From Pseudobutyrivibrio sp. (GTDB lineage: Bacteria; Bacillota; Clostridia; Lachnospirales; Lachnospiraceae), in assembly GCA_024684955.1 (NCBI GenBank), contig JAIKWH010000021.1:1-54923 (forward strand): 54,923 nt of DNA. Reading direction: 5' to 3'. Positions within the stretch are counted from its first letter, which is position 1. Each line of letters starts with the position of its first letter. A program made the translations under genes and the position numbers. Shown here in pieces: positions 1-54,923 of the stretch. The notes under the pieces were generated by a model. It did not search any database. It saw nothing but the letters and a program-made list of their open reading frames with translations, and was not told where the DNA came from.

Positions 1-519
1 GATGCTTTTCATTTGGTGCCTAGGGTGCTTAATTATTTTGTTACAGGGGCAGATTTTACCGTGGCCCTTGGCGTAGGAAAACTGGTTACATCCATTACCA
101 TGACAGTATTTTATGTCTTGGTGTATTACATATATTTAGAATATTTCCACAAGGTGGAAAACAAACAGGCCACCATATGTGTGTGGACTCTAGCTGTCTT
201 TAGAATAGCCCTATGTCTTTTCCCACAAAACGGCTGGTTGACAAACCAATCATCCACAGCCTGGGGAGTCATTAGGAATGTGCCATTTGTGATTTTAGGT
301 TGCCTGATAGTTATTCTCTATTTCCAGGAGAGCAAGGAGCCATCCAGGTTGAAATGGGTATGGCTGTTAGTCGCCCTTTCATTCCTGTTTTACATACCAG
401 TGGCGGTAGCAGCAGGAATTGTTCCAATGCTGGGCATGCTGATGCTGCCCAAAACTATCTGCTATATCTTGCTAATTGTCCTGTTTAGACAGGCTGTGTT
501 GAAAGATGAAGTGGCATAG
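1..519 (+). CDS. Multi-pass membrane protein, 5' partial
   Basis: The frame is open to the left edge of the window, so the start lies outside; the TTG at 13 is not convincing because the upstream codons (Asp-Ala-Phe-His) read in frame. The visible 170 or so residues hold about five hydrophobic segments separated by short charged loops, which predicts an integral membrane protein. I do not recognise a family or catalytic motif. It ends 42 bases before the leader peptide of the next unit, and the promoter proposed for that unit overlaps its last codons. Function unknown. Confidence 0.75.
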   Translation, partial: DAFHLVPRVLNYFVTGADFTVALGVGKLVTSITMTVFYVLVYYIYLEYFHKVENKQATICVWTLAVFRIALCLFPQNGWLTNQSSTAWGVIRNVPFVILGCLIVILYFQESKEPSRLKWVWLLVALSFLFYIPVAVAAGIVPMLGMLMLPKTICYILLIVLFRQAVLKDEVA

Positions 520-527
520 ATTAAAAT
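499..527 (+). promoter_or_regulatory. Candidate sigma-A promoter for leader peptide and MFS gene
   Basis: TTGAAA at 499-504, a 17-base spacer and TAAAAT at 522-527 lie just ahead of the leader peptide. Spacing is ideal and both boxes are close to consensus. It overlaps the end of the preceding gene. Confidence 0.5.
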
Positions 528-561
528 AGACTATATACAAAATAAGAAAGGAGGGCGTGCT

Positions 562-645
562 ATGACTTGGAAAACTGAAAATATTCACTTGATGAAAGGT
601 TCTATTTTAGTAGTCAAGGGGGATAGTGCGCTCTTTTTTAGGTAG
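562..645 (+). CDS. 27-residue leader peptide upstream of MFS exporter
   Basis: ATG at 562 follows a strong ribosome binding site (AAAGGAGGG, about 548-556) and reads 27 codons, MTWKTENIHL..., to TAG at 643-645. The end of the reading frame (codons about 19-24) overlaps the 5' arm of a predicted antiterminator at 617-631. A ribosome finishing the peptide would mask that arm, and one stalled early would leave it free. This is the arrangement of ribosome-mediated attenuators that induce antibiotic efflux or target-protection genes. I do not recognise the peptide itself. That it is translated is inferred from the ribosome binding site and the RNA structure. Confidence 0.6.
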   Translation: MTWKTENIHLMKGSILVVKGDSALFFR

Positions 646-677
646 TAGGACCTAATAGATATGCGCTCTATCTCCTT
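617..677 (+). promoter_or_regulatory. Predicted antiterminator hairpin
   Basis: Bases 617-626 pair with 668-677 (ten pairs including two G-U), then one U-U mismatch, then GCGC at 628-631 pairs with GCGC at 663-666. The loop is 632-662. The 3' arm (668-677) contains the 5' arm of the downstream terminator (670-677), so the two structures exclude each other. Confidence 0.6.
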
Positions 678-710
678 GTCACTATTAATTTAGGATAAGG
701 AGATTTTTTT
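670..710 (+). terminator. Attenuator terminator that also sequesters the MFS ribosome binding site
   Basis: ATCTCCTT (670-677) pairs perfectly with AAGGAGAT (697-704), followed by seven T residues (704-710) directly abutting the MFS start codon at 711. The 3' arm AAGGAG is at the same time the Shine-Dalgarno sequence of the MFS gene, eight bases from its ATG. The hairpin could therefore both stop transcription and hide the ribosome binding site. Confidence 0.7.
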
Positions 711-1799
711 ATGCAGAAATTTAATACAAAAAGACAAATAGGAAAACTATATTTAATAGATGGTTTGGGCGGTGTGAGGATTGCCGGGGCATCCTGGGTT
801 GCTCTTTTGGTGGCTCGAGGATTTACCACTGTGGAGATAGGGATTATAGAAAGTATTTTTCATGTGGTGAGCATGACTTTTGAGATACCATCAGGGGCCT
901 TTGCTGATGTGTTGGGCCGGAAGAAATCCATGATGGTAGCCCAGATTATGTCAGTGCTTTCTGGTATTTTGATGATTGTGTCAAATTCATTCTGGACAGT
1001 GGCATTTGCAATTGGCATAAACGCATTGAGCTATAACTTTGCATCTGGCAGCAGGGAGGCTCTTGCCTATGATTCATTAAAAGAAAATGGCAAGGAAGAA
1101 GATTATGAAAACTTTGCCTCTACAGATAGCATTATCTATGAAATAACATCCTCACTGGGGACCCTGCTAGCAGGTCTTGCCCTTGCCCTAGGCTATAAAA
1201 AGGCCTACGCCATTGACATCATCCTTGGAGTATCTGCTTTTATAGTGGCAGCTAGATTAATAGAGGTAAACCCCGGCCACAAAGAGGAGATGAGAATGAT
1301 ACAGAGGACAAAAGAGGTCTTTGTTGATAGTTTTAAATTCTTAAAAGAGAACAGAATAGCCAGACTGGTGATAATATATGACTCCCTGATAGGAGCAGTG
1401 TCTGTATTGTTGTTTTTTTTCATGCAGGCAAAATTGCCAGTCCAGGGCCTGCCAAAATTTTTACTGGGACCCGCCCTTTTTGCCATGGGCCTAGGCGGTG
1501 TCATTGGTGCCAAAATTGTAACAATGATAAAGGCACCGGCATACAAGAATACCGCCATATTTGCTGGGTCAGGGACAGTCATTGCCATTGCAGCGTCCCT
1601 GTCAGGCATACCATGGCTCATGATATTTGGAGGGTTCCTCTCAGGATTTGCTGGCACCTTTATAGAAATCAGGTCCGATGTCCTTTTAAACAACATGATT
1701 CCATCGGAGAGCCGCGCCACATTAGTGTCGGTGGCATCCTTTACATTCTCGGTAATAATGATTGTTATGTCCCCTCTGGCAGGAATGATTTTTTCATAA
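711..1799 (+). CDS. MFS-type efflux transporter
   Basis: A 362-residue polytopic protein of the major facilitator superfamily. The signature loop between the second and third membrane segments is visible as GAFADVLGRKKSM (about residues 62-74), matching the family's G-x-x-x-D-R/K-x-G-R-R/K motif. Hydrophobic segments run through the whole protein. It is somewhat shorter than the usual 390-420 residues, so one segment may be missing or poorly resolved. Substrate cannot be read from sequence. The upstream leader peptide and attenuator suggest a pump induced by a ribosome-targeting compound, as known for mef/mel-type genes. Its start is fixed by AAGGAG at 697-702. A bidirectional terminator follows and the next gene is convergent. 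Confidence 0.85.
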   Translation: MQKFNTKRQIGKLYLIDGLGGVRIAGASWVALLVARGFTTVEIGIIESIFHVVSMTFEIPSGAFADVLGRKKSMMVAQIMSVLSGILMIVSNSFWTVAFAIGINALSYNFASGSREALAYDSLKENGKEEDYENFASTDSIIYEITSSLGTLLAGLALALGYKKAYAIDIILGVSAFIVAARLIEVNPGHKEEMRMIQRTKEVFVDSFKFLKENRIARLVIIYDSLIGAVSVLLFFFMQAKLPVQGLPKFLLGPALFAMGLGGVIGAKIVTMIKAPAYKNTAIFAGSGTVIAIAASLSGIPWLMIFGGFLSGFAGTFIEIRSDVLLNNMIPSESRATLVSVASFTFSVIMIVMSPLAGMIFS

Positions 1800-1808
1800 T
1801 AAAAAATA

Positions 1809-1837
1809 AAAGGGTCACCTTCTGGTGGCCCTTTATT
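1809..1837. terminator. Bidirectional intrinsic terminator
   Basis: AAAGGGTCACC (1809-1819), a four-base loop and GGTGGCCCTTT (1824-1834) form an 11-bp stem with one G-U pair. T-rich sequence flanks it on the + strand and an A-run at 1801-1806 gives T residues on the - strand. It separates the MFS gene from the convergent XRE gene. Confidence 0.75.
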
Positions 1838-1844
1838 GGTTTAC

Positions 1845-2180
1845 TTAATCTTTATTTGTCAAAAGCATGTAATATTCCAATAAGCGATATAAAATTCTTT
1901 TTTCATCGGCACTAAATTTCTCTAATAATATTCTAAATTCATTATCAAGATAATCAGTCTGGCTGATTGTTGACTCACTGACGAGGTTTGCTATGTCGCA
2001 ATCTAAATTATCAGCCAAGGATGAGAGCATATCAAGATTAGGCTTTTCAATACCGCGTTCCATTTTGCTGACATAACCAACTGATACATGCAATCTTTTT
2101 GATAATTGTTCTTGTGTTAGATGCTTATCTTTTCTGTATTTTTTTATTCTAGTACCGATTAAATTGTAATCTACAGCCAT
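1845..2180 (-). CDS. XRE-family transcriptional regulator
   Basis: A 111-residue protein with a Cro/C1-type helix-turn-helix in its first 65 residues (IKKYRKDKHLTQEQLSKRL followed by VSVGYVSKMERGIEKPNL). The remaining 45 residues are a short helical tail (DEKRILYRLLEYYMLL) that may dimerise. Such small XRE proteins usually repress their own promoter or a nearby gene. It is transcribed towards the MFS gene and away from the sortase module, whose start is only about 180 bases away on the other strand, so either could be its target. No obvious operator was identified. Confidence 0.85.
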   Translation of the reverse strand: MAVDYNLIGTRIKKYRKDKHLTQEQLSKRLHVSVGYVSKMERGIEKPNLDMLSSLADNLDCDIANLVSESTISQTDYLDNEFRILLEKFSADEKRILYRLLEYYMLLTNKD

Positions 2181-2358
2181 TCAAACACCACCACTTTCTT
2201 TATTAATAACAATTTAAGCGTAGTTTATTTGATGAGTTTTACAATTGCTTGGGAAGAGTGGGGGCTAAAACTAATAGTTATAGGTATTGCTTTTTGTAAA
2301 GGTTAAATGTATTATTTTAACTGTATAAAATTGTTTTTTTCTAAGGGGAAAGAGAATT

Positions 2359-3183
2359 ATGAAGAAGAAATCAATTATTTATTTAATAGGGTTTGTTTTT
2401 TTCTTAGTAGTAATAACTGTCAGTGCTGCATTTATGACAAGGGATACGATCGTAAAAGGAAATGCGGCTGAAACGCTGGATGACATTGCAAAAGAAGTAA
2501 ACGATGTTGACGATGTGGAAATGACTGAGAGCAATTCCATTACTACTTCTACAGCTCCATATGGAAGCTTCGGGATAACAGTTCCAGAAAAAAATTTAGA
2601 TTGGAATGAATTACATAAAGAAAATGAAGATATATATGCATGGATAACTGTTACTGATACAACTATAGATTATCCAGTGCTACAGCATCCAATGGATAAT
2701 GCATATTATCTTAACCATAATCTGGATGGTTCAAAGGGATTCCCAGGTGTTATTTATACAGAAAACTACAATTCAAAAGATTTTAGCGATCCTCACACTG
2801 TTGTTTATGGACATAACCTCAAAGCAAAGACTATGTTCTCGAGTCTGCACAATTATGAGAAGGATAGCGTTTTTAACAAGGATCAATACATATATATATA
2901 TACAGAAGATAATGTATTAGTTTATAAGATATTCGCGGCATACGAGTTCAACGCAAATCATTTGCTTTTGAATTATGATTTTACAAATGAATATGTATAT
3001 GAGCAATACATCAAGGATATTTACAACGTGGCATCAAAAGGCTATGGAGTTGCGAAAATTAAACCAGATATAGAAGTAACAAAAGAAGACAAGATAATCA
3101 CACTTTCCACTTGCACATCTGATCATGATGACAATCAGAGATATCTGGTTGTTGGAGTGTTGATGGAGCCTGAGGGAGAATAG
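2359..3183 (+). CDS. srtB: Class B sortase
   Basis: A 274-residue membrane-anchored cysteine transpeptidase that joins proteins carrying a C-terminal sorting signal to the cell wall. One N-terminal membrane segment (about residues 5-26) precedes an extracellular catalytic domain with class B hallmarks: EDIYAWI, the YPVLQ strand, His in YGHNL (H152), Cys in LSTC (C252) and Arg in DNQRY (R261). All three catalytic residues are present, so it should be active. Start is set by AAGGGG a few bases upstream. It is followed 11 bases later by an LCP gene and then by a secreted protein ending in SPKTG, the likely substrate. Class B sortases typically recognise NPxTx-type motifs, to which SPKTG is close. 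Confidence 0.92.
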   Translation: MKKKSIIYLIGFVFFLVVITVSAAFMTRDTIVKGNAAETLDDIAKEVNDVDDVEMTESNSITTSTAPYGSFGITVPEKNLDWNELHKENEDIYAWITVTDTTIDYPVLQHPMDNAYYLNHNLDGSKGFPGVIYTENYNSKDFSDPHTVVYGHNLKAKTMFSSLHNYEKDSVFNKDQYIYIYTEDNVLVYKIFAAYEFNANHLLLNYDFTNEYVYEQYIKDIYNVASKGYGVAKIKPDIEVTKEDKIITLSTCTSDHDDNQRYLVVGVLMEPEGE

Positions 3184-3194
3184 AGTTTTACAAA

Positions 3195-4274
3195 ATGCTT
3201 AATGAAGAACTAACAACTGAAAGAAAAAAACTTACATTCGGGCTAAAAACTATCATTACAATTATTGCAATTATCTTGGTAGTACTAGGAATAATTTTTG
3301 TAATGAGGTTAGTTGGAAAGAGTAGTCTTGATAAGCCTGTGACAGGAGATTCGTCGGTAGTTGTGGGGGAGTCAACAAGTGAACTAGAAGAGAATCAGAT
3401 TATTTATGATGGAGAGATATATCAACTAAACGAGGATATCGTCTCTGTACTTGTCATGGGCATCGATTTTGAGACAGTTGAAGAAGTAGGAGGCCAAAGT
3501 TGGAGTGCCGAAGAAGGAAGTTATTTGGCTGGAGGTCAGGCTGATTCACTGTTTTTGGCAATAATTAATCCACATACAAGCAAGGTTTCTTTTTTGGCTA
3601 TTAATAGAAACGCCATGGCTGATGTAGATGTTTGGGATGAAGAAGGTAATTATCGGGGAGTGCAAACGCTGCAGATTTCCTTGCAACATGGGTATGGAGA
3701 TGGCAAGGAAGAAAGTTGTGAGCATCAGGTAAAGGCTGTTTCGAGAATGTTATACAACATTCCAATTAACTCATACGTCGCTATCAGTATGGATGGCATA
3801 CCTGTTTTAAATGACGCTGTAGGTGGAGTTACCGTTAATGTATTAGACGATATTGTATATCCGGAATACAACATGAATCTCCACAAGGGGGATGTAGTCG
3901 ATTTACAAGGGGATGCAGCCTATTGGTATGTTCGACTTAGAAATGAAAATGAGTTTGGATCAAATGAACTAAGACAAAATAGGCAGAAGCAGTATTTGGC
4001 AGAGTTTATGAAAAAAGCCAGAGAAGCTGCGACCTCAGATATAAGAGTTGCTATTGAATTATACAAAATATTATCGGATTACATGGTAACTGATGTTGAT
4101 TTAAATTCTTTCACATATATGGCTACAGAATATTTAGACTATGATTTTGATTTAGACAATATTTATTCCTTAGACGGAGAACTTATAAATGGAACCAAAT
4201 TTGAAGAGTTCTATTTCGATGAAGATTCCACTCAAAAATTAATAGTAGACCTATTCTACGAGCCAGTAGAATAG
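3195..4274 (+). CDS. LytR-CpsA-Psr (LCP) family protein
   Basis: A 359-residue protein with an N-terminal membrane anchor (about residues 15-37) and an extracellular LCP domain. Family landmarks are VLVMGID, the QADSLFLAIINP strand, FLAINRN, and IDFxxxx-like text as ISMDGIPVLNDAVGGVTVNV; a late conserved arginine block is AYWYVRLRNENEFGSNELRQNRQKQ (positions about 235-259, quoted piecewise: YVRLRNENEF, SNELRQNRQKQ). LCP enzymes transfer undecaprenyl-linked glycopolymers to peptidoglycan. Two usual residues differ: the arginine of the R-x-D-T element reads Gln-Ala-Asp-Ser, and the PRD element reads Asn-Arg-Asn. It lies between a sortase and its substrate, which suggests it assists in wall decoration of that system. 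Its ribosome binding site is weak, hinting at translational coupling to the sortase. Confidence 0.82.
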   Translation: MLNEELTTERKKLTFGLKTIITIIAIILVVLGIIFVMRLVGKSSLDKPVTGDSSVVVGESTSELEENQIIYDGEIYQLNEDIVSVLVMGIDFETVEEVGGQSWSAEEGSYLAGGQADSLFLAIINPHTSKVSFLAINRNAMADVDVWDEEGNYRGVQTLQISLQHGYGDGKEESCEHQVKAVSRMLYNIPINSYVAISMDGIPVLNDAVGGVTVNVLDDIVYPEYNMNLHKGDVVDLQGDAAYWYVRLRNENEFGSNELRQNRQKQYLAEFMKKAREAATSDIRVAIELYKILSDYMVTDVDLNSFTYMATEYLDYDFDLDNIYSLDGELINGTKFEEFYFDEDSTQKLIVDLFYEPVE

Positions 4275-4290
4275 TCAATTTAGGTATCTC

Positions 4291-4310
4291 CCGGAAAACC
4301 ACATTTCCGG
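4291..4310 (+). terminator. Hairpin between LCP gene and sortase substrate
   Basis: CCGGAAA (4291-4297) pairs with TTTCCGG (4304-4310), followed by only three T residues. It is a weak terminator or a processing/stability hairpin that could separate expression of the abundant-type substrate from the enzymes. Confidence 0.35.
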
Positions 4311-4355
4311 TTTGATATAAACCACATGAATATAGGAGAGGAGGACAATAATACA

Positions 4356-5036
4356 ATGAAAAAGTCAATTTTAGTAGCGCTTACAGCTGCTATGGTGCTT
4401 ACAATGAGCTCAATGACAGCTTTTGCTGCTAGCCCAACAGTTGGTACAGTAGAGGCAACACCAGCTAGCATTGAGGCTACAACAGCAGTTGAGCCAACTG
4501 CTTCAGGTGAAGTTTATGCATCTGTTACAACAGTTTCTGAAGGATTTAAGGAGACAGCAGTGTCTGAGACAACAGTTAATTCTGCAGCAGTAGCAGCACA
4601 GAACATTATTCTTAACAATCTTGAGAAACTTGGAAATGCAACACTTACAAATGCAGCTACAGATTCTTCAAAGAAGGTATCAGCTATCCTTCGTGCAGTT
4701 GTTGACATTAAGCCTACAACAGCTACAAAGAATGCAGCTGGTAACTATGAGTTCACAATTACCAGCCCATACATTGGTGCAGGTACAGTTTATGTACTTC
4801 ACTATGTAGAGTCTGCAAAGACATGGGAACTTCTTGTTCCAAAGTCAGTAACAAATGGTGCCGTAGTTGTTGAGTCAGCTACATGCTCACCATTCGCATT
4901 AGTTGAAGTTAATGTTGCTTCAGCAACAGCAGCAGCTAAATCACCTAAGACAGGTGAGACAACTCCAGTTGCTATGATGGTTATTCTTCTTGGCACAGCT
5001 GGTGCAGTTGTTTGCGGCAAGAAAGCATTTGCTTAA
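4356..5036 (+). CDS. Secreted protein with C-terminal SPKTG sorting signal (sortase substrate)
   Basis: The start is taken at 4356, because GGAGAGGAGG at about 4336-4345 is a strong ribosome binding site for it; the ATG at 4326 lies upstream of that site. The 226-residue product begins with a signal peptide (MKKSILVALTAAM..., cleavage after AFA). The mature part is low-complexity and rich in Ala, Thr, Val and Ser, with a compact centre of about 80 residues containing YEFTITSPYIG and YVLHYVESAKTWEL. The C-terminus is a cell-wall sorting signal: SPKTGE (S196-E201), a hydrophobic stretch and a short tail with KK. Codon use is strongly biased to a few codons such as ACA and GCA, which suggests high expression. 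It is the obvious partner of the upstream class B sortase. Biological role unknown. Confidence 0.85.
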   Translation: MKKSILVALTAAMVLTMSSMTAFAASPTVGTVEATPASIEATTAVEPTASGEVYASVTTVSEGFKETAVSETTVNSAAVAAQNIILNNLEKLGNATLTNAATDSSKKVSAILRAVVDIKPTTATKNAAGNYEFTITSPYIGAGTVYVLHYVESAKTWELLVPKSVTNGAVVVESATCSPFALVEVNVASATAAAKSPKTGETTPVAMMVILLGTAGAVVCGKKAFA

Positions 5037-5137
5037 TTTTTAAATTTAAAAAATTTTTTAATGACCAAATATTTACTACTTAAATAAAATGGTTAGATCT
5101 AATTAGAATTCCGAAATCATGTGGTTGATAAGGATTG

Positions 5138-5161
5138 CTGGCTCTGGGAAACCAGAGCCAG
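5138..5161 (+). promoter_or_regulatory. Perfect GAAA-capped hairpin ahead of the glycan locus
   Basis: A 10-bp perfect stem (5138-5147 with 5152-5161) is capped by a GAAA tetraloop and lies 28 bases upstream of the first glycosyltransferase ATG. No T-run follows, so it is not a canonical terminator. It may end transcription weakly from the sortase unit, stabilise the mRNA 5' end or bind a factor. The rest of the 5037-5189 gap is AT-rich and holds no clear promoter. Confidence 0.5.
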
Positions 5162-5189
5162 ATAATTAAATTAGCAGGGGAGCCTGTAA

Positions 5190-6353
5190 ATGAAGAAAAT
5201 ACTGTTCGTGACGTCTATAAGTGGGTTTCTCCCTCAGTTTGAAAGTAATGATGTTAAGATCTTGAAACAAATGGGATGCGAGATACATTATGCATCTAAT
5301 TTTAATAATCCTATTTATACATTTGATAGAAATAAATTAATTGAAGAAGGTGTTATTCTACACCAGATTGATATTGAAAAAAATCCTGCGAGAAGTTCAA
5401 ATATAAAGACTATTAAGCAGGTTAAAAACATAATAGATGAATGCAATATAGACATAGTGCACTGTCACAACCCTATGGGTGGAGTGTGCGCTAGGATAGC
5501 TGCTAGATTTAGCAAAAGAAAGCCGTATGTAATTTATACTGCACATGGATTTCATTTTTACAAGGGAGCACCTATACATAATTGGTTGCTTTATTATCCT
5601 GTTGAGAAATTCCTCGCTAGATGGACGGACCAGATTATTACTATAAACTCAGAGGATTTTTTTAGGGCAAAGCATTTCGCGCTAAAAAAAGGTGGGAAGG
5701 TAGATATAATACACGGCGTCGGAGTCGACGAGGGACGTTTTAAAAAGTCTAATCTAGAGACTAGAAAAATAGAATTGCGCCATAAACTTGGGGTATCTGA
5801 AGATGCGTTTGTTATAGTCACAGCGGCTGAACTTAATAATAACAAGAATCAACAGGTTGTGATAGATGCTCTTGAAAAGATAAAGATGGAGCAAAAAGTA
5901 AATATAAATGATATTCGATATTTGATTTGCGGTAAGGGACCTAACGCAGAACAAATAGAAGCAAATATACAAAAGGCAGGTTTGGAAAAACAAGTTAAAA
6001 TGTTGGGTTATAGAACTGATATGCCAGACATATTAGAGTGCGCAGACTGTTTTGCCTTTCCTTCATATAGAGAGGGTCTTGGTATTGCGGCGGTTGAAGC
6101 ATTGTTGTGTGGAGTACCGCTTATAGTGTCTGATAATAGAGGGACTAGGGAATATGCAATAGATTTAGTAAATGCAGTGGTATGTTTTTCAAATAGCGTA
6201 GATGAGTATGTGACAGCTATAACAGATTTAATGACTAATGAAGACTATAGATATTCTTTGGCTAGGAGATGCCGCAACTCTGCAAAGCATTTTACTATAA
6301 ATGAAGTAGAGAAGACTATGAAGAAGGTATATAAGACATGGGTAGACCGTTAG
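5190..6353 (+). CDS. Family 4 glycosyltransferase (GT-B)
   Basis: A 387-residue retaining glycosyltransferase of the GT4 type, cytoplasmic or loosely membrane-attached, expected to add a sugar to a lipid-linked surface glycan. The N-terminal Rossmann half shows KKILFVTSISGFLPQF and the HCHNPMGGVCARIAAR acceptor-side text. The C-terminal half carries the E-x7-E nucleotide-sugar motif, EGLGIAAVE, at E295 and E303. The sequence style (YTAHGFHFYKG) is like EpsD/CapJ-type enzymes. It is the first gene of the surface-glycan locus; its ribosome binding site is AGGGGAG at about 5176-5182. Its stop overlaps the next gene's start by 16 bases, which implies translational coupling. Donor and acceptor are unknown. 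Confidence 0.9.
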   Translation: MKKILFVTSISGFLPQFESNDVKILKQMGCEIHYASNFNNPIYTFDRNKLIEEGVILHQIDIEKNPARSSNIKTIKQVKNIIDECNIDIVHCHNPMGGVCARIAARFSKRKPYVIYTAHGFHFYKGAPIHNWLLYYPVEKFLARWTDQIITINSEDFFRAKHFALKKGGKVDIIHGVGVDEGRFKKSNLETRKIELRHKLGVSEDAFVIVTAAELNNNKNQQVVIDALEKIKMEQKVNINDIRYLICGKGPNAEQIEANIQKAGLEKQVKMLGYRTDMPDILECADCFAFPSYREGLGIAAVEALLCGVPLIVSDNRGTREYAIDLVNAVVCFSNSVDEYVTAITDLMTNEDYRYSLARRCRNSAKHFTINEVEKTMKKVYKTWVDR

Positions 6354-7261
6354 TATCCGTCATCATGGGTGTGTACAACCAATGGGACGAGGGAGTATTG
6401 AGAGAGGCTGTAGATTCAATACTTAATCAATCGTATGAGAATATTGAATTTATTATCTGGGATGACGGCTCTAAACCAGAGGCTGCCAGAATAGTTAAAG
6501 ATTTAGAAAAATTAGATAAGAGAATATTAGTGATGCGACGGGAGGAAAATATGGGACTGGCTGCATCATTAAATGAATGCATATTGGTTGCAAAAGGAAA
6601 ATACATTGCGAGAATGGACGCAGATGATATTTCTGCCAAAACCCGTATTGAGAGACAAGTGGATTTCCTAGAAAACAATTTAGAATATGCTTGGTGTGGG
6701 ACTAATACGGAACTATTTGATGAGACCGGCGTTTGGGGCCAGCGTCCTTATCCAGAGGTTCCAACGGCAAAGGATTATTACAAGTTTTCGCCTTATGCTC
6801 ATCCATCAGTTGTTTTTAGAGCAGAAGTATTTGATGCAGGCAGAGGATATTTGGCAACTGATGAGACACTTAGATGCGAAGATTATGAGATATTTATGCA
6901 TCTGGTTCAGAGGGGATTGCAAGGATACAACCTTCAGGAGAACCTATTCAAATATCGTGAGACCAAAGATTCATACGGAAAGCGGAAAACAAAATTCCGT
7001 ATAAACGAAGCAAAAATAAGATATCGCAATTTTAAGCAGATGGGAACGCTATTTCCGATAGGGTGGTTATTTGTATTGAGACCACTTGCGGCTTGTCTGT
7101 TACCACCTATATTAATCGAATTTATAAAGCGTAGCGAAGGAACTAGAAGAATAGAGAATGATAGAAAACAGGCTGATGTCGTACAAATTAATATTGAAAC
7201 AGGACAGACGCCTATATCAGGCTTTGCAGCAGTCGCTGAAAGCGCAAGACAATCTGGATGA
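6338..7261 (+). CDS. Family 2 glycosyltransferase (GT-A)
   Basis: A 307-residue inverting glycosyltransferase. The first 110 residues show the GT2 core: VSVIMGVYNQ, the IIWDDGS nucleotide-binding segment, ENMGLAASLNECI, and the DxD metal motif within ARMDADDIS. A weak hydrophobic stretch near residues 225-245 (GWLFVLRPLAACLLPPILIEF) may attach it to the membrane. It starts inside the preceding GT4 gene. Its last 104 bases overlap the following gene in another frame, an unusually long overlap; the tail after about residue 270 looks non-globular and may be an extension caused by loss of an earlier stop. It probably acts with the upstream GT4 on the same glycan. Confidence 0.88.
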   Translation: MGRPLVSVIMGVYNQWDEGVLREAVDSILNQSYENIEFIIWDDGSKPEAARIVKDLEKLDKRILVMRREENMGLAASLNECILVAKGKYIARMDADDISAKTRIERQVDFLENNLEYAWCGTNTELFDETGVWGQRPYPEVPTAKDYYKFSPYAHPSVVFRAEVFDAGRGYLATDETLRCEDYEIFMHLVQRGLQGYNLQENLFKYRETKDSYGKRKTKFRINEAKIRYRNFKQMGTLFPIGWLFVLRPLAACLLPPILIEFIKRSEGTRRIENDRKQADVVQINIETGQTPISGFAAVAESARQSG

Positions 7262-8528
7262 ATATGATCAGATATTTTTACATGTTTTTGCACCAGTAAT
7301 AGTAAATTATGTCAGATGGGTGCTAGAGACTGCCAAGAGTAAGAATATTGATAGACTTTATTTTCTGGCAAGAGATGGCTGGATAATGTATCACATTGCC
7401 AGTTATATTCAGCGAAATAGAACCGATTTGCAGATTGAACTTAGATATATTCACGTATCCAGATATGTTCTTCGAAATGCCGAGTATTCATTTGTTGGCA
7501 GAGATGTTCTAGACAGTGTTTTTGTAGGTGGAATAGATATCACTTTTGAAAAACTAATGAAGAGAGTGGATTTCACTGATGAAGAAATAATAAACGTTGC
7601 CAAAGAGATAGATTTTACAGAAAGAATAAAAGAGTGTCTATCCTATGCTCAGATACAGGAATTAAAGCTAAAAGTGGATGAATGCTCGGAGCTGTTTTTT
7701 AAATACGTAGAAGGCCACTCCAAAGAATTCTTTGATACAACGATAGGCTATCTAAGAGAGAATGGTTTATTTGAGGATGTTAGTTACGCAATAGTTGATA
7801 GCGGCTGGTTAGGTTCGACCCAAAAAAGCCTGAATAGATTAATTAGTCATATTTCTGGTAAAAGCCCTCGATTAGAAGGCTTTTATTTTGGGCTATATGA
7901 TATTCCTGATTCGATGGCAGCATCTGATTACCATGCCTATTATATTAAACCAGGTAAAAACATTAGTAGAAAAAGTAGGTTTTCTATATGTTTGTTTGAG
8001 ACTACATTTTCATCACCAGAAGGGATGACCATAGGATATAGAGATAAAATACAGGGGGGATTTGAAGCTGTGCAAAGCGATAAGGGCAATCCAAACTCTG
8101 CGTTTATGAAAAGAAACTATGAATTGGTTAAACAGTTTGTATATAACCTGGATAAGGTATGGTTTTTAGAAAAAGCAGATGAGAAGAAATCTACTCAAAT
8201 TGCAGAAAAATTATTATCTAAGATTATGTCTAATCCTACGGCATTAGAAGCGAGTACATTTGGTGGACTGCAGTTTTGCGATGATGTGCTGGAACTACAG
8301 ATGCAGAATGTGGCTGCAAAGTGGGATATGGGGGAGTTGCATAATCAGCAGTTCTTTAGAAGGATTAGGATAAAATTCTTTAAATCAAATAAAAAACTCC
8401 ATGAAAGTGGATGGCCAGAAGCTAGCATTGTAAATTTGCTGGGGGAGGGATACAAGGCTAGCAACGCCTTAAGAGGCGAGAGATTATACAAAAGGTTGAT
8501 GTATGTTAGGAAAGCTATTAAAAAATAG
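7158..8528 (+). CDS. Stand-alone C-terminal module of HAD-type glycan proteins
   Basis: This 456-residue protein has no glycosyltransferase core and no HAD DxD motif, but matches the C-terminal halves of the two HAD proteins further down the locus. Shared signatures are LYFLARDGWIM (R72-D73-G74) and VDSGWLGS (D214 to S220), compared with FTSRDGYYL / DFGYSGK and LSRDGEII / DIGWAGS in the others. In databases such sequences tend to be labelled predicted HAD hydrolases (COG5610-like), but the nucleophile domain is absent here. The conserved RDG and D-x-G-W-x-G-S elements suggest an enzyme active site. The start is uncertain: 7158 or the ATG at 7176 both lie inside the GT2 gene. It overlaps the next gene by 26 bases. 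Function unknown; a glycan-modifying role is inferred from context. Confidence 0.75.
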   Translation: MIENRLMSYKLILKQDRRLYQALQQSLKAQDNLDEYDQIFLHVFAPVIVNYVRWVLETAKSKNIDRLYFLARDGWIMYHIASYIQRNRTDLQIELRYIHVSRYVLRNAEYSFVGRDVLDSVFVGGIDITFEKLMKRVDFTDEEIINVAKEIDFTERIKECLSYAQIQELKLKVDECSELFFKYVEGHSKEFFDTTIGYLRENGLFEDVSYAIVDSGWLGSTQKSLNRLISHISGKSPRLEGFYFGLYDIPDSMAASDYHAYYIKPGKNISRKSRFSICLFETTFSSPEGMTIGYRDKIQGGFEAVQSDKGNPNSAFMKRNYELVKQFVYNLDKVWFLEKADEKKSTQIAEKLLSKIMSNPTALEASTFGGLQFCDDVLELQMQNVAAKWDMGELHNQQFFRRIRIKFFKSNKKLHESGWPEASIVNLLGEGYKASNALRGERLYKRLMYVRKAIKK

Positions 8529-10185
8529 AGGAATAAGAAGACTATATATCGTATTTGCGATAATAGCGGCTGTTGTCATATGGTCGGATGATGCATATGC
8601 AGAGGATGCTATTATTCACTTTGGCAGTGAAACGTATTTTGCAACGCAAGGAGAGGGCTTACCTATTGGTGTGTACATTAATACGGCTAATGGCGTAGGA
8701 CATTATGAAGTTACTGTAAAATATGACCCTACTGTGATGCAGTATGTGAGTGGTGCCGATGGTGTTGATCCTGAGCAGGGCATCCTGACTTTTGTTGGAG
8801 AATCAGGTGACAATGAAGTCAAGTATATGGTCAATTTCAATACCATTAGCGGTAATAATACGGCTATTAGTTTTGCTAGTGCCGATATTAGGATGGCCGA
8901 AACAGGAGAGGCTTTTAATGTGGCAGTACAGGGGGCTGCTCCTATAGGCGTTACTCCAGCCCTAGAGGAAGAGGCGGAAGTTGATGATGGTAGGATTCCT
9001 ATGGGGGTCTTGCGAGCCGAAGAAATGTTAATACCAGACCTAACAGTACCAGAAATAATTGGGCCCAAAGATAGATATGCGAGTGATGAGAGTATAGAAA
9101 GAAAAACTGGAGAGGGGGGATCTGTGGCAGCAGATGACGAGGAGGATTTGGAACAGACTAATTCAATTTTGTATAACAGTTACTTCCTATTTGTTCTTTT
9201 ATTTATAGCACTAGTTATTACCATTCAAATAGTGGCAACTATAATCATCAGAATAATAAAAAGGGCTCCTAATAAAGAGAAGAAAAAGGAAAAACTGGTA
9301 AGAAGAGAATCGAATTTTGAAAGTGGTAATAAATACTTAAATGTTATGGATCTAGACAGGGATTCAATAGACATTATTCAGCAGGGTGTTTACGATTTTG
9401 ATGCGTCTGATTATCTAGATCAGCCAAAAGGATTGCAAGAGCCTGTGATAGAAGTGGATGATGTGACTATGGAATTCCACATAGCAAGTTCTCAGGCGTC
9501 TGGATTGAAAGACTATTTAATTCAGTTATTGAAGAGACAGATAACTTATCGAAAACTATATGCACTATACCATGTGAGTTTCAACGTATATCGCGGAGAA
9601 ATAGTGGGAATAATAGGCACTAACGGCTCGGGTAAATCCACACTACTAAAAATTGTATCAGGAGCACTACATCCTACTGAAGGAGAAGTGAGAGCAGACA
9701 GAAAAAAGATACAACTTCTTACGCTGGGAACTGGATTTGATATGGAACTAACTGGCAAAGAAAATGTGTATCTGAATGGCGCAATCATAGGCTATAGCAA
9801 AAAGTTTTTGGATGAGCACTATGATGAGATAGTAGAATTCGCAGAACTGCAGGATTTTATGGATGAAAAGGTGAAAAACTATTCCAGTGGTATGGTAAGT
9901 AGACTGGGATTTGCCATTGCTACTGCAGGTGATGCGGCCGAGATATTAATACTAGATGAGGTGCTTTCAGTAGGCGATGAATTTTTCAGAAAGAAGAGCC
10001 TAAAGCGTGTCAAGGAAATGATACATGGAGGTAGCACTGTACTGCTCGTCAGCCATAGCATGCAAACTATATTAGACAACTGCACAAAATGTGTGTGGAT
10101 AGAAAAAGGCGAACTGCGGATGGTGGATGAACCAAAGGTAGTATGCGATGCATACAGCAAAATGAAAGAGAATGAGGCAGGGTAA
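8503..10185 (+). CDS. Polysaccharide-export ABC ATPase fused to an extracytoplasmic cohesin-like domain
   Basis: A 560-residue fusion. Residues 13-33 are a signal peptide or anchor ending AYA. Residues about 36-140 read as a cohesin-type beta-sandwich: GVGHYEVTVKYDPTVMQYVS, then GILTFVG and NTAISFASADI. A Glu/Asp-rich linker leads to a membrane segment at about 225-253 followed by a basic stop-transfer tail (RIIKRAPNKEKKKEK). Residues about 315-550 are an ABC ATPase of the Wzt/TagH polysaccharide-export class: Walker A GTNGSGKST (372-380), signature YSSGM (460-464), Walker B ILILDEV (481-487), H-loop VSH (516-518). Predicted topology puts the cohesin outside and the ATPase inside. Typical Wzt proteins have neither the N-terminal half nor a membrane segment. 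Its permease partners are presumably the two genes that follow, although a terminator and promoter intervene. Confidence 0.88.
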   Translation: MLGKLLKNRGIRRLYIVFAIIAAVVIWSDDAYAEDAIIHFGSETYFATQGEGLPIGVYINTANGVGHYEVTVKYDPTVMQYVSGADGVDPEQGILTFVGESGDNEVKYMVNFNTISGNNTAISFASADIRMAETGEAFNVAVQGAAPIGVTPALEEEAEVDDGRIPMGVLRAEEMLIPDLTVPEIIGPKDRYASDESIERKTGEGGSVAADDEEDLEQTNSILYNSYFLFVLLFIALVITIQIVATIIIRIIKRAPNKEKKKEKLVRRESNFESGNKYLNVMDLDRDSIDIIQQGVYDFDASDYLDQPKGLQEPVIEVDDVTMEFHIASSQASGLKDYLIQLLKRQITYRKLYALYHVSFNVYRGEIVGIIGTNGSGKSTLLKIVSGALHPTEGEVRADRKKIQLLTLGTGFDMELTGKENVYLNGAIIGYSKKFLDEHYDEIVEFAELQDFMDEKVKNYSSGMVSRLGFAIATAGDAAEILILDEVLSVGDEFFRKKSLKRVKEMIHGGSTVLLVSHSMQTILDNCTKCVWIEKGELRMVDEPKVVCDAYSKMKENEAG

Positions 10186-10200
10186 AATCCTGCCCTTTTT
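10176..10200 (+). terminator. Intrinsic terminator overlapping the ATPase stop codon
   Basis: GGCAGG (10176-10181) pairs with CCTGCC (10189-10194) and is followed by CTTTTTAT. The stop codon TAA at 10183-10185 is in the loop. It separates the ATPase transcript from the permease genes. Confidence 0.7.
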
Positions 10201-10268
10201 ATAAGTACAAATAGTTATAACTACTAAAATAGAATTCAATAACGATAAATACTCGCTTGGCTGGTAGT

Positions 10269-10296
10269 TATGACTATTGATTTATGATTATATAAT
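10269..10296 (+). promoter_or_regulatory. Candidate promoter for the ABC permease pair
   Basis: TATGAC at 10269-10274, a 16-base spacer and a perfect TATAAT at 10291-10296 lie about 50 bases upstream of the first permease. The -35 box is weak. Confidence 0.45.
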
Positions 10297-10346
10297 CTTT
10301 AGAATTTTAAGAATGGGGAAAGATTATAGTAGGGAGAGTTTCTATA

Positions 10347-11108
10347 GTGAAATATGGAATTAGGCAGTACATCTTTGTGATTCGCGAACTGACTGCAAGG
10401 GAAATCAAAAGAAAATATGCCAGGTCTGTGCTGGGTATTGTGTGGTCGGTGCTGAATCCGCTGCTGTTTATGATTGTAATAGGCATAGTTTTTAGTGGGT
10501 ATTCACTTTACCCTGAAAAATATCCGGTGTATTTCATTACTGGACGTACGCTTTGGATTTTATTTAGCACAGCCACGATGACAAGCTTGACAGCTTTTGA
10601 AGATAATAAAAGCTTATTTATAAAAGCTAAAGTAAAAAGAGAGACATTTATTTTATCAAGAAATTATACTGCTTTAGTTAACCTATGGTTTTCATGTATT
10701 GCATTATTGATTGTTTATATTTGTGTCGGAGTAAAAATAAATTGGACAATAATAATCATTATTATAGATGTTTTCTTAGAATTACTATTTTCCATAGGTA
10801 TATCTTTTATTCTAGCAACATCTTATGTTTTTTATAAAGATATAAAAAATATTTGGAATCATTTAATTTTTATAATAGCGCATATGGTTGCCGTATTTGT
10901 TCCAATAGAACGTTATCCTAAAAATTTACATCAGATAACACAGATGAATCCATTATATATATATCCGAATATAGCGAGGCAATGTGTTCTATATGGGACA
11001 TTTAATAAAAAAGAATTATTTATTGCAATTATATGGGCTGTAGTCACATTTATACTTGGAATTATATATTTTAAGATTAGAGAAAATGAAATTGTTAAAA
11101 AGATATAG
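10347..11108 (+). CDS. ABC-2 type polysaccharide export permease
   Basis: A 253-residue integral membrane protein of the Wzm/TagG family. It begins with the cytosolic amphipathic segment typical of the family (YIFVIRELTAREIKRKYARSV, quoted in parts: IRELTAREIKRKYARS), then LGIVWSVLNPLLFMIVIG and five further hydrophobic segments. It should form the channel through which the lipid-linked glycan crosses the membrane, powered by the upstream ATPase. GTG is the start codon, with AGGGAGAG at 10331-10338. Base composition changes sharply inside the gene: the first 80 or so codons resemble the ATPase gene, and the rest is very AT-rich, which suggests a recombination joint near 10600. Ends nine bases before the second permease. 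Confidence 0.9.
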   Translation: MKYGIRQYIFVIRELTAREIKRKYARSVLGIVWSVLNPLLFMIVIGIVFSGYSLYPEKYPVYFITGRTLWILFSTATMTSLTAFEDNKSLFIKAKVKRETFILSRNYTALVNLWFSCIALLIVYICVGVKINWTIIIIIIDVFLELLFSIGISFILATSYVFYKDIKNIWNHLIFIIAHMVAVFVPIERYPKNLHQITQMNPLYIYPNIARQCVLYGTFNKKELFIAIIWAVVTFILGIIYFKIRENEIVKKI

Positions 11109-11117
11109 GGTGTCTTT

Positions 11118-11894
11118 GTGGGAAAAAGAGTAAATGTTATTGAACAATACATATTTGCAATTAGGCAGATAAATTATAAAGAATATAAGAATCAAACAAA
11201 TGAAATGAATTTAGGATGGCTATGGGATTATTTAAACCCATTGATATATATGATAATAATGTCAACATATTATCAAAATATTATTGTAAAAAAGATTGAA
11301 AATTTTCCTGTATTTGTGTTCATCGGAATTACTATTTTTAATTATTATCAATCGGCTACGAACGGGGCTATGAGGAGTATTGTTAGTAATAAGCAATTAT
11401 TGATAAAGTCTCAAATGCCCGTGGAAATATATATTTATCAAAAAATAATAATGGCTGCTCGTACGATGTTTTTTTCTTTCGTTATGCTTATTCCTATAAT
11501 AATGTTTTTTAAGATTAGGTTGACATGGCGAGTAGTACAAATCATTCCGATTTTTCTCTTGACAACAATAATTATTATTGGAATCAGTAAAATTCTTGCA
11601 GTTTTATATGTCTATTTTGAGGATATAGGATATTTGTATTCTGTATTTATGACATTAATGGTTTTTGTTTCGTGTGTTTTTGTACCATTAGAGAAGGTCC
11701 CGGATAATATTCGAACTCTATTTCAATATAACCCAATATACATATCAATATCAATGGTGAGAGATTGTCTTATGTACGGTACTGTTTCACATATTTCATA
11801 TTGGGTGAAAATAACAAGTTGGGCTGTACTGTTGTTACTAGTGGGAAATAAGTTTTTTAAAGTTAATAAAAATAAGTTTGTTAATTTAATTTAA
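11118..11894 (+). CDS. Second ABC-2 type export permease
   Basis: A 258-residue membrane protein starting at GTG 11118, nine bases after the first permease. It has the same overall plan (EQYIFAIRQINYKEYKNQTNEMN as N-terminal cytosolic helix in part, then LGWLWDYLNPLIYMIIM and five more hydrophobic stretches) but is clearly divergent from its neighbour. Wzm/TagG permeases normally act as homodimers encoded once. Two adjacent, unlike copies therefore suggest a heterodimer or two alternative permeases sharing one ATPase. Both end in similar extracellular text (FVPLEKVPDNIRTLFQYNPIYI against FVPIERYPKNLHQITQMNPLYI), which confirms common ancestry. Entirely within the AT-rich part of the locus. 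Confidence 0.85.
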   Translation: MGKRVNVIEQYIFAIRQINYKEYKNQTNEMNLGWLWDYLNPLIYMIIMSTYYQNIIVKKIENFPVFVFIGITIFNYYQSATNGAMRSIVSNKQLLIKSQMPVEIYIYQKIIMAARTMFFSFVMLIPIIMFFKIRLTWRVVQIIPIFLLTTIIIIGISKILAVLYVYFEDIGYLYSVFMTLMVFVSCVFVPLEKVPDNIRTLFQYNPIYISISMVRDCLMYGTVSHISYWVKITSWAVLLLLVGNKFFKVNKNKFVNLI

Positions 11895-11922
11895 ATTATG
11901 TTATTTAAAGGAGATATTTACT

Positions 11923-14900
11923 ATGAGCGAGTTAGTATCAGTAGTTGTTCCATATTATCATGTAGAGGAAAAAATGTTTTTGAATTGTATAAAAAGTATA
12001 TGTGCATCTACATATAATAATATAGAAATAATTATTATAGATGATGGAAATGAAGATGTGCACTTGGATACAATAGATAAGTGTGCAACTTTAGATGAAA
12101 GAATAGTTGTAGTCAAGCATGAAAAAAATATCGGTTTATATCAAGCCAGAATTAGTGGAGTAGAATATGCTAATGGAGATTATATTTTATTTGTTGATGC
12201 AGATGATATGATATCTGTAGATTGGATACGTTTATTGGTCGAAGATATTAAAAAAAATGATACTGATCTTCAAATGGGTAACACAGTCTCAATAGATGGT
12301 AATGGTTGGAGATTTATTAGAAATCATGCATATTCATATAATAAATATAAAGAGAAATATAATAGTTGTCCATTAAATATTGTATTGGAAGATGAAGGAT
12401 GCATGTATGAATTACATGTAATGTGGAATAAATTATATAAGAAATCTTTATGGGATAAGTCATTGCATGATTTGAAAAGATTTAGTCGACACTTAGTAAT
12501 GACAGAAGATATCTTGTTTACCATGATATTATTCTATAATGCTAAGAATATGGGATTTAGTGATTGTGATGCCTATTTTTATAATAGGAATGAAAAGTCA
12601 TCTACAATGGATAACAACGACATCACAAAACTTAAAAAGGATATAAATGATGTTGTATATGTTTTTTCTTCAATAGAGGAATTTTTATGTGAAAAAATAT
12701 CCGAAGAAGAAAAAAAACATTTACAAGCATTTAAAGACAGATATTTTAGACTATGGTCATCTGTAATAATTTCAAATAAATCATCAGATAAGAAAAACTT
12801 GAATGATGTTAAGAAAAAATTCCTAATAAAATTTGAAAAAGAGGAACTAAAAAATCCAATAACTGAAGATGGCTATTTTGATAGCGTAAAAACAAACTGG
12901 AATAATTCTCTTGAAGAAATTAAATGTGAAATTATTAATACTCATCATAGAATTATTTCATTTGATATATTTGATACATTAGTTGTTCGGAATATTCTTA
13001 ATCCAGAAGATATATTAGATTTGGTTTCAATTGAAATTGGAAAAAGGAATATAGGTATAGTTGGATATAAAACCTTAAGAAAGAATTCTGAAACTATTGC
13101 TAGACAAAAGTTGAATATTAATCATCCGGGATGGGAGGATGTGAACATAAATGAAATATACGCTGAAATGAATAAGCTTGGTGTAGAAAAAAATATTTGC
13201 AATAAAATTATGGAAATAGAAATAGATATAGAAAAGAAGATAATTTCTGAACGCTCTATTGGTAAAGAATTATATAATCTTGCAAGATATCTTGGTAAAA
13301 AAATAGTTTTCACTTCTGATATGTACTTAGAACGCAAAGATATAGAGGATATATTATTTAAATGCGGCTATAAAGATTATGATGATATTTTTTTATCCTC
13401 AGAAAGGCGTGAGCTAAAGACAACAGGAAATCTCTATAGAACATTAATAAATGAACTAAAATGTGTACCTTCAGAGATTATTCATATCGGAGATAATTAT
13501 CAAGCAGATTTTTTAAATGCAAATAACATGGGAATAAAAGCTGTTCTTTTGCCAAAATCAAAAGAAATGCTGATGGGAAACATAAATAGCATATATTCTG
13601 GTTCGAGCAAAGATTGGATTGACTGTAATAAAGAATCTATATATGATTATTCAAATATATATGAGACGATTTATGCAAAGATTGCATATGCTATTTCGGC
13701 TAATATGATTTTTGGTAATCCGTATATTGAGTATAATAGAAATACTGATTTTAATGCAGATCCGCTCACAATAGGTGAGTTCCCGATAGGTATGCATTTA
13801 TTTAATGTTGCATCATGGCTTTGCGAGGAAGGAATTAAATATAAAAAAAAGGTTATACATTTTACTTCTAGAGATGGATACTATTTAAAACGTATATATG
13901 ATATTTGTCGAAAAAACATGTACCCTAATGCACCTAAATCTAGTTATTTATTTGTCAGCAGAAAAGCATTAATACCTATTCAGGTTAAGTTTTTTGGTAT
14001 GGATAGTGTTATTTCCTCCAATTCATGGAACGGACAAACTCATATAAATATATATAAGACTTATAGCAAGATTTTAAAAAGATTAGATGACAAAATAAGA
14101 CAAAGGTTATTCAATGATGGATATATATTAGAATCTAAATTTTCAAGTGAATTAGAATATATAAAGTATATAAAAAACTTATCTAATTATGTTGATGAAG
14201 ATCAATTGGAGAATAATTTTAATCTATGTAGAGAATATTTATCTAATAATATCAATGACGATGATATAATATTTGACTTCGGATATAGTGGAAAAATACA
14301 TTTAATGATTGAAAAAGCGATTGGAAAACATGTTTTAGGTTTATATATACATAATAATGGTCAAGATGCGTTTAATAGGTGCAAAAGTAATAATATGTCG
14401 ATACATACCTATTATTCAAAGGCGACTTCTATGTCTGGAGTAATTAATGAATACTTATTATCGGATTATCGTCCATCATGTATTGGTTATGAAAAAAATG
14501 ATAATGTCATTAAGCCAATCTTTGAAGAAAAGATAATAAGTCCAACTGATAACTATATATTTGAAAAAATATACCAAGGGGCAGAAGTTTTTACTAATAA
14601 TATCAGTAGAATATTAAATATAATAAATGATTGCGATTATAGGGTAGGAACAGAATTATCTGTCCCATATGAGCGATTTTTAATCTTTGCAAAAGATATG
14701 GATAAAAGAATATTTGATGAAAGTCATATAGAAGATGAGTATTTTGGCGGAATTACCAAAAAAAAATTAGTCGATATGTGGAATGAACAGATTAAGTGGA
14801 AAAGGCTATTTGATTTGAAAGATGATAATACAAAAAGAAAAGGAGAAAATGATGGCCTCAATATAAAAACTGAAAATCTTGAATGGGAAGTATATAAAGA

Positions 14901-15003
14901 AAAAGTTTTAAATGGGAATATTGTAAAAAAAGCCTTATATTGGATGATTGTAGATAAGTCTTTTTTCTTACGTAGGGTAAAAGAGAAAATTGGAGGGAAC
15001 TAG
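11923..15003 (+). CDS. GT2 glycosyltransferase fused to HAD-type domain and RDG module
   Basis: A 1026-residue, three-part protein. Residues 1-230 are a GT2 glycosyltransferase (VSVVVPYYH, IIIIDDGNE, DxD in FVDADDM at 91-97). Residues about 340-550 are a HAD phosphatase-like domain: motif I SFDIFDTL (D348, D351), motif II FTSDMY (T464, S465), motif IV HIGDNYQAD (D524, D529), with a large helical cap. Residues about 600-950 are the module shared with two other proteins in this locus: FTSRDGYYL (R650-D651-G652) and DFGYSGK (D785 to G790). It should be cytoplasmic; a basic tail may contact the membrane. Ribosome binding site AAAGGAG lies about 12 bases upstream. The combination could transfer a sugar and then trim or phosphorylate/dephosphorylate the product. 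Activity is inferred. Confidence 0.85.
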   Translation: MSELVSVVVPYYHVEEKMFLNCIKSICASTYNNIEIIIIDDGNEDVHLDTIDKCATLDERIVVVKHEKNIGLYQARISGVEYANGDYILFVDADDMISVDWIRLLVEDIKKNDTDLQMGNTVSIDGNGWRFIRNHAYSYNKYKEKYNSCPLNIVLEDEGCMYELHVMWNKLYKKSLWDKSLHDLKRFSRHLVMTEDILFTMILFYNAKNMGFSDCDAYFYNRNEKSSTMDNNDITKLKKDINDVVYVFSSIEEFLCEKISEEEKKHLQAFKDRYFRLWSSVIISNKSSDKKNLNDVKKKFLIKFEKEELKNPITEDGYFDSVKTNWNNSLEEIKCEIINTHHRIISFDIFDTLVVRNILNPEDILDLVSIEIGKRNIGIVGYKTLRKNSETIARQKLNINHPGWEDVNINEIYAEMNKLGVEKNICNKIMEIEIDIEKKIISERSIGKELYNLARYLGKKIVFTSDMYLERKDIEDILFKCGYKDYDDIFLSSERRELKTTGNLYRTLINELKCVPSEIIHIGDNYQADFLNANNMGIKAVLLPKSKEMLMGNINSIYSGSSKDWIDCNKESIYDYSNIYETIYAKIAYAISANMIFGNPYIEYNRNTDFNADPLTIGEFPIGMHLFNVASWLCEEGIKYKKKVIHFTSRDGYYLKRIYDICRKNMYPNAPKSSYLFVSRKALIPIQVKFFGMDSVISSNSWNGQTHINIYKTYSKILKRLDDKIRQRLFNDGYILESKFSSELEYIKYIKNLSNYVDEDQLENNFNLCREYLSNNINDDDIIFDFGYSGKIHLMIEKAIGKHVLGLYIHNNGQDAFNRCKSNNMSIHTYYSKATSMSGVINEYLLSDYRPSCIGYEKNDNVIKPIFEEKIISPTDNYIFEKIYQGAEVFTNNISRILNIINDCDYRVGTELSVPYERFLIFAKDMDKRIFDESHIEDEYFGGITKKKLVDMWNEQIKWKRLFDLKDDNTKRKGENDGLNIKTENLEWEVYKEKVLNGNIVKKALYWMIVDKSFFLRRVKEKIGGN

Positions 15004-15005
15004 AA

Positions 15006-16547
15006 ATGAGTGTATTATACACGTTCTACCATGGGGCTGCATTTGCTTGGGTATTAGCGCATAAATTAGGGGAAAAAACAGATGAAATAGCTGATTTACT
15101 ATTAGCTGATGGGTGGGATTGGTCTAGATACACATCTTTTTTGAAAAAGTTTAAGGAAAAAGGAATTTTCCAAAATATTTATGTGTATGATAACAGTTTA
15201 GGAAGATATGAAGATAGTCTAAAAAATACAGAAGATGTTATTCTTGAAGGAATTGACACTGGATTAAGAGAACAGGGGTGTGATTTAAGCAAATATGATT
15301 GTATATATTCCAATACAGATGGAGAAGATACGATTGGAATATATTTTTCTTTAAAGAAAATAAATTATTATTGGTTTGAGTTTGCTAAAAATGGTTTAAA
15401 TCAAAGGAATGAGGATTGGGTTAAGTCAGAATATGCTCATAATATTGGATATCGTGATGCATTATTAAAGCATAAAACAATGTTTGGTGGAAATAGTTAC
15501 CAAAAATTTATTTTAAACCCAGATTCGGATAAGAGTCATTATGAATTATCACGAGTTAGTTATTTCGATGCGGTTAGAGCTTTACGATTGTTGAATAATG
15601 ATATGAAGAATATGCTTTTAGAAATGTTTGACATAGACAATAAAGCTTTAACTAATGATATTGCTTGTTTATATTTACAAAGTAATTGGTTGCCATCTCA
15701 AGTATATAAAAATTGCCCATATATTAGAAACAGATATAATCATCATTGGCTTTATATGTATCATAGCATTCAGACAATGCTTGATTATTATTGTGCCAAA
15801 GACATTGTGCCAATATTGAAAACTCACCCGACAGTTTTAATTGATAAGAATGTGTCTGAGCAGTATTTTGGAGGAGTATATGCTTTTCCAGCATTGTTTT
15901 CTGTTATTTTAACTCAAGGACTTCTCCCTGATTTTAATCCTTTGTGTAAAGTATTATTGTCAAGCACAGCAAATGACATGTATGACGAATCTGAAAATGA
16001 TATACACTGCCCGGGGGTATGGCTATACTCGGATTTTACCAATAAATACTATGTTTCATTATTAGTAATAAATCATTTGAATGCATTATATAAGGATGTT
16101 GGAGAAAAATTTGGGTCAATAGGTGAGTCTGGTATGATTATGGCCTACAATAATGAGTTATTATACCAGGACATAAAAAGTCTACTAAAAATAAATTTCA
16201 ATGATGTTTCTGATATGACAAATAAAAGATATAAGGTAATCCAAAATAGAGACGAGCTACTAAAAGATAATTTAATGGATTATGATTTTATTATTTATAC
16301 AGATATCATGGAAGAACTATCCACAGCAGAGTATTTTAGGCTTGCTCAAAATATAAATATAATGCCGATTCATATTATGAAAGTAGCTAATAAGGATATC
16401 AAAAGTATTATTGAGCCTTTGTCAGACGAATATATTTATTTGATATCTAAATATAATTGGTATATTGATAAATTACACGATTTTTCGATAGAAAAAATAC
16501 TTCCAACAACTGGTATTTCGATATATGCATGTTGTGCTGATGTGTAA
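15006..16547 (+). CDS. Unknown glycan-locus protein with HP motif, possible GT-B glycosyltransferase
   Basis: A 513-residue soluble-looking protein that I cannot place firmly. It starts two bases after the GT2-HAD gene behind GGAGG, so it is in the same operon. Visible elements are DGWDWSRYTSF (from D35), YDCIYSNTDGEDTIGIYFSL and KTHPTVL (H274-P275). Bacterial sialyl- and polysialyltransferases of GT38, GT52 and GT80 share an acidic-acidic-Gly motif and an HP motif, and the next genes make a CMP-sugar, so a CMP-sugar dependent transferase is plausible. The match is by eye and short. The last 150 residues look like a separate alpha/beta piece. AT-rich like its neighbours. Confidence 0.55.
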   Translation: MSVLYTFYHGAAFAWVLAHKLGEKTDEIADLLLADGWDWSRYTSFLKKFKEKGIFQNIYVYDNSLGRYEDSLKNTEDVILEGIDTGLREQGCDLSKYDCIYSNTDGEDTIGIYFSLKKINYYWFEFAKNGLNQRNEDWVKSEYAHNIGYRDALLKHKTMFGGNSYQKFILNPDSDKSHYELSRVSYFDAVRALRLLNNDMKNMLLEMFDIDNKALTNDIACLYLQSNWLPSQVYKNCPYIRNRYNHHWLYMYHSIQTMLDYYCAKDIVPILKTHPTVLIDKNVSEQYFGGVYAFPALFSVILTQGLLPDFNPLCKVLLSSTANDMYDESENDIHCPGVWLYSDFTNKYYVSLLVINHLNALYKDVGEKFGSIGESGMIMAYNNELLYQDIKSLLKINFNDVSDMTNKRYKVIQNRDELLKDNLMDYDFIIYTDIMEELSTAEYFRLAQNINIMPIHIMKVANKDIKSIIEPLSDEYIYLISKYNWYIDKLHDFSIEKILPTTGISIYACCADV

Positions 16548-16786
16548 TTTTTTTTAGATTCAAGATGGCAGTAATAACTACCATATGTAGTAATAGGTAT
16601 AATTTTAATGAGGATTTAGAATTTATTAATACAGAAAGGAAAGTTGATCTTTAAATTATATAAAAATGAAGACTGTAGGTAAACGGTAAATCGTTTACAA
16701 ATTAATTGCAAGAATAATGAAATACATCATATTAGCAAAGGAAATGCCACCTTATTATATAAATTATAGAGAGGAGTAGTATTATT
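16548..16786 (+). other. AT-rich gap with hairpin and small reading frame
   Basis: This 239-base gap separates the unknown HP-motif gene from the cytidylyltransferase. ATG 16565 opens a 29-codon frame (MAVITTICSNRYN...) ending at 16654, without a convincing ribosome binding site; it could be the stump of a lost gene. GTAAACG (16679-16685) and CGTTTAC (16692-16698) form a perfect 7-bp inverted repeat with a six-base loop, a possible operator or mRNA hairpin. No T-run follows it. Confidence 0.35.
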
Positions 16787-17476
16787 ATGGGAATATCGGC
16801 TGTAATTCCAGTGAGAGAGGGATCTAGTAGAGTAAAAAACAAAAATATTCGTTCTTTTGGAAATAGTAGTCTGTTGGAAATTAAAATAGATCAATTAAAA
16901 CGTATTAACAGAATTGACCATATTATTGTTTCTAGTGATAGTAATAAGATGTTGAACATAGCTAAAGAAAAAGGTGTAATTGCTATAGAACGTCCAGATA
17001 TCTATTGTGATGAAAAGAGTAAGTCGTTTAATGAGGTTGTTTCTTACATAGCGAAAGAACAGGTTCAAGATGATATTATGATGTGGACCCCATGTGTTTG
17101 CCCATTATTAAGTGATCGTAGTTTAGTTGAAGGAATTAAATTATTTGAAAATGTGAATGAAAAATATGATTCTATTGCTACGGCTACGTTAATAAAGGAA
17201 TATATTTTTGACGAGAATGGGCCCATTAATTTTTCTGTAGCAAATCATGTAAAGAGTCAAGATTTACCTAATTGGCATTATATAGTTAATGGATTTTTTA
17301 TAGCAAAAAGAGAAGCTATGGAAAATTGGGGATTCGTTTATGGGCCTAATCCATATTTGTTTGAAATCAATAAATATGAAGCAATAGATATTGATGATAT
17401 TTTAGATTTTGATGTAGCAGAAATGCTTTATCTTAAGATGAAAGGAGAGAATAAAGGTGAATTGTTCAATTCTTGA
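16787..17476 (+). CDS. Acylneuraminate cytidylyltransferase family protein (CMP-sugar synthetase)
   Basis: A 229-residue enzyme of the NeuA/KdsB-like family, which activates a 2-keto acid sugar with CTP to give a CMP-sugar. The nucleotide-binding loop is the family's N-terminal block: AVIPVREGSSRVKNKNIRSF (residues 4-23). VSSDSNKML and WTPCVCPLL match the following strands, and IDIDDILDFDVAEML near the C-terminus is the typical metal/dimer tail. The usual second half for O-acetyl hydrolysis is absent, as in short NeuA forms. AGAGAGGAG about 12 bases upstream is the ribosome binding site. No NeuB-type synthase or NeuC epimerase is in the window; instead an aldolase fusion overlaps its 3' end by 20 bases, so its substrate is likely not ordinary sialic acid or is made elsewhere. 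Confidence 0.82.
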   Translation: MGISAVIPVREGSSRVKNKNIRSFGNSSLLEIKIDQLKRINRIDHIIVSSDSNKMLNIAKEKGVIAIERPDIYCDEKSKSFNEVVSYIAKEQVQDDIMMWTPCVCPLLSDRSLVEGIKLFENVNEKYDSIATATLIKEYIFDENGPINFSVANHVKSQDLPNWHYIVNGFFIAKREAMENWGFVYGPNPYLFEINKYEAIDIDDILDFDVAEMLYLKMKGENKGELFNS

Positions 17477-19061
17477 TTGTACGCTTAGAGATGGCGCATA
17501 TATTGTTAATGGAAATTTTGGAGAAAAAAATATTTCAGGTATTATTGCCAAATTACAGGATGCCAATATTGATTTGATTGAGTGTGGATGGCTAAAGGAA
17601 AATGAATATATAGATGGAAGTTCATATTTTCATGTACCAAATGATTTAAAAAAGTATGTTAGTAAAAAAACAAAGCAGTTTATTTTAATGATTGACTATA
17701 ATCGATATGATTGCAATAAAATGCCCCAAAAAAAAGAAGGGGATATAGATGCAATTAGGGTTGTTTTTCCAGTAGGAAAAGCAGTAGAAGGAATAAATGT
17801 TGCTTCAACAATTAGAAACAAGGGTTATAAGGTTTATTTACAATTGGCAAATACCTCGGGTTATACAGATGCCGAGTTAATAAATGTTTCCAGATTAGTT
17901 AATGATTTTAGACCTGAGGCAGTTTCTATTGTGGATACGTTTGGGAAAATGTATCCATGGGATTTAAGTAGAATGCTAACTATCCTCGATCATAATTTGG
18001 ATATTTCTATAGGCATAGGATTTCATTCACATAATAATCAGCAGTTATCATTTGCTATGGCAATTCAGTTTATAGAGTGGAGTATATCGGCTGCGCCTGA
18101 AAGAAGGGTAATAGTTGATGGTACACTATGTGGAATGGGAAGAGGTGCTGGTAATGCATGTACAGAACTACTAGCAAATTATATGAATTTAAAGTATAAA
18201 TCAAGTTATGATATGGATTCATTAATGGATTGTATTGATTTATATATGTCTGAATTTATAACAAAGTTTAACTGGGGATATTCTATACCATATGCATTAG
18301 CAGGAATGTATGGATGTCATGTTAATAATGTGGCATATCTTATTGATAAGCATAGGACTAAAGCTAAAGATATGCGTAATATCTTTGATAGTCTAGATGG
18401 AAATAAAAGAATTGTATATGATTATGATAATTTAGAAAGAGTATATAAAGAATGCACGGAGAGAAAAGCGGATGATACTTACACGCGAGGATGGTTATTC
18501 AATACACTGAAAGGAAAGGACGTTTTATTGTTGCTTCCAGGGAAATCAGTTGAGACTAAAAGAAAGGAAATAGAAGAATTTATAGAAAAAAAGAAACCAT
18601 TTGTAATTGGGGTTAATTCTTATCTGGCTGGGTATGAATATGATATGGTTTTTTTTAATAATGATTTAAAATTTGAATATTTTGAGGATATAATTAAGAA
18701 TAATATTGATAAATTAAATATTTTAATGACTTCTAATATGGATAAATACGATAATGAAAAAATTTATCGCATAAATAATCCTATAGGAGATTCTCGTTGG
18801 AAGTACAATAATAATTCGACAATTATATTACTCGATTTATTAAAGAATATTGATAATTGTAATATTTATATAGCCGGGTTTGATGGATTTTTGGTAGATA
18901 ATCAGTATGCGTCTACCGCACTTAAGGCGAATATACAAAATTCTTCTGAATTTGAATTAATGCAAAAAGAGTTAGAACAGATTTTAAAGGAATTCAAGAT
19001 GGAAAATAGTATAGATTTAAATTTTATTACAGAAAGTCCTTTTGAAAAATATTTCAATTGA
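17457..19061 (+). CDS. DRE-TIM aldolase/lyase fused to an unknown C-terminal domain
   Basis: A 534-residue fusion starting at GTG 17457 behind AAAGGAG (17441-17447), overlapping the cytidylyltransferase by 20 bases. Residues 1-310 are an HMGL-like TIM barrel: CTLRDGAY (R11-D12-G13), the HxH metal pair in FHSHNN (H190, H192), and GTLCGMGRGAGNA. This family breaks or makes carbon-carbon bonds next to a keto acid, as in 4-hydroxy-2-oxovalerate aldolase and HMG-CoA lyase. Residues about 345-534 are a separate alpha/beta domain (KDVLLLLPGKSVE, FVIGVNSYL, IYIAGFDGF), resembling nucleotide-binding or DUF115-like glycan proteins rather than the DmpG C-terminal domain. Coupling to a CMP-sugar synthetase suggests synthesis of a novel keto-acid sugar. 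The reaction is not known. Confidence 0.72.
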   Translation: MNCSILDCTLRDGAYIVNGNFGEKNISGIIAKLQDANIDLIECGWLKENEYIDGSSYFHVPNDLKKYVSKKTKQFILMIDYNRYDCNKMPQKKEGDIDAIRVVFPVGKAVEGINVASTIRNKGYKVYLQLANTSGYTDAELINVSRLVNDFRPEAVSIVDTFGKMYPWDLSRMLTILDHNLDISIGIGFHSHNNQQLSFAMAIQFIEWSISAAPERRVIVDGTLCGMGRGAGNACTELLANYMNLKYKSSYDMDSLMDCIDLYMSEFITKFNWGYSIPYALAGMYGCHVNNVAYLIDKHRTKAKDMRNIFDSLDGNKRIVYDYDNLERVYKECTERKADDTYTRGWLFNTLKGKDVLLLLPGKSVETKRKEIEEFIEKKKPFVIGVNSYLAGYEYDMVFFNNDLKFEYFEDIIKNNIDKLNILMTSNMDKYDNEKIYRINNPIGDSRWKYNNNSTIILLDLLKNIDNCNIYIAGFDGFLVDNQYASTALKANIQNSSEFELMQKELEQILKEFKMENSIDLNFITESPFEKYFN

Positions 19062-19214
19062 GGATAATTAAACTTATATGTATATATACTGAAGATAAAA
19101 TATTTGAATTCCATAATTAATAATTAAAAACTAAACTATATATGTCTAAGTTAAGTCTTAATTTTAAAAAGAGAAGTATCTATATGATAAGTAATATAAG
19201 TTTAATTTTAATGA

Positions 19215-19250
19215 AATAAGTAATCGTCGTGAATGATGATTACTTATTTT
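19215..19250 (+). terminator. Intrinsic terminator before the second HAD gene
   Basis: A 14-bp stem (19215-19228 with 19235-19248, one G-U pair) around a six-base loop, followed by TTTTTA. It closes the AT-rich operon. The longest reading frame of the next gene begins inside this hairpin, which argues for the later start. Confidence 0.75.
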
Positions 19251-19271
19251 TATATGGAGGAATATTGTGCT

Positions 19272-21293
19272 ATGCGTAAAGAATTATATAGTTTATTAGT
19301 TAACAAATCGCCAGGAATTTGCGATAAATATCATAATTTCCATGATGGCAAAACTGGCCTGTGGATTCCTATATCATGGTTATATTTAATATGGCTAAAT
19401 TTTGCTTATTATATCCTGTGCTTTAAGTGGATCGGTAAAACTGAAACAGTCTCGATTTACGAAGAAAAACATCTCTACATAAAGGGCACAGAAGAAACAG
19501 ATCCTAAGCATGGTTCTAAGGAATTATCAATTGAAAAGTTATTATTATGTGATGTTATTTCTTTCGACATATTTGATACGTTAATTTTGCGCCCGTTTTC
19601 AGAACCAACAGACCTATTCCACATCATTGGGCAACGAATTAACTATATGGATTTCAAACGCATCCGCACTGAGGCAGAGATTGCTGCGCGCAAGAAGAAG
19701 TTTAAAGAGCAGGGCTCCTATGAAGTAAATATAGCAGAAATTTGGAACCAGGTAGAGCAGGTTACGGGTATAGATGCTGAACTTGGTATGCAGTTAGAAA
19801 TCGAGACAGAGTTAGAGTTTTGCTATGCAAATCCATATATGAAAAAAATCTATGACGAGTTGATTGCCAGGGGTAAGCACGTGGTTATAACCTCTGATAT
19901 GTATTTGCCGGCGGATGTGCTAAAAAAGATTTTGGCTAAATGTGGATATACAGGCTACGAGTATTTATTTGTATCTTGTGATGAAAACAAATCTAAGGTC
20001 GAGGGAGACTTATATCAGTTAGTTAAAAGCAAATATACAGCACTTGATGATGAGCCCAAGAAATTTGCTCATATCGGAGATAATCCTGTTAGCGATGTGA
20101 AAAAAGCAGAGGAGAATGGGTTTGGTGCATTCCATTATAAAAATGTAAACGCGAATTCATTGCTTTATCGAGCCTATGACATGTCACCAATTATTGGCGG
20201 AGCATACAGGGGTATAGTGAATAATGCCATCTATTCTCAAGCAAATAATTTTACTCTTAATAAAGAATATGGTTTTATTTACGGTGGATTATTTGTTTTA
20301 GGATATTGCCATTTTATTCATGAATATTGCGCTAATCATAGCGTGGATAAGATACTATTTTTAAGCCGCGATGGTGAAATAATAAAAAGAGCATATGATT
20401 ATTTATATCCTGATGATGACACAGAGTATGTATATATTTCGCGACTAGCAGCAGTTAAGTGGTCTGCCCAGTTTATGAAATATGATTTCCTTAGAAAGAT
20501 GGTTTACCACAAGGTTAATCAGGGAAAATCTTTATCTAAGGTTTTAGATGAGATGGAGTTATCGACTATTGCAGATGCAATTTTCCAGGATACCTGTTCA
20601 CTAGACAAAGAGCTTACATCTAAAAACATAGATTCTTTTATTGATGCCATAGATAAAAATTGGAATAGTGTATTGGAGACTTACAGACCACAGGTAAAGG
20701 CGGCTGGAGATTACTATAGAGCAGTCATTGGGCATGCTAAATCAGCTGTGGCGGTGGACATTGGATGGGCAGGTAGCGGAGCAATTGCACTGAAAACATT
20801 GTTTGAAAATGCCTGGAATATAGATTGTAGACTGACAGGAATTGTGGCAGGGACTAATACAGCTACTAATTCTGAGCCTGATATGAGCGAAACCATGCTA
20901 TTAGATGGCAGTCTTGTTTCGTATCTATATTCATCTAGAGATAACAGAGATTTATGGAAAAAGCATAATCCATCAAAGGGGTACAATCTTTATTTTGAAT
21001 TACTTACTTCATCTGCACAGCCTTCATTCAAGGGATTTTACTATGATGATACAGATGGAAGCATACAAGCAAGATTTGGCAATCCAGAGCCAAATCCTGA
21101 AGGAATAAAAGAGATCCAGGATGGCATAATGCAGTTTATAACTGAGTACCAAGCACATTTTAAGAATTATCCATATATGTTTAATATTTCAGGAAGAGAT
21201 GCCTACGCACCTATGTTTCTTGCTGCCAGCCATAATGAAAAGTACCTAAAGGCTGTCTATAAAAACTTCGGATTGACGGAGGGTGTAGAATAG
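19272..21293 (+). CDS. HAD-type protein with RDG module
   Basis: Start chosen at ATG 19272, since GGAGG at 19256-19260 serves it and the earlier ATG at 19233 sits in a terminator hairpin. The 673-residue product has a short hydrophobic stretch near residues 32-52 (WLYLIWLNFAYYILCF), then a HAD domain: SFDIFDTLIL (D99, D102), ITSDMYLP, and HIGDNPVSD. The C-terminal module carries FLSRDGEII (R366-D367-G368) and DIGWAGSG (D496 to S502). It is the full-length relative of the GT2-HAD fusion at 11923 without the glycosyltransferase. All HAD acidic residues are present, so phosphoryl transfer is plausible; the substrate is unknown. Base composition returns to that of the flanks, so it marks the right edge of the AT-rich core. 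Confidence 0.82.
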   Translation: MRKELYSLLVNKSPGICDKYHNFHDGKTGLWIPISWLYLIWLNFAYYILCFKWIGKTETVSIYEEKHLYIKGTEETDPKHGSKELSIEKLLLCDVISFDIFDTLILRPFSEPTDLFHIIGQRINYMDFKRIRTEAEIAARKKKFKEQGSYEVNIAEIWNQVEQVTGIDAELGMQLEIETELEFCYANPYMKKIYDELIARGKHVVITSDMYLPADVLKKILAKCGYTGYEYLFVSCDENKSKVEGDLYQLVKSKYTALDDEPKKFAHIGDNPVSDVKKAEENGFGAFHYKNVNANSLLYRAYDMSPIIGGAYRGIVNNAIYSQANNFTLNKEYGFIYGGLFVLGYCHFIHEYCANHSVDKILFLSRDGEIIKRAYDYLYPDDDTEYVYISRLAAVKWSAQFMKYDFLRKMVYHKVNQGKSLSKVLDEMELSTIADAIFQDTCSLDKELTSKNIDSFIDAIDKNWNSVLETYRPQVKAAGDYYRAVIGHAKSAVAVDIGWAGSGAIALKTLFENAWNIDCRLTGIVAGTNTATNSEPDMSETMLLDGSLVSYLYSSRDNRDLWKKHNPSKGYNLYFELLTSSAQPSFKGFYYDDTDGSIQARFGNPEPNPEGIKEIQDGIMQFITEYQAHFKNYPYMFNISGRDAYAPMFLAASHNEKYLKAVYKNFGLTEGVE

Positions 21294-21356
21294 GATAGAA
21301 ATATAAGCAAATAAATTCTGCAACTTATTTAATTAGTGAACTCTTGAGGAAAATAT

Positions 21357-22064
21357 ATGAACGGAATACTATACGGTATTGGAGTCGGGCCAGGGGATCC
21401 AGATTTGATTACCCTAAAGGCTGTGAAGGCGATAAAAGAATGTGACGTAATATGCCTGCCAAAGGCGGACAAGAGTCAGTGCAGAGCCTATCAGATTGCC
21501 CTGCCAGCTGTGCCTGCTCTTGCATATAAAAAAATAATCAGTTTCGACTTTGAGATGATCAGGGAAAAGGAAGACCTGATGACCTTGCACCAGGAGTTCT
21601 ATGAGAGTTATAAGCAGCTCCTTTTGGAAGGATACAACCTGGGCTTTCTTACTATTGGTGACCCCACTATTTATTCAACCTTTGGCTACATTATGAAACT
21701 GGCCAAAAGGGACAATATTGATGTGGAAATCATCAGTGGCGTCACAGCATTTTGCGGTAGTGCAGCAGCAGTCCAAGAGATAATCTGTGAGGGAGACGAG
21801 AATGTCCATATCATTTCCGGTGACCTAAATCTCGACGAAGAACTCAAGATGCCAGGCACCAAGATAATAATGAAAAGTGGAAAAAATCTAACGGCCATTA
21901 AAGACAAACTAGTGTCATTAGAAAGCCAGGAGAAAATATCCGTATATGCCGTCGTAGACTGTGGCATGGAGACAGAGCAAATATATAAAAATGCAATCAC
22001 AATTCCTGACGACAGCAGGTACATGATTACCATAATTGTAAAAGATAGAGAGCACCTCGGCTGA
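21357..22064 (+). CDS. cbiL: Precorrin-2 / cobalt-factor II C20-methyltransferase
   Basis: A 235-residue SAM-dependent tetrapyrrole methyltransferase of the CbiL/CobI type, which methylates C20 of cobalt-factor II in cobalamin synthesis. The family start GIGVGPGDPDLITLKA (residues 7-22) and the FLTIGDPTIYSTFGYI and IISGVTAFCGSAA blocks are clear. Length is normal for the family. It stands alone: no other corrin gene is near, and both neighbours belong to glycan loci. A terminator overlaps its stop codon and the ribosome binding site is weak (GAGGAAA). Either the rest of the pathway is elsewhere on the chromosome, or this is a leftover of it. Confidence 0.9.
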   Translation: MNGILYGIGVGPGDPDLITLKAVKAIKECDVICLPKADKSQCRAYQIALPAVPALAYKKIISFDFEMIREKEDLMTLHQEFYESYKQLLLEGYNLGFLTIGDPTIYSTFGYIMKLAKRDNIDVEIISGVTAFCGSAAAVQEIICEGDENVHIISGDLNLDEELKMPGTKIIMKSGKNLTAIKDKLVSLESQEKISVYAVVDCGMETEQIYKNAITIPDDSRYMITIIVKDREHLG

Positions 22065-22075
22065 GGTGCTTTTTT
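22051..22075 (+). terminator. Intrinsic terminator after cbiL
   Basis: AGCACCTC (22051-22058), a GGCT loop and GAGGTGCT (22063-22070), then TTTTT. The cbiL stop codon TGA lies at the loop/stem border. Confidence 0.85.
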
Positions 22076-22080
22076 ACATA

Positions 22081-22094
22081 AAGTGGATTTTTTA
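22081..22094 (+). promoter_or_regulatory. 14-base motif shared with the solute-binding protein promoter
   Basis: AAGTGGATTTTTTA here is identical to 26214-26227. The copies precede the GH16 gene (by 86 bases) and the solute-binding protein gene (by 99 bases). A candidate binding site for the AraC-type regulator encoded between them. Confidence 0.4.
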
Positions 22095-22166
22095 CTATAG
22101 AAAGAATTCCCACATATTACTACCATTAAAATATGCAATTAGTGCATCATTATAGGAGGGGAAAGT

Positions 22167-23831
22167 ATGAACAGAAAGCATAAATTACCGCTTGTTTTGT
22201 TCATGGCTTTAAGTATTGTGGGACTACTTTGGGATCAGACATCTATTAAAGCAAGCGAGAATTTGTTGGGGAATCAGTCTTTTTCATCTGGAAAGACAAA
22301 CTGGTATGAATTAGGACCGGCATCTGTTACTAGCATAGTTGGGGAATCTTTGCGAGTTGGTACAGGTGAAGGTGGTATGGGGCAAACCGTACCAGCCAGT
22401 GCAAACCGAGAATATGTTCTTAAAGGAAAAGGCTTGGTTACCTCAAATGGAGAGATAGGATATTTGGGTGTAGATTGTCTGAACAGCAATGGACAAAAGA
22501 TTAGTGGAGGAAAATTTGAATTAACCTTTACAGGTACTAATTATGTGAATAAGGAGTTAGATTTTACTACAGTTCCTGGAACCAGCAATATACAGGTGTA
22601 TACATACAAGAATCCGGGATGGGCATATGCGTATTTCGATGATATTTCATTAGAGGCATACGAAGAAGAAACTCCTAGTATTTCGGAAAGTCTTTTAAAT
22701 AATGGATTCCAGTCTAATAAGCAGGACTGGTACGAACTTGGACCAAGTTCTGTTACGAGAATAATCAATGAGGGGGCAGCGAGCACGACAAAGGCTCTCC
22801 GCATAGGTGCAGGAGAAGGTGGTGTGGCTCAGCAAGTGGCTGCTTCATCAAATGCTGAGTATACCCTTTTGGGATACGGAAGAGCCAGCGCTGGAGACAT
22901 TGGATATCTTGGTGTTGATTGCATGAATGATGCAGGGGAAAAGTTAGCAGGTGGAAAGTTTGAAGTTACTTTCACAGGTACTGGATATACACAAAAAAGT
23001 ATTACTTTTACAACAGTTCCTGGCACGACCAAACTCCAGGTATACACTTATAAGAACCAGAGCCAAGGATACGCAGATTTCGATGAGATAAATATAGTAG
23101 CAGGAAATCAGGAAGTAGAAGAACCAGAAAATGGAAATCCTTCAAATGGTGGTGCAGCAGGTTTTTATGATGAGTTTAATGGAAGTTCTTTAAATACAGA
23201 TATTTGGGAAACTGTTGACCAGGTATGGGGCGCAGGAAATCACGGAGTCAGTTCTTCCAATGTAAGTCTAGATGGTGCTGGCCATTTGATAATCAGAGGT
23301 ACAGGCGACCTAAATTCCTATCCGAGAAACGGAGGATGTATAAGGACGGTTACAGAAAACTATGCATCCGGCAGTTATGAAGTGAGAATGAAGGCTATGC
23401 CACAAATGGGTGCACTAAGCGCTATGTGGACATATTATAACGATGGAAATATTAATCACGAGATTGATATCGAACTGCCAGGAAATAGAAATAGTTTTAA
23501 TTATGTCTTATGCACTGATTGGATTAAAGAAATTGAGACAAATGAATATAGAACAAGTCAGTTGATTCCATCATTCAACCAGGCAGATGGACAATATCAC
23601 ACCTATCGTTTTGATTGGCATACAGAGCCTGGTCAAGAGCGTGTTGAATATTATGTTGATGGACAACTGCTAACGACCCAGTATACAACAGTTCCGTTCC
23701 ACTCAGGAAAATTCTGGGTTGGTGTATGGTTCCCAAACAACTGGTGTGGAGAGCCAAACTTTGATGAAGATTATTTGTATATTGATTATGTAAAGTATAC
23801 GCCATTTTATGAGTCAGGTGATGTATACTAA
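22167..23831 (+). CDS. Secreted GH16 glucanase with two N-terminal carbohydrate-binding-like modules
   Basis: A 554-residue secreted enzyme. A signal peptide (about residues 1-30) is followed by two homologous beta-sandwich modules (about 31-160 and 175-315) that share NWYELGPASV / DWYELGPSSV and VPGTSNIQVYTYKN / VPGTTKLQVYTYKN, typical of CBM4/9-like jelly rolls. Residues about 330-552 are GH16: FYDEFNGSSLNTDIW, GSYEVRMKA and the catalytic E-x-D-x-E as HEIDIELPG (E432, D434, E436). GH16 enzymes cleave internal beta-1,3 or beta-1,4 bonds in laminarin, lichenan, agar or xyloglucan-type glycans; the downstream phosphorylase favours a beta-glucan. No sorting signal or anchor is seen, so it is released. 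GGAGGGG precedes the start. First gene of the locus. Confidence 0.9.
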   Translation: MNRKHKLPLVLFMALSIVGLLWDQTSIKASENLLGNQSFSSGKTNWYELGPASVTSIVGESLRVGTGEGGMGQTVPASANREYVLKGKGLVTSNGEIGYLGVDCLNSNGQKISGGKFELTFTGTNYVNKELDFTTVPGTSNIQVYTYKNPGWAYAYFDDISLEAYEEETPSISESLLNNGFQSNKQDWYELGPSSVTRIINEGAASTTKALRIGAGEGGVAQQVAASSNAEYTLLGYGRASAGDIGYLGVDCMNDAGEKLAGGKFEVTFTGTGYTQKSITFTTVPGTTKLQVYTYKNQSQGYADFDEINIVAGNQEVEEPENGNPSNGGAAGFYDEFNGSSLNTDIWETVDQVWGAGNHGVSSSNVSLDGAGHLIIRGTGDLNSYPRNGGCIRTVTENYASGSYEVRMKAMPQMGALSAMWTYYNDGNINHEIDIELPGNRNSFNYVLCTDWIKEIETNEYRTSQLIPSFNQADGQYHTYRFDWHTEPGQERVEYYVDGQLLTTQYTTVPFHSGKFWVGVWFPNNWCGEPNFDEDYLYIDYVKYTPFYESGDVY

Positions 23832-23844
23832 TATAGGGTTACAC

Positions 23845-23883
23845 CTTAAGGTGGAGAATCTATTTCTCCACCTTAAGTTTATT
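23845..23883 (+). terminator. Intrinsic terminator after GH16 gene
   Basis: A perfect 14-bp stem (23845-23858 with 23864-23877), five-base loop, then TTTATTT. It separates the GH16 transcript from the regulator gene. Confidence 0.8.
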
Positions 23884-23903
23884 TAAAGGTATTGGGGAAA
23901 ATA

Positions 23904-26168
23904 ATGAAGAAGTTTTTACAAAAGTTATCACACTATGACACTATATTTAACAGGATGATAGTGGCTTTCATAGCCCTTGTTATTGTCATAATAGTTTTCT
24001 TGAACGCACTTCTGCTATCGCAGTTTTCAATTCGATATAATTCCAAGGTGCAAAAAATAGAGGAAGATCACATTGAGATTCTGGCGCAAAATCTGGAGAA
24101 TTTATTGACCAAGACCAATGGAGTCATGGTTTCTATTTCTAATCCCAATAATAAAGAAAAAGATGTTATGCGCCTCTTTGATACATCAGTGCCAAACAAA
24201 TATTATTCTGCCGGATTGACTCAGACATACTTGTCTTATGTTAGGGCTCAGAATGATGGATGGATTGAGAGTATAGAGTTTTATTCTACGAGAAATGACT
24301 TGGTAATCAGCACTGGATCGGGAATCACATATCCAAACCAGGATATTAGAGACCAGGCAGTGGATGATGGCATATTCTCTAAGGAGACCTCTTTCCACGA
24401 TTTTAGAAGGTGGATTGCCAGTCGAGTAGTTAGGACATCCACAGGGGACAAGGAGGTATATTCTTTCACAGCCGGATACCCTCTTTATACAAAAGTGGAT
24501 GATAAATTCAAGGGATACATTGTGGTAGATATCAAAAAATCTGCTATCGATGGTCTGATGGAAGAAAATATTAGTGGTGAATATAGCGCTATAGGAATAG
24601 CCCGAGAAGGGGAGGCGCCAGTTGCTACATTTGGCAATCCTGATTCTATGGCTGAATATAAAGAGGGAAAGGACGTTATAACTATTTCTCATAAAATAGG
24701 AGATGGAGAGTGGTCTGTGATAGAGGTTCTTTCCAAGAAAGAATTTTTCTATGAGACAAAAGAGATTCTCGGTATGTGTCTCGTGCTTTCCGTCCTGGTT
24801 ATTATGGCAGGAGTGGGCATGAGTTACCTTTTTGCCAAGAAAATTTACAAGCCATTCTACCTGATTATGAACAAACTGGACAAAAATAAGGTAGATGAGA
24901 GGGCGAGGGAAAACGAGTATTACTATATTGAGCGTGCCATAGAAGAATTGCAGGAAAAGACAAAGACCCAGGAGGAGACGATAAACCTGGGAATGGAAAG
25001 TATGAAAAAAGACTTCCTAAACAAACTCCTCTTTGGCAAGCTCCATGAGAAGACAGAACTGCTGGAGGAGATGAAAGTATTAGGAGTAGAGGTGCAGGGA
25101 CCTTTCAGCGAGATTTTGCTTATTAAACTCCACAAAAAGGTATATGCAGGACTGACAAAAACAGAGATAAATCACATTATGACTGTCATTGTTGGCTTTT
25201 TTAACGACTATGCAGACACAGACCTGCGTATGGTAGCCTCAGAGATATCTAATGGAAATGTAGCGGTTTTGATTTCTGGCGGTGGGGATATTAAAGAGCA
25301 GATGGTCCTGGTAAGGAAGCGACTGATTGATTATATCAAGGTCAATTACCTGCTGGATTTAATAACTTTTGAAAGCGAAGTATTCCAGGACCTAATGGAG
25401 GCAGGTAACCAGTATGCATTAATCCTACAGGCCGATGCATATCTTTACTTTAGGCCTCAGGTTTACCACTTTGATATAGCAGCAATAAAGGATGATCTGA
25501 TAAATAAATCCGAGGATATAGACCCAAATTATGATAGTTTTGCAGAGGCCCTGGTCCAAAGAGACGTAGAGAGAGTCGATGCAGTGGTAAAGAATTTTGT
25601 AGAGACAGAGCATATTATGAGGATTCCAACAGAGGTCCTCCATGGAATAATCTTAAAATATGTATTTATCTACAATTATTACATCAGAGATATAAAAAAG
25701 GATAATTCAAAGGCGGACAATAACAGACTATATACAGAAATCAACGCCCTGTACGATCTGGAGGACTTTTATTTCTGGTTTATGGAACTTGTAAAAAGGA
25801 CCTTTAGCGCCATTTCCGAAATGGAGGATAATCCAAAGAATACCGCTATAAAACTTATAGAAGATGTTATCCGGGACAATCTCAGCAATGAGAGCCTATC
25901 TCTGGATTTCATAGCGGAAAAAGTATATTTGAGCCCTAAATACATCAGTCGCATCTTTAAAGAGGAAAAGGGCGTAAAGATGACAGAATATATTACAGAT
26001 TGCAAACTGGAAAAAGCCAAGGAATTGCTTTTGGATACCAATATGAATCTGGAAGAGTTGATAACCCAGGTAGGATTTTCTTCCAGCAATTACTTTATCA
26101 AGAAATTTAAGGAGAAATATTACATCACTCCAACCCAGTACAGACGCAATTCTGTGTCAGAAAATTAG
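23904..26168 (+). CDS. Membrane sensor with AraC-type DNA-binding domain
   Basis: ATG 23904 is preferred over TTG 23892. The 754-residue protein has a membrane segment at about 17-40, an extracellular sensor of roughly 240 residues, a second segment (LVLSVLVIMAGVGMSYLFA, about 290-310) and a HAMP-like stretch. A middle domain follows, then a C-terminal pair of AraC helix-turn-helices (LDFIAEKVYLSPKYISRIFKE and FSSSNYFIKKFKEKY, about 660-745, quoted in parts). One-component regulators of this type in Firmicutes activate adjacent sugar-uptake genes when an oligosaccharide or its binding protein contacts the outside domain. It sits between GH16 and the solute-binding protein, both of which carry the same 14-base motif upstream, so these are its likely targets. 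Confidence 0.88.
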   Translation: MKKFLQKLSHYDTIFNRMIVAFIALVIVIIVFLNALLLSQFSIRYNSKVQKIEEDHIEILAQNLENLLTKTNGVMVSISNPNNKEKDVMRLFDTSVPNKYYSAGLTQTYLSYVRAQNDGWIESIEFYSTRNDLVISTGSGITYPNQDIRDQAVDDGIFSKETSFHDFRRWIASRVVRTSTGDKEVYSFTAGYPLYTKVDDKFKGYIVVDIKKSAIDGLMEENISGEYSAIGIAREGEAPVATFGNPDSMAEYKEGKDVITISHKIGDGEWSVIEVLSKKEFFYETKEILGMCLVLSVLVIMAGVGMSYLFAKKIYKPFYLIMNKLDKNKVDERARENEYYYIERAIEELQEKTKTQEETINLGMESMKKDFLNKLLFGKLHEKTELLEEMKVLGVEVQGPFSEILLIKLHKKVYAGLTKTEINHIMTVIVGFFNDYADTDLRMVASEISNGNVAVLISGGGDIKEQMVLVRKRLIDYIKVNYLLDLITFESEVFQDLMEAGNQYALILQADAYLYFRPQVYHFDIAAIKDDLINKSEDIDPNYDSFAEALVQRDVERVDAVVKNFVETEHIMRIPTEVLHGIILKYVFIYNYYIRDIKKDNSKADNNRLYTEINALYDLEDFYFWFMELVKRTFSAISEMEDNPKNTAIKLIEDVIRDNLSNESLSLDFIAEKVYLSPKYISRIFKEEKGVKMTEYITDCKLEKAKELLLDTNMNLEELITQVGFSSSNYFIKKFKEKYYITPTQYRRNSVSEN

Positions 26169-26213
26169 ATAAAGTGGAAAAATTATAATCCCAAAAATCT
26201 CGAATATTACACG

Positions 26214-26227
26214 AAGTGGATTTTTTA
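26214..26227 (+). promoter_or_regulatory. Second copy of the 14-base motif
   Basis: AAGTGGATTTTTTA, identical to 22081-22094, lies 99 bases before the solute-binding protein start. A related AAAGTGGAAAAATTA occurs at 26171-26185, so this promoter may carry tandem sites, as AraC-type proteins often require. Confidence 0.4.
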
Positions 26228-26312
26228 TGATTTTCCAATTCCAAACTTTTTTGTAAGGTGTGGTCATGGAACCGATACAGGATTCTTACAAAAAAATAGG
26301 AGGAAAGAATGT

Positions 26313-27908
26313 ATGAAAGCAAAGAAGTTATTAGCCCTTACTCTGGCTGTAGCAACAATGGCAACATCGTTTGCGGGTTGCGGTAGTTCAGATAAGAGCA
26401 GCGCATCGGGGAACAATAGTGGAACAGCAGGTGAGGATGGAGCACCAGTAGAAATATCTATGTATGTGCCAAGCCGTTTGGCAGATGCTCTCTACACACC
26501 AGATACCATGACTTTCAAAAAATTAGCAGAAGAAACAAACATGGTATTTGATATTGAAACAAGCCTTAACTCAGAGGCAAAGGAAAAGTTTAGCGTAGTA
26601 GTAGCCAGTGGAGAATATCCAGATGTTATGGCAGGTGGCCTGGGAGACATCAATAAATATGGCGTATCTGGAGCCTTCCTTCCACTGGATGACCTTATCA
26701 AAGAGTATGCTCCTAACCTTCAGAAGTATATTTTAGATAATAACGAAAACCATGCTCAGACAGCTGCTAGCGATGGACAGGTATATGCAATTCCAATGCT
26801 TACTGCTATAAAGACAGCTATGGGATACTGCATCCGCAAAGACTGGCTGGATGACCTTGGCATGGAAGAGCCAAAGACAATTGATGACTGGTATCAGGTT
26901 CTCAAAGCCTTCAAAACCAACGATATGAATGGAAATGGTGCGGGGGATGTAACACCGCTTATTCTCGACAAGGCTTGGGAGAATTACTACAACAATTTTG
27001 CTGATGCATGGGGCATCGAATTAAATGGCAACAATGATTACTGGATGGTAAGAGATGGAGAAATGGTATTTGCTCCAATCCAGCCAGAGACAAAAGAGTA
27101 CCTTGCAACAATGGCAAAGTGGTACAAGGAAGGTCTCATTGATCCAGAGTTTATTACAAGAGAAGATACAAACAATTTCCATATCTTAAACAACCGCGCT
27201 GGTGCAACATGCTACTGGACAGGTTATGTAGCTGGATTAAACTCTAGCGCAGAGGTATTGGCAAATGATTCTGACACAAACTGGCAGGTAATCGCTCCTC
27301 CAGTATTAGAGGAAGGTCAGGAGCCAAAGACATTCTCACAGCAGGCTTCTGTTGGAAACGCTGCATGGGCTATTTCTGCAAACGTAGATGAGGCTACTGC
27401 AATTGCAATCATCAAGATGTTTGACTATGTATATTCAGATGAGGGCTCTCTCCTTTTCAACTTTGGTATCGAAGGCGAAAGCTATAACATGGTAGATGGT
27501 CAGCCTGAGTATTCTGACACAGCTGTAAACGCTGAGAATGGACTTGTTACATACCTTCGTTCAAATGGTATGCAGGCTCTCATCGGTATGAGACAGATGC
27601 CTGAGTACGAGGCAGCATCTTGTGCAAATGATGATGTAAGAAAGCAGCTCTTTGATTATGTGGAAAATGATTACTTCTACCCATTGAACCCAACAATCAC
27701 ATTGACAGAGGAAGCACAGGATCAGTACGACACAACAATGAGCCCAATCAAGACCTATGTTGATGAGGAGTTGCTAAAGTTCATGATTGGCACAAGACCA
27801 ATTGATGAATTCGATGACTTTGTATCACGTATCGAGGAAATGGGCATTGCTGACATGGCTGCATTAAAGAACGCAGAGTACGCAAAGTACGCTGAGATTC
27901 TCCAGTAA
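26313..27908 (+). CDS. Extracellular oligosaccharide-binding lipoprotein
   Basis: A 531-residue ABC solute-binding protein. The signal peptide ends in a lipobox, SFAGC (C23), so the mature protein is lipid-anchored outside the membrane. A Ser/Gly/Asn-rich tether follows. The body is of the large LipO/YtcQ type (family 1): KEKFSVVVASGEYPDVMAGG, YAIPMLTAIKTAMGYCIRKDWLDD (quoted in part), and late text WAISANVDEATAIAIIKMFDY. Such proteins pair with LplB/YtcP-type permeases, which occur downstream. It should bind the oligosaccharides released by the GH16 enzyme. AGGAGG lies 11 bases upstream. Codon use is highly biased, which suggests strong expression. A long terminator follows, which could reduce expression of the genes behind it. 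Confidence 0.9.
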   Translation: MKAKKLLALTLAVATMATSFAGCGSSDKSSASGNNSGTAGEDGAPVEISMYVPSRLADALYTPDTMTFKKLAEETNMVFDIETSLNSEAKEKFSVVVASGEYPDVMAGGLGDINKYGVSGAFLPLDDLIKEYAPNLQKYILDNNENHAQTAASDGQVYAIPMLTAIKTAMGYCIRKDWLDDLGMEEPKTIDDWYQVLKAFKTNDMNGNGAGDVTPLILDKAWENYYNNFADAWGIELNGNNDYWMVRDGEMVFAPIQPETKEYLATMAKWYKEGLIDPEFITREDTNNFHILNNRAGATCYWTGYVAGLNSSAEVLANDSDTNWQVIAPPVLEEGQEPKTFSQQASVGNAAWAISANVDEATAIAIIKMFDYVYSDEGSLLFNFGIEGESYNMVDGQPEYSDTAVNAENGLVTYLRSNGMQALIGMRQMPEYEAASCANDDVRKQLFDYVENDYFYPLNPTITLTEEAQDQYDTTMSPIKTYVDEELLKFMIGTRPIDEFDDFVSRIEEMGIADMAALKNAEYAKYAEILQ

Positions 27909-27927
27909 TATCCAATTAAACTGGGAT

Positions 27928-27998
27928 GATAAGGTTTCCCGGGACATATGATTTGCACTAATAAAAGTGCGCTTTGTCCCGGGGGTCTTATTTTTTTA
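27928..27998 (+). terminator. Long two-part terminator hairpin
   Basis: CCCGGGACA (27938-27946) pairs with TGTCCCGGG (27975-27983). Inside it GCACT (27955-27959) pairs with AGTGC (27966-27970). GATAAG and CTTAT extend the base, followed by seven T residues. Likely partial read-through gives excess binding protein over permease. Confidence 0.75.
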
Positions 27999-28027
27999 AC
28001 CTTTTTTAGGGAGAAAGGGTCTGAAAA

Positions 28028-30070
28028 ATGAAAAAAATGAATAAAAAGGCAGTAGGAATCCTTGCGGCAACAAGTGTGATTTTAGGAAGTATTGTACCAA
28101 CCGGACCTGTTGCGAGAGCAGAGGGGGACCCTGTTGAAAAAAACGTAAATTTACTTATTAATCCAGGATTTGAAGATGGGATGACCGGCTGGGATCCAGA
28201 TGGCCTTAGGGTGCAAAGTGATTTTGTAGCCAGCGGGCAAAATGCAGGCGTCATTGGCACTGGAGAAGGTGGAGGATATGTAACCATCAGAGGTGATTTT
28301 AGTGACATCAATAAAATCACAATCTCCGGAAAAGGTGCTGTATCCATGGAGGGTGAGAAAGCTCTCTTTGGAGTGGATATTTTTGACCAAGAAGGCACAA
28401 GAGTTTATAAGGATGAGTTGGTTTTTACCAGCCTGGATGAATACACTTTTGACACTATGGACATAACAATGCCACAAAATGTATCAAGGATTGTGGTGTA
28501 TACATACAAGGTGGCGGACAAGGCAGGTTTAGCATATTTCGATGACCTGAGTGTTATTTGTGACCAAGCAGAAGATGAGGAGGAAGAAGGGGGAGACCAG
28601 AAAGTATATGTAAATACCCCAGAGGAAAGAGATGCAAGTCTTCCAGATTCATCAAATCTTTTGTATCGCCACACAATTCCTTGTGAAATATACAGAGGAA
28701 ATATAGATGGCAAGGAAACATATGAGTATTCATACAAATCTTTAAAGAGGGCAATGTGGATATGGAATTTTGAGGTAATCACCGACCAGGCAAAAACAGA
28801 TGAACTCTTTGCCTTTGCCCAAGAAAAGGGAGTAAACCTCTTTTACATGAATACTGGCAATGAGCTGGAGGGTGAAGACTCTGCAGTCACTAAATATCCT
28901 CTTTTATATAGGGCATTTAATGCAAAAGCCCATCAGATGGGTATTGATGTGGAGGCCCTAGATGGAGCCAGTGCCTGGGTCAGGACAGAGAATCAGAATG
29001 TTCCCCTGTCAAGGATTCAAAGGATTGTAGAATTTAATGCAGGGTGCAGCAGTGATGCTGAAAAGTTTGATGGAATTCATCACGACAATGAGCCATACAC
29101 CCTGCCTGACTGGGATGAGAGAATGGTGGAAATTGCAGATGAATATTTGAGGCTTTGCAGCCAATCTGTGGAAATCTGCCATGCCAACAATTTGACCTAT
29201 GCTGTTGATATTCCATTCTGGTATGACGTTACGGCTGGGGTAGATTCCATTACATACCAGCAGGCAACAAAGGCTATGAATTATCACATTATTGATCTGG
29301 TGGATTACGTGGGAGTAATGGCCTACAGAGACTTTGCTGAGGGCAAAGACGGAATTGAATACCACACCAAAGATGAAATAAACTATGCCGCCTCTGTTTC
29401 AAAGGATGTGATTGTAGGTGTAGAGACCTATGATGTGCCTGACAAGGAGGCAAATCCTCCAAAGGTTACTTTTTATCAAGAGGGTGAAGCATATATGAAT
29501 GGTGAGATAGACAAGGTGGAAAACTATTTTGTTAATCTTGCCATGAAAGAAAATGTAGCAGGGGCAGGATTTAAAGGAATGGCTATTCACTATTACGATA
29601 CATATCGGGCCATGAGTAGACCTGCAAGTCCTTCTGCACCAGTTTCATCTGGTGGAAACCAATCTGTCAGCGCACCAGCTCAAAATCACAGTACAGTTAG
29701 TGTGCCATCAGAACCTACTCCTTTAGCCAAAGCCGATATAAAGCAACCTCTTGTAAAAGATGAAACAAAGAAAAAAGTAAAAAAGACAAAAGTTACAAGT
29801 CCATCAGTTAAAGCAAATCCATCAGATGATTCAGACACAGCAGATGCTGTAGAGACATCAGAGGAAATAGAGGAGATAGAAGAAGTCCAAAGCATCGAGG
29901 CAGAGGAGCCTGATGCAAGAGAAAAGTCAAATGTGGCAGATGAAGATGTGGCTTTAAGCAAGACTAAAGAAAAGACCATAAGCCCTTGGCCAATAATTCT
30001 TGGGGCTGCAATTGCACTGGTATGCGGAGGATTATTCTATTTTTCAAAAAGGTGGAAAAATTTCCATTGA
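28028..30070 (+). CDS. Membrane-anchored CBM plus TIM-barrel glycan protein
   Basis: A 680-residue exported protein. Signal peptide about 1-31. Residues about 40-178 form a module related to those of the GH16 enzyme (LLINPGFEDGMTGW, GTGEGGGYV, VVYTYKVADKAGLAYFDDLS in part). Residues about 235-530 look like a TIM-barrel: RAMWIWNFEV, NLFYMNTGNELEG, GIHHDNEPYTLPDW, VGVMAYRDFA and GVETYDVPD, with acidic residues at strand ends as in glycoside hydrolases. I do not recognise the family. A Pro/Ser stretch and a long Lys then Glu/Asp-rich linker lead to a C-terminal membrane segment (about 655-672) with a basic tail. It would sit on the outer membrane face next to the binding lipoprotein, either trimming glycans or holding them. 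Confidence 0.72.
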   Translation: MKKMNKKAVGILAATSVILGSIVPTGPVARAEGDPVEKNVNLLINPGFEDGMTGWDPDGLRVQSDFVASGQNAGVIGTGEGGGYVTIRGDFSDINKITISGKGAVSMEGEKALFGVDIFDQEGTRVYKDELVFTSLDEYTFDTMDITMPQNVSRIVVYTYKVADKAGLAYFDDLSVICDQAEDEEEEGGDQKVYVNTPEERDASLPDSSNLLYRHTIPCEIYRGNIDGKETYEYSYKSLKRAMWIWNFEVITDQAKTDELFAFAQEKGVNLFYMNTGNELEGEDSAVTKYPLLYRAFNAKAHQMGIDVEALDGASAWVRTENQNVPLSRIQRIVEFNAGCSSDAEKFDGIHHDNEPYTLPDWDERMVEIADEYLRLCSQSVEICHANNLTYAVDIPFWYDVTAGVDSITYQQATKAMNYHIIDLVDYVGVMAYRDFAEGKDGIEYHTKDEINYAASVSKDVIVGVETYDVPDKEANPPKVTFYQEGEAYMNGEIDKVENYFVNLAMKENVAGAGFKGMAIHYYDTYRAMSRPASPSAPVSSGGNQSVSAPAQNHSTVSVPSEPTPLAKADIKQPLVKDETKKKVKKTKVTSPSVKANPSDDSDTADAVETSEEIEEIEEVQSIEAEEPDAREKSNVADEDVALSKTKEKTISPWPIILGAAIALVCGGLFYFSKRWKNFH

Positions 30071-30120
30071 GAAAGAAGTAAAACCACTCTAGTATGTGGA
30101 CAAAAATAGGAGGGAGCAAA

Positions 30121-31029
30121 ATGCTTACAAAGATAAAAACAGAACTATACAGAAATAGATACCTGTATATTATGATTTTGCCGGTACTTGTGTGGTTTAT
30201 ATTGTTTTGTTATTTGCCAATGGGTGGCATGGTAATTGCATTTCAGAAATTTGATATCGTAAGAGGAATATTTAAAAGCAAGTTTGTAGGGCTGGATAAT
30301 TTTAGCACCCTGTTCAGGGATCCATATTTCTTCCGCCTGGTAAAAAATACCTTGCTCATTAATGTTTTTGGATTAATATTTGGATTTCCACTTCCAATCA
30401 TTCTTGCGATTGCATTTAACGAAATCAGGCAGAAATATTTTAAAAAGATAAGTCAAACTATCAGTTATCTACCTCATTTTATTTCATCGGTAGTTGTAAT
30501 GAGTATGGTAATTCAATTTCTGTCACCGGACGCAGGTATCGTCAACAAATTAATAAACGCTTTTGGACATGAAAGCATCTACTTTTTGCAGATACCAAAA
30601 TACTTCAAGACAATATTTATCAGTACAGGTATTTGGCAGGGCACAGGTTTTTCAGCAATTATTTTCATCGCAGCCCTGGCAGGCATTCCAAAGGAGCAGT
30701 ACGAGGCTGCGACAGTAGATGGGGCAGGAAAGTTTAAGCAGATGCTTTACATCACCCTGCCAAATCTGGCCCCTACAATCGTAATTATGCTGCTTATAAA
30801 CTTAGGCTCAATCATGAATGTTGGACATGAGAGAATCATTCTTTTATACAACCCAGCAATTTATGAGACCGCGGATGTTTTAAATTCATACGTTTACCGT
30901 GAGGGTATTATGGGAGGTCGCTATAGTTATGCCCAGGCAGTTACTCTTTTCCAGAACGTAGTAGGATTTATTCTTGTGGCCGGTGCCAACAAAATAACCA
31001 GAAAACTGGACGGCACAACACTTTGGTAG
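30121..31029 (+). CDS. Sugar ABC transporter permease, LplB type
   Basis: A 302-residue integral membrane protein starting at 30121 after AGGAGGGA (30108-30115). About six hydrophobic segments. The EAA loop that docks to the ATPase is present: EQYEAATVDGAGKFKQMLYITLP (about residues 197-219, quoted in part). The N-terminal YIMILPVLVWFILFCYLPMGGM is typical of LplB/YteP-like permeases for oligo- and polysaccharides. It forms a heterodimer with the next gene. No ATPase gene is in this locus, so a shared MsmX-type ATPase elsewhere must supply energy, which is common in Firmicutes. Confidence 0.93.
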   Translation: MLTKIKTELYRNRYLYIMILPVLVWFILFCYLPMGGMVIAFQKFDIVRGIFKSKFVGLDNFSTLFRDPYFFRLVKNTLLINVFGLIFGFPLPIILAIAFNEIRQKYFKKISQTISYLPHFISSVVVMSMVIQFLSPDAGIVNKLINAFGHESIYFLQIPKYFKTIFISTGIWQGTGFSAIIFIAALAGIPKEQYEAATVDGAGKFKQMLYITLPNLAPTIVIMLLINLGSIMNVGHERIILLYNPAIYETADVLNSYVYREGIMGGRYSYAQAVTLFQNVVGFILVAGANKITRKLDGTTLW

Positions 31030-31041
31030 GAGGAAAATGAC

Positions 31042-31923
31042 ATGAATTATAAGAAAAAAACCCCAGGTGAGCATATATATATATTCGTATGCTACGCAAT
31101 CATCATTCTCATGTGTGTGCTGACACTATTTCCATTTTTTTATCTGGTGGCAGCATCCTTTAGCGGAGCTACAGCAGTAATGAGAAACGAAGTGGTGCTG
31201 TGGCCTGTAGATTTTACTACCAAAGCATATACAGTTGTCATGAAATACAAGGGAATATGGATGGCCTATGCCAATACAATTTTCTACACTGTGGCAGGAA
31301 CTACACTTAGTGTCCTCATGACAATTTTAGCAGCCTATCCCCTGTCAAAATCCCGCTGGGCATGGAAAAAACCTATGGGACTTTTCATCGTGTTTACCAT
31401 GTGGTTTTCAGGAGGTATGATTCCTTTTTATCTTAATATGAAAAATCTCCACCTCTTAAACACCAGGTCGGGAATTCTTTTATATGGTGCTATCAGTGCT
31501 TTTTATGTAATCATCTTCCGTACTCATTTTGAGAGTATACCTGTAGCCTTGGAAGAGTCAGCAAAACTGGAGGGAGCCAATGATTTCCAGATTCTATTCA
31601 AGATTATGGTACCCCTTTCAAAGCCTATCATTGCAGCAATTGCCCTTTATTACGCAATTGACAAATGGAATGCATACTTTTGGGAAATGCTTCTTTTGAG
31701 TGACGAGAACTTGATTCCAGTTCAGGTACTTTTACAGAGAATTGTTATCAACAGCCAACTGGGCCAGGATATTGCAAAATCTCTTTCTCCAGGAGAGGCA
31801 ACAATTCCAAACACCATAAAATACGCAGCAATTATGATTACAACCATGCCAATTATTGTTATTTACCCATTTTTCCAGAAATACTTTGTAAGCGGCGCTC
31901 TGGTGGGAAGTGTGAAGGAGTAG
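31042..31923 (+). CDS. Sugar ABC transporter permease, YtcP/AraQ type
   Basis: A 293-residue membrane protein, 12 bases after the first permease, with AGGAGG upstream. Six hydrophobic segments and an EAA loop (ALEESAKLEGANDFQILFKIMVP in part; ESAKLEGAND is the docking core). The N-terminal ICVYA-like text CYAIIILMCVLTLFPFFYLVA and MRNEVVLWPVDFT are typical of the CarB/YtcP branch. Partner of the preceding permease. Only three bases separate it from the phosphorylase, so imported oligosaccharides are delivered straight to that enzyme. Confidence 0.93.
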   Translation: MNYKKKTPGEHIYIFVCYAIIILMCVLTLFPFFYLVAASFSGATAVMRNEVVLWPVDFTTKAYTVVMKYKGIWMAYANTIFYTVAGTTLSVLMTILAAYPLSKSRWAWKKPMGLFIVFTMWFSGGMIPFYLNMKNLHLLNTRSGILLYGAISAFYVIIFRTHFESIPVALEESAKLEGANDFQILFKIMVPLSKPIIAAIALYYAIDKWNAYFWEMLLLSDENLIPVQVLLQRIVINSQLGQDIAKSLSPGEATIPNTIKYAAIMITTMPIIVIYPFFQKYFVSGALVGSVKE

Positions 31924-31926
31924 TTA

Positions 31927-34473
31927 ATGGATAAAAAATACTTTGATGAATATGACAAGATTTTAAGTGGAAATATGGATGACAGGAAACTGTCTGAGGG
32001 GACCTACGTCCTCGATGATGGCAGCATTCTATCCATTCCTAGCCTATCTCCTAACAATAGATTTCCCTATGGGGCAAATGGCTTTAATTTTTGGTGCTAC
32101 GCATCAGGATATATGCATGCTAATGATGGCATGTTTTCCATGATTCTCAGGGCAGAGGAGGGCAAGGAGCCAAAACTTGCCTTTTTCGCTGGCCTGCAGG
32201 ATGGATATTTGTCCCTCCTGCCTGTCCCATACCTGGATGAATCTGCATTTGGAAAAGTCGACAGGTTTACCGTCTTTACCATGGAGGCTGCCTATTATTA
32301 TACAGCCCAGGGAGACCACAGATTTATGGTGAGGGTTATTGTAGATGAAAATAACAAACTCCATATTTCTCTGGACGCGGAAAATTTGGGCCAAGAGGAA
32401 AAAGAACTCAAGATAATCAGTTTTGCAAATCCATACCTGAGTAATTCCATTGCTGAATCCTCCGAGGACAGGTGGTTTAGAAAATGCTCTTATCTGGGTG
32501 AAGAAAAAGATATTTGCAGATTCCTCTTTAAAATCAATGAGGATTTATCAAGGACTGAGTCTGTGTCAAACGTAGGACTGTGGTCGGAAAAGATTCAGGT
32601 TTTAGGCGCAAGCCAGGTGAAAAAGAGAACATACACTACTGCAAGAGATGAGTTTGTGGGAGGAAATCTTCGCAACCTTTCTAATCCCGCAGTGTTTGAA
32701 AGAGGAGAACTGGCATCCCAGAAGCCAGTTACCTCCTTTACAGATATTGCTATAGCAGCCACAGAAAACGACCTTGCCATTGAGGCTGGAGAAACAGTTA
32801 GATTTGAGTATGAACTTGCCTATATGAAGGCATTGAGAAACGGGGAGAGTTTCCAGAGATTGACTAATGAGTCATACCAAAAACCAGCGGATTATTATCT
32901 TCAGGCCAATGGAAATAGGGAAGAGGCATATCTAAAAAATCTGTTCTTGAAAACTGATGATGAAAAGATGAATGCCTTTTTCTCCTACCTAAAAAAGCAG
33001 GTGGAATTTTGCGGAACCATAAAAGGTTACGTCCAGTTGACACCTAATTCTCTCATAGGAATAAGAGATGTCTTCCAGGCCCTGGAGGCTATGCTATATA
33101 TAGACCCTCAGGGTGCAAGGGAAAAAATGCTGGAGGCCTTTTCCTACATTGACCCAAGTGGCCGCTGTCCGAGACAGTATGGTATCCCAAAGGTGCCAGG
33201 CGATATGCCACCAGTTGATTTGAGAAAGTTTATTGATCAGGGCTGCTGGGTAATAGATACAGTGATTACCTACATTAAATATACCAAGGACTTTGACTTT
33301 CTCAAGGCGGATGCTGGCTATTATGAGATAGTGGACGACAAGAAAAAGATAGTCAAAAAGTCGGAAAAAAGGGATAGTGTGCTTTCCCACATGATTGCCA
33401 TTATGGACTTTTTGCTGGGGGCCATGGACCCTGACACAGGCTGTATCAGAGCCTTGTATGGGGACTGGAACGATGCCCTGGATGGTCTTGGGGTAAGCAA
33501 CAAGGAGGGGGAAGAATTCGGAAACGGTGTTTCTGTTATGGCCACCCTCCAGGTTTATAAAAATCTCAATGCAATGGTGGAACTTTTGGACCAAATAGGC
33601 CAGCATTCAGACAAGATAATTAAATACATGGATGCTAGTGCAGCCATAGAGTCGGGCCTAATGAAAAATGCAATCATTACAGATGGGGATGGCAACAAGA
33701 GAATCCTCCATGGATGGGGACAAGACAGGTCATATTTTGTAGGTAGTCATAGTGATTCTGATGGTCTGTCTAGATACGGGCTTACTTCCAATGCATTTTT
33801 CATAATCTCCGGCATGATAAGAAAGTATCCAGAATTAAAGGGGGCCATAAAAAATGCCTATGACCACCTGGATTCAAAGTATGGCTACAAGACCTTTGAC
33901 CCACATTTTACTGTGGAATCAAAGGGAGTAGGAAGAATCTACAAATTGCCAAAGGGAACAGCAGAGAATGGTGCAACATACGTCCATGCCACCGCCTTTG
34001 CTATCCTGAGCCTCTTTATGATTGGAGAGGATGAGATGGGATTTGAACAGTTAGAAAAGATTCTCCCATACAAGCACGAGACCACAAATTGCTCACCATA
34101 TGTTATGCCAAATTCCTATGGATATAACCCAGAATTATCCATTGATGGTCAGTCTATGCTGGACTGGCAAACCGGCAGTTCTAATGTGGTGATGAAGTTG
34201 CTAATCTGGTATGTCCTTGGCATTAGGCCAGACTATGACTGTCTTGTCATTGCCCCATCGGCCCACATTCCATACAAGACCATGGAATATTCTTTTGTAT
34301 ATTTAAAGAGAAGAATTCATGTCTTGTATGAGAGGAAAGGCATTGGAACTCGCAAATATCTAGTGAATTGCAAGGAGGTAGATCACAGTATTGACGAGGC
34401 CACCGGCAACTGCATTTTAAAAATTGCAGACACATCCATAGCCGGAGACTTGAATATACTTGTGACAGACTAA
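31927..34473 (+). CDS. GH94-like oligosaccharide phosphorylase
   Basis: An 848-residue cytoplasmic enzyme (no signal peptide) that should split a beta-linked gluco-oligosaccharide with inorganic phosphate to give glucose-1-phosphate. The N-terminal 300 residues are beta-rich. The (alpha/alpha)6 catalytic barrel shows FCGTIKGYVQLTPNSLIG, RDVFQALEAML, LYGDWNDALDGLG and ENGATYVHATAFAILSLF. DWND (513-516) is the GH94 motif carrying the general-acid aspartate. Length fits cellobiose/laminaribiose-type phosphorylases, though the related GH149 and GH161 families cannot be excluded by eye. It lies between permeases and phosphoglucomutase, the expected next step. Chain length and linkage preference are unknown. 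Confidence 0.82.
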   Translation: MDKKYFDEYDKILSGNMDDRKLSEGTYVLDDGSILSIPSLSPNNRFPYGANGFNFWCYASGYMHANDGMFSMILRAEEGKEPKLAFFAGLQDGYLSLLPVPYLDESAFGKVDRFTVFTMEAAYYYTAQGDHRFMVRVIVDENNKLHISLDAENLGQEEKELKIISFANPYLSNSIAESSEDRWFRKCSYLGEEKDICRFLFKINEDLSRTESVSNVGLWSEKIQVLGASQVKKRTYTTARDEFVGGNLRNLSNPAVFERGELASQKPVTSFTDIAIAATENDLAIEAGETVRFEYELAYMKALRNGESFQRLTNESYQKPADYYLQANGNREEAYLKNLFLKTDDEKMNAFFSYLKKQVEFCGTIKGYVQLTPNSLIGIRDVFQALEAMLYIDPQGAREKMLEAFSYIDPSGRCPRQYGIPKVPGDMPPVDLRKFIDQGCWVIDTVITYIKYTKDFDFLKADAGYYEIVDDKKKIVKKSEKRDSVLSHMIAIMDFLLGAMDPDTGCIRALYGDWNDALDGLGVSNKEGEEFGNGVSVMATLQVYKNLNAMVELLDQIGQHSDKIIKYMDASAAIESGLMKNAIITDGDGNKRILHGWGQDRSYFVGSHSDSDGLSRYGLTSNAFFIISGMIRKYPELKGAIKNAYDHLDSKYGYKTFDPHFTVESKGVGRIYKLPKGTAENGATYVHATAFAILSLFMIGEDEMGFEQLEKILPYKHETTNCSPYVMPNSYGYNPELSIDGQSMLDWQTGSSNVVMKLLIWYVLGIRPDYDCLVIAPSAHIPYKTMEYSFVYLKRRIHVLYERKGIGTRKYLVNCKEVDHSIDEATGNCILKIADTSIAGDLNILVTD

Positions 34474-34492
34474 TAGAGAAGAGGGAAAAATA

Positions 34493-35902
34493 ATGGTTCA
34501 TTTTGGAACAGGTGGATTCAGAGGAATTATCGGTGATGAATTTACCAAGGAAAATATAGAGATTATCAGCAAGGCCCTGTGTGAAAAGATGATAAATGAG
34601 GGTGTGGAAAAAGAAATTGTCATGGGCTATGACAAGCGATTCCTCTCAAAGGAGGCCATGCAGTGGGCGGCTCAGGTATTTGCAGCAGAGGGTTTTAGGG
34701 CCTATTTAATAAACAGGTCATGCCCCACACCCCTTGTTATGTACTATGTTATGGAACATAGGATGGATTATGGCATGATGATTACCGCCAGCCACAATCC
34801 AGCCATCTACAATGGAATCAAAGTCTTTACAAAGGGAGGACGAGATGCCAACGAGGAGACCACAATCGACCTGGAAAAATATATGGCAAAAGTAGATGAA
34901 AATTCTATAAAGACCATGGAATATGACAAGGCAAAAGAATTAGGTCTTATAGAAGAAATCTATCCATTAAATGATTATATCGATGCCATATTAGATGCTG
35001 TAGACGTGCAGGCAATTAGAAAGGCAGGCCTTAGGGTAGCCATTGACCCAATGTATGGCGTCAGTGAAACATCCCTAAAAACAATTCTTATGACTACCCG
35101 CTGCGAGGTCTTTACAATCCATGACAGGCACGACACCCTCTTTGGAGGAAAGTTGCCTGCCCCTAATTCTTCCACTTTAAAGTCATTGCAAAACGCGGTC
35201 TTGGATAATGGCTGCGACATAGGTCTAGCCACAGATGGTGATGCGGACAGAATAGGAATCATAGATGACAAGGGTAGGTTCCTACACCCAAATGACATCT
35301 TGGTTTTGCTCTACTACTACCTGGTCAAATTCAAGGGATGGAATGGGCCAGTGGTACGAAATCTAACCACCACCCATATGTTAGACAAGGTGGCAGACCA
35401 GTTTGGACAAAAATGTTATGAGGTGCCTGTAGGCTTTAAATGGGTTTCCTCAAAAATGTCAGAGACAGATGCCATCATAGGTGGAGAATCCTCTGGTGGT
35501 CTGACTGTAAAGGGTCACATCCACGGCAAAGATGGGATTTATGCAGCAGCCCTTTTGGTGGAAATGTTGGCATTGACAGGAAAGAAACTCTCCCAGATAT
35601 ACAAGGAGATAGAGGATGAAGTAGGCTCCATATACATGGAGGAGAGGGATTTTAAATTCTCCCAGGAAAAGAAAGAATCTATCAATAAAGTTCTCATGGA
35701 AGAAAAGCAAATACCATCCTTTGACCAGGAGATAGAGAAGGTGTCATACATGGATGGCTGCAAGGTCTACTTTAAAAATGGAGGATGGATTAGCGCTAGA
35801 TTCTCCGGCACAGAACCCCTTCTTAGAATATACTCAGAGATGCCTACCCCAGAGGCAGCCATAAAGGAAGCAGAGATATTCCAATCCTTTCTTGCAGTAT
35901 AA
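34493..35902 (+). CDS. Phosphoglucomutase / phosphomannomutase
   Basis: A 469-residue alpha-D-phosphohexomutase that would turn the glucose-1-phosphate made by the upstream phosphorylase into glucose-6-phosphate. All four active-site loops are visible: phosphoserine loop TASHNP (S100), metal loop TDGDADR (D248, D250, D252), sugar-specificity loop GGESSGG and phosphate loop RFSGTEPLLRI. The length matches bacterial PMM/PGM enzymes. It is 19 bases behind the phosphorylase gene with a GAGGG ribosome binding site, so both enzymes are made together. A bidirectional terminator ends the locus. Confidence 0.92.
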   Translation: MVHFGTGGFRGIIGDEFTKENIEIISKALCEKMINEGVEKEIVMGYDKRFLSKEAMQWAAQVFAAEGFRAYLINRSCPTPLVMYYVMEHRMDYGMMITASHNPAIYNGIKVFTKGGRDANEETTIDLEKYMAKVDENSIKTMEYDKAKELGLIEEIYPLNDYIDAILDAVDVQAIRKAGLRVAIDPMYGVSETSLKTILMTTRCEVFTIHDRHDTLFGGKLPAPNSSTLKSLQNAVLDNGCDIGLATDGDADRIGIIDDKGRFLHPNDILVLLYYYLVKFKGWNGPVVRNLTTTHMLDKVADQFGQKCYEVPVGFKWVSSKMSETDAIIGGESSGGLTVKGHIHGKDGIYAAALLVEMLALTGKKLSQIYKEIEDEVGSIYMEERDFKFSQEKKESINKVLMEEKQIPSFDQEIEKVSYMDGCKVYFKNGGWISARFSGTEPLLRIYSEMPTPEAAIKEAEIFQSFLAV

Positions 35903-35929
35903 ATATCTTGATTGTCCCCATACATAAAA

Positions 35930-35960
35930 AGGGCCCTCCAACCGGAGGGCTCTAATTTTA
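35930..35960. terminator. Bidirectional terminator between sugar loci
   Basis: GGGCCCTCC (35931-35939), AACC loop and GGAGGGCTC (35944-35952) form a 9-bp stem with one G-U pair. TAATTTTA follows on the + strand, and the A-run at 35926-35930 supplies T residues on the - strand. Serves the mutase and the convergent regulator. Confidence 0.8.
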
Positions 35961-36878
35961 TTCTGTAGTGTCTGAATGATAGAGATTAAAGATGATGTCC
36001 TGAGGTGAGTTGCCAAAGGATTTGCCAAACAGGGTAACACCGCCAGGGTTTTTGGCATCAGGTTTTACCGCAATCCTAAGGGTGATCCATGGAGAATCAT
36101 TTAAATGCAGGTCGTCGATGGTCACGTCAGACATTTTTACAGCATCCACATTTGTATTTAGGTGTGAGCATCTGAGATATATCAGGTCCCCGTATTGTGA
36201 GAAGGAAGAATCCCACCAGTCAGGAGTGTATTTGCCTCTCACGTCAGAATAGTTGCCAGGGCTGGTCCAGGTGGCCAGCTCTATTCCATTGATGGAGAAG
36301 GTAATATCAGAAGGCCAACGGTTGCTAGACTCAGGGAATTCTGAGGAAAGCTCCATAGAAAGTTCTAACAACTCAGGCTTTTCGTTTTCGTTTAACATAT
36401 TAGGGATGCGGTATTCCACGAATCCTCTTGAGAACCAAAGGAGGCTGGCGTCCACACGTTGGTTTGCTACAAAGGAACGAGGGTCGTCAAACTGGCCGAT
36501 GGTAGCGCTCTGAGATGCCAGGCCACAGGTAGGCTGGATGTCAAAGTTTGAATAGAGGCCAAGAGGAATCTCTGAGGTCTTTTTCTTAAATGGCATGTAA
36601 ATCCTGTGAGGGAAATTGATTTGTATCTGATCCACCTTTAGGGTGTAGACCTTTTTGCGGTCATCCTCAGATTTGTAATTGTGGGACTGGTGAATGAGAT
36701 TAGCATTCTCCAATTCCTTTAGATGTCTGGACACGATAGCCTTTGTAAGAGATAACTCCTTTGCCAGGTCGCTGGCCGTGGCAGGCTTTGATGCCAGTAT
36801 GGAAAGTATTTTAACTCTGGTCTCTGAGGCCAGAGCCTTGTATACGTCTATGCCGTCTTCTTCAAGATTAAGAACCAT
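35958..36878 (-). CDS. ArsR-type regulator with large C-terminal beta-rich domain
   Basis: A 306-residue protein. Residues about 10-85 are an ArsR-like winged helix (VYKALASETRVKILSILASKP, then ASDLAKELSLTKAIVSRHLKELENANL, quoted in parts). The rest, over 200 residues, is rich in short beta strands with aromatic residues (IPLGLYSNFDIQPTCGLA, WFSRGFVEYRIPN, RWPSDITFSINGIELATWTSPG) and ends in LFGKSFGNSPQDIIFNLYH. This looks like a jelly-roll sugar-binding domain rather than the metal sites of classical ArsR proteins. Its gene diverges from an ABC sugar locus, and three 18-bp palindromic sites lie in the shared intergenic region. It is probably a sugar-responsive repressor of both directions. 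Confidence 0.85.
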   Translation of the reverse strand: MVLNLEEDGIDVYKALASETRVKILSILASKPATASDLAKELSLTKAIVSRHLKELENANLIHQSHNYKSEDDRKKVYTLKVDQIQINFPHRIYMPFKKKTSEIPLGLYSNFDIQPTCGLASQSATIGQFDDPRSFVANQRVDASLLWFSRGFVEYRIPNMLNENEKPELLELSMELSSEFPESSNRWPSDITFSINGIELATWTSPGNYSDVRGKYTPDWWDSSFSQYGDLIYLRCSHLNTNVDAVKMSDVTIDDLHLNDSPWITLRIAVKPDAKNPGGVTLFGKSFGNSPQDIIFNLYHSDTTE

Positions 36879-36900
36879 TTTACACCTCCTGTTTAGGTCA

Positions 36901-36918
36901 GTATACCAAATAGTCGTC
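36901..36918. promoter_or_regulatory. Operator-like site 1 (regulator-proximal)
   Basis: GTATACCAAATAGTCGTC matches the central palindrome at 36962-36979 at 13 of 18 positions, with the left half best conserved. It lies 22 bases upstream of the ArsR-type gene start, fitting autoregulation. Confidence 0.45.
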
Positions 36919-36961
36919 TGGTTTTCGATATTTTTTTGAAAAGAATCTCAAAAAATATACC

Positions 36962-36979
36962 GTATACTAGATAGTATAC
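36962..36979. promoter_or_regulatory. Operator-like site 2, perfect palindrome
   Basis: GTATACTA-GA-TAGTATAC is a perfect inverted repeat with a two-base centre, extended by one more pair (C36961, G36980). It is between the divergent genes and is the likely core operator of the ArsR-type regulator. ATATAC immediately before it (36955-36960) may be an additional half site. Confidence 0.65.
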
Positions 36980-37140
36980 GAAAGAGGGTGATAAAGAAGT
37001 AAAAGTCAGAAAACTTTACCAAAAGGTTTACTATAGCCGAAATTTTATAAAATTTGCCAAAATTCTCCTAAAATTAGTTGACTACTAAGTGCACTTGTTC
37101 TATCATCTGACTTAGATAACCAGTGCACGGTTTTCTGTTT

Positions 37141-37181
37141 TTGACTAAAAAGTCAAGTTGACAGTATACCAATTAGTAAAC
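37141..37181 (+). promoter_or_regulatory. Promoter of the second sugar locus with overlapping operator site 3
   Basis: TTGACT (37141-37146) and TATACC (37165-37170) are spaced by 18 bases. Operator-like GTATACCAATTAGTAAAC (37164-37181) overlaps the -10 region, so a bound repressor would block polymerase. The other part of the 36879-37212 gap is AT-rich and includes two GTGCAC words about 30 bases apart. Confidence 0.55.
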
Positions 37182-37212
37182 AAAACGGAATATTAAGAGG
37201 GGGACTTTAAAA

Positions 37213-38463
37213 ATGAAATTGAAGAAAATGGGTTGTCTGCTGATGACAGCAGCTATAAGCGCCAGTCTTTTGGCAGGATGCGGTGGATCATCTACACCAA
37301 AGGAAGAAACAAATGGAGAATTGGTTCTTTGGTCATCTGCAACAGGTCCTGATGCAGAGGCAATCAAAGCCACTATTGATAATTACAATGCAACAGACCC
37401 AGCCTTCACAGTAAAGTTTGTTTCCATGGAGGCTGAGACATTTAACTCTAAGCTTACAACAGCCGGCAAATCTGGCAAGGGTGTTCCAGATATGGCCCTG
37501 ATCGCTTCAGAGTCACTTCCTACATATCACTCACAGGGCATGCTTGAAAGCTGGGATGACGCAATTAGCGGTACAGAAGTAAAGGCTGAAAACTATATTT
37601 CAGGTGCATGGGATGCAGGCTCAGCAGATGGTAGCCAGTATGGTATTCCAGCAACAATGGGTTCTTGGATCATGTATGTAAACAAAGACCTTGCTGAAAA
37701 ATATGTACCAGGATGTCTTGATGATGGATTCATTACATATGAAGAAATCGAGGCAGCTGGTGAGGCAGCAAAGGCTGATGGCAACTACGCATGCGCTACA
37801 ACATGGAACATGCAGAACTTTATGAATATCTACTTACAGATGGGTGGCCAGTGGCTTGATGGCGATGGCAAGATTTCTGTAAACAATGAGTACTCAGTAG
37901 CAGCAATCGAAGAGTACAAAAAGATGCTTGATAACGGTTGGTTGGTTCCTCAGGGCGAGGATGCTGGCAAACTGTTCGTAAATGGACAGATTGTATTCCT
38001 TCCAGAGGGAACATGGATGCTTTCTACAATGAACACAATCACAGACTTTGAATGGGTAGAGACATTCACTCCACAGTGGGATCTCAACAATATCGTACAG
38101 TGTGCAGGTGCTGACCAGTTTGCATTATTCAAGGGAGAGTCTCCAAGAAGTGCAGGCAGAATGGCAGGAATGGTTGACTTCCTTACATGGCTCCAGGGCA
38201 ATCAGCTTGAGTGGTGCCAGTCAGGTGCAATCCCTTCAGGTATTGCTATGAGCCAGAACGAGGAATTCCTCAGCTTGCCACAGTCATTCCTTATCACATC
38301 TGAGACAGGTAGAGACAAGGTAAAAATCAACACAACAGATGGTACAAGCTATGTATTCTCTGAGGTTGATGCTCGTATGTGGGATATGTTAAGCGGCGCA
38401 GCTGATATTACTGAGACATTTGATGAGATTCAGAAGATTGTAAACGAGAAGATGGGATACTAA
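37213..38463 (+). CDS. Sugar-binding lipoprotein of ABC transporter
   Basis: A 416-residue family 1 solute-binding protein. Its signal peptide ends in lipobox LLAGC (C23), giving a lipid-anchored protein outside the membrane. The body has ELVLWSSATGPDAEAIKATI, KGVPDMALIASESLPTY, YGIPATMGSWIMYVNKDLAEK (in part) and FLPEGTWMLSTMN, typical of maltose/arabino- or xylo-oligosaccharide binders. Codon use is biased towards a few codons, as for the other binding protein, suggesting strong induction. GAGGGGG is the ribosome binding site. The gene follows the operator-overlapped promoter and its stop overlaps the next permease start (TAATG). Confidence 0.92.
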   Translation: MKLKKMGCLLMTAAISASLLAGCGGSSTPKEETNGELVLWSSATGPDAEAIKATIDNYNATDPAFTVKFVSMEAETFNSKLTTAGKSGKGVPDMALIASESLPTYHSQGMLESWDDAISGTEVKAENYISGAWDAGSADGSQYGIPATMGSWIMYVNKDLAEKYVPGCLDDGFITYEEIEAAGEAAKADGNYACATTWNMQNFMNIYLQMGGQWLDGDGKISVNNEYSVAAIEEYKKMLDNGWLVPQGEDAGKLFVNGQIVFLPEGTWMLSTMNTITDFEWVETFTPQWDLNNIVQCAGADQFALFKGESPRSAGRMAGMVDFLTWLQGNQLEWCQSGAIPSGIAMSQNEEFLSLPQSFLITSETGRDKVKINTTDGTSYVFSEVDARMWDMLSGAADITETFDEIQKIVNEKMGY

Positions 38464-39335
38464 TGAAGAAAAAACTTTTTTGGCCAGCAGTGTTTATCGG
38501 GCCGTATTTTCTCCTATTCACTATATTTTTTCTGTTCCCGGCTTTCTTCGGATTGTACGTGTCCCTGACTGAATGGGACATGTACAATACACCGGAGTTT
38601 GTAGGACTGCAGAATTATGCAAAGATTCTCTTTGATGAATCAAGCATTTATTATGATCAGTTCCGTCTGGGAATGGGCAATACTCTTCTTTTTGTTGTAA
38701 TGGCGGTACCACTCTGCGTAGTGGTACCATTGTTACTTGCAGTATTGCTCAATTCAAAACCAAAGGGACATAAATTTTTCCAGTCAATTCTTTACATGCC
38801 AACACTTTTTTCAATTTCGGCAGTAATGATTATCTGGTCATTCCTTCTGTCCCTGTCATATGGACCTTTCCGCACTTGGTTTGGCATGGATTTTGATTTG
38901 AAATCAACACAACCATGGGCTTGGATCTGCATAGTAGGGGTTACCCTATGGTGGTGCATGGGATCCAACTTGGTAATATATGTGGCAGCTCTGGCTGGCA
39001 TCCCCGTTGACCAGCTGGAGGCAGCTACAATTGATGGAGCAGGTTCAATCACCAAGTTTTTCAAGGTGGTTATTCCAAACTTGAGATTTCAGTTACTCTT
39101 TACCACAGTGACAACTACAGTGGCCCAGTTCAACATATACGGACAGCCTCTCATGCTCACTGGCGGTGGCCCAAACAATTCTACCCGTGTAATGATGATG
39201 TATATTCAGGAGAATGCCTTTGGTAAAGGTATATCAACTGCAGGTATGTCTTCTGCCATGGCCACATTGATGGGTCTGGTTATTATTGCGGTATCGGCAG
39301 TACAACTTGTGATTAACCGCAGGAACGCGAGGTGA
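38463..39335 (+). CDS. Sugar ABC permease, MalF/UgpA type
   Basis: A 290-residue membrane protein with six hydrophobic segments. N-terminal FWPAVFIGPYFLLFTIFFLFPAFFGLYVSL (in part, PYFLLFTIFFLFPA) and LTEWDMYNTPEFVGLQNY are standard for the UgpA/MalF branch. The EAA docking loop reads DQLEAATIDGAGSITKFFKV. Its start overlaps the binding-protein stop by one base, so translation is coupled. It pairs with the next permease; no ATPase is encoded nearby, which again points to a shared ATPase. Confidence 0.93.
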   Translation: MKKKLFWPAVFIGPYFLLFTIFFLFPAFFGLYVSLTEWDMYNTPEFVGLQNYAKILFDESSIYYDQFRLGMGNTLLFVVMAVPLCVVVPLLLAVLLNSKPKGHKFFQSILYMPTLFSISAVMIIWSFLLSLSYGPFRTWFGMDFDLKSTQPWAWICIVGVTLWWCMGSNLVIYVAALAGIPVDQLEAATIDGAGSITKFFKVVIPNLRFQLLFTTVTTTVAQFNIYGQPLMLTGGGPNNSTRVMMMYIQENAFGKGISTAGMSSAMATLMGLVIIAVSAVQLVINRRNAR

Positions 39336-39339
39336 GGAC

Positions 39340-40182
39340 ATGAAATCTAAATCGAGAAACAAAAAAATCATCCTTACACTGGCCTTTGTCATCCTGGCTG
39401 TCATCTGCGTACTTTGGTTGTTTCCAATGATATGGGCGATTTTTACAGCATTTCAGTCAGAGACAGAGATCCAGAAAATGGACTTTCATATTATCCCAGT
39501 GGATTTCACCTGGGAAAACTATTTCAAGTTGTTTAACAACGACTCTTCTCCAGTACTTAGGTGGTTTTTAAACTCCCTGGTAGTGGCTACAGGACATATG
39601 TGCCTGGTGCTGGTGGTTGTATCCTTGGCAGGGTATGGCTTTACCAGATTGGATTTTAAAGGACGTGACGGATTGTTCTTACTTTTGATGGCAACTATGA
39701 TGTTCCCATCCGTTATGAGCCTTATTCCAAATTTTAAAATCGTAGATGCATTTGGATGGACCAACACTTACCTGGCAGTAATTGTGCCTGGCGCGGCTGG
39801 AGTCACAAACGTATTTCTGGTAAGACAATTTATGATGGCTATCCCTAGAGAATTAGATGAGGCGGCAAAAGTGGACGGAGCCAATCACTGGCAGATATTC
39901 CGCCACATTATCCTGCCAAACTCAAAGCCGGTACTAATGGTTGTAGGCCTGTTTTCATTTACAGGCGCATGGAATGATTTCCTCTGGCCATCAATAGTAA
40001 TGAGTGATGTAGAGATGCTGCCAATTACACCTGGTTTGCAACTATTGCAGGGCCAGTACATGACCTATCCGGGAATTGCCATGGCCGGCGCCATAATGGC
40101 AATCATTCCAACATTTGTACTCTATTTGTTTGCTCAGGACAAGTTTATGCAGTCTATGTCTTTGGGCAGCGGAATTAAATAA
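39340..40182 (+). CDS. Sugar ABC permease, MalG/UgpE type
   Basis: A 280-residue membrane protein four bases after its partner. Six hydrophobic segments; the EAA loop is RELDEAAKVDGANHWQIFRH. The text LWLFPMIWAIFTAFQ and the C-terminal QDKFMQSMSLGSGIK are characteristic of the UgpE/MalG branch. GGTGAGG precedes the start. It ends 19 bases before the GH2 gene, so uptake and intracellular hydrolysis are encoded together. Confidence 0.93.
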   Translation: MKSKSRNKKIILTLAFVILAVICVLWLFPMIWAIFTAFQSETEIQKMDFHIIPVDFTWENYFKLFNNDSSPVLRWFLNSLVVATGHMCLVLVVVSLAGYGFTRLDFKGRDGLFLLLMATMMFPSVMSLIPNFKIVDAFGWTNTYLAVIVPGAAGVTNVFLVRQFMMAIPRELDEAAKVDGANHWQIFRHIILPNSKPVLMVVGLFSFTGAWNDFLWPSIVMSDVEMLPITPGLQLLQGQYMTYPGIAMAGAIMAIIPTFVLYLFAQDKFMQSMSLGSGIK

Positions 40183-40201
40183 AGGTAAGGAAACAAATAC
40201 A

Positions 40202-42010
40202 ATGATAGAAAGAACAGAATATCCTCGCCCTGACCTGGTGAGGGACTCTTACCAGAGCCTTAATGGTACCTGGGATTTTGACTTTGATGATGAGGACTTG
40301 GGAATAAGCGAGAAATGGTACAAGAGCCATGATTATAAAAAGACTATAACCGTGCCATTTGCATATCAGGCACCAGCATCGGGAATTGGTGATACATCAG
40401 TTCACGATATATTGTGGTACAGGAAAGAGGTTAGTCTGGAACAAGACCCTGCTGGCAAGGATGTACTCCTACATTTTGGAGCAGTGGACTATATTTGTGA
40501 CGTATATATAAATGGAGAATTCGTCGGCCACCACCAGGGTGGGGACAGCCCATTTACTATACAGGTAAACAAGTTTTGCCAGGACAAAAATTGGGACCTT
40601 TGCCTCAGGGTATTTGACCCATGTGAAGACGAAACAATACCTAGAGGCAAGCAGTTTTGGGAGAAGACTCCTAGATCAATCTGGTACACACCAACATCAG
40701 GTATTTGGCAGAGCGTTTGGATTGAGCAGGTTTGTCCAAAGAGGATTGAAAAGTTGCGCATGACAACTAGATTTGAGGAGGGCACAGAGGAAATCCGCCT
40801 ATTCTTCAATGGAAATGTCGCAGGCTGCAATTTAAAAACCAAGGTTTGCCTGGAGAATGATTTGGTTTGGGAATCTCAGACCAGATGCATTGGCCAGCAG
40901 CTTTCGGTGTTGGCAGACATTGTTCAAAACCATATTTTTAGGAGCAATTTCCACGATAGTGGTTACACTTGGACTCCAGAGTCACCTAGACTTTTTGACG
41001 TAGAATTAATTCTGGAGGATGAAAGTGGCAATACACTAGACCAGGTAAAGACCTATTTTGGCTTTAGAAAGGTTCATGCCGAGCAGGGCATGATTTACCT
41101 AAACAACAAGCCATATTATCAGCGCTTGGTTTTAGACCAGGGATATTGGAGAGAAGGCCTTTTGACAGCCCCAACTGATGAGGACTATAAAAAGGACATA
41201 GAGGCTTCCAAGGCCATGGGCTTTAATGGATGCAGAAAGCACCAAAAAGCCGAGGATCCAAGATTCTTATACTGGGCAGATAAATTGGGATATTTGGTTT
41301 GGGGCGAGTGTGCCTCAGTGCCTACTTTTGGCATCAATCAAATGAACCGTGAGATGGAACTTTGGAAGGAAATTGTAGAGCGTGATTACAATCACCCTTC
41401 TATTATTTGCTGGGTTCCATTAAATGAGAGTTGGGGAGTCCCAAATATTCATGCTGACAGACAGCAGCAGGAATATTCAAAGGCTCTTTATCATTATCTA
41501 CATGCAGCAGACCCTACCAGACTGGTTATTTCAAATGATGGATGGGAGCAGACAGATACAGACGTATGCGCTATCCACAATTATGAACACGGAGACCCTG
41601 GCACGCTGAGAGCAGAGATTTTTGAGAAAATGTTCTCTAGTCGCAAGGAGTTGGTAGGCCATCCATGTGGAGTATGGGATGTATATGCCAAAGGCACCAA
41701 GGACCAGGGTGCACCTATTGTTCTCTCAGAGTTTGGAGGAATTGGTTACACACCAAATCAGAACAAGGGAGAGGATTGGGGCTACACCAGGGTTAATTCA
41801 GAACAAGCCTACGTAGAAGAATATAAGAGAATTTTGGATGTGGTTTTAGATTCTCCAGTGCTGGCTGGATTCTGCTATACACAACTGACAGATGTAGAGC
41901 AGGAAGTAAACGGACTGTTGACCTATGACAGACAGTGGAAATGCAAGCCTGAAGCTATAAAAGAAATCAACGAAAGATATCGGAGATTAAGAGTTAATGA
42001 AGAAGACTAG
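40202..42010 (+). CDS. Cytoplasmic family 2 glycoside hydrolase
   Basis: The start is ATG 40202 (MIERTEYPRPDL), after AAGGTAAGG; a longer frame starting at 40115 lies inside the permease. The 602-residue enzyme has the GH2 sugar-binding sandwich (SLNGTWDFDFDDE, YRKEVSLE, VYINGEFVGHHQGG), an Ig-like domain and the TIM barrel. The acid/base is E409 in PLNESWG and the nucleophile E510 in LSEFGGIG. No signal peptide, so it acts on imported sugars. GH2 covers beta-galactosidases, glucuronidases, mannosidases and arabinosidases; the missing HWxR and long size of LacZ argue against a LacZ-like enzyme, but specificity is open. Overlaps the next gene by 14 bases. Confidence 0.88.
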   Translation: MIERTEYPRPDLVRDSYQSLNGTWDFDFDDEDLGISEKWYKSHDYKKTITVPFAYQAPASGIGDTSVHDILWYRKEVSLEQDPAGKDVLLHFGAVDYICDVYINGEFVGHHQGGDSPFTIQVNKFCQDKNWDLCLRVFDPCEDETIPRGKQFWEKTPRSIWYTPTSGIWQSVWIEQVCPKRIEKLRMTTRFEEGTEEIRLFFNGNVAGCNLKTKVCLENDLVWESQTRCIGQQLSVLADIVQNHIFRSNFHDSGYTWTPESPRLFDVELILEDESGNTLDQVKTYFGFRKVHAEQGMIYLNNKPYYQRLVLDQGYWREGLLTAPTDEDYKKDIEASKAMGFNGCRKHQKAEDPRFLYWADKLGYLVWGECASVPTFGINQMNREMELWKEIVERDYNHPSIICWVPLNESWGVPNIHADRQQQEYSKALYHYLHAADPTRLVISNDGWEQTDTDVCAIHNYEHGDPGTLRAEIFEKMFSSRKELVGHPCGVWDVYAKGTKDQGAPIVLSEFGGIGYTPNQNKGEDWGYTRVNSEQAYVEEYKRILDVVLDSPVLAGFCYTQLTDVEQEVNGLLTYDRQWKCKPEAIKEINERYRRLRVNEED

Positions 42011-43421
42011 ATTGAGGCTATCAAGCGTAATCCTGGCAGGATTGCTTTTGGTGGGATGCGCTAGCGGGGCAGGAAGCCAGTCAGCTGGGTCTCAGACCGG
42101 AGATAGTGAAATGATAATAAATACCAGAAAGGTAAGCCCAATCCTGGACCAGGACGGGGCGGACCCTTTCGTGACAACATATGATGGGGGCTACCTCTAC
42201 ACCCGCACCACAGGAGGGGACATACAAATCGCAGTGTCACCTACAGTGCAGGGCCTAGGTGCCGCCGAGATGAAACAAGTCTATGACCCAGGCGTGGATC
42301 TATCCGAGGTCTGGGCCCCAGAGATTTGGAATCTGGATGACTGCTGGTATATTTATTTTGCAGCCACAGTACCAGGTGATACTATGCATCACATGTTTGT
42401 CCTTTCCAATCCATCCCAAAACCCTATGGAGGGGGATTGGAAACTGGATGTGTTGGCAGGCATGGATGACAAATTTGCGATTGATGGAACGATTATGGAT
42501 CTTGATGGAAAAAGATATTTCCTCTGGTCTGGTTGGGAAGGCTACGAGAATGTCCGTCAGGATATATACATTGCTGAGATGATCAGTCCTATAGAGGTGG
42601 CTCAGGAAAAAATCCTCCTTTCCAAGCCAGAGATCTATTGGGAGAAGAATGGTCATCCGCTTATCAATGAGGGACCTGAGGTTTTGGTCCGTGGCAAGAC
42701 AGTAAACTTGGTTTACTCAGCCAGTGGATCTTGGACAGATGAGTATTGCCTAGGCCTCCTCACTATGACTCTTGGGTCAGATCCAAAGGACCCGGCCTCA
42801 TGGACCAAGGATGAAAAGCCTATTCTTTCCAGAAAGGATGACGTCTATGGACCAGGTCATAACTGCTTTACCACATCTGCTGATGGCAGCCAGGATTTAA
42901 TCTTCTACCACGGCGCCAGATGGAAGGGGGCAGGATGGAACAGGTCTGTTAGATTTGGCTATGTAGATTTTGACGAGAATGGAAAGATTCTCCCTATGGA
43001 CCCGGTGTCTGGGGCTGATGAGATCTCTCTGCCAGAGTCTGATCCAGAGATTACCAAAATTTTGGCCAAGGGCTTTGCCACAGAAGGGGACGCAGCCTAT
43101 GATGAGGGCCAGTCTGCTATGGCAGGCATCTATGGGCCAACAGATATTATTTCCACAGAGATTGGAAAAGACCTGATGGGAGAGGATGAGAATTTGACCA
43201 TAGTAGTATGGGCAAAAGCATCTGACATTTTAGAGGGCAGTGTTGCCGACCTGGAAATTTCTTGGGATGGCACTACCTACACCAAGTCCCTATGCAGCTC
43301 TGAGAATTACCTGCCAGTGTTCTTTACAGTGCCAAGGACAGATGGGGATGCTACACTTACCATCACAAATTCCTATGGTGGTACAGAACTTAAAATTCAA
43401 TGCGTAGAGATAAGACATTAG
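41997..43421 (+). CDS. GH43-like lipoprotein glycosidase
   Basis: A 474-residue exported protein with lipobox LLVGC (C21), so it should be tethered outside the membrane. The catalytic five-blade propeller of GH43 shows the three acidic residues in order: base D56 in GADPFV, pKa modulator D163 in AIDGTI and acid E225 in NEGPEV. Other family words are VWAPEIWNLDDCWYIYFAA (in part) and GPGHNCF. A C-terminal beta-sandwich of about 110 residues follows (about 365-474). GH43 enzymes release arabinose, xylose or galactose side groups from plant polysaccharides. Here it would trim glycans outside before uptake by the preceding transporter, while GH2 finishes inside. A strong terminator follows. Confidence 0.88.
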   Translation: MKKTRLRLSSVILAGLLLVGCASGAGSQSAGSQTGDSEMIINTRKVSPILDQDGADPFVTTYDGGYLYTRTTGGDIQIAVSPTVQGLGAAEMKQVYDPGVDLSEVWAPEIWNLDDCWYIYFAATVPGDTMHHMFVLSNPSQNPMEGDWKLDVLAGMDDKFAIDGTIMDLDGKRYFLWSGWEGYENVRQDIYIAEMISPIEVAQEKILLSKPEIYWEKNGHPLINEGPEVLVRGKTVNLVYSASGSWTDEYCLGLLTMTLGSDPKDPASWTKDEKPILSRKDDVYGPGHNCFTTSADGSQDLIFYHGARWKGAGWNRSVRFGYVDFDENGKILPMDPVSGADEISLPESDPEITKILAKGFATEGDAAYDEGQSAMAGIYGPTDIISTEIGKDLMGEDENLTIVVWAKASDILEGSVADLEISWDGTTYTKSLCSSENYLPVFFTVPRTDGDATLTITNSYGGTELKIQCVEIRH

Positions 43422-43424
43422 TTG

Positions 43425-43456
43425 ACTTGCGGAAGGAGACTTCCGCAAGTTTTTTT
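43425..43456 (+). terminator. Intrinsic terminator ending second sugar locus
   Basis: Perfect 11-bp stem ACTTGCGGAAG (43425-43435) / CTTCCGCAAGT (43440-43450), GAGA loop, then a T-run. Confidence 0.88.
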
Positions 43457-43557
43457 ATGCGAGATTCTCCAGAAAAACAGATTGATACATAGGTGCAACT
43501 TTTGTATATTTTAAATAGGTTAAAGGAGCCTAGAAACAAAAAAGGAGAAGGAATGTA

Positions 43558-44700
43558 ATGGATGAGAATAGATTTTTTCCAGAGATTAAAAAGAATTTTG
43601 GTTTTGGCTTGATGCGCCTGCCTATGGTTGGCAGCCAGGTGGACACAGACCAGGTCAGCAAGATGGTGGATGCCTTTATAGACAATGGTTTCAACTATTT
43701 TGATACTGCACACGGATATATTGGAGGACTGTCAGAGTGCGCAGTTAAAACCTGCCTCTCTAGCCGTTACCCTAGAGAAAAGTTTTTGCTTACTGACAAA
43801 CTTACAGAGTCATATTTTGAAAAGGAGGAGGACATTGTTCCTTTCTTTGAGAGCCAGTTAGAGGCCTGCGGAGTAGACTATTTTGATTTCTACCTTATGC
43901 ATGCTCAGAACAAGACTAATTTTGAAAAATTTAAAAAGTGCAATGCCTACGAGACAGCCTTTAAATTAAAGGAAGAGGGCAAGATTAAACACGTAGGGCT
44001 TTCATTCCATGATACAGCAGATGTTTTGAGAAACATCTTGACCCAGTATCCTCAGATTGAGATTGTACAGATTCAGTTTAACTATTTGGATTATGATGAC
44101 CCATCTGTACAGAGCAAGGAGGTCTATGACGTTTGTGAGGAATTCCACAAGCCGGTTATTGTTATGGAGCCAGTAAAGGGAGGCAGCCTGGTTAATCTTT
44201 CTCCTGAGGCTCAGATGGTTCTGGATGATTTAAACAAGTCCCAGGGTACTTCTTATAGTAATGCAGGATATGCTATCAGATATGCGGCATCTTTCCCAAG
44301 CATGTGCATGGTTTTATCTGGCATGAGCAGCTTTGACCAGATGAATGACAACATCAGCGCCATGAAAGATTTTTCTATCCTGAATGAGGAGGAGATCAAG
44401 GCAGTATATACAGTCAGCGACATAATTAAATCGGTTAAGCAGATTCCATGTACCTCATGTCATTACTGCGTTTTAGACAATCATTGTCCTAAGGATATTA
44501 AGATTCCAGAGCTTTTCTCTTGCTACAATGCAAAAATTAAATACAATGACTGGAATCAAAACATGTACTATGAGCAAAACACCACAGACGCTGGCAAGGC
44601 CTCTGATTGTATCAAGTGTGGTATGTGTGAAAAGGTTTGTCCACAACATCTTGAGATTAGGAATCTCTTGGAGGAAGTAGCAAAGACTTTCGAGGGCTAA
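43558..44700 (+). CDS. Aldo/keto reductase with C-terminal ferredoxin-type domain
   Basis: A 380-residue oxidoreductase. Residues 1-285 form the AKR barrel: FGFGLMRLPMVG, the catalytic pair D49 and Y54 in FNYFDTAHGY, Lys in LLTDKL and His in YLMHAQN. The C-terminal 90 residues carry two cysteine clusters, CTSCHYCVLDNHCP and CIKCGMCEKVCP, as in ferredoxins. The first lacks one regular spacing, so the iron-sulphur content is uncertain. Such fusions are common in anaerobic Firmicutes and may pass electrons between NAD(P)H, an iron-sulphur carrier and a carbonyl substrate. Substrate unknown. AAAAGGAGAAGG is the ribosome binding site. It is transcribed alone. Confidence 0.9.
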   Translation: MDENRFFPEIKKNFGFGLMRLPMVGSQVDTDQVSKMVDAFIDNGFNYFDTAHGYIGGLSECAVKTCLSSRYPREKFLLTDKLTESYFEKEEDIVPFFESQLEACGVDYFDFYLMHAQNKTNFEKFKKCNAYETAFKLKEEGKIKHVGLSFHDTADVLRNILTQYPQIEIVQIQFNYLDYDDPSVQSKEVYDVCEEFHKPVIVMEPVKGGSLVNLSPEAQMVLDDLNKSQGTSYSNAGYAIRYAASFPSMCMVLSGMSSFDQMNDNISAMKDFSILNEEEIKAVYTVSDIIKSVKQIPCTSCHYCVLDNHCPKDIKIPELFSCYNAKIKYNDWNQNMYYEQNTTDAGKASDCIKCGMCEKVCPQHLEIRNLLEEVAKTFEG

Positions 44701-44725
44701 AGCTTATTTTCGTACAATTTTCTGC

Positions 44726-44754
44726 TTATCTTTCCTTTTAAAATGTTCTATAAT
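44726..44754 (+). promoter_or_regulatory. Candidate promoter for small protein gene
   Basis: Perfect TATAAT at 44749-44754; the best -35 with a 17-base spacer is a weak TTATCT at 44726-44731. Confidence 0.35.
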
Positions 44755-44780
44755 ATCCAACATATCAGAAGGGAAGAGAA

Positions 44781-45008
44781 ATGGTTTCGTATTTAGTTAA
44801 GCAGATTACAGAAGAAGATTTTGGATGTGAGGGAAGACCTGAGGGCTGTGATGCCACAGACAAGGTGGTTCTTAGGGCAATCAGTGGCGAGGAGCTTTCC
44901 ATCAATGTAAAGGACAAAGAACTTTACGACAAAGACATAAATGAAGGTGACTGGGTTCACTTCAATCATAACGAAGAAATAATAAAGGACACTGAGTTTT
45001 CAGCCTAA
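44781..45008 (+). CDS. Small acidic protein of unknown function
   Basis: A 75-residue protein behind GAAGGGAAGAG with its own candidate promoter and terminator. It is rich in Asp and Glu and has no membrane segment or signal peptide. Visible text such as FGCEGRPEGCDATDKVVLR, ELSINVKDKELYDKDINEGDWV (in part) and HFNHNEEI suggests a small beta-barrel or SH3-like fold, since DINEGDWVHF resembles the loop before a strand in such folds. I do not recognise a family. The codon use is normal for the region, so it is probably real. Confidence 0.7.
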   Translation: MVSYLVKQITEEDFGCEGRPEGCDATDKVVLRAISGEELSINVKDKELYDKDINEGDWVHFNHNEEIIKDTEFSA

Positions 45009-45032
45009 CTGAAAATTCAGTGCCCTTTTTTT
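44990..45032 (+). terminator. Intrinsic terminator overlapping the small gene's stop
   Basis: CACTGAGTTTTCAG (44990-45003) pairs with CTGAAAATTCAGTG (45009-45022) with one G-U pair; then CCCTTTTTTT. Its T-run reaches the stop codon of the convergent phosphatase gene. Confidence 0.85.
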
Positions 45033-45810
45033 AATGTCTTTCTGGGCTGTCAAATGTCTCTGCAAATCTGCCAGCAAAGGCAGGATTCACACCTGCCAGA
45101 TCCAGGTGAGAGGTGTCTCCAAACCTAAGCATTCTCCATTTTGCAATTCCCTTTTCTCTTTCCTCGGTGACAAGTTCTGTCACAGAAGAAGCCAGAGATA
45201 TGGTGCCGTGCCACAGGGCAAATGGTGAGATGTTAAGCAGGTGGCTAAGAAGGACACAGGTTACACCAAAATGACAGAATATGGCGATGGTGTCTTTGTT
45301 GGAATCCTTGGCAAGGTATACAGGCTCTCCTGTATAGGACTGGTCCTTTTCATAACCGTGGTCAGAAAGAAGCCTGTCTATACCATTTATAGCATCAGCA
45401 TATTTTTCCATCATATCTGAGCAAGGGATAAGCTCTGAGTTTTTCCAATCGATTGGGTCCATGTACTCAGGGTGCTTTCCTATATATGTAGGCTTCATAT
45501 CCCATGGAATACATTTGCCATTTTCAATATCAATTTCATCATAGGCATTTGCCAGGTCATTGGGAGCCTGGCCGATATCTACCCTGGCTGGGAATTCCTG
45601 GAGCCAATCCATGTAAGATACAGGCAAACCCAAGTCGGCGCTGGCAATGGCGCAGGTCTCCTTTGCCCTGCCTAAAGGGGAGCAGTAGATATGGTCTATA
45701 TTATATTTTTTTATGGCAGCAGCCAGGGCCTCTGCCTCTCTCTTGCCTGATTCAAGCAAGCAATCTTTTTCGTAATTAGGTTCTCCGTGTCGAATAAATA
45801 ATAGTCTCAT
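45031..45810 (-). CDS. Histidine phosphatase family protein (phosphoglycerate-mutase-like)
   Basis: A 259-residue member of the histidine phosphatase superfamily. The phosphohistidine motif is at the start: LLFIRHGEPNY (R7, H8, G9). The second catalytic His is in IAIFCHFGVTC, and IYCSPLGRAKETCAIA is the substrate-arginine block. Length is slightly above that of single-domain members because of an insertion around residues 100-130. Family members range from cofactor-dependent phosphoglycerate mutase to broad phosphatases, and no feature here decides between them. It is divergent from FBPase across a 170-base gap with a 12-bp hairpin, so a role in sugar-phosphate balance is possible. Confidence 0.88.
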   Translation of the reverse strand: MRLLFIRHGEPNYEKDCLLESGKREAEALAAAIKKYNIDHIYCSPLGRAKETCAIASADLGLPVSYMDWLQEFPARVDIGQAPNDLANAYDEIDIENGKCIPWDMKPTYIGKHPEYMDPIDWKNSELIPCSDMMEKYADAINGIDRLLSDHGYEKDQSYTGEPVYLAKDSNKDTIAIFCHFGVTCVLLSHLLNISPFALWHGTISLASSVTELVTEEREKGIAKWRMLRFGDTSHLDLAGVNPAFAGRFAETFDSPERH

Positions 45811-45871
45811 AGATAATTCCTTTCAAAATACTGCAAATAGTTTAACACAAAGTGCAGGATGAATAAAACCA

Positions 45872-45903
45872 AAGGAAACCCAAGGAAATAATTGGGTTTC
45901 CTT
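45872..45903. promoter_or_regulatory. 12-bp inverted repeat between divergent genes
   Basis: AAGGAAACCCAA (45872-45883) and TTGGGTTTCCTT (45892-45903) are perfect complements around an eight-base loop. No T-run follows on the + strand. It lies just upstream of the FBPase -35 box and could be an operator for either gene or a hairpin in the phosphatase mRNA leader. Confidence 0.45.
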
Positions 45904-45913
45904 GGAAATTTGA

Positions 45914-45942
45914 TTGTATTTAGGTGGGAAATCTCATATACT
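45914..45942 (+). promoter_or_regulatory. Candidate promoter for class III FBPase
   Basis: TTGTAT (45914-45919), 17-base spacer, TATACT (45937-45942); about 38 bases upstream of the ATG. Confidence 0.5.
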
Positions 45943-45980
45943 TCAATTATAAGAACCGTGTTTGAAAATGGGGGAAAAAC

Positions 45981-47945
45981 ATGAGTGAACAAACAAGTCA
46001 TAAGCATTATCTGAGCCGTTTATCACAACTTTATCCATCTATTGCGGCAGTTTCCACAGAGATTATAAACTTATCATCCATTTTGAATTTGCCCAAGGGA
46101 ACAGAGCATTTTATTACCGATATCCATGGAGAATACGAAGCCTTCATGCATGTTGTAAAAAATGGATCTGGGGCTGTTAGAAACAAGGTGGAGGAGGTCT
46201 ATGGCAGGACTCTGTCTGAGTCTGATATCCGAGAATTGTCTACCCTCATATATTACCCAGCAGAAAAAATAGCATTGGAAGCCTCAGCAAAAAATGAGGA
46301 GGAGATGAGGGACTGGTACAGGGTCATGCTCTACCGCCTAATAGCTGTTTGTAAATATTCGGCCAGCAAATATACTAGGTCAAAGGTCCGCAAAGCCCTA
46401 CCTGCTGACTTTGCCTATGTAATAGAAGAATTAATCACAGAGCGTGAGGATGGGGCTGACAAGGAGGCCTATTACAACGAGATTATTAATGCCATCATTA
46501 GGACTGGCCAGGCCGACGACTTTATCATTGCCATGTCTGAGCTTATCCCCCGCCTAGTAGTAGACAGACTCCATGTCCTAGGTGACATTTATGACAGAGG
46601 AGACGGGGCAGCAGATATTATGGACCTTCTCTCCAAACACCATTGCCTGGATATACAGTGGGGCAACCATGACATCGTCTGGATGGGGGCTGCGGCAGGG
46701 CAGGTTAATTGTATTGCAAATGTAATCAGAGTCTCTGCCAGATATGGAAACCTAGGCACATTGGAGGATGATTATGGAATCAATCTCCTGCCCCTGGCCA
46801 TATTTGCAGGCAGAGTCTACGGAGATGATAAGTGCTCATGCTTTGAAATAAAGGGAAAGGGCCCGGGGGACTACGACCTGGATCTTTCCATGAATATGAA
46901 AATACACAAGGCTATTTCTATTATCCAGTTCAAATTAGATGGTCAGTATGCAGCAAAGCACCCTGGAATGGGAGTGGATGACAGAGATGTCCTGTCCCAT
47001 ATAGATTTCAAGAATGGTACTTTTAGCGAGGACGGCAAGACTTACAAGCTTTTAGATACCAATTTCCCTACAGTTGACCCAGAGAATCCCAATGTACTCA
47101 CTGAGGAGGAAAAGGAGATTATGGCCAGGCTGACTGTGGCATTTTTGCGCTGCAAGAGGTTGCAAGACCACGCCAGCCTCATGGTAAACAAGGGTAGTTT
47201 CTACAAGACTATGAATGGAAACCTCCTATATCATGGCTGCATGCCATTGGACGAGGCTGGAGAATTCAAAGAGGTCTCTATCTATGGAGAAATATTAAAG
47301 GGCAAGGCCCTGTATGACAGGCTGGATACCTATGTCCGCAAGGCCTTTGTTGCAAAGCATGAGGATGAGAGAGAAAGGTCTAAGGATTTGCTTTGGTGGA
47401 TTTGGTGCAGTGCTGATTCTCCGCTTTTTGGCAAAAACAGAATGGCTACATTTGAGAGATATTTCCTGGCTGATGAGGAATCCCATATAGAAAAGAAAAA
47501 TCCTTATTATAGTTTTCTTGACAATGACCAGGTAGTCAGCCGAATCCTAAAAGAATTCGGGCTGGAGGGAGAAAGGTGTCACATCATAAATGGACACGTC
47601 CCTGTCAAAAAGGGAGAGCAACCTATGCGCTGCCGAGGTCGAGTCCTCATCATCGACGGCGGATTCTCAAAGGCTTACCAGGGGCAGACAGGCATTGCAG
47701 GCTACACCCTTACCTTTAATTCCTTTGGCCTAAAACTAGTGGCCCACGAGCCATTTACATCTACCGAGGACGCCATCCGCACTGGGGCCGACATCCACTC
47801 TGGCCCAGTCCTAGTAGAGCAATACATAAAACAATTAACCGTCGGAGACACCGACAACGGACAGGAACTCCGCCTGCAGATTGCCGAACTAGAAGACTTG
47901 CTCAGCGCATACCGCAACGGAGTAATCCCGGAAAAGGAATCGTGA
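45981..47945 (+). CDS. fbp: Fructose-1,6-bisphosphatase class III
   Basis: A 654-residue enzyme of the Firmicutes-type class III FBPases, which release phosphate from fructose-1,6-bisphosphate in gluconeogenesis. It has the calcineurin-like metallophosphatase motifs in order: FITDIHGEYEAF (D47, H49), LGDIYDRGDGAADI, WGNHDIVWMG and a late NGHVPV histidine. The length is that of the Bacillus Fbp (about 670). A GGGGG run before the ATG is a weak ribosome binding site. It appears to be a single-gene unit between a hairpin-bearing divergent promoter region and a 336-base gap. It would feed hexose phosphates to the cell when growing on non-sugar carbon. Confidence 0.95.
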   Translation: MSEQTSHKHYLSRLSQLYPSIAAVSTEIINLSSILNLPKGTEHFITDIHGEYEAFMHVVKNGSGAVRNKVEEVYGRTLSESDIRELSTLIYYPAEKIALEASAKNEEEMRDWYRVMLYRLIAVCKYSASKYTRSKVRKALPADFAYVIEELITEREDGADKEAYYNEIINAIIRTGQADDFIIAMSELIPRLVVDRLHVLGDIYDRGDGAADIMDLLSKHHCLDIQWGNHDIVWMGAAAGQVNCIANVIRVSARYGNLGTLEDDYGINLLPLAIFAGRVYGDDKCSCFEIKGKGPGDYDLDLSMNMKIHKAISIIQFKLDGQYAAKHPGMGVDDRDVLSHIDFKNGTFSEDGKTYKLLDTNFPTVDPENPNVLTEEEKEIMARLTVAFLRCKRLQDHASLMVNKGSFYKTMNGNLLYHGCMPLDEAGEFKEVSIYGEILKGKALYDRLDTYVRKAFVAKHEDERERSKDLLWWIWCSADSPLFGKNRMATFERYFLADEESHIEKKNPYYSFLDNDQVVSRILKEFGLEGERCHIINGHVPVKKGEQPMRCRGRVLIIDGGFSKAYQGQTGIAGYTLTFNSFGLKLVAHEPFTSTEDAIRTGADIHSGPVLVEQYIKQLTVGDTDNGQELRLQIAELEDLLSAYRNGVIPEKES

Positions 47946-48281
47946 AAAGTTATACAGACTAAAAGTCTCCCTAAGGCCTTGGCCCATATTCTCTGACAAT
48001 CAGCCGGATAATTCCAGTTTTTCTTATTGCCCCAAGCAAGCATCCCGTGACTGTCTTTTAACTGGTTTTACAATTCAAAAAAATGTGGGACTGACACAGA
48101 CACTCATATACTTAATTGATATCTTGCAGGGGCCTGGGGCTAGGGTCATATAAAATGGCAGTGTGGATAGTAACAAAAATTCCAAGTGTACTATTGGACG
48201 TAAATTTGGTAAACTATATTAGTCTGAGTTCAGACAAATCAAACAATAGAAAGTTAGAGCCTATTGTTTAAAGGGAGATTA
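47946..48281. promoter_or_regulatory. Intergenic region upstream of the MoxR operon with two inverted repeats
   Basis: This 336-base stretch holds no gene that I can support. GTCTGA-GT-TCAGAC (48222-48235) is a perfect palindrome with a two-base centre and may be an operator. AAACAATAG (48241-48249) and CTATTGTTT (48261-48269) form a perfect 9-bp hairpin ending one base before the AAGGGAG ribosome binding site (48271-48277) of the next gene, so it could affect translation start. No convincing terminator for FBPase was found. Confidence 0.5.
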
Positions 48282-49601
48282 GTGGTTTTGAAGGTTGAAA
48301 AAACTCAATTCTTAACATCCAAGGAGGATTTTCTTGGATTTCTTACTGGAACTAGAAAGTTCAAATATGATAGCGACAGATTCAGGGACTTTTCGGTCAG
48401 AGGATTCATAGGCTTCATTCTTGTTATTTCTGGTTATTTATCAATTATAGGCGGATTTATTTGCGGATTTGATATTAGAGCGGGAGCGGACCGCAGGAGC
48501 TGGGCCGGATGGGGCGTGAGAATTGCCCTTCCATTCAAGATCCTGTTTATGGTTTTCAGAGATGGATTTTATGCTCTGGATGGGACTCTGATATTGCTGC
48601 TGTTTGTTAATGCTGCCTACAAATTCCTCTATTACAGTGGAAAAGCATATGAGGGAAAATCTCTTTATGGCAAATTTGAGGCTGGTGATCCAGTGGAGCC
48701 AGACATTGCCAAAGCCCAAAAGAGGGGCAAACGGAGATGGATTCCTTCAAAGGGTATGGCTTCTATGGAGGCAGAGGGATACTACCAGGAATCCTTTGAA
48801 ATTTTCAAAAGAGAAATTAAAAAAGTAAATAAAAATATTATTCTCAACGAGACTCCGGCTCCGGCGGAGGAGTTGGCTGGGTTTCTAGGTCTTGTGCCAA
48901 ATGGCTTTGCCTACAGCAACGGTAAAAAGCCCATTGTCAAGATGGCTTCAAAGGTGGAGGATATCCTTTCTACCTTTGGCACTATAGGCTACGTAAAAAA
49001 TGGTGACAGGGTCAAATTCAAAGAGTACAAGACTTTATTCTTTAAGAATTCCAGTAAAAAATATGTAGCCCCAGACCTGTATGTGCAAACCTTTGAAAAG
49101 GCAAAAAATATTGCGGTTGAGATGCCTGTAATTATTGAATGCAGAAATCTGGGTATGATTGACACGGCAAACTTTTACAAGATATTTAGGGTCAAGTCCG
49201 TGGAAGAAGTGGATGCAAGCAAGATTATAGACGATCCTACAAAGGAAAAACTGATTAATGCTGCTAGAAACTTTAGGAATTGTTTTCTACCGGCAGAAAA
49301 TGGCAAGGGTCCAGGCTTCGCCCTTTTGGTTAGCAACAAAAAAATAATTTTTACAATATATTCTTACGACACCTTGTTTGACATGCTGAGGCGTGGTCAC
49401 GTGGATGCTGCAAAGGAGTCTTTCCTAAAGGGAGTCAAGGCGGCAAACCCATTCCTGGAGCTGTTTGACACTGATGCAGAAAACAGAGCACAGGCCAATG
49501 CCCCTCAGGAGACCAAGGAGATAAAGCCTGTAGAGGAAGAGGATAAATACGCTAATCCTAAGATAGGCAGGACCAATATATTCGGACAGACAGTATATTA
49601 G
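48282..49601 (+). CDS. Membrane protein at the head of the MoxR operon
   Basis: GTG 48282 is the likely start, with AAGGGAG at 48271-48277; TTG 48288 is an alternative with better spacing. The protein has about 439 residues. Two hydrophobic stretches are evident early (FIGFILVISGYLSIIGGFICGF and GTLILLLFVNAAYKFLYYSG, quoted in parts). The remaining 300 residues are cytoplasmic-looking with basic patches (KAQKRGKRRWIPSKG) and alpha/beta character (KNIAVEMPVIIECRNLGMID, in part). I do not recognise the family. It is 18 bases from moxR and co-oriented with the rest of the operon, so it is probably a membrane partner or effector of that ATPase system. Confidence 0.72.
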   Translation: MVLKVEKTQFLTSKEDFLGFLTGTRKFKYDSDRFRDFSVRGFIGFILVISGYLSIIGGFICGFDIRAGADRRSWAGWGVRIALPFKILFMVFRDGFYALDGTLILLLFVNAAYKFLYYSGKAYEGKSLYGKFEAGDPVEPDIAKAQKRGKRRWIPSKGMASMEAEGYYQESFEIFKREIKKVNKNIILNETPAPAEELAGFLGLVPNGFAYSNGKKPIVKMASKVEDILSTFGTIGYVKNGDRVKFKEYKTLFFKNSSKKYVAPDLYVQTFEKAKNIAVEMPVIIECRNLGMIDTANFYKIFRVKSVEEVDASKIIDDPTKEKLINAARNFRNCFLPAENGKGPGFALLVSNKKIIFTIYSYDTLFDMLRRGHVDAAKESFLKGVKAANPFLELFDTDAENRAQANAPQETKEIKPVEEEDKYANPKIGRTNIFGQTVY

Positions 49602-49619
49602 ATAAAGGAGAAATAAATT

Positions 49620-50612
49620 ATGGAAAATAAGTCAACAATCAGCAGTGAGGATTTTCAGTACTCACAGGAGGTCATCAAAAAAATCAGTGATTACTACAAG
49701 CAAAAGGTAGTAGGACAGTCACTTTTAGCTCAGACACTAATATCAGGAATTATTGCAGATGGACATATTCTCATCGAGTCGGTTCCAGGTCTTGCAAAGA
49801 CTACAGCGGCAAAGGCAATTTCTGATGCAGTAGATGGCAAATTCTCGAGAATTCAGTGTACACCAGACCTTATGCCTTCAGATATTACAGGTAGCCAGAT
49901 TTACCACCAGGAGACTGGCAAGTTTGAGACAGTATTTGGTCCTGTATTTTCTAACTTTGTACTTCTCGACGAGGTAAACAGATCTAGTGCAAAGACTCAG
50001 GCTGCTATGCTTGAGGCCATGGCTGAGCGCCAGGTTACAATTGGTGGCAACTCATACAAGATGCCACAGGATGTATTCATTGTTATAGCTACTCAAAACC
50101 CAATCGAGCAGGAGGGTACATATCCTCTTTCTGAGGCCCAGACAGACCGTTTCATGCTCAAAGAGGTTATCACATATCCTACAGCTGAGGAGGAAGTACA
50201 GGTCCTGACAATGACCGAGAAAAAGGCATTCTCAAAGACTCCTGCAGTTCTCACTATTGAGGATGTGGACAAGGTCCAGAGAATCGCTGAGCAGGTTTAT
50301 GTATCAGACGCTTTAAAGAAATATATTGCAGACATCATTACCGCTACAAGAAATGCAGACAAGGTGCTTCCAGCAGAGTTAAAGGGCTACGTGAGAATCG
50401 GTGCCTCTCCTCGTGGATCTATTGCATTCCTTTCAGTATCAAAGGCAATCGCCCTTATAAACGGTAGAGATTACGTAGTGCCTGATGATATCAAGATGAT
50501 TTCACACCAGGTTCTTCGTCACCGTATTGGTTTATCATATGCAGCTTTCTCAGAGGGCATTTCTGTAGAAAGCATTATCGATGCTCTTGTTAACACAGTA
50601 CAGGTACCATAA
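49620..50612 (+). CDS. moxR: MoxR-family AAA+ ATPase
   Basis: A 330-residue AAA+ ATPase. Walker A reads VPGLAKTT (55-62), Walker B FVLLDEVNRSSAKTQAAML (in part), sensor text VIATQNPIEQEGTYPLSEAQ (in part), and the MoxR C-terminal lid with GASPRGSIAFL. MoxR ATPases act as chaperone-like machines that mature or activate von Willebrand A proteins encoded beside them. Here the gene is followed by DUF58 and two vWA genes, the classical order. GGAGAAA precedes the start. Codon use is more biased than in its neighbours, suggesting higher expression of the ATPase. Confidence 0.95.
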   Translation: MENKSTISSEDFQYSQEVIKKISDYYKQKVVGQSLLAQTLISGIIADGHILIESVPGLAKTTAAKAISDAVDGKFSRIQCTPDLMPSDITGSQIYHQETGKFETVFGPVFSNFVLLDEVNRSSAKTQAAMLEAMAERQVTIGGNSYKMPQDVFIVIATQNPIEQEGTYPLSEAQTDRFMLKEVITYPTAEEEVQVLTMTEKKAFSKTPAVLTIEDVDKVQRIAEQVYVSDALKKYIADIITATRNADKVLPAELKGYVRIGASPRGSIAFLSVSKAIALINGRDYVVPDDIKMISHQVLRHRIGLSYAAFSEGISVESIIDALVNTVQVP

Positions 50613-50646
50613 AGCAGGCCTACACTATATTCAGGCGGTTTAGTTT

Positions 50647-51573
50647 ATGAAATTATTTAATAGAGATAAAAAGGAAGCAAAGACTTCCGAGAAAAAAATT
50701 AAAAAGGCCAGACCTGATTACCTGAGCATGGCAAAGGCAAGAGTCCATCTCTACACTAGACAAAAGACAGGCAATATTTTGGATGGTTCCTACGTTTCTC
50801 TCTACAAGGGTAGGAGTATGGAATTCCTGGATTTGATGGAGTACAACTTTGGTGACAACATCAGGGATATTGACTGGCGAGCATCCTCTAGGACCGGCAA
50901 GACCCTGGTCAGAAGATACGAGGCAGAAAAAAGGCACAATGTCCTTTTCCTCTGCGACTCCGGTGTAAAGATGTCAGGTGATACCATTACAGGCCAGAGA
51001 AAATCTGAATTGGCTCTGACTTGCTTTAGCGCATTGGCCTACATCGTCAGCGAACTGGGAGCAGATTTCTCCCTGACCTGCTGTGATGAAAAGGGTATCC
51101 AGGGAGACTACATGAGGAGTGGTTCGGCTCACATTGAGGCCCTTCTTTCCATGTATGAAAAGACAGTTGAATCTGACCCGGTCCTTGATATCAACACCCT
51201 TATTGAAAAGGCTATATCAGAGACTCCTAGACGTAGAATTATTGTGGTTATCACAGATGCAGACGGTATGTCCACAATCACTGATAGCACAATCAGAAAG
51301 GCCAATGTCAAAAATGACCTGTATATCCTATGCCTTACTGATGGCAGGCTGGCCGGAGGTGGAGCCTTCGATTTGGACATTACATCCTATGCAGAGGACT
51401 TTATTTTTGACAGCAAGGCTATAGCAGAGGCTGAGTCTACTCTCAAAGAGCAGCAGCTACAGTCATTAAAAGACAAATGTGTAAAGGAAAAGGTTGGATT
51501 CGTAACACTTTCCTCAGACGATGAAATATTAGACAAGGCGGTGACCTTATTTGAACAGCAACTTTCCATTTAA
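50647..51573 (+). CDS. DUF58 family protein
   Basis: A 308-residue protein of the DUF58 family, the usual partner of MoxR. The signature block is FLDLMEYNFGDNIRDIDW followed by RASSRTGKTLVRRYE (about residues 60-95). The C-terminal half has a vWA-like fold (NVLFLCDSGVKMSG, IIVVITDADGMST). Many DUF58 proteins have two N-terminal membrane segments, which are missing here: the N-terminus is short and basic (FNRDKKEAKTSEKKIKKA), so this copy is soluble or bound through partners. In Bat-type systems it links the ATPase to the membrane vWA proteins. It overlaps the next gene by 23 bases. Confidence 0.9.
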   Translation: MKLFNRDKKEAKTSEKKIKKARPDYLSMAKARVHLYTRQKTGNILDGSYVSLYKGRSMEFLDLMEYNFGDNIRDIDWRASSRTGKTLVRRYEAEKRHNVLFLCDSGVKMSGDTITGQRKSELALTCFSALAYIVSELGADFSLTCCDEKGIQGDYMRSGSAHIEALLSMYEKTVESDPVLDINTLIEKAISETPRRRIIVVITDADGMSTITDSTIRKANVKNDLYILCLTDGRLAGGGAFDLDITSYAEDFIFDSKAIAEAESTLKEQQLQSLKDKCVKEKVGFVTLSSDDEILDKAVTLFEQQLSI

Positions 51574-52036
51574 AACAGAGCCCTTTGGCCATGGATCATT
51601 TTCAATATTTTGGCTAGTCATTGCCATATTATTAATTATTTTGGCAGTGATTCTTTTCCTACTTAGAAAAGAAAAGAGGGCAGTGGAGCCTATAGCCCCA
51701 ATTATAAAGCCTGCAACAAAGCCAAATGTTTCTGTAAATGAGTATGAGGCAGAGATTAAAAAGGCCTTAAATGAAGCCTTGGATGGAGTCATTACCCACC
51801 GAGAAATGTACGTTAGATTCTCGGATACCCTGAGGAGATTCCTGTCTACAAAATATGGCAAGGATTTTAGCACCATGGCAATTACAGAACTTTCTACCTA
51901 CGCTAGTCCAAAGGAGATAGTCCAGCTAAAGGCTTGCTACGATGGAGAATTTAGGGAAGATATTTCTGATATGAGCAATAATGATGCTAAAAAAACAGCA
52001 GAAAAGATTATTGAGATAGTGACAAATCGCGGTTAG
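51551..52036 (+). CDS. Single-pass membrane protein of MoxR operon (DUF4381-like)
   Basis: A 161-residue protein starting at TTG 51551, inside the DUF58 gene, with AAGGCGG about 10 bases upstream. One membrane segment lies at about 18-42 (IFWLVIAILLIILAVILFLL). The cytoplasmic part is helical: EYEAEIKKALNEALDG, then EMYVRFSDTLRRFLSTKYG. The position between DUF58 and the first vWA gene, the one-pass topology and the length match the DUF4381-type small proteins of MoxR-Bat operons, although sequence identity to that family is my reading only. Likely an assembly or scaffolding subunit. Confidence 0.7.
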   Translation: MNSNFPFKTEPFGHGSFSIFWLVIAILLIILAVILFLLRKEKRAVEPIAPIIKPATKPNVSVNEYEAEIKKALNEALDGVITHREMYVRFSDTLRRFLSTKYGKDFSTMAITELSTYASPKEIVQLKACYDGEFREDISDMSNNDAKKTAEKIIEIVTNRG

Positions 52037-52063
52037 GCGCCGTGATAAAGGGAGATTAGATAT

Positions 52064-53179
52064 ATGAGTTTTGCTACTATGAGGCACCCTATGGTTTTGT
52101 ACATAGGAATACCTCTGGCAATATTGTTGTTTGTCCTGCTCTATTTCTTGAGAAAGCGTGCAAATGCTTCCTACAGCACAGGCAGACGAATAGCCAACAC
52201 AGATTTAGTTAGAAATTCAGACATATACAAAAAGAAGGAGAGGACCTTCAAGACTTTATTTATGCTTAGACAAGTTTTCGCCGGTCTTATGATTGCATCT
52301 TGTCTTGTTATGATGGCTAGACCATTTATTACAACTAGCCAGTCAAATGGAGCCAAAAAGAGGGACATCTACCTATGTCTTGACGTTTCTTATTCGCTTT
52401 ATGACCAAAACGCAGAGATAGTGGACAGCCTGGTAGAATTGGTAAAGGGACTGGATGGAGATAGATTTGGTATCTCTATCTTTAATACTTCATCAGTTGT
52501 ATATGTGCCAATGACTGACGACTATGACTATGTTATAGACAAGTTGGGAGAGTTAAAGCAGTATTTTGTTGACCAAAAGAGATTTGAGGAAATCTGCGAC
52601 GAATATTACTACATTGACGATATGCCTCAGGACATATATGACGAGTACTATGAACTGGTAGATAGGCTGAGTTATATTCAGGCAGGTACCCTCTATGATA
52701 GTGATACAAAGGGTTCTTCGCTGATAGGAGAAGGACTGGCCAGTTGTATGTATTCTTTCCCACAGTTAGAGTCTTCCGAGAGAACCAGAGTTGTTATTCT
52801 TTCTACAGATAATGATCAGTCTGCCTCAAAGAAGCCACTGGTTGAACTGGAAGAAGCAGTTAAATTATGCCAAAAACACGACATTACTGTCTTTACTATC
52901 GCCCCTACTTTTGAGAGATTTTGGGGAGATTACGAGCCGGTTTATGACCTGCTGATGAATGACCTAAAGGTAAACACACTAAAGACCGGCGGAGAATTTT
53001 ATGTGGCTGGATCAGAGCTTAGTGTGCCAGATGTAGTCAGTTCAATACAAAGCCATGAGGCAATGGCAGTCAAGAGTACAAGCATGAGGATTCCTGTGGA
53101 CCAGCCACAGATGCCATTTGCAGTTTTCTTGTTAGCCTTTCTTGGATTTGCAGTTACAGGGAGGGTGCTTAAGCGATGA
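52064..53179 (+). CDS. BatA-like von Willebrand factor A membrane protein
   Basis: A 371-residue protein with membrane segments at about 11-30, 69-87 and near the C-terminus (MPFAVFLLAFLGFAVTG). The vWA domain lies between. Its metal-ion-dependent adhesion site is complete in the first element, CLDVSYSLY (D107, S109, S111), with later parts in GSSLIGEGLA and VILSTDNDQS. An insertion of about 50 residues rich in Asp, Glu and Tyr (YFVDQKRFEEICDEYYYIDD, in part) interrupts the domain and is unusual. BatA-type proteins display a metal-binding vWA domain at the membrane and need MoxR for activity. Stop overlaps the next start by four bases (ATGA). Confidence 0.87.
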   Translation: MSFATMRHPMVLYIGIPLAILLFVLLYFLRKRANASYSTGRRIANTDLVRNSDIYKKKERTFKTLFMLRQVFAGLMIASCLVMMARPFITTSQSNGAKKRDIYLCLDVSYSLYDQNAEIVDSLVELVKGLDGDRFGISIFNTSSVVYVPMTDDYDYVIDKLGELKQYFVDQKRFEEICDEYYYIDDMPQDIYDEYYELVDRLSYIQAGTLYDSDTKGSSLIGEGLASCMYSFPQLESSERTRVVILSTDNDQSASKKPLVELEEAVKLCQKHDITVFTIAPTFERFWGDYEPVYDLLMNDLKVNTLKTGGEFYVAGSELSVPDVVSSIQSHEAMAVKSTSMRIPVDQPQMPFAVFLLAFLGFAVTGRVLKR

Positions 53180-54159
53180 TGAAACTATTACAAGACTTCG
53201 TATTTCAGCCAATTTTTCCAGTACTGCCACTTGCAATTATTGCAGGCCTAATACTCCTTTGGCTGATTGTTAATGTAACAAAGAAAAAGGGTGTTGCCCG
53301 TTGGGAAAAGACTCTGAGAATTACTATTGCTATTTTGGCAGTACTTCTAATTATCGGTATTGACCTGAGACCTATGAAGGAAGTGTCAGGGGGCAAAAAT
53401 ACAGTAAAGAATCTAGACGTTCTTTTCTGCATTGATACCACCATGAGTATGTGGGCTTTGGACCCTCTGCAGTCTGGTTGCGGCACCCGCTATGACCAGT
53501 TGGTAGAGACCACAAATTACATAATGGACAATTTGAATGGAGCTAATTTTGGGCTTGTAAAATTTGAGAACACATCCAAAATCATTGCCCCATTTACATC
53601 AGATGTAGAGGATATAAAGGATGCTATTTCTGTAATTAGTATGCCTAGTACTTTTTACAGTGAGGGTACATCCCTCAATCCTGCCTTTATCGATATGCAG
53701 ACCATGATTTCCTATTCCAAGAAAAAGGAAAACAGAAAGACCATGGTAGTCTTTATATCAGATGGTGAGGTCACAAACGAAGAGGAGATGATGGATTTCT
53801 CTCCACTGGCAGAATCTATTGATATCGGTGCGGTAATAGGACTGGGCAGCCCTGAGGGCGGCAAGATGATGACCGAATATAATGATTATATTTATGATTA
53901 CACTACTCATCAGGATGCCGTTTCTATCCCAGACACTGAGAATCTATCCCGTGTAGCCCAGATGCTTGGGATTGAATACATTCAGCCTTACAATCCATCA
54001 GAGTGTGATGTAATGATAGAAAAGGCTATAGCAATGTCCAGGGATGTTGAGGAAGATGTAGAGATAACAGTTTATGATGACTACTATCAGTATCTCCTTT
54101 GGCCTTTGATGGCCCTCCTTGCGGTGGAAGTTTGGTTTTCAATTAGAAGAAAAGTTTAG
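53176..54159 (+). CDS. BatB-like von Willebrand factor A membrane protein
   Basis: A 327-residue protein with membrane segments at about 16-34 and 47-64, and one at the C-terminus (LLWPLMALLAVEVWF). The vWA domain has MIDAS residues in CIDTTMSMWA (D87, T89, S91), GTSLNPAF and VFISDGEVTNEEE. It starts within the stop of the BatA-like gene, so the two are made in equal amounts and probably form a pair. The following gene encodes a TPR protein, which completes the known Bat order of vWA, vWA and TPR. Confidence 0.87.
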   Translation: MMKLLQDFVFQPIFPVLPLAIIAGLILLWLIVNVTKKKGVARWEKTLRITIAILAVLLIIGIDLRPMKEVSGGKNTVKNLDVLFCIDTTMSMWALDPLQSGCGTRYDQLVETTNYIMDNLNGANFGLVKFENTSKIIAPFTSDVEDIKDAISVISMPSTFYSEGTSLNPAFIDMQTMISYSKKKENRKTMVVFISDGEVTNEEEMMDFSPLAESIDIGAVIGLGSPEGGKMMTEYNDYIYDYTTHQDAVSIPDTENLSRVAQMLGIEYIQPYNPSECDVMIEKAIAMSRDVEEDVEITVYDDYYQYLLWPLMALLAVEVWFSIRRKV

Positions 54160-54177
54160 ATATATCCGGACAAAGAT

Positions 54178-54923
54178 ATGAAACAATGGAAAAAAGAGAT
54201 AACAATTAAAAATAAAGAAGCAAAAATCAGGTATATTGCTTGTCTGGCAGGTTCTGTTTTGTGCCTGGCCCTGGCCTCCTATATTTTGGCTGGGCTTATT
54301 GTAAACAAGCAGGCCAAGACAGCTTTTGAGGCAGGCCAATATGATGAGGCTTTGGAAAAATATTCTTCTCTAGAGGAATGGTATTTGCCAGGCAAGATGA
54401 TTACAAAATTTAACCAGGGCAATTGTTACTATGGTCAGGGTGAATACAAAAAGGCTGAGGCTGCTTACAGGGAGGCCCTAGGATATAACCATATGAGAGG
54501 TGAGGAGTGCCCTAGCAGGGTAAATCTTACACTGACTCTTTTGCAGCAGGTGGACTATGAGGCCATAGAGACAGCAGGGGATACTAGGGAGGACGAGATT
54601 ATAAAAATCAAGGCTGCCAGAAAGGTTCTGTGCGAGGAAGGCTGTGCTGATGCAAAGGCAGGTGCAGGTGGCCATGATGAAAAGGCTGTGGCCCTGAGAA
54701 ACGAAATTGACAAATATCTAGAGGAGCAGGGAGAAAAATCTGAGGAGGAGAATGAAGATCCTCAGGAGGAAGAGGAGAATCAAAATCAAAACAACTCCTC
54801 ATCTTCTTCCGAGAGTAATCTAAAGGATCAGTTAGACCAGCAGAAAAAGGATGCCAAGGAAGAGAGACAGGATACCCAGGACCAGATAGATAATTACAAC
54901 AAGAGCCAGGAAAAAGAAAAAGA
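54178..54923 (+). CDS. BatC/BatE-like TPR protein, 3' partial
   Basis: ATG 54178 (MKQWKKEITIKNKEAK...) opens a frame that runs off the right edge without a stop. One membrane segment lies at about 20-43 (ACLAGSVLCLALASYILAGLI, in part). A tetratricopeptide repeat follows: TAFEAGQYDEALEKYSSL and GNCYYGQGEYKKAEAAYREAL, with FNQGN between, then a further helical pair. After about residue 170 the sequence becomes low-complexity and strongly charged, with runs of Glu, Asn, Gln and Ser. The start has a poor ribosome binding site and lies 18 bases after the BatB-like gene, suggesting coupling. Probably the scaffold of the vWA complex. Confidence 0.8.
   Translation, partial: MKQWKKEITIKNKEAKIRYIACLAGSVLCLALASYILAGLIVNKQAKTAFEAGQYDEALEKYSSLEEWYLPGKMITKFNQGNCYYGQGEYKKAEAAYREALGYNHMRGEECPSRVNLTLTLLQQVDYEAIETAGDTREDEIIKIKAARKVLCEEGCADAKAGAGGHDEKAVALRNEIDKYLEEQGEKSEEENEDPQEEEENQNQNNSSSSSESNLKDQLDQQKKDAKEERQDTQDQIDNYNKSQEKEK

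Follow-up and report, generated by a model that had tools for sequence, protein, structure and literature searches.

The window is the whole stretch of DNA that was analysed, 54,923 nucleotides of a Pseudobutyrivibrio sp. contig. It contains the gene cohABC together with genes for glycopolymer synthesis and attachment, which were assigned as follows:

2359..3183, forward strand: class B-like sortase (TIGR03064, 153.5 bits, cut-off 153.75)
3195..4274, forward strand: LCP (LytR-CpsA-Psr) glycopolymer ligase
4326..5036, forward strand: small secreted protein with an SPKTG sorting signal
5190..6353, forward strand: glycosyltransferase-like protein, named from its own sequence; conserved neighbour
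6338..7261, forward strand: GT2-like glycosyltransferase, so named for its resemblance to the GT2 domain of 11923-15003; conserved neighbour
7158..8528, forward strand: relative of CriT, which in Hib Bcs3 is the PRPP-dependent ribofuranose-5-phosphate transferase domain; its end overlaps the beginning of cohABC
8503..10185, forward strand: cohABC, cohesin-membrane-ABC fusion ATPase of 560 aa, from the ORF, domain searches and models
10347..11108, forward strand: Wzm1, ABC2_membrane permease (Pfam)
11118..11894, forward strand: Wzm2, ABC2_membrane permease (Pfam)
11923..15003, forward strand: GT2, HAD phosphatase and ribofuranosyltransferase-like protein

With its sortase, LCP ligase, glycosyltransferases, ribofuranosyltransferase relatives and two Wzm-type permeases, the locus has the appearance of one for a wall glycopolymer. 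The products of 11923-15003 and 19233-21293 matched solved ribofuranosyltransferases, and that of 7158-8528 matched the CriT part of Bcs3, whose domain borders were taken from excerpts of PMC10299916. By these relationships the exported polymer probably contains ribofuranose. A PHROGs search with three of the proteins gave no match. A sortase beside an LCP gene is also known from the capsule locus of Mediterraneibacter gnavus (srtB4, LCP, BY-kinase/phosphatase), likewise a polysaccharide locus of the Lachnospiraceae, where the capsule is no longer presented by srtB4 and LCP mutants (PMC13121745, excerpts). The excerpts of that paper mention neither an ABC transporter nor a cohesin, and the likeness is one of gene types.

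The cohABC gene is a single open frame without internal stops. Its product is divided into these parts:

8503..8601, forward strand: signal peptide, residues 1-33, cleavage site between AYA and ED
8608..8955, forward strand: cohesin-fold domain, residues 36-151 (beta-strands)
8956..9177, forward strand: acidic outer linker, residues 152-225, predicted to be disordered
9178..9261, forward strand: membrane helix, residues 226-253, from hydropathy and the AlphaFold2 model
9262..9438, forward strand: basic inner linker, residues 254-312
9343..9357, forward strand: VMDLD motif, residues 281-285, within the inner linker
9439..10182, forward strand: Wzt/TagH-type ATPase domain, residues 313-560, Walker A at 9616-9639

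The first-pass annotation had read the protein as signal or anchor, cohesin-like domain, acidic linker, membrane span, basic stretch and complete ATPase, a layout that was upheld by the ORF, Pfam, hydropathy and the models. The span that it had placed near residues 225-253 was recovered as a hydropathy peak at 231-249 and as a helix at 226-268 in the full-length model, which was weak overall (mean pLDDT 61.3, pTM 0.38), too weak for placing the domains relative to each other. From the sequence we infer that the cohesin lies outside and the ATPase inside the cell. A search for the same architecture in related genomes, suggested with the annotation, disclosed 22 further Lachnospiraceae-type loci that keep the layout (23 fusions in all); the carriers include relatives of Butyrivibrio from the gut and the rumen. 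A similar x-Ala cleavage site was seen by eye in 22 of the 23 fusions, while the outer stretch is acidic in all 23 and the inner stretch net basic in 18. The draft genome of Butyrivibrio fibrisolvens 16/4 has the gene in two pieces, as would be expected if an assembly or gene-calling artefact were at work. Since its 7158-type gene and Wzm2 are broken as well, this points to errors of the draft. A frameshift joining two separate genes is contradicted by one intact frame in each of the 22 further loci from other genomes, and an artefact, whose probability we regard as negligible, was thus ruled out.

For the outside domain a beta-sandwich of the cohesin type had been proposed, and structure prediction confirmed this fold. 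The AlphaFold2 model of the isolated domain reached a pLDDT of 90.9 and a pTM of 0.80, and when it was compared with the PDB by Foldseek, ranks 1-41 were occupied by cohesins or cohesin-holding cellulosome assemblies with TM-scores of up to 0.78 by query length. Pfam Cohesin (PF00963, cut-off 24.1) scored 22.0 bits on whole cohABC, 24.0 on residues 34-216 and 25.1 on the isolated 123-residue domain, and it matched eight of eleven relatives. A phmmer search of PDB sequences led to ScaB cohesins (E 9e-5). Profile searches of the PDB gave a best value of only E 0.08 with an 11-row profile and E 4.6e-6 with a 37-row profile, whose 13 best matches were all cohesins. The fold is shared, according to the Foldseek list and the profile search, with the non-cellulosomal cohesins of Archaeoglobus fulgidus (2xdh) and Clostridium perfringens NagJ/GH84C (2jh2, 2w1n); judging by their titles, these chains have no ABC ATPase attached, whereas the module of cohABC is part of an export motor. 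Profile-profile comparison with the dockerin-paired cohesins of the genus yielded probabilities of 5.9 (11-row profile) and 16.7 (37-row profile).

The ATPase domain was matched by ABC_tran of Pfam (E 6e-22), and its best PDB matches were Wzt-type proteins (6amx, 8dku), TagH (7dd0) and TarH (6jbh). The NCBIfam TagH models NF010066 and NF010065 remained below their cut-offs (178.9 of 320 and 186.1 of 538 bits). A complete ABC ATPase with an adjoining ABC2_membrane permease is what characterizes Wzt/TagH-type (type V) export ATPases; cohABC has two such neighbours, and these sequence matches support it as the ATPase of a polysaccharide exporter of this type, in agreement with the first proposal. 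It had also been noted correctly that a cytoplasmic C-terminal sugar-binding domain is missing: cohABC ends 45 residues after the H-loop motif and lacks the domain that defines a CBD-type Wzt. The Wzt proteins of CBD-type O-antigen exporters (Aquifex aeolicus, E. coli O9a) are nevertheless the closest PDB relatives by E-value and, like cohABC, have an ABC2 permease as partner; according to excerpts of PMC9445017, their C-terminal domain is needed for the export of capped chains.

An export ATPase with its own helix and an outside domain is not unprecedented. According to excerpts of PMC11466899, TagH of the Bacillus subtilis wall teichoic acid exporter TagGH (type V) has a single membrane helix and an extracellular domain, as cohABC does, but the order is ATPase, helix and SH3b-like domain in TagH and the reverse, signal peptide, cohesin, helix and ATPase, in cohABC. 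The two outside folds also differ, SH3b-like in the one and cohesin in the other. The suggestion that cohABC may work like TagH is not affected by the reversed order. In places the excerpts of PMC11466899 swap the names TagG and TagH.

The ATPase subfamily of cohABC was found in 25 of 397 genomes of the family. The cohesin resides on the ATPase in ten of them, on the permease in one, and is absent from 14. These 14 genomes, and a member of the same genus (G019) that has the same operon with an ATPase devoid of the N-terminal half, speak for an accessory role of the cohesin. Four of the 14 cohesin-less ATPases retain the helix and ten have neither, and two of the 14 bear C-terminal choline-binding-type repeats (PF21540, 27.3 and 26.0 bits, cut-off 27). 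On the ATPase tree we counted nine gains or losses of the cohesin, at least four of which are forced. In G070, where the same cohesin sits on the permease, the ATPase opens with a basic stretch and the motif DLIDLD; in the cohesin tree this permease-borne copy falls among the ATPase-borne ones (90/70 support). Beyond the family, a class sample of 391 genomes contained 20 further ATPases at E<=1e-85, none of which can be fused because their frames comprise only 245-278 aa. Cohesin matches outside the family in the class sample were weak.

Stand-alone cohesin-membrane proteins consist of cohesin, helix and a tail with a DLD motif, which is precisely what precedes the ATPase in the fusions. The VMDLD of cohABC is common to the cytoplasmic tails of these proteins; the DLD pattern was picked after being noticed in both groups, the held-out set comprised only 20 proteins, and relatedness inflates all shuffle comparisons. 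The shared cytoplasmic motif hints at a common partner inside the cell. Tentatively, a membrane-anchored cohesin receptor, whose stand-alone relatives seem to bind dockerin-bearing wall hydrolases, may have been taken over whole, with outer domain, helix and DLD tail, by glycopolymer exporters, its ligand switching from dockerin to glycan or wall ligase, and may have become a mobile docking port; we hold this to be possible, though somewhat doubtful.

Capture of a dockerin protein was one of the functions suggested by the first-pass annotation. The domain would then bind a dockerin-bearing surface enzyme and tie it to the exporter, and being a cohesin by fold it is suited to this. Five of ten scanned stand-alone cohesin-membrane relatives adjoin an SH3/cadherin-like secreted wall hydrolase that bears Dockerin_1, so that a dockerin could well be what the ancestral domain bound. 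Dockerins are present in 15 of 29 genomes of the genus and in G334. The recommended genome scan, however, detected no type I dockerin (Dockerin_1) in the genome of the window (86% complete), the only cohesin found there being that of cohABC; dockerin-bearing enzymes in the same genome, as expected for a cellulosome component, were thus not found. Of 20 genomes whose exporter bears a cohesin, 12 gave no type I dockerin, namely nine outside the genus, each at least 92% complete, plus G021 (99%), G000 (the genome of the window) and G026 (77%). In seven of the other eight, a dockerin protein is encoded with a cohesin gene of its own roughly 2 kb away; in the one such locus scanned with Pfam (L127) it is a subtilase. 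Cohesin-less members of the subfamily carry dockerins as often (4/14). The search covered the genome of the window, 29 genomes of the genus and 28 chosen genomes with PF00404, a model that would miss a strongly diverged dockerin. We rejected a dockerin partner as a general explanation and consider it quite improbable. A wall hydrolase as partner was rejected too, since 13 of the 15 genomes with an exporter cohesin in which it was sought lack the dockerin-type family. The cohesin-membrane-ATPase layout is real and conserved, but its usual dockerin partner is mostly missing.

Known cohesins bind proteins, and for this reason we favour a protein partner. Most likely, the cohesin serves as a docking port whose putative ligand is either an envelope protein, with the LCP ligase as a candidate, or the glycan. 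In detail, cohABC would power the export of a lipid-linked wall glycopolymer by a Wzm/Wzt-like (TagGH-like) system. This polymer probably contains ribofuranose, and the LCP ligase of the same locus would then tie it to the wall. After cleavage of the signal peptide, the cohesin would be exposed on a flexible acidic stalk, connected by the single helix with the ATPase, which would act inside together with the Wzm permeases. If the exporter is dimeric, as we presume along with its substrate, two cohesin modules would be displayed at the exit. As accessories rather than parts of the motor, they would hold a non-dockerin envelope partner, most likely a wall-attachment protein such as the LCP ligase, to which the polymer would be handed on. 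To this reading, an accessory docking port handing the wall glycopolymer to an envelope partner, we assign a probability of roughly 0.4. An LCP gene lies within the fetched stretch of 19 of the 23 fusion loci; the exceptions are L007, whose stretch is cut, L139, L142 and L201, and these four speak against a hand-over to LCP. The LCP type tracks the cohesin clade, as other genes of the locus do. In this one sample of loci the association of LCP and cohesin is not independent of descent.

The domain might alternatively bind the emerging polymer itself, as an outside counterpart of the sugar-binding domain of Wzt, and give export its direction or specificity. Of the parts of the locus that were measured, the cohesin has diverged most (mean distance 0.64 vs 0.26 for the ATPase). 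Its divergence follows that of the ATPase (rho 0.64), GT1 (0.51) and, weakly, Wzm1 (0.21) in a mirror-tree comparison, which is only suggestive as the pairs are not independent; glycan recognition would account for this pattern no less well than the docking port does. The choline-binding-type repeats that replace the module on two ATPases argue in the same direction, and the outside domain of B. subtilis TagH is somewhat homologous to wall-polymer-binding SH3b domains (PMC11466899, excerpts). Five aromatics (F40, Y45, Y58, Y74, F112) are invariant across 21 fusions, as are G41, S42 and D75, but the aromatics may be core residues, and Foldseek ranks 1-41 included no sugar-binding match. We know of no cohesin that binds sugars, and capture of the glycan appears rather unlikely to us. 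Less likely still, the fusion merely holds the ATPase at the membrane, the cohesin being a remnant of the fused receptor gene. The presence of the entire stand-alone layout in front of the ATPase, the relatives with only a helix or with neither part, and the repeated gain and loss would agree with such an anchor or spacer. A remnant should decay, yet in all 21 fusions that were aligned (mean identity 0.40) the cohesin frame is open and its invariant residues are kept, and the permease-borne copy needs no anchor. Against the docking-port reading, B. subtilis tagGH could be replaced by S. aureus tarGH (PMC7078476, excerpts), so that extracellular domains of this kind may matter little for export itself.

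The open-licence literature yielded no publication that describes a fusion of a cohesin with an ABC export ATPase, which is weak evidence of absence, and 0 papers there paired 'cohesin domain' with 'ABC transporter ATP-binding protein'. The hand-over of lipid-linked glycans from an ABC exporter to the wall-attaching enzyme is poorly understood in Gram-positive bacteria. Here the exporter exit is equipped with a well-defined binding module that belongs to the motor protein, and if the reading as a mobile docking port is true, the export motor itself would take hold of the following stage of wall construction on the cell exterior. Cohesins from genomes that lack type I dockerins also form a clear group and provide a test case for cohesin ligands beyond cellulosomes. 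Nature offers controls by which the hand-over question can be tested directly, since in the same operon the module may be fused to the ATPase or to the permease, while elsewhere just the helix is left or the module is missing altogether.

The frame 8503-10185 is open over 560 residues. Its product, as the first-pass annotation had claimed, joins a cohesin on the outside, a span across the membrane and an ATPase for export in a single protein. Elements of the window discussed here are:

4326-5036: small secreted protein with an SPKTG sorting signal, without Pfam family
7158-8528, 11923-15003 and 19233-21293: proteins related to ribofuranosyltransferases that depend on PRPP (CriT part of Bcs3; 7shg); HAD phosphatase-like parts occur in two of the three
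8503-10185 (+): cohesin-helix-ATPase fusion
9343-9357: xxFIDLD-type motif
10177-10205: terminator-like hairpin and T-run across the fusion stop codon (by eye), followed by a 161-nt gap to the permease gene; in loci L002 and L005 only 4 nt separate the two genes

Pfam ABC_tran was matched at E 6e-22. Pfam Cohesin (cut-off 24.1) scored weakly over the whole protein (22.0 bits), reached 25.1 bits with the isolated domain and matched eight of 11 relatives. An 11-row profile of exporter cohesins, i.e. those carried on the ATPase or a permease, gave at best E 0.08 against solved cohesins and is alone too thin to reach them; with 37 relatives the value was 4.6e-6 and the top 13 matches were all cohesins. 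Structure prediction, which the annotation had proposed for this region, yielded an AlphaFold2 domain model with 11 strands (pLDDT 90.9), whose Foldseek ranks 1-41 were cohesins or cellulosome assemblies, including non-cellulosomal cohesins of Archaeoglobus and Clostridium perfringens. The full-length model was poor overall (pLDDT 61.3), with cohesin strands at residues 36-151, disorder at 155-225 and a helix at 226-268.

The same architecture was recovered from related genomes, so that 23 fusion loci including the window could be compared. Intact copies in other genomes ruled out an assembly accident as the source of the fusion. An acidic stretch precedes the helix in all 23 loci and a net basic stretch follows it in 18. 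A small-x-Ala signal-peptide site lies ahead of the cohesin in 22, the exception being L137, whose listed frame begins at the cohesin. In the draft of Butyrivibrio fibrisolvens 16/4 the fusion gene is in two pieces, and two genes in the neighbourhood are likewise split. Across a set of 21 fusions, mean pairwise identity was 0.76 in the ATPase but 0.40 in the cohesin, and the two linkers reached 0.21 and 0.18.

Upstream of the fusion lie genes for a sortase, a LytR-CpsA-Psr (LCP) ligase and the SPKTG protein, two glycosyltransferase-like genes and 7158-8528; downstream, two ABC2 permeases are followed by proteins matching the solved ribofuranosyltransferase 7shg and Bcs3. The 7158-8528 product matched the capsule polymerase of Haemophilus type b over residues 613-869 with E 2.8e-7. 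The CriT domain of that polymerase (residues 592-1036) is reported to move ribofuranose-5-phosphate from PRPP (PMC10299916). Because of these matches, the product of the locus is probably a ribofuranose-containing wall polymer. Within the stretches fetched, 19 of the 23 fusion loci contain an LCP gene. A capsule locus of Mediterraneibacter gnavus, likened here by gene type, also has a sortase and an LCP gene, each reportedly required for capsule presentation (PMC13121745). Relatives of the SPKTG protein kept SP[KRQ]TG in 12 of 13 loci.

With an ATPase-domain query at E<=1e-100, a threshold of our choice, the subfamily was found in 25 of 397 Lachnospiraceae genomes. Ten have cohesin, helix and ATPase (the window's genome G000, G049, G112, G144, G154, G279, G331, G334, G349, G376), one has the cohesin on the permease (G070), four have the helix without cohesin (G053, G131, G230, G397), and ten have neither. 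Two of the latter, G089 (L191) and G418 (L192), carry C-terminal choline-binding-type repeats, borderline at the Pfam cut-off, which would be cytoplasmic unless exported. Most subfamily loci share two glycosyltransferases, a CriT relative, permease and ATPase in this order; a few end at a contig border or are without a recognised member. Within the genus Pseudobutyrivibrio, 10 of 29 genomes have an exporter cohesin, and in G019 the same operon has an ATPase starting behind the position of the helix. Placing the cohesin label on the tree of the ATPases requires nine changes, of which well-supported branches force at least four. Among 391 genomes sampled from the class, no ATPase of this kind outside Lachnospiraceae was fused. 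Locus L008, labelled Muribaculaceae, is nearly identical to L010, labelled Blautia, both being bins of one study assigned to different phyla; the former label probably reflects an error of binning.

A known precedent is Bacillus subtilis TagH, an export ATPase that likewise carries a helix of its own and an outside domain and was termed unusual by the authors (PMC11466899). In comparison with TagH as described there, the domain order is reversed in the fusion, the outside fold is different, and the cohesin also occurs on a permease. Literature searches of open-licence papers disclosed no publication on a cohesin fused to an ABC export ATPase.

We tentatively favour (probability about 0.4) an accessory docking port, which would hold a partner other than a dockerin, most likely a protein that acts in wall attachment, at the exporter exit. 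A protein partner is preferred since known cohesins bind proteins. The cohesin is regarded as accessory because relatives of the same ATPase lack it, in agreement with the reported replacement of B. subtilis tagGH by Staphylococcus aureus tarGH (PMC7078476). Capture of the exported glycan comes next; it is rather unlikely, yet is rated as high as it is because the cohesin is the fastest-changing part of the locus among those measured and its divergence follows that of a glycosyltransferase more closely than that of the permease. That the cohesin part is a passive anchor appears improbable. Ranked last is a dockerin receptor, one of the two roles that the first-pass annotation had suggested: Dockerin_1 was absent from 12 of 20 exporter-cohesin genomes (ten in the genus Pseudobutyrivibrio, nine fusion genomes and G070 outside it), the scan with PF00404 covering type I dockerins and some genomes being incomplete (G000 86%, G026 77%). 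G000 disclosed no Dockerin_1 and, at this completeness, the fusion cohesin as its only Cohesin match. In all seven genomes of the genus that have an exporter cohesin and a dockerin (G001, G004, G005, G011, G014, G027, G028), a second cohesin gene, distinct from the exporter cohesin, lies about 2 kb from the dockerin. Dockerins also occur in 4 of 14 genomes whose member of the ATPase subfamily lacks the cohesin. The G334 dockerin sits in a wall-hydrolase family, which a search recovered from 2 of 15 exporter-cohesin genomes (G376, G334) and from two of three helix-only genomes.

The single dockerin protein scanned among the examples of the genus (L127) is a subtilase. A large dockerin-bearing protein with a cohesin gene of its own (267-306 aa) about 2 kb away occurs at L127 and L128 and at the corresponding positions of 12 genomes of the genus, by its gene content a two-gene cohesin-dockerin pair outside cellulosomes.

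The cohesin profile matched 138 of the 397 family genomes. Of thirty loci opened from these matches, eight have the ATPase fusion and one has the cohesin on the permease. The remaining 21 encode different proteins, most of them with signal peptide, cohesin, often a cadherin-like domain, a single helix and an acidic tail. In four stretches (L075, L082, L083, L084) the stand-alone gene lies inside polysaccharide loci, whose neighbouring genes we take to be CpsB/C/D. Many others adjoin a gene for a secreted SH3/cadherin-like protein, presumably a wall hydrolase. Since Dockerin_1 exceeded the cut-off in 5 of 10 scanned neighbours of this type (L078, L079, L091, L092, L145), the stand-alone branch probably has the customary role of cohesins, and membrane cohesin and dockerin-bearing neighbour are likely a receptor-hydrolase pair in Lachnospiraceae.

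Fusions and stand-alone proteins share a cytoplasmic motif, hydrophobic-(x)-D-hydrophobic-acidic, a pattern chosen after it had been seen in the sequences. Of 21 fusions, 16 have it in their inner linker, where 2000 shuffles gave a mean of 2.2 and at most 8. In 10 of 23 stand-alone proteins it lies no more than 12 residues from the C-terminus (shuffled mean 0.7), against 4 occurrences among 587 further frames of these loci. Held-out stand-alone proteins had it in 11 of 20 cases (shuffled mean 0.70, at most 5 in 2000 shuffles); several of the rest narrowly miss the pattern, their ends being FIDL, IFDL or ILDI. The simplest reading of these sequences is that an entire stand-alone protein, including its tail motif, was fused ahead of the ATPase, and that the DLD-type tail binds something inside the cell. 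The xxFIDLD-type motif at 9343-9357 has counterparts among the tails of L051-L074 and L215-L234, and the ATPase of G070, where the cohesin is on the permease, retains DLIDLD near its start.
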